DNA of 64,000 nt from Xylogone sp. PMI_703 (taxonomy: Eukaryota; Ascomycota; Leotiomycetes), in the NCBI GenBank assembly GCA_021399445.1, contig JAJTUQ010000005.1:992001-1056000 (forward strand), read 5' to 3'. Below, in pieces: positions 1-64,000 of the stretch (the stretch's first letter is position 1; each line of letters starts with the position of its first letter). The position numbers were made by a program, and so were the translations under genes. The notes under the pieces are model-generated. The model saw only the letters and a list, made by a program, of their open reading frames with translations. It ran no database searches and was not told where the DNA came from.

Positions 1-55
1 TCTAATATATCATGGAGCTGGATTGAAGAATTCCCAGTTATATAATATCATATTT

Positions 56-2290
56 ATGAGTACAACGGAGACGGACGACATCGTTTCTCAAGCTCCTCCG
101 GCCAAGCGCGCACGTCTCGACTCTGCCAGCGATAACGATCCCGCGATATTAATATCCGATATGGAGCAAACTCCAAGCACAACTGGTACTATACCAGCCA
201 TTGGCTCTGCACCACAACCTCAATCTGAAAATGGATCGACAATTGGACAGTCTGCCAGTGGGTTTTCTAGAATACCAGGATTGGGTCTCCTTGGTAATGC
301 AGCCAAGACTGGTGATGGCGCTGAGGGAACTGCCATGGAAGGCGCAACAGCCGCACAGAATGCTCAACCTGCGCCTGAAATAATGGATAAAGAGAGTGCC
401 AGACCAGAGGAATTCACAACTAAGGATTCTCTGCCACATGTGACTGAGGAGTCAATGGAAATCGAGGTGTCCGAACAACCGGCTCGCAGTGCAGACGTCA
501 ACATCCCAAACGATTCAAAGGAAGCTAGCCTTGATGAGCGGAGCGTGGCGATTCATTCGAAGCAAGCAGACACCACCGACGAGGGTTCTAATATACAAAA
601 TGGAACGAATGCCACAGGTGGTGTTAAAGACGGAGAGTCAATACACAATGCCTCGGTTCCAGCAGCATCTAGTAGAGCTGCTGCAACGGAAGATACGACT
701 ATGATAGATAGGGCGCAAAGTCCTCTTCCACTCACCCACGCACTGGAATCCTTATTGGAACGGCATGTAGCAACCGCTACTGTTGAACAGACTACCCCTG
801 GAGACGAAGGAGAAGGAGAAGAGGCAGGTGGAGAGGGAGAACACCCTGAATGGGAGATAGACTCGTCGCCTTACGAATCATCTTCTGACGATACATCATC
901 AGATGATAGCTCTTCGGAAGATAGTGATGAAGAGGGTGCTGCGTATACGCTTCTTACACCGGAAGAACAAGCGAGGATATTGATGGAAGGTGATGGAGGT
1001 TCAGACGATGAAGGTGGCTCAAAAGGACCCAAGGGTGCCGGCGCACAATTGCGGACCAAAAATGAGCTACCAGAGGAGGTTATTCCCAAGCCTGATGTAA
1101 CTATTACTCCGGAAATGCCCATTGTCGAGCTCGGAAATGTTGCAGCAGTCGTGGAGGGCACTGTGCTTGTCAAAGCTAAAATATCGGGTGAATATAGAGT
1201 CCTGGAGAGTGGATCAGTTCTGTGCTTGGCAGATCGAACGGTAATAGGCGCCGTATCAGAAACTCTGGGCCGAGTAGAGCAGCCATTATACTGTGTACGA
1301 TTTGCAAGTGAGGCGGAAATCGACGAAACCGGACTTTTTGTTGGCACTACAATTTTCTATTCGGAACGGCATTCAACTTACGTTTTTACACAGGCCCTGA
1401 AAGCCTTCAAGGGATCAGATGCATCAAACTTGCATGATGAAGAGGTTGGAGATGAGGAGATTGAATTCTCCGATGACGAGGCAGAGATGGAACACAAGCG
1501 GAGGTTGAAGCAGAAGAGACAGGAGAAACGAGGCGGAAAGAGTCAACAAGGTGGGGCATCAGGCCGTGGACCTCATCCATTACAACAGAGCCATAGTGCC
1601 TCTCATGAGGGTGGAGGTTTAAGCTATGATGATGGAGAAGAAGATGGACCATACAGGACTCTTGCAAGGCCAGCTGGGTATGCGGAGGCTGTTGGCAGGG
1701 GTGAAGCACCCCAAGAAAGCCCATATCCGAATAGGGGTGAGCCTTCAAATCGTGGAGGGCGGAACAGGGACCAGTTTACTGGCGGTCGAGGACGAGGAAG
1801 AGACAGAGGAAGCCGGGGCCGAGGGGGTGATCGTGGTGGAAGAGGCCATTTCCAGGACCGGCGTGGTGATGGTAGCGGTTATTCTCAGCCTCCTCAAGGG
1901 GGTTCATACGGTCAACCACCACAACTCCCCACGGGCAACTTTATGGCACAAGGGCCCCAAGGACAGGGATATTCTATGCCACCCCAAGGAATGCCAGTGC
2001 CTCCTCCAAACTTCTTCCCTTCAGCACAGAATCAATACTCACCCCAGCAACCGCAGTTATGGCAGCAGTATCCTCCTCAGCCTCCTTTCCAGCAGCAGCA
2101 ACAGCAACAACAGTCATATCAACAATCCTACCCCAATCAACAGCAAGGTTGGCCTAATATGGGACCACCTGTATCCTTACCCGCTGGAGCATTCATCAAC
2201 CCGGCATTCTTCCCTGGCAACCAACAGGGCAATGCCGCAAACCAGTGGAATCAGCAGGGACAGCAAGGGCAACAAGGAGGGAACCGATAG
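56..2290 (+). CDS. NAF1: H/ACA snoRNP assembly factor Naf1
   Basis: Single-exon gene of 744 aa. The start is the ATG at 56; an in-frame TTG at 23 is only an open-frame extension. An acidic, Ser-rich N-terminal half leads into a Gar1/Naf1-type beta-barrel core at about residues 340-455 (stretches such as VIPKPDVTITPEMPIVELG and GRVEQPLYCVRF). A charged tail follows, then RGG-type repeats and a Pro/Gln-rich C-terminus with a poly-Gln run. Naf1 is known to occupy the Gar1 position on Cbf5/dyskerin while H/ACA snoRNPs are assembled in the nucleoplasm. Core and domain order fit Naf1 rather than Gar1, which is much shorter and lacks the acidic flanks. The gene starts near the window edge, so an upstream exon or leader cannot be excluded. 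Confidence 0.9.
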   Translation: MSTTETDDIVSQAPPAKRARLDSASDNDPAILISDMEQTPSTTGTIPAIGSAPQPQSENGSTIGQSASGFSRIPGLGLLGNAAKTGDGAEGTAMEGATAAQNAQPAPEIMDKESARPEEFTTKDSLPHVTEESMEIEVSEQPARSADVNIPNDSKEASLDERSVAIHSKQADTTDEGSNIQNGTNATGGVKDGESIHNASVPAASSRAAATEDTTMIDRAQSPLPLTHALESLLERHVATATVEQTTPGDEGEGEEAGGEGEHPEWEIDSSPYESSSDDTSSDDSSSEDSDEEGAAYTLLTPEEQARILMEGDGGSDDEGGSKGPKGAGAQLRTKNELPEEVIPKPDVTITPEMPIVELGNVAAVVEGTVLVKAKISGEYRVLESGSVLCLADRTVIGAVSETLGRVEQPLYCVRFASEAEIDETGLFVGTTIFYSERHSTYVFTQALKAFKGSDASNLHDEEVGDEEIEFSDDEAEMEHKRRLKQKRQEKRGGKSQQGGASGRGPHPLQQSHSASHEGGGLSYDDGEEDGPYRTLARPAGYAEAVGRGEAPQESPYPNRGEPSNRGGRNRDQFTGGRGRGRDRGSRGRGGDRGGRGHFQDRRGDGSGYSQPPQGGSYGQPPQLPTGNFMAQGPQGQGYSMPPQGMPVPPPNFFPSAQNQYSPQQPQLWQQYPPQPPFQQQQQQQQSYQQSYPNQQQGWPNMGPPVSLPAGAFINPAFFPGNQQGNAANQWNQQGQQGQQGGNR

Positions 2291-3263
2291 CAATGATTTC
2301 ATGACGGCTCCTAGATGATGCACCCCGGTTATGTATATATAAATTTAGAATAGACTACCTACGGTGGAATGTAAAAAAGAAGCATTGTAATAGAGCAAAG
2401 GAAAAGGAGTCCTATTATTGTGATGCCTTGAAAGGCAGCTTGTAGCCTGAGGCACCAATGAATTCTACCTCCACACTCCGGCTTCTTGACCCTCTTTAAC
2501 CACATCTTGAATTCGCAACGGAAGCAGTCATGCTAAACGGTCTCATTTCTATTGCCTCATTTGACTTTCTTTATGACCATATTTCATATTAAACCACAGA
2601 CAATCTCCACAGATGGCCTGATCTTCTATCAGCAGCAATGATGAGAGACAGAAACGACCGCAGCATTTTCAACGGCTGTAATGGCCCGAAAGAGAATCTT
2701 CTGCAAATATCAGGACATCAGCTTTGAAGATGAAGCAGAGCTTTATTTTATCCCACAGAAGAAGAGAAGCCGCAGAGAAGCAGCAAGGAGACCCCGCAGG
2801 ATTAGATGTACGCAAGCAGTCGCAGTTCGCCGATAACGTCCCATCCTTTACCCGATGGGGAAAGCAAGTCCAGGGCTTGCGATAAGATGCGGGAGAGCCC
2901 CTCATTGACCTCTGGAGGCGAATTTCTGGTAACGATTGATGTACTTCCAAGTGGACTGGCTGGCTAGCTTGCTGCTTCCTCCTGCAGCAAGGCCACTCTT
3001 GGTCAAATGGCTTTTACTATTTCATTACATATATATCTCTTTGGAGGTAAGGTACTCACTAGTGGTTTATAAGTATGCAGGCTTTCCTTTTTGCTTGGAT
3101 TTCATAACTTTTGTTTATATATACATATATATACCCGTTTTGTCTCTTATCTACTATTGTACCCGTTCTTCCTTCTAGAGCTGGACCGAATTAGATTGTC
3201 GTCATTCTTGTTGCTGCCGGTCTAGAAGGGCCTTTTGACTTCCTCTTGTGACGACTGTTCATC
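2291..3263. other. Intergenic, 1.0 kb
   Basis: Holds the 3' UTR of NAF1 and the promoter/leader of the DUF3445 gene. The last 250 bases are T-rich with TATATATA-type runs near 3118-3133. No ORF here has convincing composition, and I see no RNA gene. Confidence 0.6.
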
Positions 3264-4823
3264 ATGAAGGACAAGATGCTGGCGCATTGTCGCGCGTGGG
3301 TGGACCAAGCCAATAGATACACTGCGTCCCATCCAACACTGCAGGAGTTCGCCAATGACCCCAAGAACCTCCTCTTCGTCGCTGCTATCTTTTCAGTCTC
3401 CGTATTGCTCTTGAGTCGGCTGGTCCAGGCACTCAAGAAACAGACGACATCGACCCGTCCGGGCACCCCAGATTTAGAAAAGCCCCGGTCCCCGTCACAG
3501 AGTTTCAAGACTCCTTCAAGGAAACCTGGAGGTTAGTACTGTGTTTAGCCTAGAAATATTAGCTTGTTTGGTTATGAACTGCTCTAAAGAAATGTTTTAT
3601 GTTTTCTATAGTGTGGGAACCAGTGGACTTCAAACGCCCAGCTGCGGTCCCTGCGCCCAATTGGGATCTTTACAAGACCAAGCCCAACCCATATCGCCCG
3701 TTCAGATGGGGTCCTTACCACATAACCATGGGAATTCGCAGCATGAACTGGAATGAGTGGATTGGTGCAGTCTCCCTCTTCACTTTTACTCAGCATAAGA
3801 ACTGACCCCCTTTACAGAACTCGACAATCACTATTTAAAATTCCATGCCGATAAAGCCCGCCGAATCGAAGAGCGTGGACCCAAATGTTGCAGAACCGAT
3901 CCCTCAGTCTTTGATGGTGCGGTAGAACTCCTCGAAGAATTCTGTTCCTATCTCCCCCAGCGCTATCCCTCCTTGTACAAGGCCACTCCTGTAGGAATGG
4001 ATAACCTTGTCACGGGTGAGAGTTTCAACATTGTCGAGCGACCACTCAAGGAAGATCCCATGCAGATGGCGGCACGCATGGTACAGGATGACCTGGCCAT
4101 CATGTTCGAGAAGGAAGATGGACAGTACTACCTCCTCGCTGGTGCAATTTTACTAGCTGGATTTTGGAGACTGGAGGACAAGTGGGGGATGCCACTCAGT
4201 GAGATCCATACCAGCGGCGATGTTCCTGGTTTTAAAGAGAAGCTGGAAAAGGGGATGATGAACTTCTTCAAGAGGGTGCAACCTAATGCCCCAGTCCAAC
4301 GAGTATGTCTCTCCTTTCCTTTTCGCCCATCTCCTGTCAATTTCCCTCGCACTTTCATACGTCGAAACTTGAGATTGTAGGGAGTCCCACTAACAATGGT
4401 TACTATCTCTAGAACAACTACTTCATCCAAGTCGACGACTCTCTCCCCTGGTCCCACAGCATCGGTTCCGAGGATGGCGAACCTGGATCCGTAGGCTGGT
4501 TCACCTCTGAAAAGAACAAGCCCGTCAAATACCACTACTTCCGCTCTGAGCGACAAACACTCCGTCGCCTGCCACGTTCCGGTGGTGTGGTCTTTACTAT
4601 CCGCACGTACTTCCACCCTATCACGGAGATCTGTGAAGAACCGTACGTGCCGGGGAGACTAGCGAGCGCAGTGCGAAGTTGGGGGGATGATGTCAGTAAA
4701 TACAAGGGGAAGGCGATGTACGGTGATGTATTGTTAGAGTATCTGGATATGAAGCACCAGGAACAGCTTGATGCGGGATTGGATATGAGCAAGGAGGAGG
4801 ATATCCATCAGTATCCTTTTTAA
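3264..4823 (+). CDS. DUF3445 family, heme-dependent oxidative N-demethylase-like protein
   Basis: Four exons: 3264-3531, 3612-3764, 3818-4302 and 4413-4823, giving 438 aa. All introns are GT-AG (80, 53 and 110 nt), and phases close exactly. The N-terminus has one hydrophobic segment (residues about 32-52), so the protein is probably membrane-anchored. The body matches the DUF3445/HDOD-alpha-like family, with the hallmark stretch around NPYRPFRWGPYHITMG, then WNEWIELDNHY and a C-terminal part rich in His and Trp. Characterised bacterial relatives are heme enzymes that oxidatively demethylate amines. The fungal members are common but their substrate is, to my knowledge, unassigned. Function is therefore a family call only. 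Confidence 0.82.
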
Positions 4824-6152
4824 ACTCCCGTTTCTTGCTTTCTGTTTTTATTCAATGAACAAATGAACAAATGGTAAATACCTAGCTTAACAACCACTTG
4901 ATATCTTTTTGTGAATATAAGTAGAAATAATATAGTATTCCCGTTTCTGTAGGGATATAGGGATTCAATTCTAGGCAGGCATTGTCACGAACAAAAATAA
5001 ATAAATATATTATTTATATATACATGACGATAGCATGACTCGATCAAATATACATACTGTACATAACTGAGCTTAACTTACCGAGTCTGTGCCAATAAAC
5101 AACACAGTAACCACCAACGAACTAACAAATATAAAAGAGCTAGAACTAAGTAAAAATCCCTTCTATCCAAGAACTAAGAGAAAAAAAATTCCAAAAGAAA
5201 GAGAGTCCACCTCTTCCAAAAAAAAAAAAAAACAAAAGAGTTTGGATCATGCAGCTTATATATCATATCCGCTTGTTTTACGCGTATATATGACGGTTAT
5301 GCTGCACGTCCTACATCTCCCCTGGCTGTTATGTTGAATACTGCTAGGATTTGGCATATACCTCCTCGCCCAGCAACAGATTGACCTGACCAATTACACC
5401 ATCACGGCCTCCTTGCTGCTTTTGTTGCAGGGGGGTTGCTTATTTGGGGTTATATAGACTGTGTTGATTGTTTGTATAGCTAGCGTTCCTTGGGTAAGGG
5501 GGGAGGGACGCTAAGAAGGAGAAGAGGAATCACATGATGCATGCAACGGACGGAGTATAGATTTAGGACATGTATATTACTTGGATCATTATCTTCATAA
5601 TCATTAACTACTTCACTGAAGTCACAGTGGTTTCTCTATGATATATCTATAAACATCGCAACACAATGACACATGGTATAATGCGAATATGCTCATAACC
5701 CACCCTGGGTATAGGTTTCCGCCCCCCGAGATTTTATGATGCAAAACAAACAGAAATTCCCAATTAATACCCACAATCAGCAACTAGCTGTTGCTATCAG
5801 TGCTATTGCCTATCATCTCATTTTTTTCCTCCTTGTCTGTAAAAGACTGTTGCTACATCCAACAACAATGAACGCTGCTTGCGTCTCGATAGATGTTGCG
5901 GTATATAAATGAACTAGACAGGCACTTGTTCATAATCCAGGGCATGTCGATGCTTCTCCAAGACGCCAGATACGTGTATAAGTAGTCCGAGAGCGCTCAG
6001 CCCATGCCTTCTCATGCTCAATCCATTCGTTCGTTTTAGTGTCCCAACCCAGCCCGTGGGAAATGGAGAAACATGACCCGTAGATAAGGACCAAAACAAG
6101 TCGCTAAAGATTCAAAAACCCGCCAGAAACGCCTGTTTCCAAAACAAATTCC
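4824..6152. other. Intergenic between convergent genes, AT-rich
   Basis: Contains the 3' UTRs of the DUF3445 and NIPA genes. Low-complexity AT stretches occur around 4990-5050, and an A tract (at least 14 A) lies near 5219-5233. Short ORFs are composition-driven. No RNA gene seen. Confidence 0.6.
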
Positions 6153-8398
6153 CTATATAAACGCTCCGCCTCTACCATCAAAAGGGGGCGGCGGATCGCT
6201 ACCGTCACGACCGTGCCATTTTCTTCGTTGCTCTTCATAGCGATCCCTCTCAGCCTCGGCCTCAGCTTCGGCCTCCTTCTCTTTATTTCGAAGTTTTGGC
6301 GGCGTTAGACCCCTATTTCCGGGTTGCCGTGGGGGGCTCGCATATCGGGGTTTATCTTCCGTCGTCCACTCGTCACCACTGTAGTCATCATCTTCTACGT
6401 CTACTCCTTCGTAATCATCATCCCTTGGTTCTCTTCCCGTTCTAGTATCTCCTTTCACCAATCCTAACCGCTCCTCTTCTGTGGCACCCTGCTGGGCTAT
6501 AGCAGTATTGCTACTCTTTCTCGAACCAGCACCTAATCCTTTCCTGTGATGAGATGGACTTTCATCTGGATTCTCTGGCGGCTGTGGAGTGTTTCTCCTA
6601 AGCAGGTTCTGGAACGAGAACGTTCGCTTACTAGTATGTGGTGGAGGTGTTGGGGGAAGATCGCTATTTCTACTTGGGCTTCGCTGTCTTCCGATCTCAT
6701 CTGCGTATTGAACGTGACGACTTCCCACACCTAGATACTCCGTCCTCTGATCCTGTGGAACGCCAAATGTATGATGCCGATTTTCACTGTAATCTTCCTG
6801 CTTGAAGCCTGGGACAGCTATTTCGGTGAGAGGTACTGGATGCATGGGGCTTTGGACATATGGCAAAGTACTGCTGGCGTTACTGTTCCGACTGGGCATG
6901 AAACTGCGACGGATTGTACCCAAGAAGGAAGCAGTGCCCGGGCGACTTTCGTCGTCGTGTTCCGAATCAGAGTCGCTAGGAAATCGGGACATGCCAAGAG
7001 GTGGGTGGGGAGTGGGCGTATTTGGATTGAATTCGGGGAATGGATGGACACTTGAGTTTCCTCTTGAGCGTATGGTTGAGTGCGTACCGAGCGTCGTTCT
7101 GCGCCTTCGAAGACCGTCCCATTCGATCTGTTCATTTTCACCGATGGGTTCGAGAGCCGCTACCTGTTCCTCATGTAGTCGACGGGCTTCTTCTAACTCA
7201 TTCTTCTGTCTCACGTTTGATAACCTCCGGACAATAGCAGCCGCGCCTCGGATAGAGTCCGCTTTTGGTTCATATTCTGGTTGTTCCTGCTCAGCGATTG
7301 TCCGAACTTGGTCCAGGTCACCCTTAAAAACTGCAGTATCCGGGACATCCTTGGCTGACTTGGAGAGTTGCAGAAGGACGACCCCGGCACAGATGACAAA
7401 AAATCCCATGACCACGGTAATAATGGATGTGGCGGTGCCCTTGAACCCCCTGAAAAGGATTGCGGAAGTGATAATCGTCGCACTGGTGAAAAAGACGTAA
7501 TATGTTGGAGTTACCAATGCGGCATTGTAAATATTCAGAGCTTTCTGTAGCATGCTGTCAGTAACCAAGCTTTTGAATCTCTGCAGAAATTTTGGGTTGA
7601 GTAACTTACGTTAAGGTAAATAATCTCCGTCACAAGCGTACAAACGACAAAGACAAGCAGGACATATAAAAACCACTGGTTGAACTGTGGGGTGCCTCTG
7701 ATCTGCGTTAGGATAGCAGCTCCTAGGCCTTGCGTGGCAACGACACTGAGTCCTCCCACGAAACTGCAAATCGACAAATATACCAGCATTGACTTCTTCG
7801 CATATCGTGGTGCGACCCACAGAGCCGTAAATATACTTCCCACAATGATAATCCCAGCGTACGTCAGGAAGCCCGGCGCAATCATGAAATGTTGCATCTC
7901 CTGGATAGTATCTGCCGAGGCTTCTTCGGGGGCATTCATCACGATGACCACGGAGCCCACGATGCACAGGAAACAGCCCACTTTTCCAATCAGACTCAAT
8001 CGCTCCTTCAGGAAGATGGCGGACAGGATTGTGGTGATTACCACGGAGAGTGCGCCCAGAGGTGTCACTAGGATGGCATCGACAAAAGCATAGGCCACGA
8101 AATTGCAGATCTCGCCGATGATCATCAGCGTCATGCCCCCCCACCAGTATGCGTTCTTGAGATAGCCGTAGCCTTCGCCAGCAACTTCATTGTATTTGGC
8201 GTTGGCCCTGAGCAGACCGACCTTTTTCAAGACGAAGGAGATGCCGATGAAGACGCCGGATGCGATGGCGAGGGATATTCCGACCGCCTTGTAGACGGGC
8301 GGTCGAGGAGTTTTCTGAGAATCGGTGGCATCAGCAGTGGAGTTGGCTCGGGCGTAGATGACATGCGCCGTCTGGAGAGCTCGAGCAGCGTGATCCAT
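6153..8398 (-). CDS. NIPA-type magnesium transporter
   Basis: Two exons on the minus strand, 8398-7610 and 7544-6153, with a 65-nt intron (GTAAGT...ACTGACAG...CAG); 726 aa. The start is the ATG at 8398, because the open frame above it has only a TTG. The N-terminal ~350 residues contain about nine membrane helices with NIPA/DUF803 hallmarks (SGVFIGISFVLKKVGL, GEICNFVAYAFVDAILVTPLG, ALVTPTYYVFFT across the splice). The family (NIPA1/2, formerly DUF803) transports Mg2+ in animals and plants. The C-terminal ~370 residues are a hydrophilic, Ser/Pro-rich, presumably cytosolic tail ending in an EA-repeat and basic coiled segment, which is typical of the fungal members. Direction and ion selectivity are inferred from the family. 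Confidence 0.92.
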
Positions 8399-11037
8399 GG
8401 CGGGCAAGAGGAGAGGGGCGGAGGCAGAGAGCCTCCTTGGTGAGAGAGAATGCCGTGCTCGTGGTGCTTGTTGCTATCCGTAGCTGTTCGGGAGAGTCAA
8501 TCCTTATCCTAAAAGGTGTGAATCTGCAATTTCGAGGGCTCCAGAATCCAGAGAGATTGGTTTTTCAAGGTATATATTTTCTGCGAATAAGAAAATATAT
8601 ATACCGATTGTATCCCGTACAATAGAGTCGTAAAATCCCAGGTATGGCTATTGCAGCATAGTGTGCAGCGTAACCCTCTCTGATTTCGTTATCGTTATCG
8701 TCGTCTTCGTCTTCGTTTTCGTTTTCTATCAATGTTTGGTGTCGATAAACATGTGCCGAGTGAAGTACAAGAGGTGCAACAAGATTGAAAGAAACCAAGA
8801 GGAAGAAAAGAGCGTCAGGAAATTAGGTGTTTGTTTCCCAGAAGCCCGTGTGTCCACCGTGGCGCCCAGAAACTAAACTTTCGGTGATTTGAGTTGGAAG
8901 GGTGAAATTGCAGAACAGCAATCGTGTCAGGGTGGGAGTTGCTGAAACGATTGGGGTTGCGAGCGAAAGATGGCGGGTGTGATCCGTGCTGGGGGAGTTT
9001 GTAGCAGTTTGGGGAGGCTGGAAGGCGAGGCTGGGGGTTGTGTTTTGTGCTCTGCTGACGGGGCCAAGACAATGGAGCTGGAGCCGAGGATGCCGGGCGT
9101 CAGAGCGATGACCGACTTGGACTGTGAAATAATAAAATATGTATTTCTTCCTGAGTTGAAGAATAATGTACTCTGTTAACCAAATAGGAGATATTCGGTT
9201 CTGCAAAAATGAGAGCAAGAGCAAGAGCAAGAGAGAGAGGGAGGGAAGAGGTACGTAGGGGGAAAGTGTGGAGTTAAGGGCTCGGAGGGGGAAAGTCTAG
9301 AAGGACCTTGGGCACAGGCTCAGGCAGGCTTTTGGGGCTGGTGCATCTACCACAGTCTCTTGTGCCTGGTGGGAAAGGGGACGGAGTTTTGTGGGGCAGC
9401 GCGGCGTCATTGTGTGGCTGACTGATTGGCTGGTCGCGTGCGCCAAGGAGGGGGGCTGGTTCTTGGGCCAGGTCGAGGTTGTGCATGGCAGGTACTTGGA
9501 GAATACTTCCATATCAACCACAACATACAGTCATAATCTGTACTGTTAAAGTACTCTGCACTTGCGCGTACTCCCCTCGAAACGGAAGCTGTCCCTGTTT
9601 TACCTGTGGCGCTGAAACGCACCAGAGTTTATTGGCAGTGGGCGACCCGGGAGCTCCTCTGGCCGAAACTTCTGCATGCAGCTCGCAGGTTGCTGCTGCT
9701 GCTACTACTGCTGACGGGAGCGTAATGGCCACTCGCGCATTTCGACCATGGCGATGTTACTTGGAAGCCCAGATAGGCAATTACATATTCAATAATCTAC
9801 CGTACAGCACAATTAGCTCCGTGTCTACATCATCTAGACGATCCAGCACCAGGGGTGCCATGGACCCGAAAGATGATATATATAAATAGCTCTTGCCTTT
9901 TGTAGTGCTGTGTATGATGCTCATGTTTGCTTTCAGTTCTGAACATGCTAATCAAGGCTCGCAAGGATACTTCTGGCAACAGGTGGCTTTCTGTGAGCAT
10001 CGGGTCTGCGACTAATCTGGACATTTCCCTTGATTGACGTCTCTTTGAAAGGTATTGGCAAGAGCTGGGAATCCGGGATCCTTTTCTTGGGTATTCGTTC
10101 ATAGTCTTTGAACGGTATTTCCTTGTAGTTGTCTCTATGATGGGATATCAAGTGACGCAATTCTCGCCAGCCACACACGTTCCAACTACAACGCTCCGAC
10201 GTAATAAGGGTCCTGCTCCACGATCGGCGTCGCATACCGGGTAACCGCCTACGCATGCACCATGCGCGCGAACAGAAACACTTCATCCAGTTCGTTTGAT
10301 CTTCCTTTTCTGACAGGAGTTCACAGTACAGTTAATACTGTACTGTACTGCACAAGTACGGATGTACTGGGCCTTGGGCATCTCCGTACCGAAGCCTGCA
10401 GGTGCTCTTGCTATAAACGGTAACCACATCGTGCTTCCGGAAGCGCATCTCTGGCCAGTATGAAGATTCCAAATACCACCGAAGCTCCCACTGAGCTGTG
10501 CTGTCCTCAACAATCCAAAGTACAACTATACGAATCCGTATATGCAGGCTCCATCGCTTTGCAGCATCCTTCAGCGCCATCATACATACTCGTACAGCTT
10601 CACCATAAGCTGACCTCGTGTTGTGTGCACGTCTCCTCATCGCTCAGCGAGAAAATCTATTCCGCCCATACGGAGGTACCTCGATGCCGAGCCAGTCGTC
10701 CCTTCAAACCATCGATCATTCCAATATACTCTAAAACTCTAGGGTAAATGTAACCTTCCTAATCCCAAAAGTACAGGTCGAAACAGTCCTCAGTACTGTA
10801 CGTCTCGATACTTGGCTAAGCCCTATGGCACCATGCCTTATTCCAGCATCCCCTGCTTACTTATCTCGTCCCCACTGCACGGCAGTTGTACGAAGCAAGC
10901 GATGTCTGAAGCTTAAACGGAAACAACCTTATTTAGGTCTATGCTACGCAGTGCGCAGTTTCATTATTCAGGGGAATACCAGGGAAGTGCAGTACCGGTA
11001 CTCGAACTTCTACACGTTCGACACTCGTTTCATGTTT
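8399..11037. other. Intergenic, 2.6 kb, no supported gene
   Basis: The left part is the promoter and long leader of the NIPA gene, including a purine-rich run (GAGCAAGAGCAAGAGA type) near 9208-9250. The rest has only overlapping short ORFs on both strands with no recognisable domain. Palindrome-like GTACAGTA/TACTGTAC words cluster at 10324-10360 and 10790-10803. It may contain leader exons or a non-coding transcript, but nothing is demonstrable. Confidence 0.5.
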
Positions 11038-12057
11038 CTACGCGAGGCTTGATGTGCCTTCGGTGGGCACCTCTTGGTTTCCCACTTGGGGTACTTGTGT
11101 CACAATCACGGGTGCATTATTTGCAGGACTGCCTCCTGCCTGAGCAAGATCACCCGAAGGAGCAACCGGAGACTCAAGTTGAGATGGTTCAGGATTCGGA
11201 GTACTCTGCTATTCCAGTAAGCAGCCTACGACAAATGATGATGTGGAAGTAGAGGGGTATCTTACTGGGACAATATCTCTCGGCACAACAACCTCATACT
11301 CTTGATCCTTGAAGGGAACGGCCTTGCGCGATGGTGCGAGCAACGAATCTTTCGGTATCTCTGGTAGATTGGATAGCCTTCTTCTCACATTCTCCATAAC
11401 AACGGCCTGTCTCCGTCCTCTACTCATCGGTGGCTTAGTAGCAATAACGTGTAACGGACCAGTCCTTAGCCAGTTGTACAACCAACCTCTTGAAATCGGT
11501 GGTTTTGGTGGATCTTCCAGACTTCGTATCATCTCAACTGCTGCTAGAAGAATATCTCTTGTAGCTCCCGAGCCCGACTCGTAGCACTCGCGGCAAAATT
11601 TCACCAACGCCTCCTCCTGCCGTGGAAGGAGACTCTTCGGTCGTCCCCCTTTTCGTGCAGGTGCGCCTCTTCGATCTTTGTAACGGTTCCAGGTGCGTGC
11701 AAGAGAGGCTCCATTCACTTTGAAGATTCGGCCCGCAGCCCTGGGGGATTCGGTCGGATTCTCCACCATCCACTGGAATGCTCGCCGCATATTTTCCTTA
11801 TATATCCTTCTTTCTTCCTGGTGATTATTATTATCGGAAATGGGCGCGGGTGTCTCTGTCTCGTGACTCTGCTCATGTGCTTCTGCTTCCCCATGTTCAT
11901 CGTACTCCTCGTAATCAAGGTCCATCACTTGATCCATTTCCTCTGTTTGCGCACCGAATTCAGCCTGTGCGCTTCCCTCATGGCTTCTTTCGTTGATGTC
12001 TGCAAATGCTTGGACGTTAGGATAGGTGTCAGGCTCTTCCTTCTTCAGATGATCCAT
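11038..12057 (-). CDS. CENP-B/pogo-type helix-turn-helix DNA-binding protein
   Basis: Two exons on the minus strand: 12057-11266 and 11208-11038, separated by a 57-nt intron (GTAAGA...TAG); 320 aa. Residues ~85-145 look like a psq/pogo-type HTH (RRAFQWMVENPTESPRAAGR, then RTWNRYKDR). Residues ~150-215 look like the CENPB/Tc5-type second HTH (EEALVKFCRECYESG, then PPISRGWLYNWLRTGPLH). No DDE transposase domain follows: the protein ends after a Pro/Gln-rich tail. It could be a domesticated pogo/Fot1-class transposase N-terminus acting as a DNA-binding protein, or a surviving fragment. The uninterrupted frame and clean splice argue for a functional gene. Without splicing, the in-frame TAG at the acceptor ends the protein at 282 aa. 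Confidence 0.75.
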
Positions 12058-12377
12058 TGTTATGTGAAAACTGTCAATCGCTAGAGCTAGCTGATGAGTT
12101 GTCGAACACGTCTCCTTTGGCTGCTGGATAGTTGAGGGCGATGCGTCGCGTACCTGAACCTCCTGCTGCCAATGATGTCGCTAGTCGACAGGGATCTTGT
12201 CCACCAACGGGCGATTACGCCTTATCGGCTCTCTACGGCTCACTTTCGGAATAATTGATTGTGACCAACTGCAAACAAGAAAATCTATTTCGCAATCCCA
12301 CCTTCAACGATCTTTTCTCTTTTCTTTTCCTTATTTCTATTATATGTATTTGATAATTCCGATCCCATTTCTCCAAT
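12058..12377. promoter_or_regulatory. Divergent promoter region (CENP-B-type gene / Mpv17-like gene)
   Basis: 320 bp between two start codons facing away from each other, so both promoters must lie here. A T-rich stretch (TCTTTTCTTTTCC, near 12313-12330) precedes the Mpv17-like start. No specific factor site can be assigned. Confidence 0.5.
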
Positions 12378-13294
12378 ATGGCTGTCTTTGCGATCAAGGC
12401 GACTCCAGTCACTCGAGCCGTCTTGCGACGATCGCATTTCCCCAGTCGCTCTCCGAATCTTGTAAAACAACAACGCCGACCTGTCAACACTGTCCATGGA
12501 AGAATAGAAGAAGGGGGAGCCGCAAATACTCCAACTCCAGTGCCTGTGCACAATGTTGTATCGGCCGTACCGCTATGGCAGAGGTTAGGACCGCTATCTA
12601 GAGGCATTCAAGCGTACGGAAGGTCGCAGAGGAACCGGCCCTATGTGACGCAGTTCTGCAGTTCGCTGGTGATATACTTCCTAGGAGACCTGTCGGCGCA
12701 GAGCATAAGTGGAGGAGACTATGATCCTATGAGAACGTTACGCGCCTTGGTTATCAGTGCTGGTTCATCGATACCAAGTTACAAGTGGTAGGAAAATCCC
12801 CATATGCTCTCCTTTTCTCAGACCTATAAGTCGGTATTATTAATACATGGGGCTGACATCTCAACTATAGGTTCATCTTTCTAAACAATCACTTCAACTA
12901 CGCCTCCAAGGCCCTCTCGCTCTTCACAAAGGTAGCCGTCAACCAGGTTGCCTTCGCCCCTATCTTCAACACCTACTTCTTCGGAATGCAGTCCCTCCTC
13001 TCTGGCGACACCCCTGCCCAAATCTGGGATCGCCTCGTGCGCACTGTGCCAATTTCCTGGCTCAACAGCTGCAAGCTGTGGCCTGCCGTCACGGCCTTCA
13101 GCTTTACTTTCATTCCACATGAACACAGGAGCATTTTCGCAGGTGTCATTGCCATCGGATGGCAGACCTATCTGAGTTACTTGAACAGGAAAGCAGAGGT
13201 TGAGGAAGGGCTGGAGAGGGCAACCAATTCTATCACCTCTTCGCCCAGCCGTAGTACTACCAGCGGGAGTGGAGACAAGCAGGTATGTCTCTGA
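12378..13294 (+). CDS. Mpv17/PMP22 (Sym1) family membrane protein
   Basis: Two exons, 12378-12787 and 12871-13294, with an 83-nt intron (GTAGGA...CTATAG); 277 aa. The N-terminus is Arg/Ser-rich with few acids, consistent with mitochondrial import. The C-terminal half carries the Mpv17 signature region (VNQVAFAPIFNTYFFGMQSL, then SCKLWPAVTAFSFTFIP and GVIAIGWQTYLSYLNRKAEV). Family members are four-helix proteins of the mitochondrial inner membrane or peroxisomes; yeast Sym1 is needed in ethanol at high temperature. The N-terminal segment before the domain is longer than in yeast Sym1. At the 3' end GTATGT directly precedes the stop, so a further intron (13279-13420) with an extra C-terminal exon is possible. 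I prefer the stop at 13294. Confidence 0.85.
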
Positions 13295-14182
13295 GAGGTT
13301 GTGTAAAGGAAGATCAGATAACACTCCACCATCTTCGGCCGTGGGTGTTCTTGTAATTGAATGGCGAAACTGGTATACATAGACTGGGTGGGAATGACAA
13401 AGTTTCTCGGGCATTTGCAGGAAGGAGTTACGGCGTTATGGCATTCGGGCACTGGACAGCCTTCGACATATACATACACATATACCTATATATATAGAAT
13501 AGAGGAGAAACACGCTCCCTTTATCGTTGGAGATAAGGGAAATAGAGTGACTCGAAGTATTTTGAATTGGACTTTATAGTTGCATTATTAGAGGTTTAGC
13601 CCAGGGAAATCAATTTAAAGTTTTCATCTGTATTATTCCTAGTCCTTAGAGTTTTTCCATATGAGGAATCCAGCTAACTGGCACCTCCGTAGCAGGAGAA
13701 TAAAGCCCTCATTGGCTTTTCCCACCACGTAACAACCACCACCCATCGCTATCCCATGCTATGCAACAAAATACAACGAAATTCCCCCTACATTCGTCGT
13801 GTTTCCCTAATACACGGGAGGGAAAGGCAGAAGAGAAAAAGGAAACGTTCATGTCGTAGGAAGAAGGAAAAAAAAAGGAAGTCTATAACCCGTGATTTTC
13901 CCGCCTGCTAGTTTTTTCTCATAGTGGTTTGGTTGTTGGTATTGACACAAGAAAGTCGAAAGGAAAAAGGGAAAAGGCCACGTTTGGTGGACAAGATCGT
14001 CAGAGGCTCCCGCCGTGATATCCGCCAACTTCTATATACATAAACAAGAGGTGCTGTGTGAATTTTTTTTGTAGAGATACAACAGACAAGAAAATTTTCG
14101 TGAATCGCGAATGCATCTAGGTCCCACCACTTTCGTAAATTGTACGATTGGTACAAGTTTTGTGGTTGCTGCCAAGATTCCA
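13295..14182. other. Intergenic between convergent genes
   Basis: 3' UTRs of the Mpv17-like gene and TAM41. A TA/CA-type simple repeat lies near 13467-13499 and an A-rich run near 13866-13878. No gene is supported. Confidence 0.55.
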
Positions 14183-15872
14183 TTAGCTTTGTTTTTCCTT
14201 TTCTTGAGAAGAGGATGTGGAAGAGGAAGATGTCTTCGTGGTCTCTGAATTCTCTTCCTTCTTCTCCGAGATGAGATTCGTCTCTTCAGCGGCCTTCGTC
14301 TTTCCCTGTCGATGTTTTTCCATCTTCTCCCTCATATATCGAATGCTCCTTCCGATACCCGCCGTAAAGCCAGATTTCAGACTTTGACTTGTGCTAGGCC
14401 ATCCTATGGTCTTCTTGATCACGTTTCTTACCTCCAAGCCAAGATCCTCTGGTGGTTCACGGGCGATTCGTTGTTCGAATCCACCTCCCTGTCTCCGCTT
14501 AATTCCGCCAGCATCTTCGTCACTTGAAGCCGCAAGCATCTTGTTGAACTCGGCTCGTGGAATCTGGAACTTCTCTTGATATCGGAAATAGAGCTTCTCA
14601 CGGAAGGCCTTCGGAAGACGGCGAACCATATTTCCGCGCTTTACGGGGTCCATATCTTGCTGCAGTCGGACATTCGCTGTATCATCTAACGCCCAAGACG
14701 GGTCCGAGCACTTCGGATCCGAGAAGCTTACATTAGGAAGATTCTCAATCAATGGTCCGTAGAGTCGTCGGAAGTTAGGTAGGTTATTGCCTACTATGTT
14801 TGCTACCTTCTGGGGATCTTCGGTCGGTAGGGACATTCGAGGGTCGCCTAGATAGCTTATATTTGCAATAGTGCCATAGAGTTGTTGTTCGGTGAAGGTG
14901 GGTGGGAGAAGGAGAAGAGCAGTTCGAAGGGCGGAGATAAGGTTCACTTGGTTTGCTAGACGGACCCGTGGGTCATCTCTGAGGATCTTAACGGGCTTTT
15001 GGAGACGTCCGGCCAGGTAAAGAGTATTCCACTCGGAGAGATCGGAACAGAGTGTATCGAGATTCACAACACCATACTTGATGAGTGTTCCATTGACAAC
15101 AACATAGGGGTTGAAATAAACACCCGCGCCCCATTTGTCTTGAACCCATGATACCGCGCCAGAGCCCAGTGATCCAAGTGCAGAGTAATGGTCTCTATGT
15201 TGATGTAGGTTCAGTGAATGCCAGTGCTGAGTGTATGAGACACCAAATATGAAGTCTATCATCTTAGGATTTCCGTTCTGCGCCTTCACAACAGCTGCTG
15301 GCGGATTCGGGTGAATAGATGCCGATGAGGAAGTTGCTGGTTTATTTGATTGTGGAAATACTCCAGATCCATAAGCAAAAGCATACCGAATAGGAGCTCG
15401 GAACTGCCAGAGAATCTGCCGCAACGCTTCCTTGAATTCATCGTTTATAAGCATATGCTGGTTAACACCGAAGTTCGAATGTGGGAGTTGAGAGAAATGT
15501 GAAATGCTGAAATCGGGATTCTCTTCCCAATCAGCTGGGATGCTATCTGTTGGGCTGGCTGACGAAGAAGTGGACTTGCTGGCAGACGAGGCTGGAGTGG
15601 ATTCTGAGGAGGAAGCATTTGATCCATGATCACCGGGTTGGTTGGTTGATACTGCTTGCTCTTTGGATGAAGAAGCCCATGTTCGGCGCGGAAAGGAAGA
15701 AGCTTGTAACGCAACATATCGATGACGTGCTATACTATAGCCTGACGACAGTAAACCTTCTGGACGTAGTCGAAGCGGTCTAGTGACCTAACCCATAATA
15801 GTGGTTAGCAGTTGAACTTTGATCGCCTTTAGATCTCGCTCAGTAGCGTACCGAAACAAGCCTGGCGGCCAT
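14183..15872 (-). CDS. TAM41: Mitochondrial phosphatidate cytidylyltransferase Tam41
   Basis: Minus strand, exon 1 15872-15852 (seven codons) and exon 2 15787-14183; 541 aa. The 64-nt intron has donor GTACGC, a CTGCTAAC branch site and acceptor TTAG. The first ~100 residues are basic and Ser-rich without a fold, as expected of a mitochondrial presequence. The Mmp37/Tam41 domain follows: DWEENPDFSISHFSQLPHSN, FGVNQH, the nucleotidyltransferase-like AYGSGVFPQ motif, and KMIDFIFGVSYTQHWHSLNL with the expected acidic residue. Tam41 makes CDP-diacylglycerol from phosphatidic acid and CTP at the inner membrane, the first step of cardiolipin synthesis. The C-terminus carries a fungal basic/Ser-rich tail. 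Starting at the first ATG of exon 2 (15454) would lose the presequence and part of the domain. Confidence 0.93.
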
Positions 15873-16609
15873 TTGTGAGATGTGAGTTAGTCAATTGCTC
15901 GCATGGAAAGGTTCACTACGAAGCAGCGAGCGCTGCGGAATCGTCACCGGTTTTGTAAGGCCATGGACATAGCAGATGTGGAGTTGAAGTGGGTAGGCGG
16001 GTATGTTTGCTGGGGATCTCTTTTCAAAAACCGTCGCGGCTTTCGATTCGAGAAGAGAGACCGAAACCCTTAGTAATATGACGCGCTGCTAGATTAGCGG
16101 CGGAGACCAACCTAGGGATCGGTTCTAGGCCGTTCGACAGTTTTATTTAACTAGATGCTAAAGGAAAGCAAACAGTTTCTAGAAACGTGTCTCAGACAGC
16201 TAATACTACTAGCTGCATTATCTACTCTTGATGCTCTGTCTAGCTTTGAGCTAGCATGATAAGTCTATCAGCTATCGATAATATTCAGCTCTTCTTTGCA
16301 CAAAAATAGGCTCTTGAATATTTTTAAAGATAATCAGAGCTACACAAAGTTATTTAAATAGATACTGTAATACAAATATCTATCTTACTAGCACTTCTAT
16401 TATAATCTCTAGAGAAAAGGGATATTCCTTAGCTTCTTGATTGTTGTCCTAGTCTCGCATTCGCTTCACCCCGCCAACAAAGCTGCTCGCTGGTTTGTTT
16501 AGTCCGCACGTGATCACGCTCTCTTACCGTGAATCCTTTGGCATGGAATAATGTGTACTAGTAAAGAACAGCAACAACGAGCCCCTCCGACCATTGCGAA
16601 CGACAGAAC
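15873..16609. promoter_or_regulatory. Divergent TAM41/MAD1 promoter region with AT-rich degenerate core
   Basis: 737 bp between divergent start codons. Roughly 16140-16430 is very AT-rich with TAGCT/AGCTA-type words, resembling a decayed (possibly RIP-mutated) repeat. Just before it (16100-16131) is the word GCGGAGACCAA followed by GGATCGGTTCTAGGCC; a related word recurs at 30988-31014. No coding sequence seen. Confidence 0.5.
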
Positions 16610-18925
16610 ATGAGGGCGCATACTCCACAACAACAGAATGACATGTCAAGGTCCGGAAGGACGTCCATTGGTGCCGGCAACCGTGCCAGCCTGAGCAGCA
16701 GTCTTCCAAGAGCACAGTCAAGGATATCAATAATGCGCGCCGCCAACACACAGCCAAGCTTCGATTTTATGACGGGCGCAGAAACCACTGCAAGGCCGCC
16801 GTCTCGTCCTCCTTCGCGAGAAGCACACCGTATGTCCGTATCACGCATTCCATCAGCGCCATTCGGACGAGACAGGACCAGCGTTGAGCCTGATTCCAAT
16901 CAAGAAAATCATCGAAGAGAATTGGATGAGCTTAAAGCTGAGATTAAGACTCTCCGGTATACAATTGATTCACACAAACAGGAAGAAGAGTTAACGAGGC
17001 TGAGGCATGAGAGCGAAGTTCGTGAAGCTAGGAGGAAAGGAGAGGAGGATTTCAAAAAGATGCAGGCTGCAGAAGCAGAAAGGTCAAGGGCTGTACGGCA
17101 GTACGAGGCTCTATCAAAGGAGATGGCACAGGTGAAGGACACAGCTACAAATGAAAGGGCAGCATTAGAGAAGCGCTTGAGGGAGTTGGATGAGAGCAAA
17201 AGAGAGATTCAGGAAGAACTTGAGGATATAAAGACTGAGCGAGAGGAAAGCGTGCGAATTCTCGAGAGAAAAGCCGGAGAGCTAGAGACCAGAAACAAGA
17301 CCCTTCAACAAACTCTAGAAGAGTTACAGCAGGACTCAGATCAGAAAGAAGAAGCTCTTCAAAAGGCTCAGAAAGAGCTGGCTGATAAAGATGCTGCATA
17401 TGGAAATTTAGAAGGTGAAGTCCTAAAATTAAAGGCTCAGGCAGGAGACGTAGATACATTGGAAATCATCAAGAGGGAGCTTAGCGAGCAAGTGACACAC
17501 ATTCGAAGGTTAGAAGCCACGAATCGAGAGCAAGCTGCCCAGTTGAAGCATTATACGGCCATTCATAAAAGTGTTGAGGTTGTCGAAGAAGAAAAGAGAT
17601 CGCTCCAAGTAAGGTTAGAAGCGAAAGAGGGTCTCGAGAATGAACTCGAAGAAGCAAGAATACAACGGCAAAGACTGGAGGATGAACGTCTGGCTTGGAC
17701 GGCTTACCTTCAGAGCCAGGAAGGAGCTGATGGACAAGTGGAATTTGATTCTCCCGAAGCTGTAGCTAGAGCCCTAGTCGAGGAACGGTTACAAAATGCA
17801 ACCTTAGTGGAGAAGCTAGGAGGCTTAGAACCAGAACTTACAGAGAAGGACAGTATTATCCAAAATCTCGAAGCCGAAAAGGCCAAGCTAGCCGAGCAAA
17901 TGCAACAATTGAAGTCTACGGCAAGCGAGGGAAGTGATAGCAAAGCCAAATTACGGCTTGAACGCCAACGAGCTCTAGCTATTAAGGAGGTTGAATACCT
18001 TCGGGCACAACTCAAGGCGTTTGATACGGAAGATACAATGTTTCAGCCAGAAAACGTCGATCAAGCCAAGATTGATCGAGTTCAAGAACTGGAAGACATC
18101 GTGGACAAATACCGACAGGAGATCCAGACGCTACACAATGAGCTGGCCTCAGCAGAATCTTCAAAGCCAGCCCAAGAAACAACAGGCTCTAAGCGTTCCC
18201 ATGAAGAGTCCGCAGAGAGTGAACAACTTGGCCAATTGCTGCGCAAGAATCGAAAGCTTCAAGACGAGCTCAGTAAACTCCAGACGTCTACCAAGGTCCT
18301 GCAAAAAGAGCTTTCTGTATCTCAAGAGCGCCTCAAAGTCGCCACTACAGAATCCAAGACCCGCATTCTCTCCCTCCGCTCTAACCCCACCTCTGACTAC
18401 GAAGCTATAAAGCTTTCAACCCTCAATGCTCTCCGTAAAGAGAATGCGGACCTCCTAGCCCAACTCCAGAATGGCGGCGGGCGTAGTTCAAAAATTGACT
18501 CGGTGCCTCTTTCCACCCTAGAAGCCAGTCAACGAGACGTAGCGGATGCAGAAGAAGCACTGAGATCTGAAAAGAAGCGCAACGACCGCCTTAAGAAAGT
18601 GTGGCTTGCCAAGTCTCAGGAATTCCGGGAACTTGTTGTCAGCTTACTCGGATGGGATGTTGTCTTCATGCCGAATGGTAAGATGCGAGTCACGAGCTAC
18701 TTCTATCCTTCCAAGGGAGACGATGAGAATTCCATTGTCTTTGATGGTGAAAAGGGCACTATGAAGGTTAGTGGTGGACCTCAGAGCGCTTTTGCGAAGA
18801 AGATCATGAGTCAGATCCGATTCTGGGTTAACGAAAGAGGGAGCATTCCATGCTTTTTGGCGGCATTGACATTGGAGTTTTACGAAGAAGCCAGGGGGGA
18901 TGGGACATTACGGGTAGAGGTATAG
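16610..18925 (+). CDS. MAD1: Spindle assembly checkpoint protein Mad1
   Basis: Single exon, 771 aa. A short disordered N-terminus precedes a coiled coil running from about residue 95 to 640, rich in Glu/Lys/Gln heptads. At about residue 585 is a Mad2-interaction motif (RILSLRSNPTS), which matches the pattern of known Mad1 proteins. It is followed by NALRKENADLLAQL and an RLK motif (NDRLKKVWLAKSQEFREL), which in other species contacts Bub1. The globular C-terminal head closes the protein (LGWDVVFMPNGKMRVTSYF ... FWVNERGSIPCFLAALTLE). Mad1 recruits Mad2 to unattached kinetochores and resides at nuclear pores in interphase. The length is usual for fungal Mad1. A second in-frame ATG 11 codons downstream could also be used. 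Confidence 0.95.
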   Translation: MRAHTPQQQNDMSRSGRTSIGAGNRASLSSSLPRAQSRISIMRAANTQPSFDFMTGAETTARPPSRPPSREAHRMSVSRIPSAPFGRDRTSVEPDSNQENHRRELDELKAEIKTLRYTIDSHKQEEELTRLRHESEVREARRKGEEDFKKMQAAEAERSRAVRQYEALSKEMAQVKDTATNERAALEKRLRELDESKREIQEELEDIKTEREESVRILERKAGELETRNKTLQQTLEELQQDSDQKEEALQKAQKELADKDAAYGNLEGEVLKLKAQAGDVDTLEIIKRELSEQVTHIRRLEATNREQAAQLKHYTAIHKSVEVVEEEKRSLQVRLEAKEGLENELEEARIQRQRLEDERLAWTAYLQSQEGADGQVEFDSPEAVARALVEERLQNATLVEKLGGLEPELTEKDSIIQNLEAEKAKLAEQMQQLKSTASEGSDSKAKLRLERQRALAIKEVEYLRAQLKAFDTEDTMFQPENVDQAKIDRVQELEDIVDKYRQEIQTLHNELASAESSKPAQETTGSKRSHEESAESEQLGQLLRKNRKLQDELSKLQTSTKVLQKELSVSQERLKVATTESKTRILSLRSNPTSDYEAIKLSTLNALRKENADLLAQLQNGGGRSSKIDSVPLSTLEASQRDVADAEEALRSEKKRNDRLKKVWLAKSQEFRELVVSLLGWDVVFMPNGKMRVTSYFYPSKGDDENSIVFDGEKGTMKVSGGPQSAFAKKIMSQIRFWVNERGSIPCFLAALTLEFYEEARGDGTLRVEV

Positions 18926-19230
18926 ACTTTGTACGAACTAATATATAATGAGCGGGCCTGAGAGGTTTAACGATCTACGGAACTATGGCGTCAAGGGTGG
19001 TTTCTGTTCATGGATTTAAATGTACATGATATTTTGTTTGAAATAAGTGTTATTTGAAATCAAGGGCAACAATGCCTAATCAATGCGAATATTTCAACCC
19101 TTAACCTATCAATGAGTATTTGATCCCCAAAACCTTATCACTTATGGATACTGGTGTATAGATTCCCAAACGCCCTCTTGACACTAAGCCAACCATCCCA
19201 TCATTAGCCAACTCCCAATGCATATTAACA
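18926..19230. other. Intergenic between convergent MAD1 and BIR1
   Basis: 305 bp of AT-rich 3' flanks for both genes. Nothing else is visible. Confidence 0.6.
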
Positions 19231-21969
19231 TCACTCATTACAGATAATTCCTTCTAGGGCCTTCATTGCCCTTCCGCCTTCTCGCTCAAAATCGCCGACC
19301 ATCTTCTCACAGTCATTTCTCAACTTCTCTTCCGCTAACTGAGCATTGTGATAGATCCACTCCTCAACCGTCATTTTCTTTTCAGGACTTGCCAGTTCTC
19401 CCTTCTTTAAATTCTCAATTTGACGATCGAACAAGCCATTGCCTTTGCTTTCGGGGGAGATTAAGAATGTATCGAGGTCGACAGCAGTCCAAGGCTCGGT
19501 GCTTTGTAAGCCAGAAATGACATTTCGCTTCGATGGTGACATCGTAGGAGTCTTTGTCCCTTGCGGCGTGCTGGATACGGGAGGGAGTGGCGATTTGGCT
19601 AGCGATGGTCTTGATGATGGAGGATGGTTTTCAGCATCCGAAGACTGCGGTGATTGAGAAGGGGTTGCTTCTCTAGGTGAAGGTGAAGGAGATCGAGGCG
19701 CCCCTTCAGCAGAAGTAGTCGGTTGAGGAGCATGGGTAGCCACTTTTGCTGGCCGCCCTCGCGCTTTTGGTGCTTTGGTTGGTGGAACTTCTGAAATAAC
19801 AGAGTTCTCCACCGCTTCAGGCTCTGGAGCAGGCACATTATCAATCTGTTGAACCTTCTTCGCTGTCTTCAGCGGCTTTTTGCTTTTCACAGGGCGTGCA
19901 GGCGGTTGGTTGGTTTCACTAATAGCTGGAACATCAGGTACTATCTCGGACGCTCCTTCAGCATTCTCTTCATCTTCCTGCAAAGTGAGAGCCTTCTGTG
20001 TTGCACTTTCACTGGGTGAATGTGTTGTTTGGATCATAGGTGAGTGGATTACAATGCTATCTTCGGCCTCGAGAACGGAGTCGCCCTGCATGTTCACGTC
20101 GGCGTCGGCATCAGTATGCTGCTCAACAGGGGAAGTCTGCCTGACAGTTTTAGCGGCCGGTTGCTGGGGATGCTTCTGAGAAGCTACCCTTTTCCCTTTG
20201 GTTGGTGCAGGCTCTGCAACAGGCTCAGGAATATTATGTAAAGATTCGTTGATAAGCTGAGCAGCTGCTTCGGCCTCAGCTTCAGCTTCAGCCTCCGCTG
20301 CTGCTGCGGCGGCGGCGGCAGCGGCGGCAGCGGCGGCAACAGCCTTCTTCTTCGCTGCAGCTTGTTGTTTTGCGGAAACCTTCCGAGTAGTTTTGGCCTT
20401 TGAACCCTTGGGTTTCGGTAATGGCTTTGATTCAAGCTCCATTGTCTCCATCTCAGCATCAATGGCAGCTTCATCTATCTCTGGCGGCTCCGGATCAAAC
20501 ATATCATAACTGGCTTTAGAGTTCTTACTTGACTTGACCGTCTTTTTAGGTAGTTGTATTGAAGAGTGATCCTCTTCGTCCGTTAATTGTCGTTCGAGAT
20601 CAGCCTCTAGAGCCCGGTCAATCTCCTCATCATTTGGAATAGCTGCATTTAATGATTCCTTCTTAGAAGTTGAAGTATTACGTGCGGGCTTTGTAGTCGA
20701 AGAACGACCCCTCCTACGACCTGCTGGTGGTTGTTGCTCGCCATCCTCAGAGGCCTGTAAATCAGATATACCCTCATCAATAGCACTGCTTCCCTTGGTG
20801 CGTGTGTTTCGACGTTTTGGTGGGGGTACTTCTGCATCAACCATAGATGTGTCGACATCCACAGCCTCTTCACTCTTCCTTTTGCGACCATTTTTGGCCT
20901 TTGTATTAGCTTTAACTTCAACTTCAGCTTGGTCAGGCTGCGGTTGCTCAATCTCCACGGCCTCACTCTTTTTAGCCTTTGTTTTGCGGCCTCTAGTGCT
21001 TGCCTTCTTTTCTTTGGCCATTTTTTTCGTCCCCGTTGTGGAAGCAGTTGTTACAGTTGTGAGAATACTGTCTTCTTCCACAGGTAAGTCTGCCAAGGAT
21101 GGAGCTTCTGATGCAGTTGTGAAAGCTGACTGGGTTGAGAGACGTGATGCTTTGGATGATCTGTCTTTCTTATTCTTGGAGGTTTTGGTCTGTTTGTTTT
21201 CTTCAGAAAGCAAGAAGAAAGAGCAGCTTGGGGAGCGAGCATAGTGTTCATCCCTGCTAATGTTAGCACTTTCCCAAGAAGAGAAGTCGCGACACAGCTA
21301 ACGTACCATGGCTTGTCTGACGGCTCCCACCCATCCAAAGCCAATTGACAGTATACACATGTTGCCATATCATCCGATTCTGGCATAGGCGTGTACATCC
21401 AACCAGCGTCGACCATCTTGAGAAGTTAGAAATGTATGCGAATCGAGTCTGAGCCTTAATACCTGTTTTGTTTTGCACTTCCACCCTTTTTTACTCTCAT
21501 ATGGCCATTTATTTGCAAAGGTAGCCTTGCGAGCAGCAACCATCCCAGGGGCCATTGGATTGTGTTCACTTAGGTCTTGCTCTTGGCTTTCAATTGTCGC
21601 AAGAATGGCCCATCCACAGTCGGGAGAAAGTGTTAAGTGCTCTCGTAGAGGATCATCACCCTTCTCCCATCCATCGAGGAATTTGTGGCAAAGAAAACAA
21701 GCAACATTGTCTGGATTTGCTTCGAGTGGATGGTAAAAGAAGCCAGCCTTAGCAAGCTTTTTAAAATGTCAGCAATGCTTCCTTTAGCAACGGGGAACCT
21801 TCTCATTCCATACCGCGTCCCCTGATAGGAATTTATGTGGCCATTTTAATGGCTTCACCTTCGAGTTCACAGTTGACCCAGTTCGTTTTGGTAATGGATG
21901 CGCGATCTGAAAAGAAGCAAGGCGATCTTGATATGTGAAATATTGGTCGGCAACCTCAGCAATCTCCAT
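19231..21969 (-). CDS. BIR1: BIR-repeat chromosomal passenger protein (survivin/Bir1)
   Basis: Four exons on the minus strand: 21969-21814, 21756-21463, 21416-21307 and 21253-19231; introns of 57, 46 and 53 nt; 860 aa. Two BIR zinc modules are assembled only after splicing. Both have the exact C-x2-C-x16-H-x6-C spacing (CFLCHKFLDGWEKG... and CVYCQLALDGWEPS...). The remaining ~640 residues are low complexity, Lys/Ser/Pro/Glu-rich, with a poly-Ala run followed by Glu-Ala repeats (about 20275-20345). The C-terminus is a short conserved-looking helical segment (TVEEWIYHNAQLAEEKLRND) that fits the INCENP/borealin-binding region of fungal Bir1. The product is expected to act with Aurora B and INCENP at centromeres and the midzone. 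The architecture matches S. pombe Bir1/Cut17. Confidence 0.94.
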
Positions 21970-22769
21970 CTTGACTATATTTATATAAGAATTCTGTAAC
22001 GATCGTAGAGACAGACCAGCCGGTCCGTTTGTTTTGGTATGTTTCCCGCCTCAACCGCGCGCCAAGGGGGAAGCTTCGTAATTATTGAAGCCTTATGGTC
22101 GTGTAGTATAGTAGTCCGCTCAACGCAAGTGTGGAGCTATGGTCCAAAGCAAGATTGCGTTCCGATATTGTCGCAATGCTGCTCATATCATCTTCACATT
22201 GGGTGCGTTCTAGAGTTCGCGACAGTGGTGGATTGTTGGTTATTGTTTACCGCGTATTTTGGGCTTGCCGCGTCCCACCGCCAACCAAAGCGGGATAGCA
22301 TTGGTATCACTAACTGCCCCACGAATTTAACCCCTGGAGTTTATCGATTCGCCATGCTTAAAAAGCTACTTGCGATTAGGATGATGTTCCCAGCAATTGT
22401 TTCACTGAACTTGGTTCTATATAAATTATATAACAGTAGGCTTTAGGAAGAGAAATATTTTTAGAAAGACCGCTTGATATGTTTCGTATTCTCTCAGCGG
22501 CCTCTACACAATGCTTTCTTTTCAAGTCACTATCACAACATAACCATAATAAAAGATACCAATATCTTGAGATATTAGAATGTAGTTAAATACTATGTAA
22601 AAGAAAGTTCCTAGACCTGAAGTATTTGCATGGTATTATATGACATAGGAAATGTGCGCAGATGGCATGAGAACATTATGGAAAATACACTAAGAGCTGT
22701 CTGTAGTCATACAGAAGTATGCTTGAATTAAGCTAGTCATCAATCCCCTTTCCCATCTACTTTTCGTCT
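21970..22769. other. Intergenic (BIR1 promoter, SYP1 3' flank)
   Basis: 800 bp. A 135-codon open frame (22039-22446 +) has no recognisable domain and unlikely composition. The stretch 22440-22740 is AT-rich. No gene is supported. Confidence 0.5.
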
Positions 22770-25711
22770 CTACACCACCTGCCTCCCCTCATACTTCCCA
22801 CTAATGTACTTCTTCGCGGTCTCAATCTCAACCCACTTTGGACCCTCAGATGAGTCAGCTGGTGGTGCAGACTCATCAGCAAACGGATCTACCATTTCCT
22901 CTTTCTCCTTCCCCTTTCCAGCATCCAGTCTTGAGATGGAGATACCACTGGTTAATGGGTGCGTTTGGGATCCATGAACCTCCCATCGAGCCTCAATGTG
23001 ACCCGGCTTTAGCTCAGCGCCTTCAGCACCAATGAACCTACAGATCACTTTGTGCCACTCCTTATCCAGAGTTAGGTCACCCAACCTCCAGTAGACAAGT
23101 GATTTTTCTTTCAGATGGGTACCGGTAGGCTTGGTCTGACAGCCAGTAGCTCTAGCGCCTTCATACATAGCCATTAGAACAAGATTGTTGAATACGAGCT
23201 CTCCGCCGTTGGTCTGCATTTCTGGGTTAAGGCAATATTCGATGACCAGACCTAGCTTATCACCCTGTGCTTTCCATGACGGCTTGATAAGAAGCGGCAC
23301 ATGGGATGCTATATTAGCTTCATCAATATGTACTCTATATGTGAAAGCAACTGATGACTTTGGTCTTGCAGATGGAGAGATATCGACTGTAAATTCATCG
23401 GGCTTGTCGGGTGAGACAGGGTGTATAAATGTGCGATTTGGACCAATTGCCTCAAGAGCCGGGAAGTCATTTATACGGATTAGTTGATCAGCTAGGAAGG
23501 AATTAGTATGTGAGCGATAATGACAGGACATATTGTTACGTACCTGAAGTTCCAACTTCCTCATCTTCTACAGCATTGTAAGTCAAAGCAATCTCTCCAT
23601 TAATCCGAGCCGACGTGACTGCACCATTCTCGAAGCTTGCACTGACAGTCTCGACAATCGACGCATTGAGGCCCGGACCATGCATATCGGGATGCTTTAC
23701 CGTAGTATGGGCAGAGAGCGAATGACCTGAGCGAATGGATGTGGTATCTGAGGCAGCAGAGTTTTGTCGGTCTCCAGATGATAGAGCTGCCAAAGCTGCT
23801 GCTCGAGCAGCAACAGGGCCCGGCGAAGGAGGAAGAGGATGTTCCGCAAGAGATACGTCGAGATTGTTCGAAGGCTGCGGAGGGACAAATATCGTATTTC
23901 TCACATCCCTTCTCCCTCTCACTGTTCCCGCCTTACGATTTGGAGGCACAATTGAAGATGAACGTAACGTGTTGGCCACATTAGACAAAGCTGCTCGTGC
24001 ATCATCGTCATGTTCGAGTATAGGTTCCTTTTTAATGTCAAGCCTGAACGATGGCTGTTCGGATTCTTGCGCCGCTTCGCTCTCTGCCTGTGAAATAGGG
24101 TCATTCCTTGCGGCTGGGACAGAGTATCCCTCAGAATCCTTTTCCATCTCAGCGGCAGGTTTCAGATGAGAAGGCGGTGGCCCAGGAGGAGGTTGTACGT
24201 CCGACAGGTCAGGGAGCGTCGGACTTGACACGCCATTGGTACGTGAAGGAGACTGTGGTTGCTCTATATCACCAGCTGGAGTCTCATGAGAAGTACCATT
24301 GACTTGAGAAGCAGGGCTAAGGGCTTGAGGCGATTCTGCGAGTGATGATAAACGATTATGCTCCCTACTAGGAGATTCTCGGAGGTTGCTAGATGATGCC
24401 CTTGGAGACGGAAGTGGGTGGCCGCCATCTCTGCTAGAAGAATTTCGAGTGAATGAAGGGAAAGGCTTAGGTGATGTTGCACGAGCAAATCCGCCATGTA
24501 TGCTTTGCCGCCTTCTACCTAACATGGTCCCCAATCTTTTTATCTTTGAATCTAAAAGGAAAACATCAGCATGAGTCCCATCCATTCAGTTTAGAATCCG
24601 ATGTCTTAAGTGGTATTGCATGATTAAACAGAATTATAGAATAAACTAACCACCTGAAGAATGCTCAAATTTACCAGAATGTTGGCTAGCACTATCACCG
24701 GTTCTTGATCGAGGGATTGGGGGAGGCGGAGGGACCTGTAAATTAGTGCTCGCGCTGCCACTAGAGTTGTGAGTATACTGGGTGCCGCTTCGCTCCACCT
24801 TTGGCTTCCCCGAAACGGTACTTGCCCAGTTGTTGATCTCTTGGGCCGTATCAATTTCTAACAAGATACCCAGTGTCTGCTCTACAGTGACCCTGCTGCG
24901 CTCAATCTGGTCCGCTTCATTCGTCTCATACTGAGTTAAGACATCACGCAGGTGGTTCAGACGGGTCTCATCCAGCGCCTGGAGGGTCTCAAAAATGAAT
25001 GGTGCCTGAGATGCCCACTGTTGATTTGCACTCTGCAGCCTCGATGCAGCATTATCCACTTTCTGAGCACTCGCCTTGCCTCCTTTCTTAGAGAGCTTGT
25101 CCGACTTTTCTTGGGCATCTTCCAGATCCTTAGCCATGGAAACTAGATTACCCTGTATTGTGGCCATGGCTTGCATCTCTCGATTCGTCGAGGCAAAAGC
25201 CCGAAGCGGCTGCTCGACATCCTTTTCGATCCTTTGAGATAGCAGCTGGTGTGAGTTCGCGATTGAATCCGTTGAGTCTAGTATTCTCCTCCAAGGAGCC
25301 TCGAACACCCTACAGCATTGGTCGTTAGTCCTCATCCAGAAAACACCTATGGAGGACATCCTACCCTAGATCCGAACCAACGTCTTGTAATTGTCTACGA
25401 CTAAGCTTCTTGAGACCCTGTACATATGCTTCCTCTACTTTCCGACGCTCCTATCGAGAAGATGTTAGGTACTCAGAATGGATCTTGAACAACGCACAGC
25501 CCAAGTACCTGTAACCAGTTCGCAATCTCTATGTTGACCTTGCCGATCCTATTCACACGCTCATTAAACTTCGATACAGCACCCGCTGGCTGTAAATGCT
25601 CCTACAATTCGAGTCAGTGCGAAGTGCGCGCGGAATTGACGGGTCGAGATGGCGTTGCGACAACAAGCTTACCAGCATCGCAGGATACTCCTGCCTCGAT
25701 AACCCCTCCAT
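22770..25711 (-). CDS. SYP1: F-BAR/muniscin endocytic adaptor Syp1 (FCHO-like)
   Basis: Six exons on the minus strand: 25711-25673, 25601-25509, 25450-25365, 25309-24654, 24551-23544 and 23491-22770; 867 aa, with all phases consistent. The N-terminus (MEGLSRQEYPAML, then EHLQPAGAVSKFNERVNRIG, ANWLQERRKVEEAYVQGLKK) is an F-BAR domain extending to about residue 265. A disordered Ser/Pro-rich linker of about 330 residues follows. The last ~270 residues form the muniscin mu-homology domain (FTYRVHIDEANIASHVPLLI, ending WVEIETAKKYISGKYEGRQV). Syp1/FCHO proteins bind curved plasma membrane and select cargo at early clathrin-coated pits; in yeast Syp1 also affects septins and polarity. The first exon codes only 13 residues. 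The gene diverges from the CSK1-like gene over 511 bp. Confidence 0.94.
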
Positions 25712-26222
25712 ATTAAGTGTATTGGAACACTGCGATCACGATAAAACCGGAGATGTTCGCATAATAAAATCCTATGAAGTCATGCGATGCTGATGCAGCG
25801 AAATTGAGAAGAGACTGGCATACGTCGCCGAGCTCTCCCTTCCCCAGTCAAACGGCGTGAACGGCTCCATTCATAGTCTGACGGACATCCACTTCCAGCA
25901 TCCCTGCACAAGCACACTAACGACTCGCATAAGTCGTCGAATCCACCTTGCACAACTGGCACGAATGGCTCAATCCACGTAACTTAAGCATAATCTCGAG
26001 CATGGCAACTTGATTCTGGGCCACACAGCGCTCCTTGGACCGTCCAGCTAGCAGAGCCACTCCAGTAAAGGCAGATGCGACCGATGGGCCTTGTTGCGGC
26101 CAGATCTGAGACCTGGTTGAGCCTCTTTCCTCCAAAGTGCCCGCCTCCGCGACAATACATGGGGTATTAATTATTAGACTCTAGAATTCTAGATAATCAG
26201 CCCGCAGCAATTCACGCGAAAC
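25712..26222. promoter_or_regulatory. Divergent SYP1/CSK1 promoter region
   Basis: 511 bp between two outward-facing start codons. Both core promoters must lie here. No clear TATA box or named factor site stands out, and the small ORFs are not convincing. Confidence 0.5.
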
Positions 26223-27661
26223 ATGGCATCTGTAACGGATTGGAAGTCATCAGTGAGCCTGTCCGACCGGTATGATACCATCGAGAGACTGTAAGTATCT
26301 AGGGATTCCAAATTGTCTAGCAAGATCTTATAACTTTTCTCTTTTCCATAGTAACTTGGACCTAGATCAAGAGCCATTCAAGCCATTGGAGGCTTGGCTG
26401 CAGATGCGCGCAGAGAAGCCTTTGCTAGAGAAACAGAAGCATTCAATACATCCATATCAAAAGTGAGTCTTTTTTTGCCACAATTATCGTCATCGTAATT
26501 TTTCATTAAATTCGCAGCAATTTTCATTAGATTGGTTATTTAAACATTTTACGATTAAATTGTATCCGATTTAATTACTTTTTTTAATTATATTTTGCAC
26601 ATGCTTACAATTCTTTAAAGGAAGCTTACGATGCAGCATGTGAAGTCCCTAAGGAATACACCTCAATTAAGGACCAGGATATCTCACGGCCGGAAAGCCC
26701 GGGCATCACCATTGGACCGTACTCCAATTGCCACCACGTCGAGAGTGGTCTGATTTCAGAGATATACAAGGTCGATAACCTTGCTCTAAAAGTGATCACG
26801 GAAACTAGAAATATAGAGCCGCATAATCCCTCGCGAGAAGTAAAGCTTCTTACTCGGCTCCGTCACGAGTCAATTATCCAATTCGTAGATTCCTGCAGAG
26901 ATGCCGAAGGAAGACTAGTTCTGGTCTTCCCTTTTATTCCTCTGACACTCCAATCACTCTTGTCCTCCGACAAAGCACACAAAGGCTTGCCCATTAGTTC
27001 CACAAAGCGATTTTTCAAAAACATCCTTTCGGGCTTGCAATATCTCCACCATCAAGGCATCATACACCGAGATATTAAGCCTTCCAATGTACTCCTCGCT
27101 TCACCAACTGGACCGGCTTATATCTCAGACTTTGGCACAGCATGGGATCCAGAGCTCTCAATTGTAGACGAGCCCATAGATCATAAAGTCCTCGAGGTCG
27201 GAACGACATGCTACAGAGCACCAGAAACTCTTTTCGGAAACCGATCATATGGGACCTGCCTTGATATGTGGTCTGCAGGCGTAATGCTTGCTGAGTGCTT
27301 GCGGACTCCACCAAGTCCCCTATTCGAGTCTCGAGATTCCTCCGAGGACGGGAACCAACTGGGATTGATTCTGAGCATTTTCAAGACGATTGGCACGCCA
27401 ACGAAAGAGACTTGGCCAGAGGCTGTCGACTTCAGCACGCCGCCGTTTGAGTGGTACCAGGAGTTTCCCAGCAAATCATGGGAAATCCTCTTACCTGGTG
27501 TGGATGAAGTGCCGAGAAGCTTGGTGACGGAACTGGTGCGCTACGAGAGCAGAGAGAGGTACACGGCAGAGCAGGTATGGTGATTAACTTCCCCGGCTCC
27601 CCATATTTGCATTACTGATATGTTCTGTTACCAGGCTCTTAAGCACCCTTTCTTTTCGTGA
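26223..27661 (+). CDS. CSK1-like CDK-family protein kinase
   Basis: Four exons: 26223-26290, 26366-26462, 26621-27574 and 27635-27661; 381 aa. The frame closes only if intron 1 ends at the CCTAG at 26365. The nearer ATAG at 26351 would shift the frame, although it looks attractive by itself. The kinase domain has the VAIK-type lysine (LALKVI), catalytic loop HRDIKPSNVLL, DFGTAW, and YRAPETLFG with DMWSAGVMLAE. The glycine loop is degenerate. These features and the N-terminal Ala/Arg-rich helix fit the fungal CDK-activating-kinase group around S. pombe Csk1. Known members phosphorylate CDK T-loops directly or through Mcs6/Cdk7. The last exon is nine codons (ALKHPFFS, a normal kinase end). The orthology call rests on domain pattern, not on a search. 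Confidence 0.82.
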
Positions 27662-28066
27662 AGGTAACGAGCGATCTTATGAAACACATGATCTCATCAA
27701 CAGCTAGCGAATTCTGACATCTCAATCCTGTATATTTTTGTAAAAAGCAAATGCATGGGAGAAGGAGTATAACCTGATCAGAGCTTGTTCTAGTTTTTTC
27801 TCGCAAACATTGGTATAAAAGACACACAGTTCAAAAGCGCAACATTTACCCGCATGACATATTATGATTGTTTCTTTTTGGGAAAATATTCAATCTATGG
27901 GGACAGTACTGGTTGGGGTATATCAGAGGATAAGATTGGTATGCATATGTCAAAAAGAAAACTCAAAAGCATTGACTAGCTTTCAAAGAAGTACCGTCGA
28001 CTGCATGAAACCCGTAAGATATTCTCTTGTCTCTAGGGCACTTATATCAGGCGTGGTCAACTCTTG
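27662..28066. other. Intergenic, 3' flank of CSK1-like gene
   Basis: About 400 bp with no gene; it ends where similarity to the PTEN 3' flank begins. Confidence 0.55.
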
Positions 28067-28301
28067 ATTATTCCATGCTCATAATGTATTTTCGAAGAAA
28101 TAAAGCCTAGCAACAAAACACATATCTAAACATGAAATGCCATCATATACTCATCTCACTATGTAGAATGCTATGCCTTCCCTTTCTCATCCCTTGATAT
28201 CTCCTAAACGCCATATGGTCCAATGTACAACCTCTTGTTATTTATTGTATGCTTTAAATTTGCTTTAAAAGCTACCACTGATTAAGCCTTCTTCACGGAA
28301 C
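28067..28301. repeat. Left part of duplicated PTEN 3' end (copy 1)
   Basis: Bases 28067-28301 align with 31399-31626, the 3' flank and last codons of the PTEN gene. By eye there are about seven differences in the first ~150 positions, then a diverged patch. A well-matched end follows, around AAGCCTTCTTCACGGAAC, which contains the PTEN stop codon and final codons on the minus strand. Most differences are C/T or G/A transitions. Similarity stops abruptly after GGAAC and resumes at 31327. Confidence 0.88.
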
Positions 28302-28708
28302 ACGTTATTTACGTATTGTACTCGTTAATAATAAGTCTGGGCTATATTTCAGAACCGGAACTAATTTTAAAATATATTGTCTCTACTTGTACATACCTTA
28401 TCTGGTTTGAATATATACTTAAGTTTCTCCCTCTACAGTAGTGATATCTTTTGCAATAAACTGGCCTTGCAGTATTTCTAAACCTAGCTTGGCTAGAAAA
28501 CTGTAAAGATGAGTTTAGATATTTTCTTTCACTTTCAGATCACAAGCCATATTTCCTTGATTGTCGCTAAACAGTTCACACATAGTGTTAATCTATATTG
28601 ATCTTTGCTCCATCTCCCACTCAAAGTTTGAAAATCACGATATAGTAGGCTTTGAGTCTCTTTTCTACCTTGGATTTACTAATAATTATATCTATAAGGG
28701 CATTAGAC

Positions 28709-30362
28709 ATGCGACCCATCTTGCCAAATGGTGGCGAACTGCCTGGTGAAGACTGGATTGAAGCTATCCAAATCGTCAAGAGTAGCTCTCGACCAAGTGA
28801 CACTCACGTACACCCTTTGTCTAGGCCGAGTATAAATGGGATCAAATATTGTATTCAACCAGGGAAGTCAAATTCTGAGATGTACAGTATAAACTGCAAA
28901 TATTTCGAGGATGTCGGCCCTTCTACATGTGAAAGCGACTCCGGCTACATAAACAATTATCCTGATATCAGCATAGTATTTGAGAACGATATGGTCCATT
29001 TTGACGATACCATTCAAGAGAATTCAGCCCTTGATAATGACGTGGTATGTGACACAGCCTATTATCTACAAGAAGTATCTTGACATTAACCTTTTATAGG
29101 TTCTTTCTCAAGGATTATCTTTGGAATTTGATTACATGGATTATACCTCCTCTTTCAGATATCCTGAAAAGGTACGAACAACGGCGAATATTACTCAAAG
29201 ATATCCTGAGAATTTTCATATACCAATCCTATACTATATTTTACAGAAAATTGTTGGAGATAATTCAAGTATTTTGGTTGTGGATAGCGAAAACGTTTAC
29301 AAGGACCTTATCAATCGAATCACCATCGACCGAGTCCAAAAAGCTTTGTTAGCTGCACTTGACTCAGAACTTGTTGGAGTCTATCAAAGTGGTACACTTG
29401 ACTTTCCTACTCTGCTATCTCTTAATCACTCGAAGGCAGAAAACTACCGGTGGCCGGGAATCTATCTCCACGTCATCCATGATGAAAAGCATTATGGCGT
29501 GTTCTGGTTATACGTTGGGGCTGGGATGAATGTGAAAGAACGGATTGCTCAACACAGAAAGTTCAGAAAAATTCCCAGCCGACGGTGTCTTCACTACCAC
29601 ATATGGAACGTAGATAATCGACGGGATTTCTTTGTTCTTTTGGCTGGATTCAAAGGCCAAAGCTTCAGTGATAATGACCAGTCTGCAATGAATAATCTCA
29701 TGGAATTCTGGAGTTGTCTCACATGGCAAACATTGCCCTCCTCCATTCTATCAATAGCTCTTCCTCAAAATTTTCCGATCCATGAAGCTAATATCCATCT
29801 TAACCGGGCATCCCCATTACGGCAAAAATACAATTGCAAGGCAGTGACCGAAGGGAACGTTGAAACAGCGCTAGAGCTGTATCGAGGCTCCCAAAGCCTT
29901 TTGCTCTCACCGGATCCCGATATTGTAGCTTATTTCAAGCAGCGAGAGGGATTTTACAATTTACCAATATGGCGAAAGTTAGAGGCATTGCAGCTGGGAC
30001 GGGCAATTCAGGAAAAGACATATTTCAGAGATATTACCTTACTACACCGAAAACGGAAAAATTATAATACTAGAGGTTTACTGATGAATGCAGATAGCAC
30101 CAAAGGGGACCTGGCTACTGTTTGGATCCAGTGTGCGAATTGTAAGCATCCGAGTACCAGGCGAATAGATCCCGCACCAATATACGAAATAGCAACAGGA
30201 CTGTATGTTCGGCGTAGATTAGCTTGCCGAATGTGTCCTATCATCACAGGAAAGCATGGGAGATGGGAGGGGTCAAGAGAAAACTGTCCTACAGAGCCAG
30301 TAGACTCTACTTTCAAATCTGTCGCTCAGGAAGCTGTTTATTGTAAAGGAACCTTAAATTGA
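28709..30362 (+). CDS. GIY-YIG-like nuclease domain protein with C-terminal Cys motif
   Basis: Two exons, 28709-29044 and 29100-30362 (55-nt intron, GTATGT...ATAG); 532 aa. The central region fits the GIY-YIG fold: GIY at residues 232-234, YVG at 250-252, an Arg at 260 and His at 264 (NVKERIAQH), and a candidate catalytic Glu at 314 (NNLMEFW). The GIY to YVG spacing (15 residues between the two Tyr) is longer than the usual 10-11. Near the C-terminus are C-x2-C at 457/460 and C-x2-C at 488/491, a possible zinc ribbon. The N-terminal ~200 residues are not recognised. This is not Slx1, which has a different layout. The role is unknown; a DNA-cleaving or selfish function is only inferred from fold and setting. 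Confidence 0.68.
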
Positions 30363-30616
30363 CAACAAAAACGAACTTTAGAGATAATACAAACAAAACC
30401 ATCATCTACAATTGTTGAAATTGCCAGGTGTGCCAAGTTATGCCTCCTGACGTTATCTGTGAATTCCATGGTAAAATGTTGGGACATATACCTCTAATAC
30501 TAAAGAGACCTCCAAAAATAGTTGTCTGTAACCTGGTTTTCCCTTACTCGCCCGCCGCCCGACGATAGTAATGAACTCGCATTATCTGTAAAAGACAAAG
30601 GCGAATGCAAAATGGC

Positions 30617-30622
30617 AAAAAA
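30617..30622 (-). terminator. Pol III terminator (T6) of tRNA-Leu gene
   Basis: Six consecutive T on the minus strand begin six bases after the tRNA 3' end, the normal RNA polymerase III stop signal. Confidence 0.85.
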
Positions 30623-30672
30623 TAACGCTGACAAGAGCGGGATTCGAACCCGCGCAGATTTCTCTATGTGAA

Positions 30673-30709
30673 TCCTAATTGACTTTGTCAATTAAGCCTA
30701 TAGATTAAG
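30673..30709 (-). other. Canonical tRNA intron (after position 37)
   Basis: 37 nt located exactly at the universal eukaryotic site, one base 3' of the anticodon, where the tRNA splicing endonuclease cuts. It contains a perfect hairpin (TAATTGAC-AAA-GTCAATTA) and a TTG able to pair with the CAA anticodon. Confidence 0.85.
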
Positions 30710-30716
30710 CTTGAGT

Positions 30717-30780
30717 CTAATGTCAGACATGTTAGTATATGTGTCATAGTTATGTAATTAAACGGAATTAGACGACTCAC
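30717..30780 (-). other. Spliceosomal-type intron inside the tRNA anticodon stem
   Basis: 64 nt on the minus strand beginning GTGAGT (30780-30775) and ending TTAG (30720-30717). A perfect TACTAAC lies at 30737-30731, with the branch A about 15 nt before the end. Length, donor, branch and acceptor match the protein-gene introns in this window. Removing it exactly at GT-AG rejoins TGTG and A to give the TGTGA half of the anticodon stem, which pairs fully with TCACA. Confidence 0.8.
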
Positions 30781-31326
30781 CACACGCCTTAGACCACTCG
30801 GCCATCTTGCCATTCGTGCTTGATTTATGCTCGTTATAATATTTTATATGCCACATCCAACCTTCTACAATTATATAAAGTCATTAATACTATCTATGAG
30901 AGTAAGTAGTGCCTGTAGAGTTAGAATACACGGCGCATGAATAGATATAGTTAAGAGATTAAGCGCATAACCACACCATATAGAGGAGCGGAGACCAAGG
31001 AATCGATTTAGTCCAAAAGGGTAGGGAGGAAGACTGCAAAAGAAATGTCTCGGGCGGCGCTAAAAAACGCCACAATTTTGACCTCTGTAAGCGGTTATAG
31101 AATGCTACGGCGACCATAGCGTTGAAGAACGCTATAATTACAGCGTATTATAGGGCATCGGCAGCCTAAGAATCGCTTAGTTATAGGGTCCTTACAGCGT
31201 ATGGCCATTTACGGAAAGATGGCATTCTTAGCGTGGGACATTTCTTTTGAACGCGACATCCGTAGAAAAGGCTTGATTGTGTATCAAGCTACAAGGCTCA
31301 GTGTTGGGATGCCTTCGTGTGTAGGC

Positions 31327-31401
31327 ACTCATCGAAGCCGAATCCCCTGCATCATCATTATTTGCAGGCCCGTTCACATCTATATCCTCCTCTCCAGTAG
31401 G
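31327..31401 (-). pseudogene. PTEN C-terminal coding fragment (right part of copy 1)
   Basis: 75 bp closely matching the PTEN coding end at 31627-31701 (about three differences), including the stretch that codes the DVNGPANNDD-type segment. It has no frame of its own to a start and is immediately followed by the intact copy 2. Together with 28067-28301 it forms one duplicated PTEN end. Confidence 0.85.
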
Positions 31402-31701
31402 TTATTCGATGCTCATAATGTATTCTCGAAGAAATTAAGCCTAGCAACAGAACACATATCTAAACATGAAATGCCATCATATACTCATCTCACTATGTAG
31501 AATGCTATGCCTTCCCTTTCCCATCCCTTGATATCTCCCAAACGCCATATGGTTTAGTATACAACTCTCTTGTTGTTTCGCAATTGCCCTCCTCAATAGA
31601 CACCGATCAAGCCTTCTTCACGGAACTCATTGAAGCCGAATCCCCAGCATCATCATTATTCGCAGGCCCGTTCACATCTATATCCTCCTCTCCAGTAGGC
31701 C
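31402..31701. repeat. Intact copy 2 of duplicated PTEN 3' end
   Basis: About 300 bp including the functional PTEN stop codon (31607) and the last ~30 codons. It is in the same orientation as copy 1 and abuts it at TTATTC-ATGCTCATAATG, so the pair is a direct tandem duplication. Confidence 0.85.
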
Positions 31702-33262
31702 CACTAGTCTTCACACCCTGCACAGATTCGCTCTCGGTGACATCCTCAGTTTCTTCCTCGCGCTGACTCTTGATGCTACTCGCCTTGCTCACTTCAGCAC
31801 TGGCAGGAGACTCAATCCGCAGCCCAAGGTCCTTCCCGATGCCAGGAGAGGTCTCGTTTGCACCGTGCCAATCTGCAGGCGCCAATTGCGGTACAGGAGA
31901 ACCAATTCCGGGTTCATGAATGACTTCCTCCTTCTTTGCTTCACCTGGTCCAGGCTCGTGAACCTTCCAGATTACGGCTAATCGGTCGAATGCCCGGGTT
32001 CCCTTGCGACTGGAGCCTTTGATACCGTCCATGTCGTCCCAGTCGATCTCAAAGACGCCGCTCGAGTCAGGTTTACCACCTTGTTCGGGACCGTTTCCTT
32101 CGAAGAATGCGTTGAACCAGACATGGGCTACAGAAGTGACCATAGTGAATCCATAAGAAGCCTTATTCCGGCGCTCGAAATCGATGTTGATATCGCTGGT
32201 GGGTAGAATAACCGGCTTCAAGGGCTTGAAAATGACTGCTCCACCTCCAGGCTCAGGTCCATTTTCCTCGTTATTTCCTGATACCGACACCGCAGGAGTT
32301 GTAGCTGTGGCCGTTGGCGCCGTTGCATTTGGATCTGTCGAGCTCCTCTGCTTTCCATCATCGACATTATTACCATTCCCAGCAACAACACTAATAGTCT
32401 TCTGCCTCTTCGTCTCAGTCGTCGTCATGGTCTTCTTCCTGCTATTCTGCAACCCCGCCATATCAGAAATCAAATCCGCGAACCCTTTACTCCCCGGTGC
32501 ATCCCCATCAACCACGACCCGCTCCTTCTTGCTAAACACATGGAACAGCTTAATCATCTTCCCCTCGTCGACGAACCCCTCAATCTGCACCTTAACCCCA
32601 GCCCTCAATCCCCAAACGTGCACCTCACTAACCTCAATCTCCCGATCAACATACACCTTCCCCCCCTTCGTCCACCGATCCACATACCCAATCCACCTCC
32701 TCTGGCTCGGAATCGACACCCCCGGCCCAAACCCAGGCCTCATCCTCCGTTCCGTGAACCGCGCCAACGCATCCTCCACGCTCCACCCACACTCGGAAAT
32801 AAGATACGCGCAGGAGACCGTCCCGCTCCTGCCCTTACCAGCCTTACAATGCACGACCACAACCCTCTTCTTCTTTTTCTTCCCTTCCTTCCCACCATCC
32901 CTATCCCCATCTTCAACCTCCTCCTTCAACCAATTCCTCATACTCGCCATAATCCCCGGCACGATCCGGAACGGCGGCGGATGGTGGTCCGGCCAGGGGT
33001 AATGCCTGATGCGTCCGTAAACCGCCTCGTCCGGGTACCCCGTGCCCTCGGCGCGGAACTCCCAGATGGCCCATTCCTCGCCGTGCTTGAGGTCCAGGAA
33101 CTTGACCAGCTGGTCCAGCGGGTTGCGGTAGGCGCGCTGCGGGTAGGTTGCGCTGGGGCCGGAGGTCGCGATGATTTGGCTGGTTACGTAGCAGAGGTCG
33201 AGGTTTGCTTCGGGGTGGCGGGAGCGTGGGCCTGCGACGAGGTGACGGAGGAGGGAGGCCAT
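31607..33262 (-). CDS. PTEN-type phosphoinositide 3-phosphatase
   Basis: Single exon, 551 aa. The phosphatase domain occupies about residues 20-215, with the P-loop HCKAGKGRSG (H138, C139, R145) containing both lysines typical of PTEN. The general-acid loop YPWPDHHPPP replaces the usual E-D-H form. A C2-like region follows (KVQIEGFVDEGKMIKLFHVF; NKASYGFTMVTSVAHVWFNA), interrupted by a long Ser/Thr/Gly-rich insert (~265-360). The tail is acidic. PTEN removes the 3-phosphate of PIP3; fungal homologues (Tep1/Ptn1) affect sporulation and development. The 5' 800 bp are GC-rich and use C-ending codons far more than the 3' half. Its last codons and 3' flank are duplicated downstream. Confidence 0.93.
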   Translation of the reverse strand: MASLLRHLVAGPRSRHPEANLDLCYVTSQIIATSGPSATYPQRAYRNPLDQLVKFLDLKHGEEWAIWEFRAEGTGYPDEAVYGRIRHYPWPDHHPPPFRIVPGIMASMRNWLKEEVEDGDRDGGKEGKKKKKRVVVVHCKAGKGRSGTVSCAYLISECGWSVEDALARFTERRMRPGFGPGVSIPSQRRWIGYVDRWTKGGKVYVDREIEVSEVHVWGLRAGVKVQIEGFVDEGKMIKLFHVFSKKERVVVDGDAPGSKGFADLISDMAGLQNSRKKTMTTTETKRQKTISVVAGNGNNVDDGKQRSSTDPNATAPTATATTPAVSVSGNNEENGPEPGGGAVIFKPLKPVILPTSDINIDFERRNKASYGFTMVTSVAHVWFNAFFEGNGPEQGGKPDSSGVFEIDWDDMDGIKGSSRKGTRAFDRLAVIWKVHEPGPGEAKKEEVIHEPGIGSPVPQLAPADWHGANETSPGIGKDLGLRIESPASAEVSKASSIKSQREEETEDVTESESVQGVKTSGPTGEEDIDVNGPANNDDAGDSASMSSVKKA

Positions 33263-33952
33263 TTTGATTCTGCCTTTCCCTTCGTTTTGTGTGTTTGGGA
33301 GGGGTAATTTTGGTCCTTTCTTTTGTGGTTTGCTCTCTCTCTCTCTTTCTTCTTCTGTAGTCTGTATCTTTTGATTTCACCTGTTTTGAGATTCTTCCCT
33401 CAGACCCCTGTTGTGAAATTTATATATGAAGAGAGGAGGAGAAACCGGACATGGAAGAGTTGTTGATGAGATGGGAAGGCTGAGCTTCGGTACCGACGTC
33501 ATCGATACCGCTTTTGGCGATTGGACCCTTGCTTCTCGGCACGACGTCAGCCTTATCCTAAGAGCAGAAGGTCTAGAGCAGCTGAACATCTTTTAATCGA
33601 TAACCCTCAATCATGCACATCAAGTAGAATTCAGGTCGTAAAGCTCAATGTAAAAGATATAATCACAAATCTCATGCAGTCACACAAGTTGCCAAGAAAG
33701 TGGTTTGATTGTATTCAGCCTCGTTTCTATTACAAGTAGAACAATTGATGCATTAATCACTAAAGTCATATATATATATATCGTTTGCTATCCAGGACCA
33801 CCAAGCATCATCTCGTAGAAGTGCGGCGTGTCTCTGACAAAATAAAACGCCTTGCCCAATGCAATTCGGAAGAACCCTTCCATGGACACCCTGTGGCCCT
33901 TGTAAATAAAATGACAACTCCCTGTGCGGTATCAAGCAAACCCAATGCAAGT
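33263..33952. other. Intergenic: PTEN promoter and cyclin 3' flank
   Basis: 690 bp. A CT-rich tract (CTCTCTCTCTCTCTTTC type, near 33331-33352) sits about 70-90 bp above the PTEN start, a common fungal core-promoter feature. No additional gene. Confidence 0.5.
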
Positions 33953-35095
33953 TCATCCCATTCTAAAGCGTTCAAACCCGGTTACAAGAGAATCAGCACT
34001 CGTAATAAACTCCATTCCTCTTGTGTCATTCTTTCGTTTCATCAGGCTGAGATCCTGCTCAATGCTGCTCTCCTTCCGAGTCATGCTCTCTGATTCGTCA
34101 AAGGACAAGTACTGAGGAAACTCAAGCGGTGTATATGGAGGCGTCAATGTCTCCACGCTCATCATCCATGCCATATCGTCGTTACCATCGGCTCCACATC
34201 CGGGTCGCTCGTCATCGTCGCCAAAGTTATACGCAGCATCAAGGCCAGCTCGTTCCATATCCATCATGCACTCCTTGAGGATCTTCTCATCGTAGAGGGC
34301 CAGCACTTGGAACTTGAGATTCTCAAACAGAGTCCATTCCGTGAAATTGATCTGCTCGCACGTCCACATACCTCGCCCCCATTCCGTGGCATAGTCTAGG
34401 GTGGTAATAGGCGTATCGTCAACATATTTCACCGCCAGGATGATAGCACAGAGGGCAATAATCTCAGGCTTGACAGAATCGATGTGTTGTTGCTGAGGCC
34501 CATCCTGTGGCTGAGACTTTGAGCCGCAATTGGAGCTGCTAGGAGCCCGTTCTTGGCTTGGTTTCGAATCCTGGGGCCTATTGGCGCCACGGGAGCCAGG
34601 TAAGGCAGATTTCCCGCTAGCGCTGGATGATTTGGGAAGTGGACAATTTCGTCTCCACGTGCGGCCAAACTTGCAGGTTAATGAGTCAAGAATGCAGATG
34701 GCTAAAGCAATAGTTTCAGAGGGCAGGTCAGCTCGAGTGAGAATCGCATGGACAAGAGGCAGAGATGGCGTAGAGGGAGATGATGAGAGCGGTATGAGGT
34801 TTGTGAGTAAGATTGCAGCACCTGTATATTGCAAAAGAAATGGTTAGTTTCAATCCTGGAAACCGTGCAGGGGCAACTGGCAAAACTTACCCAGGTATTC
34901 CTTCTCCAAGTACTCGTTCTCGTAGGTCAGTGCGTATCTGGGAGCAGGTGGTTTGGAGACGCTACTGGCCTTGCCCAATGGAGGCGTAGGCAAGTTGGAA
35001 AGCGGGACATAGGTGTTATAGAAGTAAGCATCTCCAAAGAGGGACTCGTCGTCCGAAGTGTCCGAGAGTAGCGAGGGAGGAGCTGAGAAATCCAT
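33953..35095 (-). CDS. Cyclin-box protein (Pho85/Cln-type cyclin family)
   Basis: Two exons on the minus strand, 35095-34891 and 34821-33953, with a 69-nt intron (GTAAGT...ATACAG); 357 aa. A cyclin-fold core is recognisable: AAILLTNLIPLSSS, LPSETIALAICILDSL, then KPEIIALCAIILAVKYVDD and TLFENLKFQVLALYDEKIL. The core is split by a Ser/Pro/Gln-rich insert. The chosen start (MDFSAPPSLL) begins a typical cyclin N-terminus. An in-frame ATG at 35272 would add 59 basic/aromatic residues and is more likely leader. The CDK partner cannot be told from sequence. The C-terminus is Ser/Glu-rich with no clear PEST certainty. Confidence 0.8.
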
Positions 35096-37809
35096 GCTGC
35101 TCGAGGATGCAGAACGCAGCTTTCGACAGGACAAGGACGTGGATATAGAACGACGAAAGAGGTCGAATCTCAAGCCGAACTGGAAGAGGAAGATGAAGCT
35201 GGGTTCGAGGAGCGGATAAGAGAAGTAGTGCGACCAGAAGCGCAGACCTCTGTCAATAGCATCCAGAATCATTCGGTATTATGTCATGCGGATGTACAGG
35301 TAGAAGCGATGGACCTGGGGATCGGCACGAGGAGAGGAGTCGAGCTTAATGGCGCAAAAAAAGGAAATACAGAGTCACACTTCAACGATGGTAATGATAC
35401 GTAGAGTTGGCGGAGCTTCTGTGATTTTTCGGTTCGTCGTCCCTGTTCTCTCGTTTTTATTTTCCAAGTGACCAGCACCTTCCGTTCTTCTAACCAAGAA
35501 ACCAAGTAGAATGCAGAACAACCACGAGAAGCACAATGGAGTATCCAGACAGCGAGACGTAAAAGACACCCGGTACAGTATATGTAAAGAAGAATTGGGC
35601 AGTGTATAAGTACTGTCCACGTCTGGAGACAACGAAGGTCCAGAGAAAACACGCCCCCAAGACGCCAAGGTGGAGCCAGAGAACGAGAGAAGCGGACAAG
35701 AGGTGACAGTGAGTGCAGGGGAAAACTGTCAGCCTAGGGCTGGAACGCTGCTCTGCAGGTGGTCGGATCCGGCAGATCTACGGCCAGAAGGAGGAATGGA
35801 GGTAGAGAGCAGATGGGTCTTTTGCTCTGGACGCTCTGCGCTGGTTCTTTGCTAAGGTTGCGGGAGTGCCTTTTCCCAAGGGTTCTGGCTCTGGACCTGT
35901 GCAGTGCCGTAGCATTGACAGCTCCCTTGGACGCACGAGCACCAGCAAACCAGCCTTGGGGGCCCCGACTGATGATACTGTAGCCGACCTGGCCGCCGGG
36001 GGCAGTTGGAGGACGTTCTAGCGGTCGGTGTAGAGGCAGGGACGGAGCAATGCTTATGCTATGCTACCGGGAAGTGCGTGCAGGAAGGAAAAGAAATGGG
36101 AATAAGTCCACGTTGGGTTGATGTTGCTGTTTGCTCACATCTGGCGGGGAGGGGAGAAGGGCCGTAGATGTAATAGACGGACACAGCAGCAGAGGTGGAA
36201 TGTCGATTGAATGAATGCTGTGTGTATTCAGCGGGAAACGGGACAGCAAAGAATTATTGGAAAAGTGACACAGCACACCCTCTCAGAGTCGAGTCAAGAG
36301 CCCAAGAAAGCGCGTGAGGCTGAACTTGGAATATTGACTTTCCTGTCCCGTAGCCGCAGGTAGCATGCACATACAGTACATACAACCAACCACGATCCAA
36401 TCCTCTCTTCACATTTCCTTTCCCTAGGAGAATTCTGCTGAGTGGACCAAATAATGTGAATTTTCTTTCTTTGCCAGCGAATGGTACATAAAATAATAAT
36501 ACCAAAAGTAAGAATAAGAGAGGAAAGACCGGTGAAGGACAGCAATACGGTAGCACGCAAGCAAAGCAGAACGCACCAGACGTCAACCCAGCGCCCCAAA
36601 GCCCAAGGCTACACCCAAGAAGGCCAAACGCCCAGAAAAACCCGGCCGATTCCCCACTGCACCCCCGTCCGCCCATCCGTCATGGTCCCATCGTATTCGT
36701 TGTTCTGTCTCGTCTGTCTCTGTCTCCCGCCAGCCAGCCAGCCAGAAGAAGACAGGCAGCTCAGCCAGCTAAACCAGCTAAACCAAAGCAACAGCCCAAG
36801 TGGTCCGCACTAGGCCTAATCAGGGATGAGTGTAGAGGGTACGCAGACGGGCGGTGTGAGGTGAGCGAGGCGAGGAGAGAGAGGGTGTTGTCATCGTTCG
36901 TCTAAATATCGAGAGAGGGAAACCCCACAGTTACGTGGAGACGCGTTACGGGGACGAGCAGCCGAGGTGAACAGTACTGTACCTGTAGTAGAGAGGTGAT
37001 ATATGGTCCGACTCTTGCTATTTGCTATTCGATCTTTCCTTGACATACAATATTATTGTACATTACAGTACAGCACTGGAACTACTTCCAATTGAACAAA
37101 AGGCAAGTAACAGTCTCGATGCGTGCAGCACCCCTCGGAATATTTCCCAACTCGCTGCCCTTCCTTGCCGATACGACGCTGCCACCTCTTTGCTGCCCTT
37201 CCCCAAATCTCGATCGCGCCGCGCCTGCCCTCTTCCTTCTTGGATCGACAGGGGAAACTATTTTGTAGCCTCAGGCATGAATATCTCGTATTCTCACTCG
37301 TACAGATCACGAGAGATCCACTGACACAGCCTCATGCCAATCCCGCTTCTTTCTTGTTGCTACTTTCTCGCTACCCTTTCGCTTCGACTTTCTCGCTAGG
37401 CTAACTTGGACCAATGCGGTAATAATACCATCAAATCATAACTCTTGTAAGCATTATTCAGTACTGTACAAGTATTGCACTGCACAGCTGTACTTATTAT
37501 TCATGCAGCTATGCAACTAGTTATGGAATCAGTAGTTACCAACCATGACAAAGATTCCATATCTTCAGTGTTTTTTCTTCTTTATTTCTATGGACAATCC
37601 CTCTCTACTGTATATGTGCCCTATGCAGATGCTCTCCCCCCTTTCTCCCATTTTAGCTTGGGTATCAATCATTACAGTACATCAATATCATACACCAAAA
37701 ACCACCATCACATGCTAACCACCGCCCTAGAAGCCCCATAGTAGTACAAACACCGCTCGCCATCAAAATGCTCTGTGAAAAGCCAATTGTAAGAACAGAC
37801 GCCTCTGCC
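35096..37809. other. Intergenic, 2.7 kb, probable long leader of cyclin gene
   Basis: No coding region is supported; ORFs on both strands are short and low complexity. The tract has repeated GTACAGTA/TACTGTAC words (near 35571, 36371, 36971, 37065, 37461 and 37671), a CAGC-rich simple repeat near 36728-36745, and CT-rich runs. Long upstream regions with short uORFs are common for fungal G1-type cyclin genes. Confidence 0.45.
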
Positions 37810-40365
37810 TCAGGAAAAATGATCCCCCTTCCCAATCTTCTCCACCTCGAGGCGAACGTGTTTCCGGAACAACCTCTGCATCTCCTCCGCCTCGCGCTGC
37901 AGCCGCTTCTTCTTCTTGCGCTCGTAGACCGCTCGCACACACATCCGCGTCTGCTCCCGCCCTTCCTCAAAGTTCGCCCGCGCCAGCTGCACCACGTTGT
38001 CAATGTCCTGCGGCGTGTACACAAAGTTCCACGTCGACATGTAATCCGACGTCGCCGGATCAACGTCCGGCACCTGGGGATTCGCCAGGAACGGGAAGTA
38101 GATCACCGCGATGCCTGCGTCCGGCTCCATCAGTTGCCAGTCCTCGTTGACAGCCTTGGGTCGCGGCGGCGCCGACGCTGCTGTTGGCGGACGCTCCTGC
38201 GTAGTCCCGACCCAGACTGTGCAGTAGCCTAGATCCTCGGGCTCCTCTTCCTCTGCGCCCACGGCTTCCTTCATATCGTGCTGTTGTTTATCAGCGGCCT
38301 TTGCCTCCTGGAGCTTGGTATCGGATTCTGCTGCTGTCCGGGCTTCAGCTTCCTCGAGCTGCTGCGTCGTTTTCTGAGTCGTATCCTTAGGCCTGGGCCA
38401 TCCTGCACCTATAGGCCAACCTTTGATGCCTCGCTGAACCGCATAACCGTCCATCAACGAGAGCCAATTCTCCGTCTTGATATCAGCTGATGCGTCAAAG
38501 GCAATGAGAATGTCAACATCCCTGCCTGGTCGTAGAAGAGGGTAGACCGGCAGGTTGTTAGACATGCCGGCATCCATGAGTTGAATATGCGTGTTCTTGT
38601 AAATATTTTCTGGTGTCGAGTCTGGTAACATCCCATCCATCCCATAGACAAAATTTGGGATGGATGCTGGATCTATGGGATGCACCTTACTAAGATCCTC
38701 ATTGCGGCCCTCAATCATGCCATCAATTCCCTTGAATCCGGCAATCCCCTTAACCAGCGGTCGAATTTCTTTATAGTAATGACTGAGTGTTGCACAGAAT
38801 GCACTCCCCCACATCCCAAGGAGTAGGGGAAGCCGCATTTCTGGTACTGAGTAACCGCTATTGTCCTGGGCCACATGTCGACCATTTTCGAATTTCCGGC
38901 CCACTGCCCAGGTAGGTATGCCAGCAGAAAACTCCTCACAGAACAGCTCGAATGGTGTGAATTCGAACCACTGGAACCAGGCCTCCTTTTTGGCTTTCTC
39001 TTTGGTGCTCTCTGACGGCGAATCAGTTGCCTTCTCTTCCGGGGAAGACTTCTCAAGAATTGGTATTTCGTGACGGACAGCTGTGTATATTGGCATTGGG
39101 TGTTCGCCATGCCTGATGTTGTTACGCTGATTCGACAGCTTTAGGTCTCGATAGTCCACCCCAAGTTCTCCTTTGGGGACCAATAATCTTGCGGCTAAAA
39201 TCAACCCATATATGTCCACCAACCCAAAGTCCGCATCGGGATCTGCTTTCAGCTTCTCCACGAACCCGCTCAGGAGAAACTTATTGGTTGGCGCAGAGTT
39301 AAGAGCCGCAAAAGCCTCAGGCGGATATGCTATATGGATACCTATACGATCCTTGAGATGTTCGACAAGCTTCTCAAATCGTTGTCCACCAACGGATGAG
39401 TGATAGAGAGCTTGCAGCCAACAGGAGCCACTGACACCAGCCGTATAGGTAACACAGTCGAGCAGTCCATCCTCACTAGCAGCGAGCATGGAGCCCGTTC
39501 CAGCAACCAATGCTCGCAGTCCACCTCCCGATCCCACAACAGCTATACATGGCACGTCATCGGGATGCACCTCGGACTCCGGCAACCCTAAATACCTTGC
39601 CAGAGCAGCGCTGGTGACTTTCTTTCTCCTTGCACGAAAGCGTTTTTCTTCCTCACAAAGCTCGGAAGAGACTCTCACGCTAGCTGAGTATCGGATTTCA
39701 GGATTAACGTCAGGATCACGCGCCTCTTGCCATATTTCATCTGCTAAGGAGCCTGGAGCCATTGACAACTCCCTCTGCAGTTTGCGTACTGCGGCCGGGA
39801 AGTTCTTCGCCCATTCTGGCATGATGAAATCCGTCACTTTGTCTGCCACTCTTGCCCATTGTATATCGGTAACTGAACTGAAGGCCTCAATCTTGGTCGC
39901 AAAATTCGTCCATGCTGACTTATCATCAGCGCTTGTAGAGAGTTGGTTACCCTTCTGGAAGGGCAGCTCGGAAAACTGTTCTCTATTATCGGCAGCATGC
40001 TTCTCTCGCTTGAGTCTGTTGGCTCTAATCACACTTCTTGACTGGGTGGGAGGTAAGGGCTGCACATAATCGTTTCTGTAGAGAAGGTAAAACAGGCTGC
40101 CACCAATTATTAAAGTGGTGAAACCAAAGAGCGCGGGCCGGGAAAAGGTGGACATCTTGCGTTTGCGTTTGGATGGATTCGACGAATCCGAAGGACGAGC
40201 AGGCGGTTCTCGAGTGGGGGAGTTACTCTTTAATAGCCAGCCCCGCCATGATCGACGTGTTTGGGCAATTGAGGAAACTCGCCTTGGCCGAAGGGGGTTT
40301 CTGACAAGGCCGCTAGTTACAGACGTTGGCTGGTGTGGAAAACAGCCTGCTACTAACGGGAACAT
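37810..40365 (-). CDS. Cytosolic phospholipase A2-like lysophospholipase/PLA2
   Basis: Single exon, 851 aa from the ATG at 40365; the open frame above it has only a TTG. The patatin/cPLA2 catalytic core shows the glycine-rich oxyanion region (VVGSGGGLRALVAG), the nucleophile elbow GVSGSCW (Ser about 313) and the catalytic Asp in QLMDAGMSNNLP (about 598), the Ser-Asp dyad pattern. The N-terminus is Arg-rich and acid-poor (RNPLRPRRVSSIAQTRRSWR). One membrane helix (about 75-95, FGFTTLIIGGSLFYLLY) follows, suggesting a mitochondrial inner-membrane location rather than cytosol. The C-terminal region has an acidic/Ala-rich insert and a basic helix. The expected reaction is release of a fatty acid from glycerophospholipids. 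There is no C2 domain, as in fungal PlaA-type enzymes. Confidence 0.88.
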   Translation of the reverse strand: MFPLVAGCFPHQPTSVTSGLVRNPLRPRRVSSIAQTRRSWRGWLLKSNSPTREPPARPSDSSNPSKRKRKMSTFSRPALFGFTTLIIGGSLFYLLYRNDYVQPLPPTQSRSVIRANRLKREKHAADNREQFSELPFQKGNQLSTSADDKSAWTNFATKIEAFSSVTDIQWARVADKVTDFIMPEWAKNFPAAVRKLQRELSMAPGSLADEIWQEARDPDVNPEIRYSASVRVSSELCEEEKRFRARRKKVTSAALARYLGLPESEVHPDDVPCIAVVGSGGGLRALVAGTGSMLAASEDGLLDCVTYTAGVSGSCWLQALYHSSVGGQRFEKLVEHLKDRIGIHIAYPPEAFAALNSAPTNKFLLSGFVEKLKADPDADFGLVDIYGLILAARLLVPKGELGVDYRDLKLSNQRNNIRHGEHPMPIYTAVRHEIPILEKSSPEEKATDSPSESTKEKAKKEAWFQWFEFTPFELFCEEFSAGIPTWAVGRKFENGRHVAQDNSGYSVPEMRLPLLLGMWGSAFCATLSHYYKEIRPLVKGIAGFKGIDGMIEGRNEDLSKVHPIDPASIPNFVYGMDGMLPDSTPENIYKNTHIQLMDAGMSNNLPVYPLLRPGRDVDILIAFDASADIKTENWLSLMDGYAVQRGIKGWPIGAGWPRPKDTTQKTTQQLEEAEARTAAESDTKLQEAKAADKQQHDMKEAVGAEEEEPEDLGYCTVWVGTTQERPPTAASAPPRPKAVNEDWQLMEPDAGIAVIYFPFLANPQVPDVDPATSDYMSTWNFVYTPQDIDNVVQLARANFEEGREQTRMCVRAVYERKKKKRLQREAEEMQRLFRKHVRLEVEKIGKGDHFS

Positions 40366-42191
40366 TGATGGAAGGAATACAAAAAGCAAACCACGGCTCA
40401 ATGGCCTTCAGGTGCATTGATTGATACCATGAAGAAGCCTGTAGAATTCCACTCGAGGAGTTGAGAAGCAAGAAAATGCGGGACATGACTGTTTATCGGG
40501 CGATGTCGTCAGTCAAAAAAGCTGGAAGTGCGGACCCATGTCGAAAACGTTGAGTCTCGACCCAACAAACAAATGCCCCGCCACGGCTTCAAGCCACACC
40601 ACGTGCGTCAGCCTCGTCGTGTTTATTATTACATAATCAGCAAAGAGCCGCCTGTTGCCTATTTGATTGGCTATCAGCTCTGAATAAATACCGTACCGTG
40701 AGGCCCGAACCGTTGGGTACCGGTACTTGCATCCTAGCTTCTTTTCATACATATTTGCTATCACCTATCAATAATGTCAACTGCTGTGGTTTGCCTAGGA
40801 ATTCCGTCTTAGGGGAGGCTGATGCTAGTGTTTCAATCATAAAGGATGAACTATGGTACTGGCATATCCAAAGCGAGCCATAACAAACTCCAGCAACCCA
40901 AGACAAAGCAAAATAATTGACTCATTCATTCAATCGGATGGATACATCCTCGAGATCCTGCACTTTACGCCTCTATTCCCGAGCAAGTTGATATCCGCAC
41001 AAAAATACGAGGATCGACTGAACCATGGCCACAAAGTCCAGATGGCGCGTCTCCATTTACGGTAAAAGTTCCTGGAATATCAGCTTTGAACTTCAGCTAG
41101 AGCGCTGATGGAAGAGCTACAAGAGCCGATGACTGGTGACAGACCTAGAAGTCCCTCGCCTTTGGTTACATTGGCAGCAACATATGTTTTTCTCTAGGCA
41201 AAGATACATGCAACACAACTTAATCAGGAATCTATTTGCCGCGGTGTTTGGTCACTAGGGCCATGCGCTGAGTCAAATCCCGCTTGGCAGCAAGCAATTC
41301 GGTGTGACATTCGAGAGTACCCATACACAATCTGATACTTGGTGGTCGACACGATTCATCGGCGTCGTAGTCATTCCCGATAGCGCAACTTTGACTTCGA
41401 CTGGGTTAAAAATAAGCTTATCCTAGGTGTGGCTGGCAGCCCGTATCTACCTCCGCCAAGAAAACATAGCTTCCCGATGAGGAACATGGAAAAAGCGATG
41501 GGGCCAATCCGATGTGATATCTTATTTCCAGGCATCTCCTGACTCATAATAGATCTCAGTATCTATGGTACCGTTGGAATTGGCACCAGCTACCAATACG
41601 TGCGGCGGTGGCTAATGAGGCTACTCCTGCACCAATTATTACAGCTCTCACGTCAGCACAACAAGGGAATTACCGTAGTACGAAGTTTGCTTAACAAGTC
41701 CTCGGTTCGAGGTACGCAATACTCAAGGGTCCAGTCCCATGAAAGTGGTGATTGTTGATTTGCTGTGTTCTGTTAGCAGTGGTACCCGTACGGCCGTACT
41801 CATATACTCTGTACTCACGGAGTAAATCGTTCCGAGTCCGAAGTAACCAGCTGTGATGTTGGTTGAAACACTTAACATCAGCCAAGTGGTGGGGATGAAC
41901 TAGGTTGGTATGAGTGGCTCGACTTAACTACGCTCTACTGCCCGATTTAGGTATGTAAGGGCTACTAGTGAGTATATGCGAATCCCCAGTAATTATTAGC
42001 AAGGTTTCCAAAAAATATTATGCCCAACAATGGCACGGCTGCTATGTGGAGATGGGGCTCAGGTAGATATAAATATTGGCAAGCAACCTTCCAGTTGAAT
42101 ATCTCTCATATTCATTCTAAGCAAGAAGACTGCTCTCAACTTTCCCGTCAGCCTTCATATTCAATCCATACGACCCTGAAATCTCCCAACC
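40366..42191. other. Intergenic, 1.8 kb, with degraded gene traces
   Basis: Contains promoters of the PLA2-like gene (left) and the glycosyltransferase (right). Two minus-strand coding traces lie between (see 41232-41405 and 41600-41656). A TATAAATA-type box lies at 42068-42075, about 120 bp before the glycosyltransferase start. Confidence 0.5.
41232..41656 (-). pseudogene. Probable relic of an FAD-dependent oxidoreductase gene
   Basis: On the minus strand, 41656-41600 encodes RAVIIGAGVASLATAAR, a good Rossmann FAD-binding motif (GxGxxS), and then runs into stops and frameshifts. Further along, 41405-41232 is a 57-codon open stretch ending ELLAAKRDLTQRMALVTK that looks like a real C-terminus. 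No chain of exons joins the two pieces, and most of the expected domain is missing. The two traces may belong to different relics. Confidence 0.35.
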
Positions 42192-43559
42192 ATGGCAGAC
42201 AACTCCAAACCTCTCATCCTAGCTTGTTCTACCCCCATCATTGGCCATCTCTCTCCCTTCCGAGAAATTTGCCGGCGCATCATTGAACGGGGCTACGATG
42301 TCACTCTCGTGACAGGTTCGGCCTTCAGGCCGCTCGTCGAGGCTATTGGTGCCAACTTCGTTCCTCTCGAAGGCTACGCCGACTTCACCGAGGCAGATAT
42401 CAACGTTCGCTGGGCGGCACGCAATGACCTTCCCCCAGGACCAGAGCAACTACTTTACGACATTGAAAACATCTTCCTCAACAGTATCCCCGAGCAAACC
42501 AATGCACTGCAGCGAGCTACCAAGATCCTCAAGGAAGCCCACCCGGGGCGAAAGATCGTGGTCTTGTCCGAGACATCCTTCTTTGGGTCAATTGCCCTAA
42601 AGCTTGGTGCTGCGGACCCAAGCATCGCAGGAGTCGTAGGAGTTGGCCTTATCCCAATCGTTCTATCCAGCGTTGACCTCGCCCCCTTCGGTCTCGGCCT
42701 CCCACCAGAAAACTCTCCTGAGGGAAAAGCTCGCTATGCGGCCCTCCGACAGCAATTCGACGATCTAATATACAGCAAGCTCATCCCCATCTGCATAGCA
42801 AAGATCAAGGAAGCAGGTGCTGTTAAGCAGTTCCCAGATTTCGCTTTCACACTCGATCTGCCCTACCTGGTCGACGACCGCTTCGTCCAGATGTGCACTC
42901 CCAGCATCGAGTACCACCGCAGCGACGCCCCTCCAACTCTCCGTTTCTCAGGTGGTCTACCCAGGAGCCCAGCCAAGAACGTTACGCACCCACCATGGTG
43001 GGGAGAAATGACCGCCGCCGCCTCTCAGGGTAAGAAGATCGCCTTCGTATGCCAAGGTACGATAGCGATCGACGTGAAAGAGCTTGTGCTCCCAACCCTT
43101 GAAGCATTCAAGTCTAATCCCGAATGGATTGTCGTCGCCTCGCTCGGTCGAAAAGGTCTGACTCTCCCAGATGGAACGGTCGTGCCGGAAAATGCCTACG
43201 TCGAGGACTACATCCTCTTCGACGAGATCCTGCGCTATTCCTCCGTATTCGTGACCAACGGTGGTTACGGCGCCATGCAGCACGGTATTTACAGCGGCGT
43301 GCCAATGATCATGGCTGGTGCTACGGAAGACAAGCCCGAGGTCTCGACCAGAGCAGAGTGGGCTGGTATTGCTGTCAATTTAAGGACGGCTACGCCCACC
43401 TCGGAGCAGATTAAGAACGCCGCTGAGGAGTTGACGACGAATCCAAAGTACAAGAAGAGAGTCGAAGAGCTGCAGGAAGAGATGAAGGGATTCGACCCCG
43501 TGGGAGTGGTGATTTCGAATATTGAGGAGGTTGCTGCTGGCAAGCCGGTCGAGGCATGA
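42192..43559 (+). CDS. MGT-type UDP-glycosyltransferase
   Basis: Single exon, 455 aa, no introns. GT-B fold: the N-terminal half starts with a Rossmann strand and acceptor-side motif (LILACSTPIIGHLSPFREI, TLVTGSAFRPLVEAIGANF). The C-terminal half has the donor-binding signature VFVTNGGYGAMQHGIYSGVP with MAGATEDKPEVSTRAEWAG. This is the pattern of the macrolide/flavonoid MGT family (GT1) rather than sterol glycosyltransferases. It probably glycosylates a small lipophilic or xenobiotic compound; the acceptor is unknown. Lack of introns and resemblance to bacterial MGTs would fit ancient transfer, but the family is widespread in fungi. Base composition is more GC-rich than the flanks, as is usual for single-exon fungal genes. 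Confidence 0.9.
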   Translation: MADNSKPLILACSTPIIGHLSPFREICRRIIERGYDVTLVTGSAFRPLVEAIGANFVPLEGYADFTEADINVRWAARNDLPPGPEQLLYDIENIFLNSIPEQTNALQRATKILKEAHPGRKIVVLSETSFFGSIALKLGAADPSIAGVVGVGLIPIVLSSVDLAPFGLGLPPENSPEGKARYAALRQQFDDLIYSKLIPICIAKIKEAGAVKQFPDFAFTLDLPYLVDDRFVQMCTPSIEYHRSDAPPTLRFSGGLPRSPAKNVTHPPWWGEMTAAASQGKKIAFVCQGTIAIDVKELVLPTLEAFKSNPEWIVVASLGRKGLTLPDGTVVPENAYVEDYILFDEILRYSSVFVTNGGYGAMQHGIYSGVPMIMAGATEDKPEVSTRAEWAGIAVNLRTATPTSEQIKNAAEELTTNPKYKKRVEELQEEMKGFDPVGVVISNIEEVAAGKPVEA

Positions 43560-44014
43560 AGCTTTTATGAATTAGGGGTTACGAAATAAGATGATAATAG
43601 GAGCATCCTCCTGTATAGGCGAATATCCATCTCTAGGGCGTTGGCTACTTCATAGAGAGAGACGGTAGTTTTATGGGTTTTAGATACCACATTCCTATAG
43701 AAATGAATTTTTGTTACTTAGAATTGTATGTTCCAATATACCTCGTCTTCCTTTTAATTAGAAATTATGGCGGGCATCCTATCTAAGACACAAAGATTTC
43801 TTGAACTCATATTCGTCCAATATGTGTAACTAGAACTGAAACAGTCCCCAGTGCTTTCACTGCTTTATTATCGTATTACCAGGGCGTCGTACAATAAAAG
43901 TGATGCAATGCCAAAGAGGAAACCCAGCGACAGAAATATGCGCCTAAAAACGACGCCCTATAAAGAGCAAAACACCTTTTCTAACTCCTGAAAACACACG
44001 TTCTACGAAGATTA
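43560..44014. other. Intergenic between convergent genes
   Basis: 455 bp of AT-rich 3' flanks. Nothing recognisable. Confidence 0.6.
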
Positions 44015-45622
44015 TTATTGCTTGGTTTCTGGATCAGCAATCTCCACTATAGAAGATGTCTCTGATGATGAACACGAAGGGGTGTATATACTGCTTCCAG
44101 GACTACTACTATATTGGAAACCATTAGAAACAACATCCTCACTGGGCTCGTCAATGTGAGGAGGATAGATGGCGTGATTCTCGTCATAGGAAGCATAAGC
44201 GGGGAGCTCCTCGTCGTCAGCCTCACTTCGAATCTCGTCAATAGGATAGTATTGTCGTCGACCGGGAATAGAAACAGGAGGAGTTGGTTCCGGAGGCATG
44301 GATAGCGGAGTTCGTGAGAGGGTACGGGTTTGTTCAGCGTGAACCATGTCATCTACAATAGATACCACGTTCTGAAATTGGGTTATTTCATCGGTCATAG
44401 TGGTTGACATTCCGTCTTCTGCATCGGAGAGCCGGGCAGCCTCCTTCTCTTCATCTTTCTTTTCAGACCTGCGTGAAAATCGAGAGCATAGTTTGGATAA
44501 GGCGGCTCTGAATGCAGCTGGACGACGGGGAGAACGTTCGCGACGAGCCTCTCGCCTTGCTCGTCTCCATTCCTTAAATCCCGTAGGCCGACAAGTACAG
44601 CAGCGCAAGATCAAAGCTGAGATAACTATAAACGGAACTCCCACAATGAGAATGTTCATAATGAGGAGGTATTTAAACAAACGGGGGGAAGTGTGTTCCC
44701 ACCGCTCATGGTAGCCAGGAGTGCATTCATACCTCGGCGGCGCTGGAGGCGCCGGAGGTGCTGGAGGAGTACTATAGGAATTTGCCTGGTCCTGGTGTCC
44801 ATCCTGATGGCCGGTAATCTTGTTAATGACTGTATGAGCAGCATCACTGGCCTTAGAGAACGCAATCTGCGTAACGCATTTAAAGTTATCGCAGTCCGTA
44901 ACACCATGTTGTGACAGAGCATGCTGTTTGATTCTAATGGCTGTTTGCAGCTCCTTGACTTGGTCCTTCAACCATTGAAGCTCAGCAAGCGTCTTGTCCA
45001 AGTTAAATTCGGAATCATCTGGCCCTAGAGAGGATGGGGTGGAGGCTTGGGCATCGTAAACAGTTTTATAAAGAAAACGCGCATGATTGGTCTGATTAAA
45101 GGCCAGCTTAAAGTGAGACCGATCAATTGGCATTCCATCGACAGCTTCGAGATCGAATTCTAATAGTACATGATCAGGTTTGTCACCAGAGTTGATACAT
45201 TGTAAGGACCAAGACGCCGTGACGATGCGCTTGTCGTCGAGAGGTATGTAGCCATGGCCGGGTGTATGACCCGTAGGAGGAACGTATGGGGTAGATAGAG
45301 GTTGGCCATTGATCCTAATATCAGTGTATCCACACACATCGTGGGAGCCGGAGATATCGACTCTGAATACAAGATCTCGGGCCGAAGTGGTATGGTGATC
45401 AGAAAAGGTCGGCCTCACGACGACAACCTCACTTGAAAGGGCTGGATGACGCAGTCAGACCGGTTGCCCTTGTGCACAGTAATACGCCGAGAACAATTTT
45501 CAATTTTGCTTGCAATGATCTAGGAAGGGAACATTACCGGTGTTGTGAGTAGAGCCCGGCTCAGAAGTTGCTGGTGCGACTACAGCGGCGAGGCATAGCA
45601 CGGCCTTCCAAAGGCCCCGCAT
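44015..45622 (-). CDS. Type I membrane protein, function unknown
   Basis: Two exons on the minus strand, 45622-45538 and 45441-44015, with a 96-nt intron (GTAATG...CCAG); 503 aa. Exon 1 codes a signal peptide (MRGLWKAVLCLAAVVAPATS) with cleavage expected near residue 20. The luminal or extracellular part (~20-260) includes Cys residues, an N-glycosylation-type NQTNH and a short helical segment (DKTLAELQWLKDQVKELQ). A Pro-Ala repeat precedes one membrane helix (LLIMNILIVGVPFIVISALI). It is followed by CC-T-C, an Arg-rich stop-transfer segment and a ~170-residue Ser/Asp/Glu cytosolic tail. The layout is that of a surface or Golgi receptor-like protein. I do not recognise the luminal domain. Confidence 0.8.
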
Positions 45623-46318
45623 GGCGGATAGCACAATCAGCAGAAAGGAACGACAAAAATTGAAAACAAAATCAAACAAACAAGAGTATTAGGGTAGCTC
45701 GAAGCCTAAGAACGAGCAAGAGTCCCCTTAGGATCCGAACCGGAGGATTGGGGTGGAGTTTCGAGTAAAGAAAAAGGACTGGAGGGGGACCAAAGAAATG
45801 TGGATGCCTAGAGGGAGATAAATGAGCAGAGGGACAGAGCCGCTGCGCAGCAAAGCTGGCCAGAGCGGGCGCTCCTCACTGCATTGTTGACAGCGTGACA
45901 GCCCCGAAGGAGCCTCTCGGCACTGCTGCGCCCCTTGCTCTAGAGCCGCTGGGCTACTCTAACCATAATCACAAACCCACCAATGCACTGACCACGACCA
46001 GTTCAGGTTGTCGTGATGAAACATTTACCTTGGATAAATCATTGAAGGATGCAGCATTGCCAGCGCCAGAATGTGGTTCGGGGTAGGCACGCTGAGGGGT
46101 TGCTACCCTCAGGATTGAGATAATGGAGAGAAAGTCCGGGACGAGGGCAAGAGCACCGAGGCTGAGAAATGCACAAGTGGTATAGCTAGTCTCCCATAAA
46201 GTAAGCTTAAACTACGGTAACCCACTTCTGTATCAGGTAGCTCTGTCCAGCAATATCAAACCTGGATCAACGGTGCAGAGTGAGGAACATCCACGATTTC
46301 GCACCCAGAGTCAGCACA
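45623..46318. promoter_or_regulatory. Divergent promoter region (membrane protein / LSM4)
   Basis: 696 bp between outward-facing genes. One short ORF (45895-46086) is not convincing. No named regulatory site. Confidence 0.45.
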
Positions 46319-46953
46319 ATGGTACGTTGGCTTCTACTGCCGAAAGCCGATCGAATTGCATTGCATTATACACTCTTTTGTTTTAGTCTATGGATATACT
46401 GACGCTGCCATTTTAGCTGCCCCTCGGTCTGCTCACTGCGGCGCAAGGCCACCCGATGCTAGTAGAGCTCAAGAATGGCGAGACACTAAACGGCCACTTG
46501 GTGACATGCGATACATGGATGAATCTGACATTGAAGGAAGTTGTACAGACCAGCCCGGTATATATGTTCCCGTTCGATTACCTCATTATATCATTTTGAG
46601 CTTTTGCCAAATCCAAAAGATATCCAGCAAGGACTAACATGCCCTTATAGGAGGGTGACAAGTTTTTCCGATTACCAGAAGTCTATGTGAAGGGAAATAA
46701 TGTATGTTTGAATGCTGGAATTGGCTGCAGGTATCGGTTTTTGGTGCTAACAGAAGTCGCCTAGATCAAATACCTACGAGTACCAGATGAAATCATTGAC
46801 CTAGTTAAAGAACAACAACAGGGACAGCAGAGCAGCTACAGAGGTGGCCGTGGTGGCTCCCAGCAGCGTGGTGATCATGGCGGCAGAGGTGGTGACAGAG
46901 GACGTGGTGGGAGAGGTGGAGGGCGGGGTCGTGGAAGAGGGCGGGGAGCATGA
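46319..46953 (+). CDS. LSM4: U6 snRNA-associated Sm-like protein LSm4
   Basis: Four exons: 46319-46321, 46417-46557, 46651-46701 and 46765-46953; 127 aa. Exon 1 is only the ATG; the intron begins immediately (GTACGT). The Sm fold is complete: Sm1 in [20 protein letters not shown] with [19 protein letters not shown], and Sm2 in [19 protein letters not shown]. The tail is an RGG-rich sequence, which is typical of LSm4 and links it to P-bodies. LSm4 belongs to the LSm1-7 ring (mRNA decay) and the LSm2-8 ring (U6 snRNP). Length and order match the family exactly. Confidence 0.95.
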
Positions 46954-47365
46954 ACACCTGTCCAGGAACAACGATGGGAACGAAGCAGATTATACACTAA
47001 TATCATATGTCTTCAAATCTACATAATTGGAAGACATATTAGAGGTAAAGAAAGCCTGGGATGCGAAAGTCAATGCTCTTTCGCCTTCCATATGGCGTTC
47101 AGAGACGCAGGCTGTGCAAGAATGACAGCGCTCTCTAAATGTCTACTATAAAACAGGCTATATCCAGGACTAGAACACCAAAATCCCAATGAACTTATAA
47201 TTGGATATTCTCAAGGTTCCGTGAATTTTCGTTGTGAATTAACCCAAGGCTGAGATTTAATAGTCGCACGTGACTAGACTCACAAGGCTGCCAAGAGTCT
47301 GCCCACCTCGAGAAACTTTAATCGGATGGACGTCCGCATCGCAAAAGGTGCAACGAGGTGTCCCA
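46954..47365. other. Intergenic LSM4 to PPR gene
   Basis: 412 bp. The open frame leading into the PPR gene extends back to 47270 without an ATG, so a small upstream exon is possible. Confidence 0.5.
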
Positions 47366-49281
47366 ATGCAGGGCACTCGAATAGCAATTGACGGGCTATG
47401 GCGTTGCCTATGTCCCTCGGTTGAACCTATCCTCCTTTCCAGGTCGAATCGACTGCCCCCAATTGCAACAAAGGCTACCTATCAACTGCCATCATGTAAA
47501 AACATTGCACTGGCTGGCCTTCAACAGCAATCTCGAAATTTTCACAGCTCCGAGACAACACAATCGCCGCCGCCGAGTCGGAAGCGCACTGTAAGGCACG
47601 GTCCGAAGAAACCCGTAATTGCAGAGAGCGAGAAAGAGGGCAAGGAAGAGGGCAGGGAGGAGCCTAAAGTTAGAAAAACGGAAGGGAAAACTGTTGCTGC
47701 GCTCCATGATCGCCTCAGGTGGTACCGAACTCAAGAAGGCGCCTACGACGACATTGCGACCCTGGTTGAGTACCTCTTAAGGGATAGGAGACAAAAGCCT
47801 AATCTGATACATTACGATGCTCTGATACGGGCAAATTCCGACCCTGAGAGGGGCAGTGTGGAGATCGTAAAAGGGCTATTAGAGGAAATGAAGGAACTGG
47901 GTATTGGTCCTGATGCGGGATTGTACCATGGCGTTTTACAGGTACGTTGTCCCATGTTTTGTGACTATAGTTTAGATTTGGCCAGCTAAATTGTTCTGGT
48001 TCTAGGTCCTGGCTATTCACCCGGATTATATCCTACGAAATGAGGTACTGCACGAGATAAAGCAGAGATGGTTCTCGCTTTCTTCCGAGGGCTGGAATCA
48101 TCTAGTGGTTGGATTACTTCGAGATAAGCAGTTTGAGATGGCTATGGATAAACTAGAGCAGATGATTGCAGAGAACATTCAGGTTCAGCCATGGTTATAC
48201 GACATATTCCTCTGCCAGCTTTGCGAGGCGGATGAGCATGATGAAGCTTTCAGGTTGCTTCAGAATCATGCTATGCAACATGTATCGCCTAGTATGTGGT
48301 ATTACCTGCTAGACCAATTTTGCAGTGTCCATCATGTGAGCGATTCCCAATTGATCTATTTTCGTTCATATACTGACATGCATCCAGTACGAAGGCACAA
48401 GGCTTATCTGGCGTGCACGGGTTGTAACGGATTACCTTAACCCTTCGGATGGCATGTGTACAGCAATCCTAAATCTCTGTGCTCAACATGGGGACCCCGA
48501 ACTTGCCACTTCCGCGGTACAGTTTCTATCATCACGCTGCCCCCTTTCCCTCCATCACTACGAAGCATTACTCGCTGCTTACGTGGGCGTGGAGGATCTC
48601 AGAACTGCTATGCGGATCCTTTCCATCATGTCAAAGGCTGGTATGATACTTGATGCCCCTAGCACGAGACCGCTATACCTTTACTTGAAGTCCAAGCTGG
48701 ACCTCCCCGCAAAAGCATGGGAGATCCTTGAATCCCTCTATGACAATGGCCATGTGATACCTACGGCCGCAGCTAATGTAGTGATTGAGGCGAGCATTGC
48801 AGTGGGTAAATTTGTCGAAGCTGTAGATTTTTACCGGGAGTTATACAAGATTTGTGAAGCAGGTCCGGATAGAAACACATTCAACGTGCTTTTCCAGGGA
48901 GCGACAAAACATAGGAGAAAAGATCTGGCCATGTCCCTTGCTTCCGAAATGCGAGCATACAAGGTCAAACCCGATGATTTAACTTATGACCGCCTGATCC
49001 TGGTATGCTGTCAGGATGAGAATGATTATGAGGATGCCTTCCGCTACTATGAGGAGATGACAACTACTAACCCTGCGTGGTGGTTGAGAGGAGGGACAGC
49101 ATCTACCATTGTGAAGAGATGCACTGTTGCTGGCGACAAACGAGCCTGGGATATATTATCCGAGATGCAGGAGCGAGGTCTTGGGACACATAATTTGAAG
49201 AGCTGGATGCGAGATAATTGGGGTAGAGACGCTAAACCTAGCAATGCAGTGGGAGGGCCAGTAGAGTCTGGAGCTGTATAG
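47366..49281 (+). CDS. Mitochondrial pentatricopeptide-repeat (PPR) protein
   Basis: Three exons, 47366-47941, 48006-48335 and 48388-49281 (introns 64 and 52 nt); 599 aa. The start chosen is the first ATG in frame ([10 protein letters not shown]). The N-terminus is Arg/Ser-rich with [10 protein letters not shown], a typical mitochondrial leader. Repeated ~35-residue helical hairpins fit PPR motifs, for example [11 protein letters not shown] with [20 protein letters not shown], and [20 protein letters not shown] with [16 protein letters not shown] further repeat is [20 protein letters not shown] with [20 protein letters not shown]. Such proteins bind organelle RNAs for processing, stability or translation. 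The specific target is not deducible. Confidence 0.82.
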
Positions 49282-49700
49282 CATGTACGATATTACAAGT
49301 AGCATATACTCTCTCTTGTACAATTATATCCAACACATCTCATTGTAACTTAGGCATTGGCTGCATGTTTATCACCGGATTGGTACAACAAATGTCGATT
49401 CCGCATCCGGCTGAATACTGGTCCAAAGTTATTCTCCGAGCAACAGATAGGAGAGAAGTATACGATTATGACAATGAACAATATGATAGGTCTACCGAGC
49501 ACTCATAATACGCCTAAGATCAGGATTTATCCTTACAAACATGTAACTATTCATGATATGAAAACCCCAATGCCATATCTAAATAAATACCCCAACTCCA
49601 AAGATGTATAAAAATAAAAATACAATGATATCAACCAGACCATAAGCAAACATAACGGAGAACAAAATCCAACCAACGCCGTTCCACAGCCTCTATCCAA
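49282..49700. other. Intergenic between convergent genes
   Basis: About 420 bp of AT-rich 3' flanks. No feature. Confidence 0.55.
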
Positions 49701-50252
49701 TCAACAAACCAGCGAGAAGTTGTTCCTTTCTTCCCTCGTATCAACCTCCTTGGCTTTCAATGTCCTCATCGCATATCGACCAGCTCCGCACCTGTTATTC
49801 CCATCCCTGCCTTCTCGGAGTTCACTTTCTAAAGAATTCATCGCTGCGTTATTGAACCACCGCTTCCACAATTTACGACCAAATCCCCCACGTCCCGTAC
49901 GATATGTCCACCAAGTGGTTTTCATCTTTCGTGGTTTGGGTTGGCCATGGTAGCCTATCATTTCCTCTCAATTAATACTTCCGTCGCAGAATGGCACGGA
50001 AATCAAGATGAACTTACAGCGATTGTTGTGAGCCTTCTTCCTGCGTGTGAACTTGACACATGCATCGCAGTACTTCAATCCCCTGGGCATCCACGGAGCA
50101 AGTCGTCGGTGGAGCGATAGTTCTCCCTCATAGCACTCGCAGTGGCCCCACCATCGTCTCCCAAAGCACCTCCTGCGTGTACGTGCTGGTGGTCGAAGGC
50201 CCTGCCGCTCAGCTTGAGCAACGGCATTTTTGTAAGCAATCTCGTGGCACAT
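49701..50252 (-). CDS. Small Cys/Arg/Trp-rich protein, unrecognised
   Basis: Two exons on the minus strand: exon 1 ending at 50018, intron 50017-49955 (63 nt, GTAAGT...ATAG), exon 2 49954-49701. From the first in-frame ATG (50252) it is 162 aa. The open frame continues upstream to about 50351 and includes plausible coding (HPCEWRNPPSGARCSHNRQM), so the true start is probably in an unseen upstream exon. Cysteine pairs (C-E-C, C-D-A-C) and the upstream C-x7-C-x6-C suggest metal binding. The basic segments (RTRRRCFGRRWWGH, KFTRRKKAHNN) suggest nucleic-acid or nuclear contact. No signal peptide. I do not recognise the family. Confidence 0.5.
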
Positions 50253-51397
50253 TTGGCGATTGTGAGAACATCTCGCGCCTGATGGAGGGTTTCTCCATTC
50301 ACAGGGATGGATTTCGCTATGGGAGAGGGGGACTTCCGAGATCTTGGTCAAGGTGGGGAAGTTGTAAAGAAATTTACTTTTGGGAAACGTTAGACTCTTA
50401 AAACGTTCTGTGAGAAGAGAATTGAGCGCACCATGTCAGACGGAGGCATATCTGATCGTTTACCGGACAGGTAGAGATGATGAGACCGATTATCTCGGGT
50501 GGAAAGGAGGTGAAGAGGGAGAATGAGGTTAAATCGGACATGACTCTGACTTATTCTTGGTGGAATGACTAATCAAAGAAAATGGTCACTTGGACACTTC
50601 AATTGTTAATTTCCAAGCCAATTGCAGAAATATAGAAACCAAAGACTTCAATTGAGAGAATTGGAGGCTCCTTGAATGATTTGAAGAGATATACTTTCCT
50701 TTACAGAATGCGACATCCTCACCTTATATATCACAACCTGCTTACCCAGCGCCATGCTTCCCAGACGCCACGGTATCAAAAGATTCAAGGAGGCAGACTA
50801 ACGCGTCCAGGAACACGAAGTCACAAGACTTGGAGGATGAATCTATGCTAGGCAACGAGGCGGCGCTTATCCTGAAGCGGATCAAGGGTTCAGGGGCCTT
50901 CAGGCTGCAGCACGTGAGGAGCTCCACACCTTAGGCAGAGAGCGGGTTGTGGCCTTAAACCGCTGTCAATAGGTCTTGTCCATGATGCGATTGGGAATGG
51001 TAACGCCTTATGACGGGGATGAAGCTTGGTGGATAGGAATCCACGTGTACAGGATCATCTTGGGGTAAATCATCAAATTGGGTGGAGGTTGGCTCACCAC
51101 GCTGAAGGACTTACTGCGATGGGTAGGTCTTTGTTTGAATAGCCTCCTATGGGTAGGATGCTAAAGACAGATGAAAACTTCATTTTCCTCCATGACAATC
51201 TATCTTTCCTGTCTCTTCTATAATGAGGTATCTCATACATGCATTCACCAATCATCATAACCTTCATCCTAAATAAGTCATCTCACCAGCCAAGTCTCAT
51301 CCTTTACAATCACCCAGATCTCCCTAGGAATATCGCTTCTATCATCAACTCCTAGTTCAAGATCCGTTATCAGTAACACTAAAATGGGATGTATTCA
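50253..51397. other. Intergenic, about 1.1 kb
   Basis: Apart from the likely upstream exon material of the Cys-rich gene (50253-50351), I see only short, unsupported ORFs. No RNA gene or repeat. Confidence 0.5.
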
Positions 51398-51739
51398 CTA
51401 AGAGAGAGGCTTTTTCTTACTTATATAACGAAAGACTTTATCACTCGTCACCTTCTGCACACCTGGATCATTTCCCCCAGCTTGACGCTTGGTTCTATTT
51501 TTCCTGCCTCTTCTCCTCATCCTTCTCTTCTTCTTTAGTAACCGTCTTACATCTGGTATACTAGGGGACCGGGATGTCTTTGACTCTTTCTTGATCTTGA
51601 CATTCTCCTGCAACCGACTTGATCGACGTAATGGCAGGCCCTGTGTATGCTCCTGATCCTGAATATCTTCTCTCTTAACGTGCTCCCAAGTTTCTTCCAT
51701 TTTAATATCTTCCAGTGGCTCGACTTTGACTCTTTCCAT
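51398..51739 (-). CDS. Small basic protein with several SUMO-consensus motifs, unrecognised
   Basis: 113 aa open frame from the ATG at 51739. The N-terminal half has four psi-K-x-E sites in about 50 residues (VKVE, IKME, VKRE, IKKE). The C-terminal half is strongly basic (RLLKKKRRMRRRGRKNRTKR), resembling a nuclear-localisation or nucleic-acid-binding segment. No domain is recognised. Whether it is a real gene is uncertain, but the non-random motif content supports it. Nearby splice sites could extend it upstream. Confidence 0.4.
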   Translation of the reverse strand: MERVKVEPLEDIKMEETWEHVKREDIQDQEHTQGLPLRRSSRLQENVKIKKESKTSRSPSIPDVRRLLKKKRRMRRRGRKNRTKRQAGGNDPGVQKVTSDKVFRYISKKKPLS

Positions 51740-53515
51740 GGTTTTTATGTTACTATCTAGACATGATGTTAGCAATGCAGTAACCCAAATATGTTAAATA
51801 CTGCTCTTTATAATTAGCCCGGGTAGATATACTTTTCTCCAGTACTGGTATCAATGGATGTATATTATGTATCCTCACCAAGTCATTGATACTTGATCGC
51901 CAGTGCCAAATACATGAAGCAGAGAGAGTAAGGGCTATACCCATAACTATTAACCAACTTCAATCACACAGCAAAAAGACTAGTATATATATTCAGCAGC
52001 CACCAAAGCCCATCACCACTGAAAGAAACAATATAGAACACTCTGGCACACCATTACCCCGTGTCACCCATCTATCCACCTCAAACCTCGAAAGACAATC
52101 AAATATACGAATCCACAAAATTCAACGACTTCAAAAAACAAAGAAACAAAGAAAACAAAAAGGAGACAAAAGAAACTCTCGATCCAGATAGATCCCAGTC
52201 TCACGCCCCAAACTCTCTTTGTTTGCTTCCACTCGAAAAAGCACCTCAACCCGAGAACACCCTAGTCCAGTCTAGTCCGATACAGCCCGGTATATAAATC
52301 GAGAACCAAGAACTAAAATATAATGAAGAGATAGTGGCTGCTATCAAAGGCAGGAGGAAATCGAACAAAAAAGGGGCTGGTCTAGATTTCATCTTTGTAT
52401 TCAGAGCACCACGTCATACCAAGTATAAATATAACCCTAACAAAGTAATTGAAAGAGCCACAATCAATAAAAAAGATGAGAACAATGACTACCAGGTACT
52501 GAAATGTGTACCTAATGCTAGAGCCCTTGACCTACCCTTTCGAATCACAGAGAAGCGAGGGGGTCAGGGGGCCCTGAATCCTCTCCAAACTAGCGCACCT
52601 TCCATAGAAACTACAACGAGCGCTAGCAACACCTAATTACTGCGTAACTTTCTACATAGACCCAAATAGGAAACATGCTTTCCAACAAAAGTGGCAAGGA
52701 GTGCCGTGATGGTCTAGTGGTCGTCAGGTCGAACTGCTGCTGGGCGAGGAGGTAAATGCCAATCCTACCTGTATTCAACATGCAGCTAGGGGAGATGTAG
52801 GACATACAGCATACACATATCTGAAACAAAAGATAAAAAAAGCTGTATGGTCCAAACTCTTTTGTCACCTAGGACTTTGCTTTCTTATTTTTTAGATTTG
52901 TTCACTGTTAAATATCAAAGGATAACACATTAAGACGAGTAACACAGGCACAGTATAACAGACACGGCACACAAAACAGCTTGAGATCAAGACCTCTTTT
53001 CATTCGTGACTAAAGGAAATTGGACTAGAGAGACACTAGGAAAAGGCCAAAAAGAGCGCAGCAGCAAATGTCGAGCTATCATAATAAATACAGATCATCC
53101 GAATTAAGACAAGCTTGGACGACGCAGAAAAGGTTGTGCGGTGGGAATTGGTAAGCCGATGGGAATAAAACGAACAGAGCAAAGGAAAAGTTGAGTTATC
53201 TGGCAAACATCGACGCAAAAAAGCCAATTTTTTCTCAAAAAGGGGAGTAAGCCATTCTTTTTTCTCCGTCGTCGTGACTTGCGGAAAAGCAAGAGAACTC
53301 CAAAGATCTGTCTCCATAAGGACAACCCAGCCTCGCAGAAGCATTTATTTGTGAGCGCCCCTCTCCCAAAAAAGTTTCACCCAACATAATACACCTCTCT
53401 CGCAGTTATTAAGGATCAGTGATTAAAGAGACAAAGAAATTGAAAGTAAAATGGCTGCGAGTCGTGCGGCAACTACCATTAAGGAGGTAGGTCCTGAAGA
53501 TTAACGTTGGGTATC
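51740..53515. other. Intergenic, 1.8 kb
   Basis: Open frames near 52061-52636 are A-rich and lack family features. A tRNA-His-like 5' fragment lies at 52703-52721. The right side is the 3' flank of the septin gene. No other feature. Confidence 0.45.
52703..52721 (+). pseudogene. tRNA-His-like 5' fragment
   Basis: The 18 bases GCCGTGATGGTCTAGTGG resemble the 5' acceptor strand plus A box of a fungal tRNA-His. No anticodon arm, T arm or matching 3' acceptor strand follows within the next 150 bases. It is either a broken tRNA copy or chance. Confidence 0.3.
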
Positions 53516-55315
53516 TTAACGAAGAGAGAATCCCTTCCTCTTGCCCTTCTCCTCTAGGGGCCTTCCACTTTCGAGTCTTGCCTTCTTCTCTTCTAACTCC
53601 ATACGTTGGCGTTCGAGCTGTTCCTTCATCTCGCGATGGCGGGCGTACAACTCTTCTTCGCTCTGCTTCAATTTGCTCTCCTTTTCGGATACCTTCTGTT
53701 GGAACACCATCTTCATTTCGGCCTCCATCTTGGCGAGCTTCTGCTCGTGCAGGGTGCGCTCCTCCTCCTGCTTGACAGCTGGGTTGACCTCCTTGAAGAC
53801 ACTTGGATCCTGAGCAACACCCATGGCGGTGAGCTTCTCGGATCTGTAGTTTTCGTACAGGAAGTTGTTGGTGTGCTCCTTCAGCTCCTCCATGTGTGTT
53901 CGGATGAGCATCTGTCGTAGCTTAACGAAATCGCAGTGCTCCTCGTTGTCTACCTCGATGATGCCCCAAGGATAGCTACGTCCTCGTACTTTGCGGCCAT
54001 CAGCGCTGGTGACTTCAGAGTTGGCACCGACAACAGCGAATGGGACCTTGGACATGATCTCGTTGTTCTCTGCGATGGTCTCATCATCATCGAGTTCATA
54101 GCGAGGGCCCTCGAAGATCTGGATTGAGTGGTACTTGATGTCCGCAAGGATCTATTCAAAGTTAGCGTAATTAATAGAAAGCTAGAATCAGTTAAACATA
54201 CCCTGGACTTGAAAGCCAAGATCTCGTCATCGGTCATAGTATCGGCCTTTGCGATGACAGGGATCAAGTTGACCTTGGTATGCAGTCGGCGCATAACCTC
54301 AATGTCTAGGGGCTTCAAGGAGTGGCCGGTGGGTTGAATGAAGTAAACGCAAGCATGAATTCTGTTATCCACAATATTCATCCGGTTGACCTTGTTCTCG
54401 GCATCCAAGTAAGCATCAAAACGCTGTTCGATATTATCGACGATTGGTCGCCATGATTCATCATTGTTAACAAAATCGCCAAAACCAGGGGTATCAACAA
54501 CAGTCAAACGTAAACGAACGCCGTTCTCCTCAATATCAGCGCTGATGGATTGGATAGAAACAGTTTTTGGGATGATGTCGAGGCTGGGTCCCTTGCGTTC
54601 CTTAGGAGGATATAGAGAAGTGTTGAACAGTGTGTTCACCAGGGTAGACTTGCCCAAGCCAGATTCACCTAAGATGACGGATTAGCCCACGCAAAAAGCA
54701 GGAGACAGTCAAACTATGAGCCCTAAACTTACCAACAACCATAACATTAAAGTTAAATCCCTTGCGGACACTCTTGCGGTGCCACTGATTTGGCAGGTTT
54801 GCAAAACCAACGTAGCCGGTCAACTTTCGTCGGACGATGTTGGTCATATCGTTGGCCTGTTGAGCAGCAGCCTTGGGGTTGCTCGAGCTCACACTTTGGG
54901 GGATCTCCTGAGGGGGAGGCGTGGCCGTAGCAGCTTTGCCATTGGGGATAGATGGTGCAGACCCCCGCGGGGTGACTACCGTACCATTTGAAGCTATAGA
55001 TAAGGATTCGTTAGCCCATACTTCAGCAGCAGTCATCGGTTTCCGAAGGGCCGGGTGAGTGTTCTGCATATCCAGGAACTCCTGAGACAGTGGAAGGGAA
55101 TGTGTTGAAGCTGCCGAGATTGGAGAGGCCTCCACGTCAAGCATGCTCCGGTATTTGGAGCTTTGGAGAGCAGCACCACCCTTTTGTTGGCGAAGCAAGC
55201 TTGCCGAATATTGAGACCCCATCTTCTCTAGATCTAGCGGTGCAATCGGTGGTAGCGGAGAGAGTCGAGATGCAGCTGACGGCACAGCAGAGGCTCCGTT
55301 GAAGTTTGCAGCCAT
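53516..55315 (-). CDS. Septin, Cdc3/AspB type
   Basis: Three exons on the minus strand: 55315-54733, 54668-54202 and 54151-53516; 561 aa. A ~170-residue Ser/Ala/Pro-rich N-terminal extension precedes the polybasic start of the septin fold ([20 protein letters not shown]). The GTPase motifs are intact: G1 GESGLGKST (assembled across intron 1), G3 DTPGFGD and G4 AKAD. The septin unique element ends near [14 protein letters not shown]. The C-terminal ~120 residues form a coiled coil ([18 protein letters not shown] and following). The long N-terminus and [11 protein letters not shown] segment point to the Cdc3/AspB group. Septins polymerise into hetero-oligomeric filaments at septa, hyphal tips and infection structures. 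The leader upstream is long. Confidence 0.93.
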
Positions 55316-57732
55316 GTTGTGTTGTGTTGAGATGTAACGGTTATTAGATTACCTGACCGCAACAAGAAACACCGCGAAGGTATTGACTTCATCGGGCGGT
55401 AGAAATAATAACAGCCTCTTCCCGCCGGTCCAATCGAATGCCTGCTGACAGGCGAGAATAATTCTGGGGCGTTTGGTGCAGCACGATTCCGATTCATACG
55501 TGGCTTGCCAGGCTAGTTGCAGGACATCGCATGTATTACCGATTCCAAATGCAAGCTGTTCTCGCGGGGGAAAACAGAGTGATGCAGGTCCAGAGTGCTC
55601 TTCATTCTTCCGCCCTTGCCCCATTGTTTCTCGAAGCTCCTTTCGAATACTCGTCGTGCCCGGCCCAGAAGGAAAAAAAAGTAGTTTTTTGCTTACCCAT
55701 TGTGTATCAAGAAGTTGATGTCGAGCGAGATCGGGGAGCGAGGTTCGAGAACGGGTACGCGGAGGGAAAGCTGTACAGTAGACAAAAACAGATACGAATT
55801 AGCCCCTTGTTGCACAGAATCACGAGAACAGTTGCTTTGACGATGATGAGAGGGTGGGAAGGTGTGCGGAGAGAGTGCATAATACGAGAGTGGAATTGGC
55901 GCACCAACCAGGAATTTGGCGTCGATCAGGATACCGGACGCGTCTTCCCACGAAAAAGAAGCAGAACTGAGCGATGGACGGATGCGGTAAGAAGGTATTG
56001 ACCGGCGAAAATAAAAACAAAAAAAGGATGAAGTCGATCTCACTGTCCAGCGGCAGATAGCAAGGTCAGTGGAGATGTCGCTGAAGGGAAAGAGGTGATG
56101 ATGGGTGATGGAGAAAAAAAGAGGTGGTTTGGGTTGACTCGATGGACGTGCCCTTTTTTTCCCAGAGGTGTAAAAGGGGGTTTCTAGGGAAAAGTGCACG
56201 GGGTGGAGACAGGGATGCTCGATGCGGACAATCTCAGCAAAGAAAGGCAGCACAGCGGCGCCCCTTTGGAATTGGCGGAGTGGATCTCTTGCTCTGGTCG
56301 AGAAACGGAGAGAGAGTGTGTGAAGGAGGGATAAAAATGGCAGAAATCAAAAGAAGCAAAACGTACCTCTTGTCTGTAAAAACCAGAGGGAAGGATCAAA
56401 TCCGAGAAAAATTATAAACAAAAGGGGGTTTGGGGGAGCTACCAGCGAACGAGAGTAGTGAAGGGAATGAAGAAGGTAGAAAGGATGGATGGAAGGAGGA
56501 TGGATTCTGGGAAGGAGAAAATAATCATCTAATAATTTAGGGGGCCTATTTCTTTCCCAGAGCAAGAAGGGCAGCAGCGCGCAAGTAATAATCAGTCAAT
56601 GCCCAGCGATCCCCTTCCTGGCTCCCAAAAAAGGCGCCATCCACAGCCAGGAAAGGGGAAACGGACCCATCTCGGTTGCGGGTTGGCGCGTCACGTGATC
56701 CGCCGCATTTCTAGCCCGGCCCTGGTGCCAGAGATGAACTGCCGGCTGCCTGTCCGCTGATTGGCCGGCCGGAATTCAGGGGTACGCCGGCCAGGAACAG
56801 GCCAGCTTAGCTTTGCCCAGCCGGTGGGCTCAGGAGCTGGGAGCAAGCAAAGCTGGAGAGGTGCAGGGTTCGCTGGAGAGTTCGAGATGCCCTCAACGGC
56901 TGTGCGGGTTGTTTATTGGCTACTGGCTGTGATCTATTGTGCTCGCGGTTGCAGTGGCCTACAGGATCGTATAGTAAAAGCGGCAGCAAGCTGCATCGCG
57001 TTTCTGACACCTTCTGTCCTTTCGTTGCTTCGTATCATTTCCAAGGGTTCACAAGCATCCGGTACTGCGGACCCACCCCGCTCACCCTATTCGCGGATGA
57101 AGAATAAGATCACGTGATTGCCATCCTCGTTTCACGTTGAGATTGAGTCCACGTATCGAGCCGGCCAGAAGGGTGTGCCAGCTCTTCATTGGGTCCTGGA
57201 GCTGCAGGGTCGTCCACGACGGAGATAACTTGCTGATGACTTGGGGAATACGGTCGGCCTCTGAAACACCAGGGTAGGTCTGAAAGCTCATCAGATCGCC
57301 TCCGACGTTGAGATTTAAGATTGGGGCGTGCTAAGCTACTGCCAATGATCTGCGTGGGAGAAATTTGAGGCTTGAAATTATCCTCCTGCTTAGCTTTCAT
57401 AGCTGCACGTGAGCTCACACTATGCAATCTAATGAGCAAGTAATGCCAGTAAGGGATCTATTCATAGTATTAATACATCTAGCAAAATCTATTAAAACAG
57501 TAACTTCATCATTATAAGCTATTTTCCATAGCAGAATTCATCGCTAGACAAAAGAAACGCCTCTATAAAAACTCGCTTCCCAATGCAGTTGAGTCATCAC
57601 TAACACGAGATGATCATAAATCATTAACCCAGCCCAAAAGTCCGCAGTTAACCGCCGAGCCGCAGACAGTCCAGATCCATAAACCCATAACCAATAACAA
57701 ATGAACCAAGTATAATTTTGTAGCAATCCAGT
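55316..57732. other. Intergenic, 2.4 kb, long septin upstream region
   Basis: No gene can be supported. The left half is likely leader or promoter of the septin gene. The right part includes a GC-rich patch with CCGGCC-type inverted words (56755-56795) and CACGTGAT-type words (56693-56700, and ATCACGTG at 57110-57117). A 76-codon frame from an ATG at 56887 begins with a signal-like segment but is not convincing. Confidence 0.45.
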
Positions 57733-59541
57733 TTAGGCGATGGCAAACTTCGAACGAGCTCTCAGCTTCGCACCATAGATCCAAAGTAGGAAGATACCGA
57801 TAATGCCAATAACACTCAGGCCGCCAAGTAAGCTGACACCCCTAGCAACGCCGAGGTTAAGGAACAATGGGCGAGCGAACAAGATGGAGCCGCAAGCTAG
57901 AGCGCTTCTGAGGAAGTCGTTGCCGGCGAAGAGGGAGGCAGCGTACTGGGGATATGACAGAGGAACGTAAACAAAGATACACTGCATGACTATGAACACG
58001 CTGGCGCCGTAGATGGTGATGCCAATAGTAGGTGCAATCCAGTGAATAGATTCTCGTGCTGTCCAGCCAAAGAGGAAGAGACCAACGGTGGGGCCAAAGC
58101 AAGCAAACAAGGCGGGAACGAGCCTCGACTCTTGAGCACGAAGACCATTCTTCATGATATCTGGGATCAGATACCACTGTAGGTAAGCACAGTAAATGGC
58201 AACACCGATGAGACAAGCAACCAAGATACAGGTGAACACAACACCAATCATACCGAGGGAGAAGCCGTAGTAGACTGGGTAGACCAAAGGAAAAACTTCA
58301 AAGAAAGAATAATATATCCCATAAATAATGGCAGTGTAGATGTTAACGAATGCAATTGCAGGGTCCTTGATGGTGATTTCGATCGGCTTGATGATGGCAT
58401 CTACCAAGATTCTCGAAGGCTTGAGGTTCTTCTGATCGATCTCAGACTGGGACATGAGTCTCTTGTCACCAGTAAGCTTTCGGAGACGTTGGGCACGGCG
58501 AAGGAGCAAGTTTGGGGTAGAAGTCTCGGGCAGAAGCAGGAACATGACCAGGAAGACTGGTCCGGCGGCCCATAAAATTTCCCATAAACTCCACCTCCAG
58601 CCCTTTGCTGTAACCGCGAAGCCAGAAAGAAGTGGCCCAAGAGCAGGTCCGCAGTAGGCTGCTGAGACCCAGGAAACTAGAGCAAATGGCAGGTAGAGAA
58701 GGCTGTACATATCTTGCATTGTTGCAGCGCCAATTGCTAGACATGGGGAGCCAAAGAATCCCTGAAGGAAGCGGAGAACAAGCAGACCGGCAAAGTTGTC
58801 AACCAGGGCGGTTGGCAGAGAGAGAATTGTGAAGAGTGCCATAGTCACTGCGTAGACTGGAGATCGACCGATGATTGGGATCTCAGAGAGAGGAGCCCAG
58901 AGAAGGGGACCCATTCCGTAGGCCAGGACATAGAGTGAGAGAGGTAGTGAAGCATCCAGAGGCGTAACACCGAACTTCGCGATGACACCTTCTTCGCTAG
59001 ATGTGTAGATGGCAGAGCCTGCATAGACGACAAATGTGTATATGCAGATGATCAACGAGACAACGAATCTTTTGCCATTCGACCAGTTCTGTGGATTCTC
59101 TGGATCATCGGTCTTGTACCAATCAACAAGGATATTTCCATCTGCCGTCTTTCTAGGAGCTAACGACCTAGATTTAGTTCGTGCAATAGCTAATTCGGCC
59201 TCAACCTCCAGACGCTCTTCGGTATATGGTGTAGTCTCTAAACGGCTTCGTGTTCGAGTGACTGATCCCGACTCTAAATCGTCTCGCTGAGGGTCAAGCT
59301 TCTCGGTATCCACCTTCTCCAAGTCGTTGGGCTCGGCAGTGGTCTCGCTCGATCCACTGCTAGATAGGCCTCGAACGTGCCGAGGTCGATGATGTTCCTC
59401 CTTTTCGGATGAATTCAGGACGGTGTTCCATTCATCAGGGAGTTCAAAGCCGGGCTTCTCTTCTGGGTATAATAATATTCTGTTTCTGGTGATGTATCTA
59501 AGGAGCTGGCCCAAAGGGGCATCTCTGATGAGGTCCGCCAT
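57733..59541 (-). CDS. MFS drug:H+ antiporter, FLR1-like (DHA1)
   Basis: Single exon, 602 aa. A ~140-residue acidic/Ser-rich cytosolic N-terminus starts MADLIRDAPLGQLLRYITRN, which is characteristic of the fungal FLR1/caf5-type exporters. WYKTDDPENPQNWSNGKRFV then leads into 12 predicted helices. The loop between helices 2 and 3 (GMGPLLWAPLSEIPIIGRSP) and the 5th helix motif (ALGPLLSGF) fit the DHA1 drug:H+ antiporter subfamily. Such pumps export fungicides, azoles, cycloheximide or plant compounds with proton import at the plasma membrane. The exact substrate range is not readable from sequence. Confidence 0.92.
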   Translation of the reverse strand: MADLIRDAPLGQLLRYITRNRILLYPEEKPGFELPDEWNTVLNSSEKEEHHRPRHVRGLSSSGSSETTAEPNDLEKVDTEKLDPQRDDLESGSVTRTRSRLETTPYTEERLEVEAELAIARTKSRSLAPRKTADGNILVDWYKTDDPENPQNWSNGKRFVVSLIICIYTFVVYAGSAIYTSSEEGVIAKFGVTPLDASLPLSLYVLAYGMGPLLWAPLSEIPIIGRSPVYAVTMALFTILSLPTALVDNFAGLLVLRFLQGFFGSPCLAIGAATMQDMYSLLYLPFALVSWVSAAYCGPALGPLLSGFAVTAKGWRWSLWEILWAAGPVFLVMFLLLPETSTPNLLLRRAQRLRKLTGDKRLMSQSEIDQKNLKPSRILVDAIIKPIEITIKDPAIAFVNIYTAIIYGIYYSFFEVFPLVYPVYYGFSLGMIGVVFTCILVACLIGVAIYCAYLQWYLIPDIMKNGLRAQESRLVPALFACFGPTVGLFLFGWTARESIHWIAPTIGITIYGASVFIVMQCIFVYVPLSYPQYAASLFAGNDFLRSALACGSILFARPLFLNLGVARGVSLLGGLSVIGIIGIFLLWIYGAKLRARSKFAIA

Positions 59542-61159
59542 TGGTAGTGACCAGGCTAGGACAATTTAAGTACTCTAATTAAGGTTGTATGAAGAGATGA
59601 AGTGTACCAAGAAAGGAGTAATGGAGGATGTTTGATAAGATCAAGAGAGTAAATAGGGAACTCCAGGAAGTGAAGTACTTGAGTACTCTAGAGGAGATGT
59701 CTTGAGCTGATGATGAGAATGGAAATCGACTTACTCAGGAGAGGAGTAGGATATATGTACTTCACCTTCAACTCTATGCTAACCTACCTGTGGACTCTGT
59801 CATCCATGGAGATAACCACTATCATTCTCAGCCTAACAGCACGGATGGACTAAGCATTCGCAATTAGCAACGGAGAATAGTTGGTAAAGACCGTGAGTAA
59901 GCAAGCCTTCTACGGGAAGCATTAGCCTTCCACCACAGTGATGGCCAGACAGCGTAATGGACTTCTTGGCAAGCCATGTGCAAAACCTTCGAAAGAGATG
60001 GAGCTTAGGCACGGGGCATCTTTCCTCCATGTCGCTTGTCGGAGATCTGAAATCTCGATTAGTGAGATGCGCAGGTTTGATTTGATTAGATTCAGATTTT
60101 GCTAGGTTGGCTGGTTAGTAAACTAATAAGACGTTAGCATGCAAGAGGCTACCGGTATGACTGGATCCGCCACCATAAGTCCGACAGAGAAGAGAGTGCT
60201 GTGTTGTGGGCGCACTGCAAAGCAGCTGATTAATCGAGCCTGGGTGGACGATAATTAGTGGAGTTTAGCGCGTAGTAAAGTCCCTTCAGTGTTGATGACA
60301 TCACCGTGGACTTTACGCCCGAACGTAAAACCTTAATTTTTGCCTCTTTTGGCAAAAGGGCAAAACGCCATCTACGACTGCTCAGATAGATTTGAAATCG
60401 CAATGCTGAACTCTTCGTCTATCTCCTACTGATGATTCGATATGCTTCGATATATCCAATCATGCAAAGCGGTTTGATCTTTGCTTCACTACTTGCCCTT
60501 CTGTCTTTCATGAAACCCTCTCGAGCCTCCGGATTCCTTAGTTGCTGTAAGATTGCCACCTCAAAAGATTACGCTAAATGGAGAATAGTTCCGCGGCAAT
60601 GACTGGACGCGTTGTTGATGACTCTACTGTACCCGGGCTTCCCCATGGCGTGATGAGATCTTATACAGTAATAGGCCGTTGTGGATTGCGGATTATGGAC
60701 TATGGACTTTTATAAAAGCCCGTCTGTAGTAAGGCAACAGCTTATATTAGAAGATAAGCATACTCTGCTGGCACTGTTGGACTTAGTTGACAGCGGCTTC
60801 CATTATCATTGGCTCATTTCGACAGCACAGCCAATGGAGTGGAGCTTTGCGATTACTCAACAGAGCTTTGTCTAGACTCTTGATATTTATATCACACAGT
60901 ATTCCGCCGCGTAACTTATACGCACACACAATCTACCTTATGTAATTATTGATCAAATTCCGTGGATATAGCTTGATTATCGTCCCAACTTCTTATGTCC
61001 ATGGATATACAAATACTGTTGAGGCTCTGATCCGCTCCATTCCATCAGCATTACCCAGACAAAATCCTATCAAACCTAAACAAGCATAGACCACTCAACG
61101 TCCATCACGTACAGATATGCATTGCCCATATATTGACACTAAATCCTTGCGCGGACACC
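59542..61159. promoter_or_regulatory. MFS transporter upstream region, 1.6 kb
   Basis: Long non-coding tract between the MFS start and the end of the cupin gene. At 60312-60357 two adjacent inverted repeats occur (TTTACG...CGTAAA, then TTTTGCC...GGCAAAA, with another GGGCAAAA behind). A regulated exporter could well have remote operators here. No gene is visible. Confidence 0.45.
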
Positions 61160-61672
61160 TTACTTCCCGGCAATAGCTGCCTCCAGTATCTTCCCGTCTT
61201 CACGCTTAACCTTCTCAGCAGCCAGCATGATGCAAAGCACTCTGCACCACTCGTTTGACTTATTAATCCAAGCATGCATCGTGCCCCTCTGCACAATATA
61301 ATCCCCCTCCTTCAGCACAACTTCCTCCCCTCCATCCAACTTCAACACTATTTCCCCCTTTAGGATAACGCAGTAGTCCAAGCTGACCGTTCGATGCATT
61401 GGAGAGGCACCGCCGGGCGCGATGTCGGTCGTGCAGAACACGGCACCCTTCTCTGGGGGTCGAGGAATACCCGCTAGTGCTGAGGATGGAAGTGGAGAGG
61501 TATTGGAAGCCGGTACGGCAGGAGCTATGTGTGCCGTTGTGAAAACAGATGTACCCGGCCCGAAGGGCTGAGAGAAAGGAAGAATACTGTCGCTACCAAT
61601 GATGGAAGTTCCGGCGGAGTCATGAGATGTGATAACAGCTCGTGGAGCAGGGACGGTAGTTGTACCAGACAT
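61160..61672 (-). CDS. Small cupin-fold protein
   Basis: Single exon, 170 aa from the ATG at 61672. The double-stranded beta-helix cupin core is seen at residues ~85-150: MHRTVSLDYCVILKGEIVLK, then DGGEEVVLKEGDYIVQRGTM with HAWINKSNEWCR. This gives metal ligands of the type H(RTVSLD)Y and a later His in GTMHAW; a full HxH-E-H set is not evident, so metal use is uncertain. The family (cupin_2) includes small oxidases, isomerases and secondary-metabolism accessory proteins. No signal peptide. The function is not specified by sequence. Confidence 0.85.
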   Translation of the reverse strand: MSGTTTVPAPRAVITSHDSAGTSIIGSDSILPFSQPFGPGTSVFTTAHIAPAVPASNTSPLPSSALAGIPRPPEKGAVFCTTDIAPGGASPMHRTVSLDYCVILKGEIVLKLDGGEEVVLKEGDYIVQRGTMHAWINKSNEWCRVLCIMLAAEKVKREDGKILEAAIAGK

Positions 61673-62876
61673 GTCTAGAGGTGCTTCGAGATTTTGATAT
61701 CGAAATAAGAAACAGCTGAGATGAAAAGCTAGAGGTAGGATTCGAATGCAATGCACGGATGGGTTTAGAAGATTCAAGTTGCTGAATTATGATATTCGAA
61801 AGAAAAACGGAGAAAGAGTCGTCGATACTTATCTCAACTCACCATCATAGACGCATTCATTCATTCATTCAGCCATGCTCTTCTGTTCGGGGCTCCCACC
61901 GACAAAACCGCGAGACCTGAAATCGAGCGGCCTCAGCACCGAGATGCATTTTTATCTCTTCTCGAAAAACTATCTGCCCCTGGAGAAGGATCAATTAATA
62001 TGACTCGCATGCGAGTAGCCTTGCATTAGGCTACATATCAAAAGATGCAGGGTCCTTGGTGCAATCTATTAGAGCTCTGTTGGGGAGTGGGATGAAAATC
62101 GGTAAGGCTGAAAGGGTTCTTGAGCGGAAAAGCTCGGGCGCGGGTCCGTTAACTCCACAACTAACAGCCTCTCCTAAACGCCGGGGAGTTTATTTTCGCT
62201 GCTGATGACGACGTCACCAGCAGACAACCGCCCGAGGTTAGCCGGGGGGTTGGAAATTCACATGTTTCATTGATGCGGCGTATTGCAAACAGAAGAGGTT
62301 ACAAGCTACACCACCGCCATATGAATTGTAATCAGTAGAGTACTCATTTTATGCATATTCGTAAAATGTAGATTCCGGAATTGGTTCTTTGGATAAATCT
62401 ATTTACTGGATCTCCTAGTAAAAGGAGCCATGGATGTAGAGACCTGACGGTCTCACAATGTTGGGAGGCATCACAATTGTTGCATGACAAACAATATTAT
62501 CTTTCATGATCTTCTATTATTGTGCTACTTAGAAGGATGGGAATCGATCAATCCGCAAAGGCAGCAAAAACGGAGAAAACTCATAAAGGCATACAGTTAC
62601 GACCCTGCGCAAGCCCTCACTCCTCACCAAACAACACTCAGACATCAGACATCGGAAGGACACCCCACGCCGAAATGCATTACCATCAAGCATAGCTTTT
62701 TCCTTCAATAATAAGTCCTACTACATAACTATTCAAGCTTTTACCCCTTGCCGTCATCTTCATCTCTTGTCATAACACTCCGTATTGGCTGAAGCTGTCC
62801 GATCCGTGGTTCACCTACACATCAAGGAAGCCTCATACCCTAGGCATCTGCGAATGGCCACAGTATTTGCATCTGC
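61673..62876. other. Intergenic, cupin promoter and POM33 3' flank
   Basis: 1.2 kb without a supported gene. It holds a 25-bp near-palindrome at 62199-62223. A short frame at 62484-62711 is not convincing. Confidence 0.5.
62199..62223. promoter_or_regulatory. 25-bp palindrome with CRE-like half sites
   Basis: The arms CTGCTG and CAGCAG flank a core TGACG-A-CGTCA, giving dyad symmetry with 11 of 12 positions paired. TGACG half sites are typical for bZIP (CREB/ATF) factors. The site lies about 530 bp upstream of the cupin start. Binding is an inference. Confidence 0.45.
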
Positions 62877-64000
62877 TTATGATGTCTTCTTAGGAGCTGC
62901 TGCACCTCCGGCGTATTTGCTGATGTTGGTAAGATCATGGAATGATCTTGCAGCGTTCTTAATATTGTCCCAGATCTGTCTTACGGCAGGAGACTGGGCA
63001 CCGACAATTGCATCGACTCTAGCCTCGAAGTTCTTGAACTGAACTTGAACAAACGTGCTTTGCGCGAAACGGGCACGGAGAAAAGCGGTGTAAAGAACGA
63101 TGAGGATCCATGAGCCTTTACGGAAGAGGATGACAGAGAGCAAAATTCTAATCCACAGCGCAATTTCAAGGCCTGCAACAAGTCCCATGGATGCATCGTA
63201 GTATTCCTTAACAAATCGACCGATTGTGTCTGCAGTTGGGTTTGGTTTGTAGGCAGGCTTTCCTGATGGAGAGGTGGCACCTGGACTAACTGGCTGGGGA
63301 GGCTGAATTGTTGGGATCAAGTTTGTACGAGTATATGTTGCCACGTGGAAGATAGAGTAAACGCCAAATGGGAGCATGGCCAGTGGATATTGAGGGGAAA
63401 AGAGCCAGACAAGGGCCATAGCTATTCATTTGTTTTTAAGGTCAGCAACCAGAAATTCTTCATATGCTAAAGTAGTAGTACGGTTGGATACTAACCAAGA
63501 TATTGAACATTTTCGTCCCCAATTATTGTGAATATGCCTCCTGGTGCTTTATTTCCGGCTCGAGCGCGAGCACGGAACGCCTTGTAGACGACGATGCCAT
63601 ACGTCACAGCAGCCGAGATAAACGCGGTTCGGTACGAAAACTGAGCCCATCCGGAGTAGTAGTTGAATGAGATATAGGATAAGGAATATCGGAAAATGCA
63701 GAATAGGAGGGTTAGATGCCTGTACAGTAAGATCAGTAAACTTGGCTATTACCCATATTTTATGACATGATATTGGTATACGTAGCCGCTAAAGCGAACA
63801 AGCTGGCTGTTGTGAATGATGATAACAGCTGAAGGGAGGGGAATGTGCAGAAATCTTCCAGAACGTAACTGATTGTTCCAACTTACCCGGCAAACCATGC
63901 AACTAGGAAGATTTGTTAGAATAGGCAGCTCTGCAGGAATGTTTCGAGTTTGCTTCTACTTACACTGAAGGGTTTGTGCTAATGCCATCAACCGTTGCGA
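62877..64000 (-). CDS. POM33/TMEM33 family nuclear-envelope membrane protein (partial)
   Basis: Minus-strand gene whose 5' part lies beyond the window. Exons visible: 64000-63964 (partial), 63902-63887 (16 nt), 63719-63496 and 63421-62877. The splices give AQTLQ-FAWFAG-HLTLLFCIFRYSLSYISFNY, then VQYL-AMALVWLFSPQYPLAML. Four membrane segments and the basic loop fit Pom33/Per33/Tts1 (TMEM33). Members shape ER tubules and help nuclear-pore distribution. The C-terminus ends KYAGGAAAPKKTS, an amphipathic and basic tail as in the family. The 16-nt microexon is needed to keep the frame. Confidence 0.88.

Follow-up and report, generated by a model that had tools for sequence, protein, structure and literature searches.

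Spliceosomal introns also occur outside protein-coding genes. The rDNA of ascomycetes carries them, and these introns resemble the case described here in that they lie in noncoding RNA genes, their hosts being rRNA genes. Among small structured RNAs, a passage in a 2017 paper names U3 and U6 as the only ones known to be often interrupted (PMC5832005). In the same source, introns of fungal U3 snoRNA genes have GT-AG ends, an RCTRAY branch motif roughly 15 nt from the acceptor and a presence/absence pattern among paralogues; the host there is a snoRNA, not a tRNA. Its fungal intron consensus is GTRWGT for the donor and RCTRAY for the branch, with 6 to 36 nt from branch to acceptor. The mRNA-type intron of U6 snRNA genes, described for fission yeast and other fungi in part of another paper and thought there to stem from reverse splicing, is the precedent among small RNAs made by Pol III (PMC10484740). 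U6, however, is itself part of the spliceosome.

tRNA splicing has been described as separate from mRNA splicing. It relies on protein enzymes and not on the spliceosome, according to a section of a 2026 review (PMC13149111), and a statement in the tRNAscan-SE 2.0 paper limits eukaryotic tRNA genes to one intron (PMC8450103). Exceptions are an alga and Cyanidioschyzon merolae (PMC4090602). Algal and crenarchaeal tRNA genes can hold two or three introns at odd positions, but the passages on them ascribe these introns to the splicing endonuclease and do not mention branch sites (PMC4090602, PMC8450103). The sequence-only reading knew of no described tRNA gene with a spliceosomal intron nested with a SEN intron, and our literature search among open-licence papers found none with a spliceosomal intron at all; U6 snRNA and U3 snoRNA come nearest. 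What would be new here, judged from sequence, is the tRNA as host, the nesting with an intron of the SEN endonuclease and the doubling of such introns in three genes.

The tRNA-Leu(CAA) gene of the window

The locus lies in a window of 64,000 nucleotides of DNA from Xylogone sp. PMI_703 (Leotiomycetes), within contig C21 of a 50.1-Mb genome. The earlier reading gave the coordinates of a 64-nt insert, its GTGAGT start, a TACTAAC 15 nt before the end and a TTAG finish, all of which were correct; it did not give the strand, which is minus (Table 1). tRNA position numbers are our own assignment on the cloverleaf. With its stems intact, A and B boxes in place and a likely terminator downstream, the gene is predicted to be a functional tRNA-Leu(CAA) gene. 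A 420-residue open frame (window 29100-30362, plus strand) adjoins it and has no Pfam match.

Table 1. Coordinates of the window gene and of insert-bearing tRNA genes elsewhere in the genome
Feature	Position or loci	Strand	Details
tRNA-Leu(CAA) gene	30811-30629	minus	31-nt 5' exon, 64-nt insert, 7-nt exon, 37-nt intron, 44-nt 3' exon
5' exon, to position 30	30781..30811	minus	acceptor stem 7/7 with 3' exon
A box, within 5' exon	about 30793-30804	minus	
64-nt spliceosomal-type intron GTGAGT...TACTAAC...TTAG, tRNA positions 30/31	30717..30780	minus	sequence and paralogous inserts
Branch-site motif TACTAAC, perfect	30731..30737	minus	branch A 15 nt before 3' end
Middle exon ACTCAAG, anticodon CAA	30710..30716	minus	ARAGORN caa once both introns are out
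37-nt SEN-type tRNA intron at 37/38	30673..30709	minus	ARAGORN i(37,37) after removal of the GT-AG insert
3' exon	30629..30672	minus	
B box, within 3' exon	30640-30650	minus	
T6 run, likely Pol III terminator	30617..30622	minus	sequence
Leu(CAA)	window, L002, L071		insert at 30/31; 3/3 copies found
Leu(UAA)	L064, L075		insert at 26/27; 2/2 copies found
Leu(AAG)	L073, L074, L133, L142		variable arm, D loop too in L133 and L142; 4/4 found
Pro(AGG)	L054, L055, L094		D loop, two different sites; anticodon loop too in L094; 3/3 found
Pro(UGG)	L090		D arm; 1/2 copies found
Ile(AAU)	L084		26/27; 1/2 copies found
Phe(GAA)	L106		D loop; 1/2 copies found
Arg(ACG)	L087, L062, L077		31/32; 3/3 copies found
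L133	G000:C12:4131600	minus	three introns: two GT..AG inserts and one 37/38
L142+L179	C22:2598591	plus	whole gene; three introns: two GT..AG inserts and one 37/38
L094	C20:4000604	minus	three introns: two GT..AG inserts and one 37/38
L062, Arg(ACG)	G000:C1:6080995	minus	insert GTAAGT start, TATTAAC; fails splice-signal filter; gene otherwise intact, no D-loop deletion
L077, Arg(ACG)	C1:6083449	minus	insert GTAAGT start, TATTAAC; fails splice-signal filter

Seven deletions give the right exon length, and two of them restore all five Watson-Crick pairs of the anticodon stem. These two lie one base apart and yield an identical product, and one of the two is GT..AG. Exact GT-AG removal thus regains the 5/5 pairs that had been claimed for it. 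With both introns out, the acceptor stem pairs 7/7, the T stem 5/5, the D stem 3/3 and the anticodon stem 5/5 (G-U allowed). ARAGORN reported no tRNA in the window as given, and when run on the unspliced gene it returned Pro(AGG). Deleting only the GT..AG insert changed the call to a Leu tRNA whose 37-nt intron lies at 37 and whose anticodon is read as cag; deleting both introns changed it to tRNA-Leu(CAA). The leftover 37-nt intron proposed at 37/38 is therefore where it was said to be.

The two introns of the gene differ in kind. The 37-nt intron sits at the canonical SEN-type position, 37/38. The 64-nt insert sits instead at 30/31, shows the GT..AG rule that canonical SEN introns lack, at exact exon junctions, with its branch motif within 6 to 36 nt of the acceptor as in U2-type introns, and would call for another enzyme. 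A search of the window for group I and group II self-splicing introns gave no Rfam family at threshold (Rfam also missed the tRNA itself).

Splice signals of the inserts

We filtered inserts for GTNNGN, a branch motif 8 to 35 nt from the end and a final AG. Nineteen of the 21 inserts found in this genome passed, whereas composition shuffles (20,000 per insert) passed at rates of 0 to 2e-4. The 19 are 49 to 64 nt long, with the branch A 9 to 18 nt from the end. Donors were GTGAGT, GTGCGT, GTACGT, GTTAGT, GTAAGT, GTAAGA, GTAAGC, GTGAGA and GTATGT; the D-loop insert of L142 ends in AAG rather than YAG. The two that failed, in the Arg(ACG) genes L062 and L077, end in TG and CG, respectively, instead of AG. 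These genes are either decayed copies or users of noncanonical acceptors.

For comparison with mRNA introns we used two window genes, a septin (P0001) and a muniscin (P0241), whose gene models are exact spliced matches of the deposited proteins. A reading-frame scan had proved too noisy as a source of mRNA introns, and these protein-based models replaced it. The seven introns of the two genes have a CTRAY branch and TAG, span 50 to 99 nt and look like the tRNA inserts. Five of the seven, a small sample, passed the same filter.

Insert-bearing tRNA genes across the genome

The insert of the window gene is not unique. Genome searches and reading of the fetched loci, in this one genome, gave 18 tRNA genes of eight isoacceptors with 21 spliceosomal-type inserts (Table 1). 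ARAGORN named the expected anticodon for 15 of 16 tested genes after insert removal versus 2 of 16 unspliced. In the three genes with two inserts each, it then called L133 Leu(AAG) with an 18-nt intron, L142 Leu(AAG) with a 17-nt intron and L094 Pro(AGG) with a 19-nt intron. By our own reading, five genes have no 37/38 intron, namely the three Arg(ACG) genes and the Pro(AGG) genes L054 and L055. Runs of five to eight T's lie downstream of the insert-bearing genes.

Redundancy of the window copy through other Leu(CAA) genes had been set as a check. Two others were found, both with an insert at the same site. One of them, L071, looks decayed: its D stem pairs at 2/3 and its T stem at 3/5, and ARAGORN does not recognize it. 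The other, L002, shows by hand reading a single T-T mismatch within its anticodon stem. The Arg(ACG) gene L077, which has a D-loop deletion, looks decayed as well.

Three insert-free sister genes supply an exact empty site, to the base. In the comparisons that follow, slashes mark the insert ends. Pro(UGG) gene L086 reads GGTAGAATTC where L090 reads GGTA/GTAAGT...CACAG/GAATTC, Ile(AAU) gene L148 reads GAGCGTGGTGC where L084 reads GAGCG/GTAAGA...ATCAG/TGGTGC, and Phe(GAA) gene L085 reads CTGGGAGAGCG where L106 reads TTG/GTATGT...TGTAG/GGAGAGCG. Similarly, L073 and L074 have no insert at the D-loop site where the other two Leu(AAG) genes, L133 and L142, carry one. Among the Pro(AGG) genes, both sites of L094 are empty in L054 and L055, and the sites of these two are empty in L094. 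Such exact empty sites in paralogues indicate that precise GT..AG units have been gained or lost.

The exons are also better conserved than the inserts. Identical columns in the Leu(AAG) genes L073 and L074 number 82/82 for exons and 37/56 for inserts, and in the Leu(UAA) pair 80/82 and 37/60. Among the Leu(CAA) genes, the values are 68/82 and 39/66 (window gene and L002), 70/84 and 39/72 (window gene and L071) and 70/84 and 42/63 (L002 and L071). With one insert of a pair shuffled, identity averaged 0.49 and never exceeded 0.58; the likeness of the inserts is thus at most modestly above background. The acceptor stems of the Leu(CAA) copies have several base differences among them and still pair 7/7. 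L073 (G000:C1:7943887, plus) and L074 (7944959, minus) form an inverted Leu(AAG) pair separated by about 1 kb; their exons are identical and their variable-arm inserts have diverged.

Our B-box survey read 133 of 183 GGTTCGANYCC places and 3 of 93 GGTTCAARYCC places, and other B boxes where RF00005 matched; insert-free copies could lie among the remaining B-box places. An A-box pattern with up to three mismatches, which would miss genes with D-loop inserts, found 14 places in the genome, with no contiguous Leu(CAA) or Leu(UAA) gene among them. Twelve of these places had been read as loci, and Ser(AGA) genes account for the remaining two. The only insert-free Leu gene among the 14 is L068, Leu(UAG); L135, Leu(CAG), is also insert free. 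Each of the five Leu genes found that decode UUR has an insert. Since the A-box places include no insert-free Leu(CAA) or Leu(UAA) gene, UUA and UUG would be read only by insert-bearing genes. A genome search with the spliced Leu(CAA) sequence returned the window locus only, and because it missed the known paralogues too, it is weak evidence of absence; the A-box pattern tests this better. The whole-genome RF00005 search, in which 63 of 1,824 candidates were scored, had none of the 18 insert-bearing genes among its 57 places.

Processing and alternative explanations

The Pol III promoter of tRNA genes is internal. The insert of the window gene lies between the A and B boxes, and in several other genes a D-loop insert falls within or next to the A-box region. 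Of the 21 inserts only that of L087 contains TTTT, which is a weak stop signal for Pol III, so transcription can run through the other 20. In the processing that we propose, Pol III would use the intact A and B boxes of the window gene and stop at the T6 run. The spliceosome would then excise the GT..AG insert and so restore the anticodon arm, and SEN endonuclease and tRNA ligase would next excise the 37-nt intron at 37/38.

According to the sequence-only reading, the spliceosome has to come first. When the window gene was folded by minimum energy, the anticodon stem appeared only with the GT..AG insert removed, which fits an order of spliceosome first and SEN second. L002 and L064, however, did not have a cloverleaf as their minimum-energy structure, so folding argues only weakly for this order. 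In addition, the insert leaves four of the five stem pairs uninterrupted, and the 26/27 insert of Leu(UAA) leaves the stem whole. The order is therefore a proposed one.

The anatomy of the gene, the match to splice signals, the recurrence of inserts at many sites, the empty sites and the conservation of exons over inserts were observed directly. Removal of the inserts in the cell, the machine responsible and the order of the steps are what we infer. We put at about 0.9 the probability that a U2-type spliceosomal intron accounts for the 64-nt insert of this Pol III-transcribed tRNA-Leu(CAA) gene, that at least 18 tRNA genes of the genome, this one included, bear such introns, and that spliceosome and SEN together remove the introns. 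The nesting of SEN and spliceosomal-type introns that was first proposed remains the best reading given the 17 further genes, the exact empty sites and the likeness to mRNA introns of the same contig.

It is conceivable that the insert-bearing genes are dead, broken by insertion, and that other genes supply the tRNAs. The decay of L071 and L077, the two Arg(ACG) copies without AG and the incompleteness of the genome tRNA survey are consistent with this idea, but every copy found has inserts for five isoacceptors, the T runs follow the genes, exons are conserved while inserts diverge, and the varied Leu(CAA) acceptor stems keep all their pairs. We therefore consider it very unlikely. We give slightly less credence still to ectopic tRNA introns cut by the SEN endonuclease at noncanonical positions, a situation known from archaea and suggested for some algae. 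Endonuclease removal has been argued for the noncanonical, multiple tRNA introns in the alga of Kawach et al. and in C. merolae, but the same passage states that how such introns are spliced is not known (PMC4090602). The inserts, moreover, have GT, branch motif and AG in common, and their D-loop and variable-arm sites are far from the anticodon. ARAGORN called 48 introns across the loci, several of them inserts or misparses of inserts; a single one of the 48 is GT..AG, and that one is the L087 insert itself. That the GT..AG appearance arose by chance or as an alignment artefact is barely credible: the one-base shift at the window junction leaves room for it, but shuffles passed at no more than 2e-4 per insert where 19 of 21 inserts passed, and the empty sites agree with GT..AG removal to the base.

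If the spliceosomal reading is true, some tRNAs require two unrelated splicing machines. Several tRNA genes here would need both, and three genes would hold three introns. It seems likely that tRNA genes of this lineage repeatedly gained spliceosomal introns, up to two beside a SEN intron, and that the reading of entire codon groups (Leu UUR, probably CUY, Pro CCY and Arg CGY) needs both the spliceosome and the SEN endonuclease. The supply of tRNA would then be coupled to the spliceosome, and standard tRNA finders would miss the genes. This would imply that the tRNA set is misannotated in this fungus and perhaps in its relatives. The handover of a short Pol III transcript to the spliceosome becomes open to test, as does spliceosomal intron gain, for which the insert-free paralogues supply the exact empty site.

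The best U6 match in this genome, the only one over the cutoff, is without an intron. Two partial loci were also read. L063 (G000:C1:2511519, plus) has a Leu A box and no recognizable tRNA body in the 250 bases read and is a fragment. At the L087 locus (G000:C19:7290813, plus), the intact Arg(ACG) gene is accompanied, about 460 bases away, by an Arg(ACG)-like 3' piece with an insert end.
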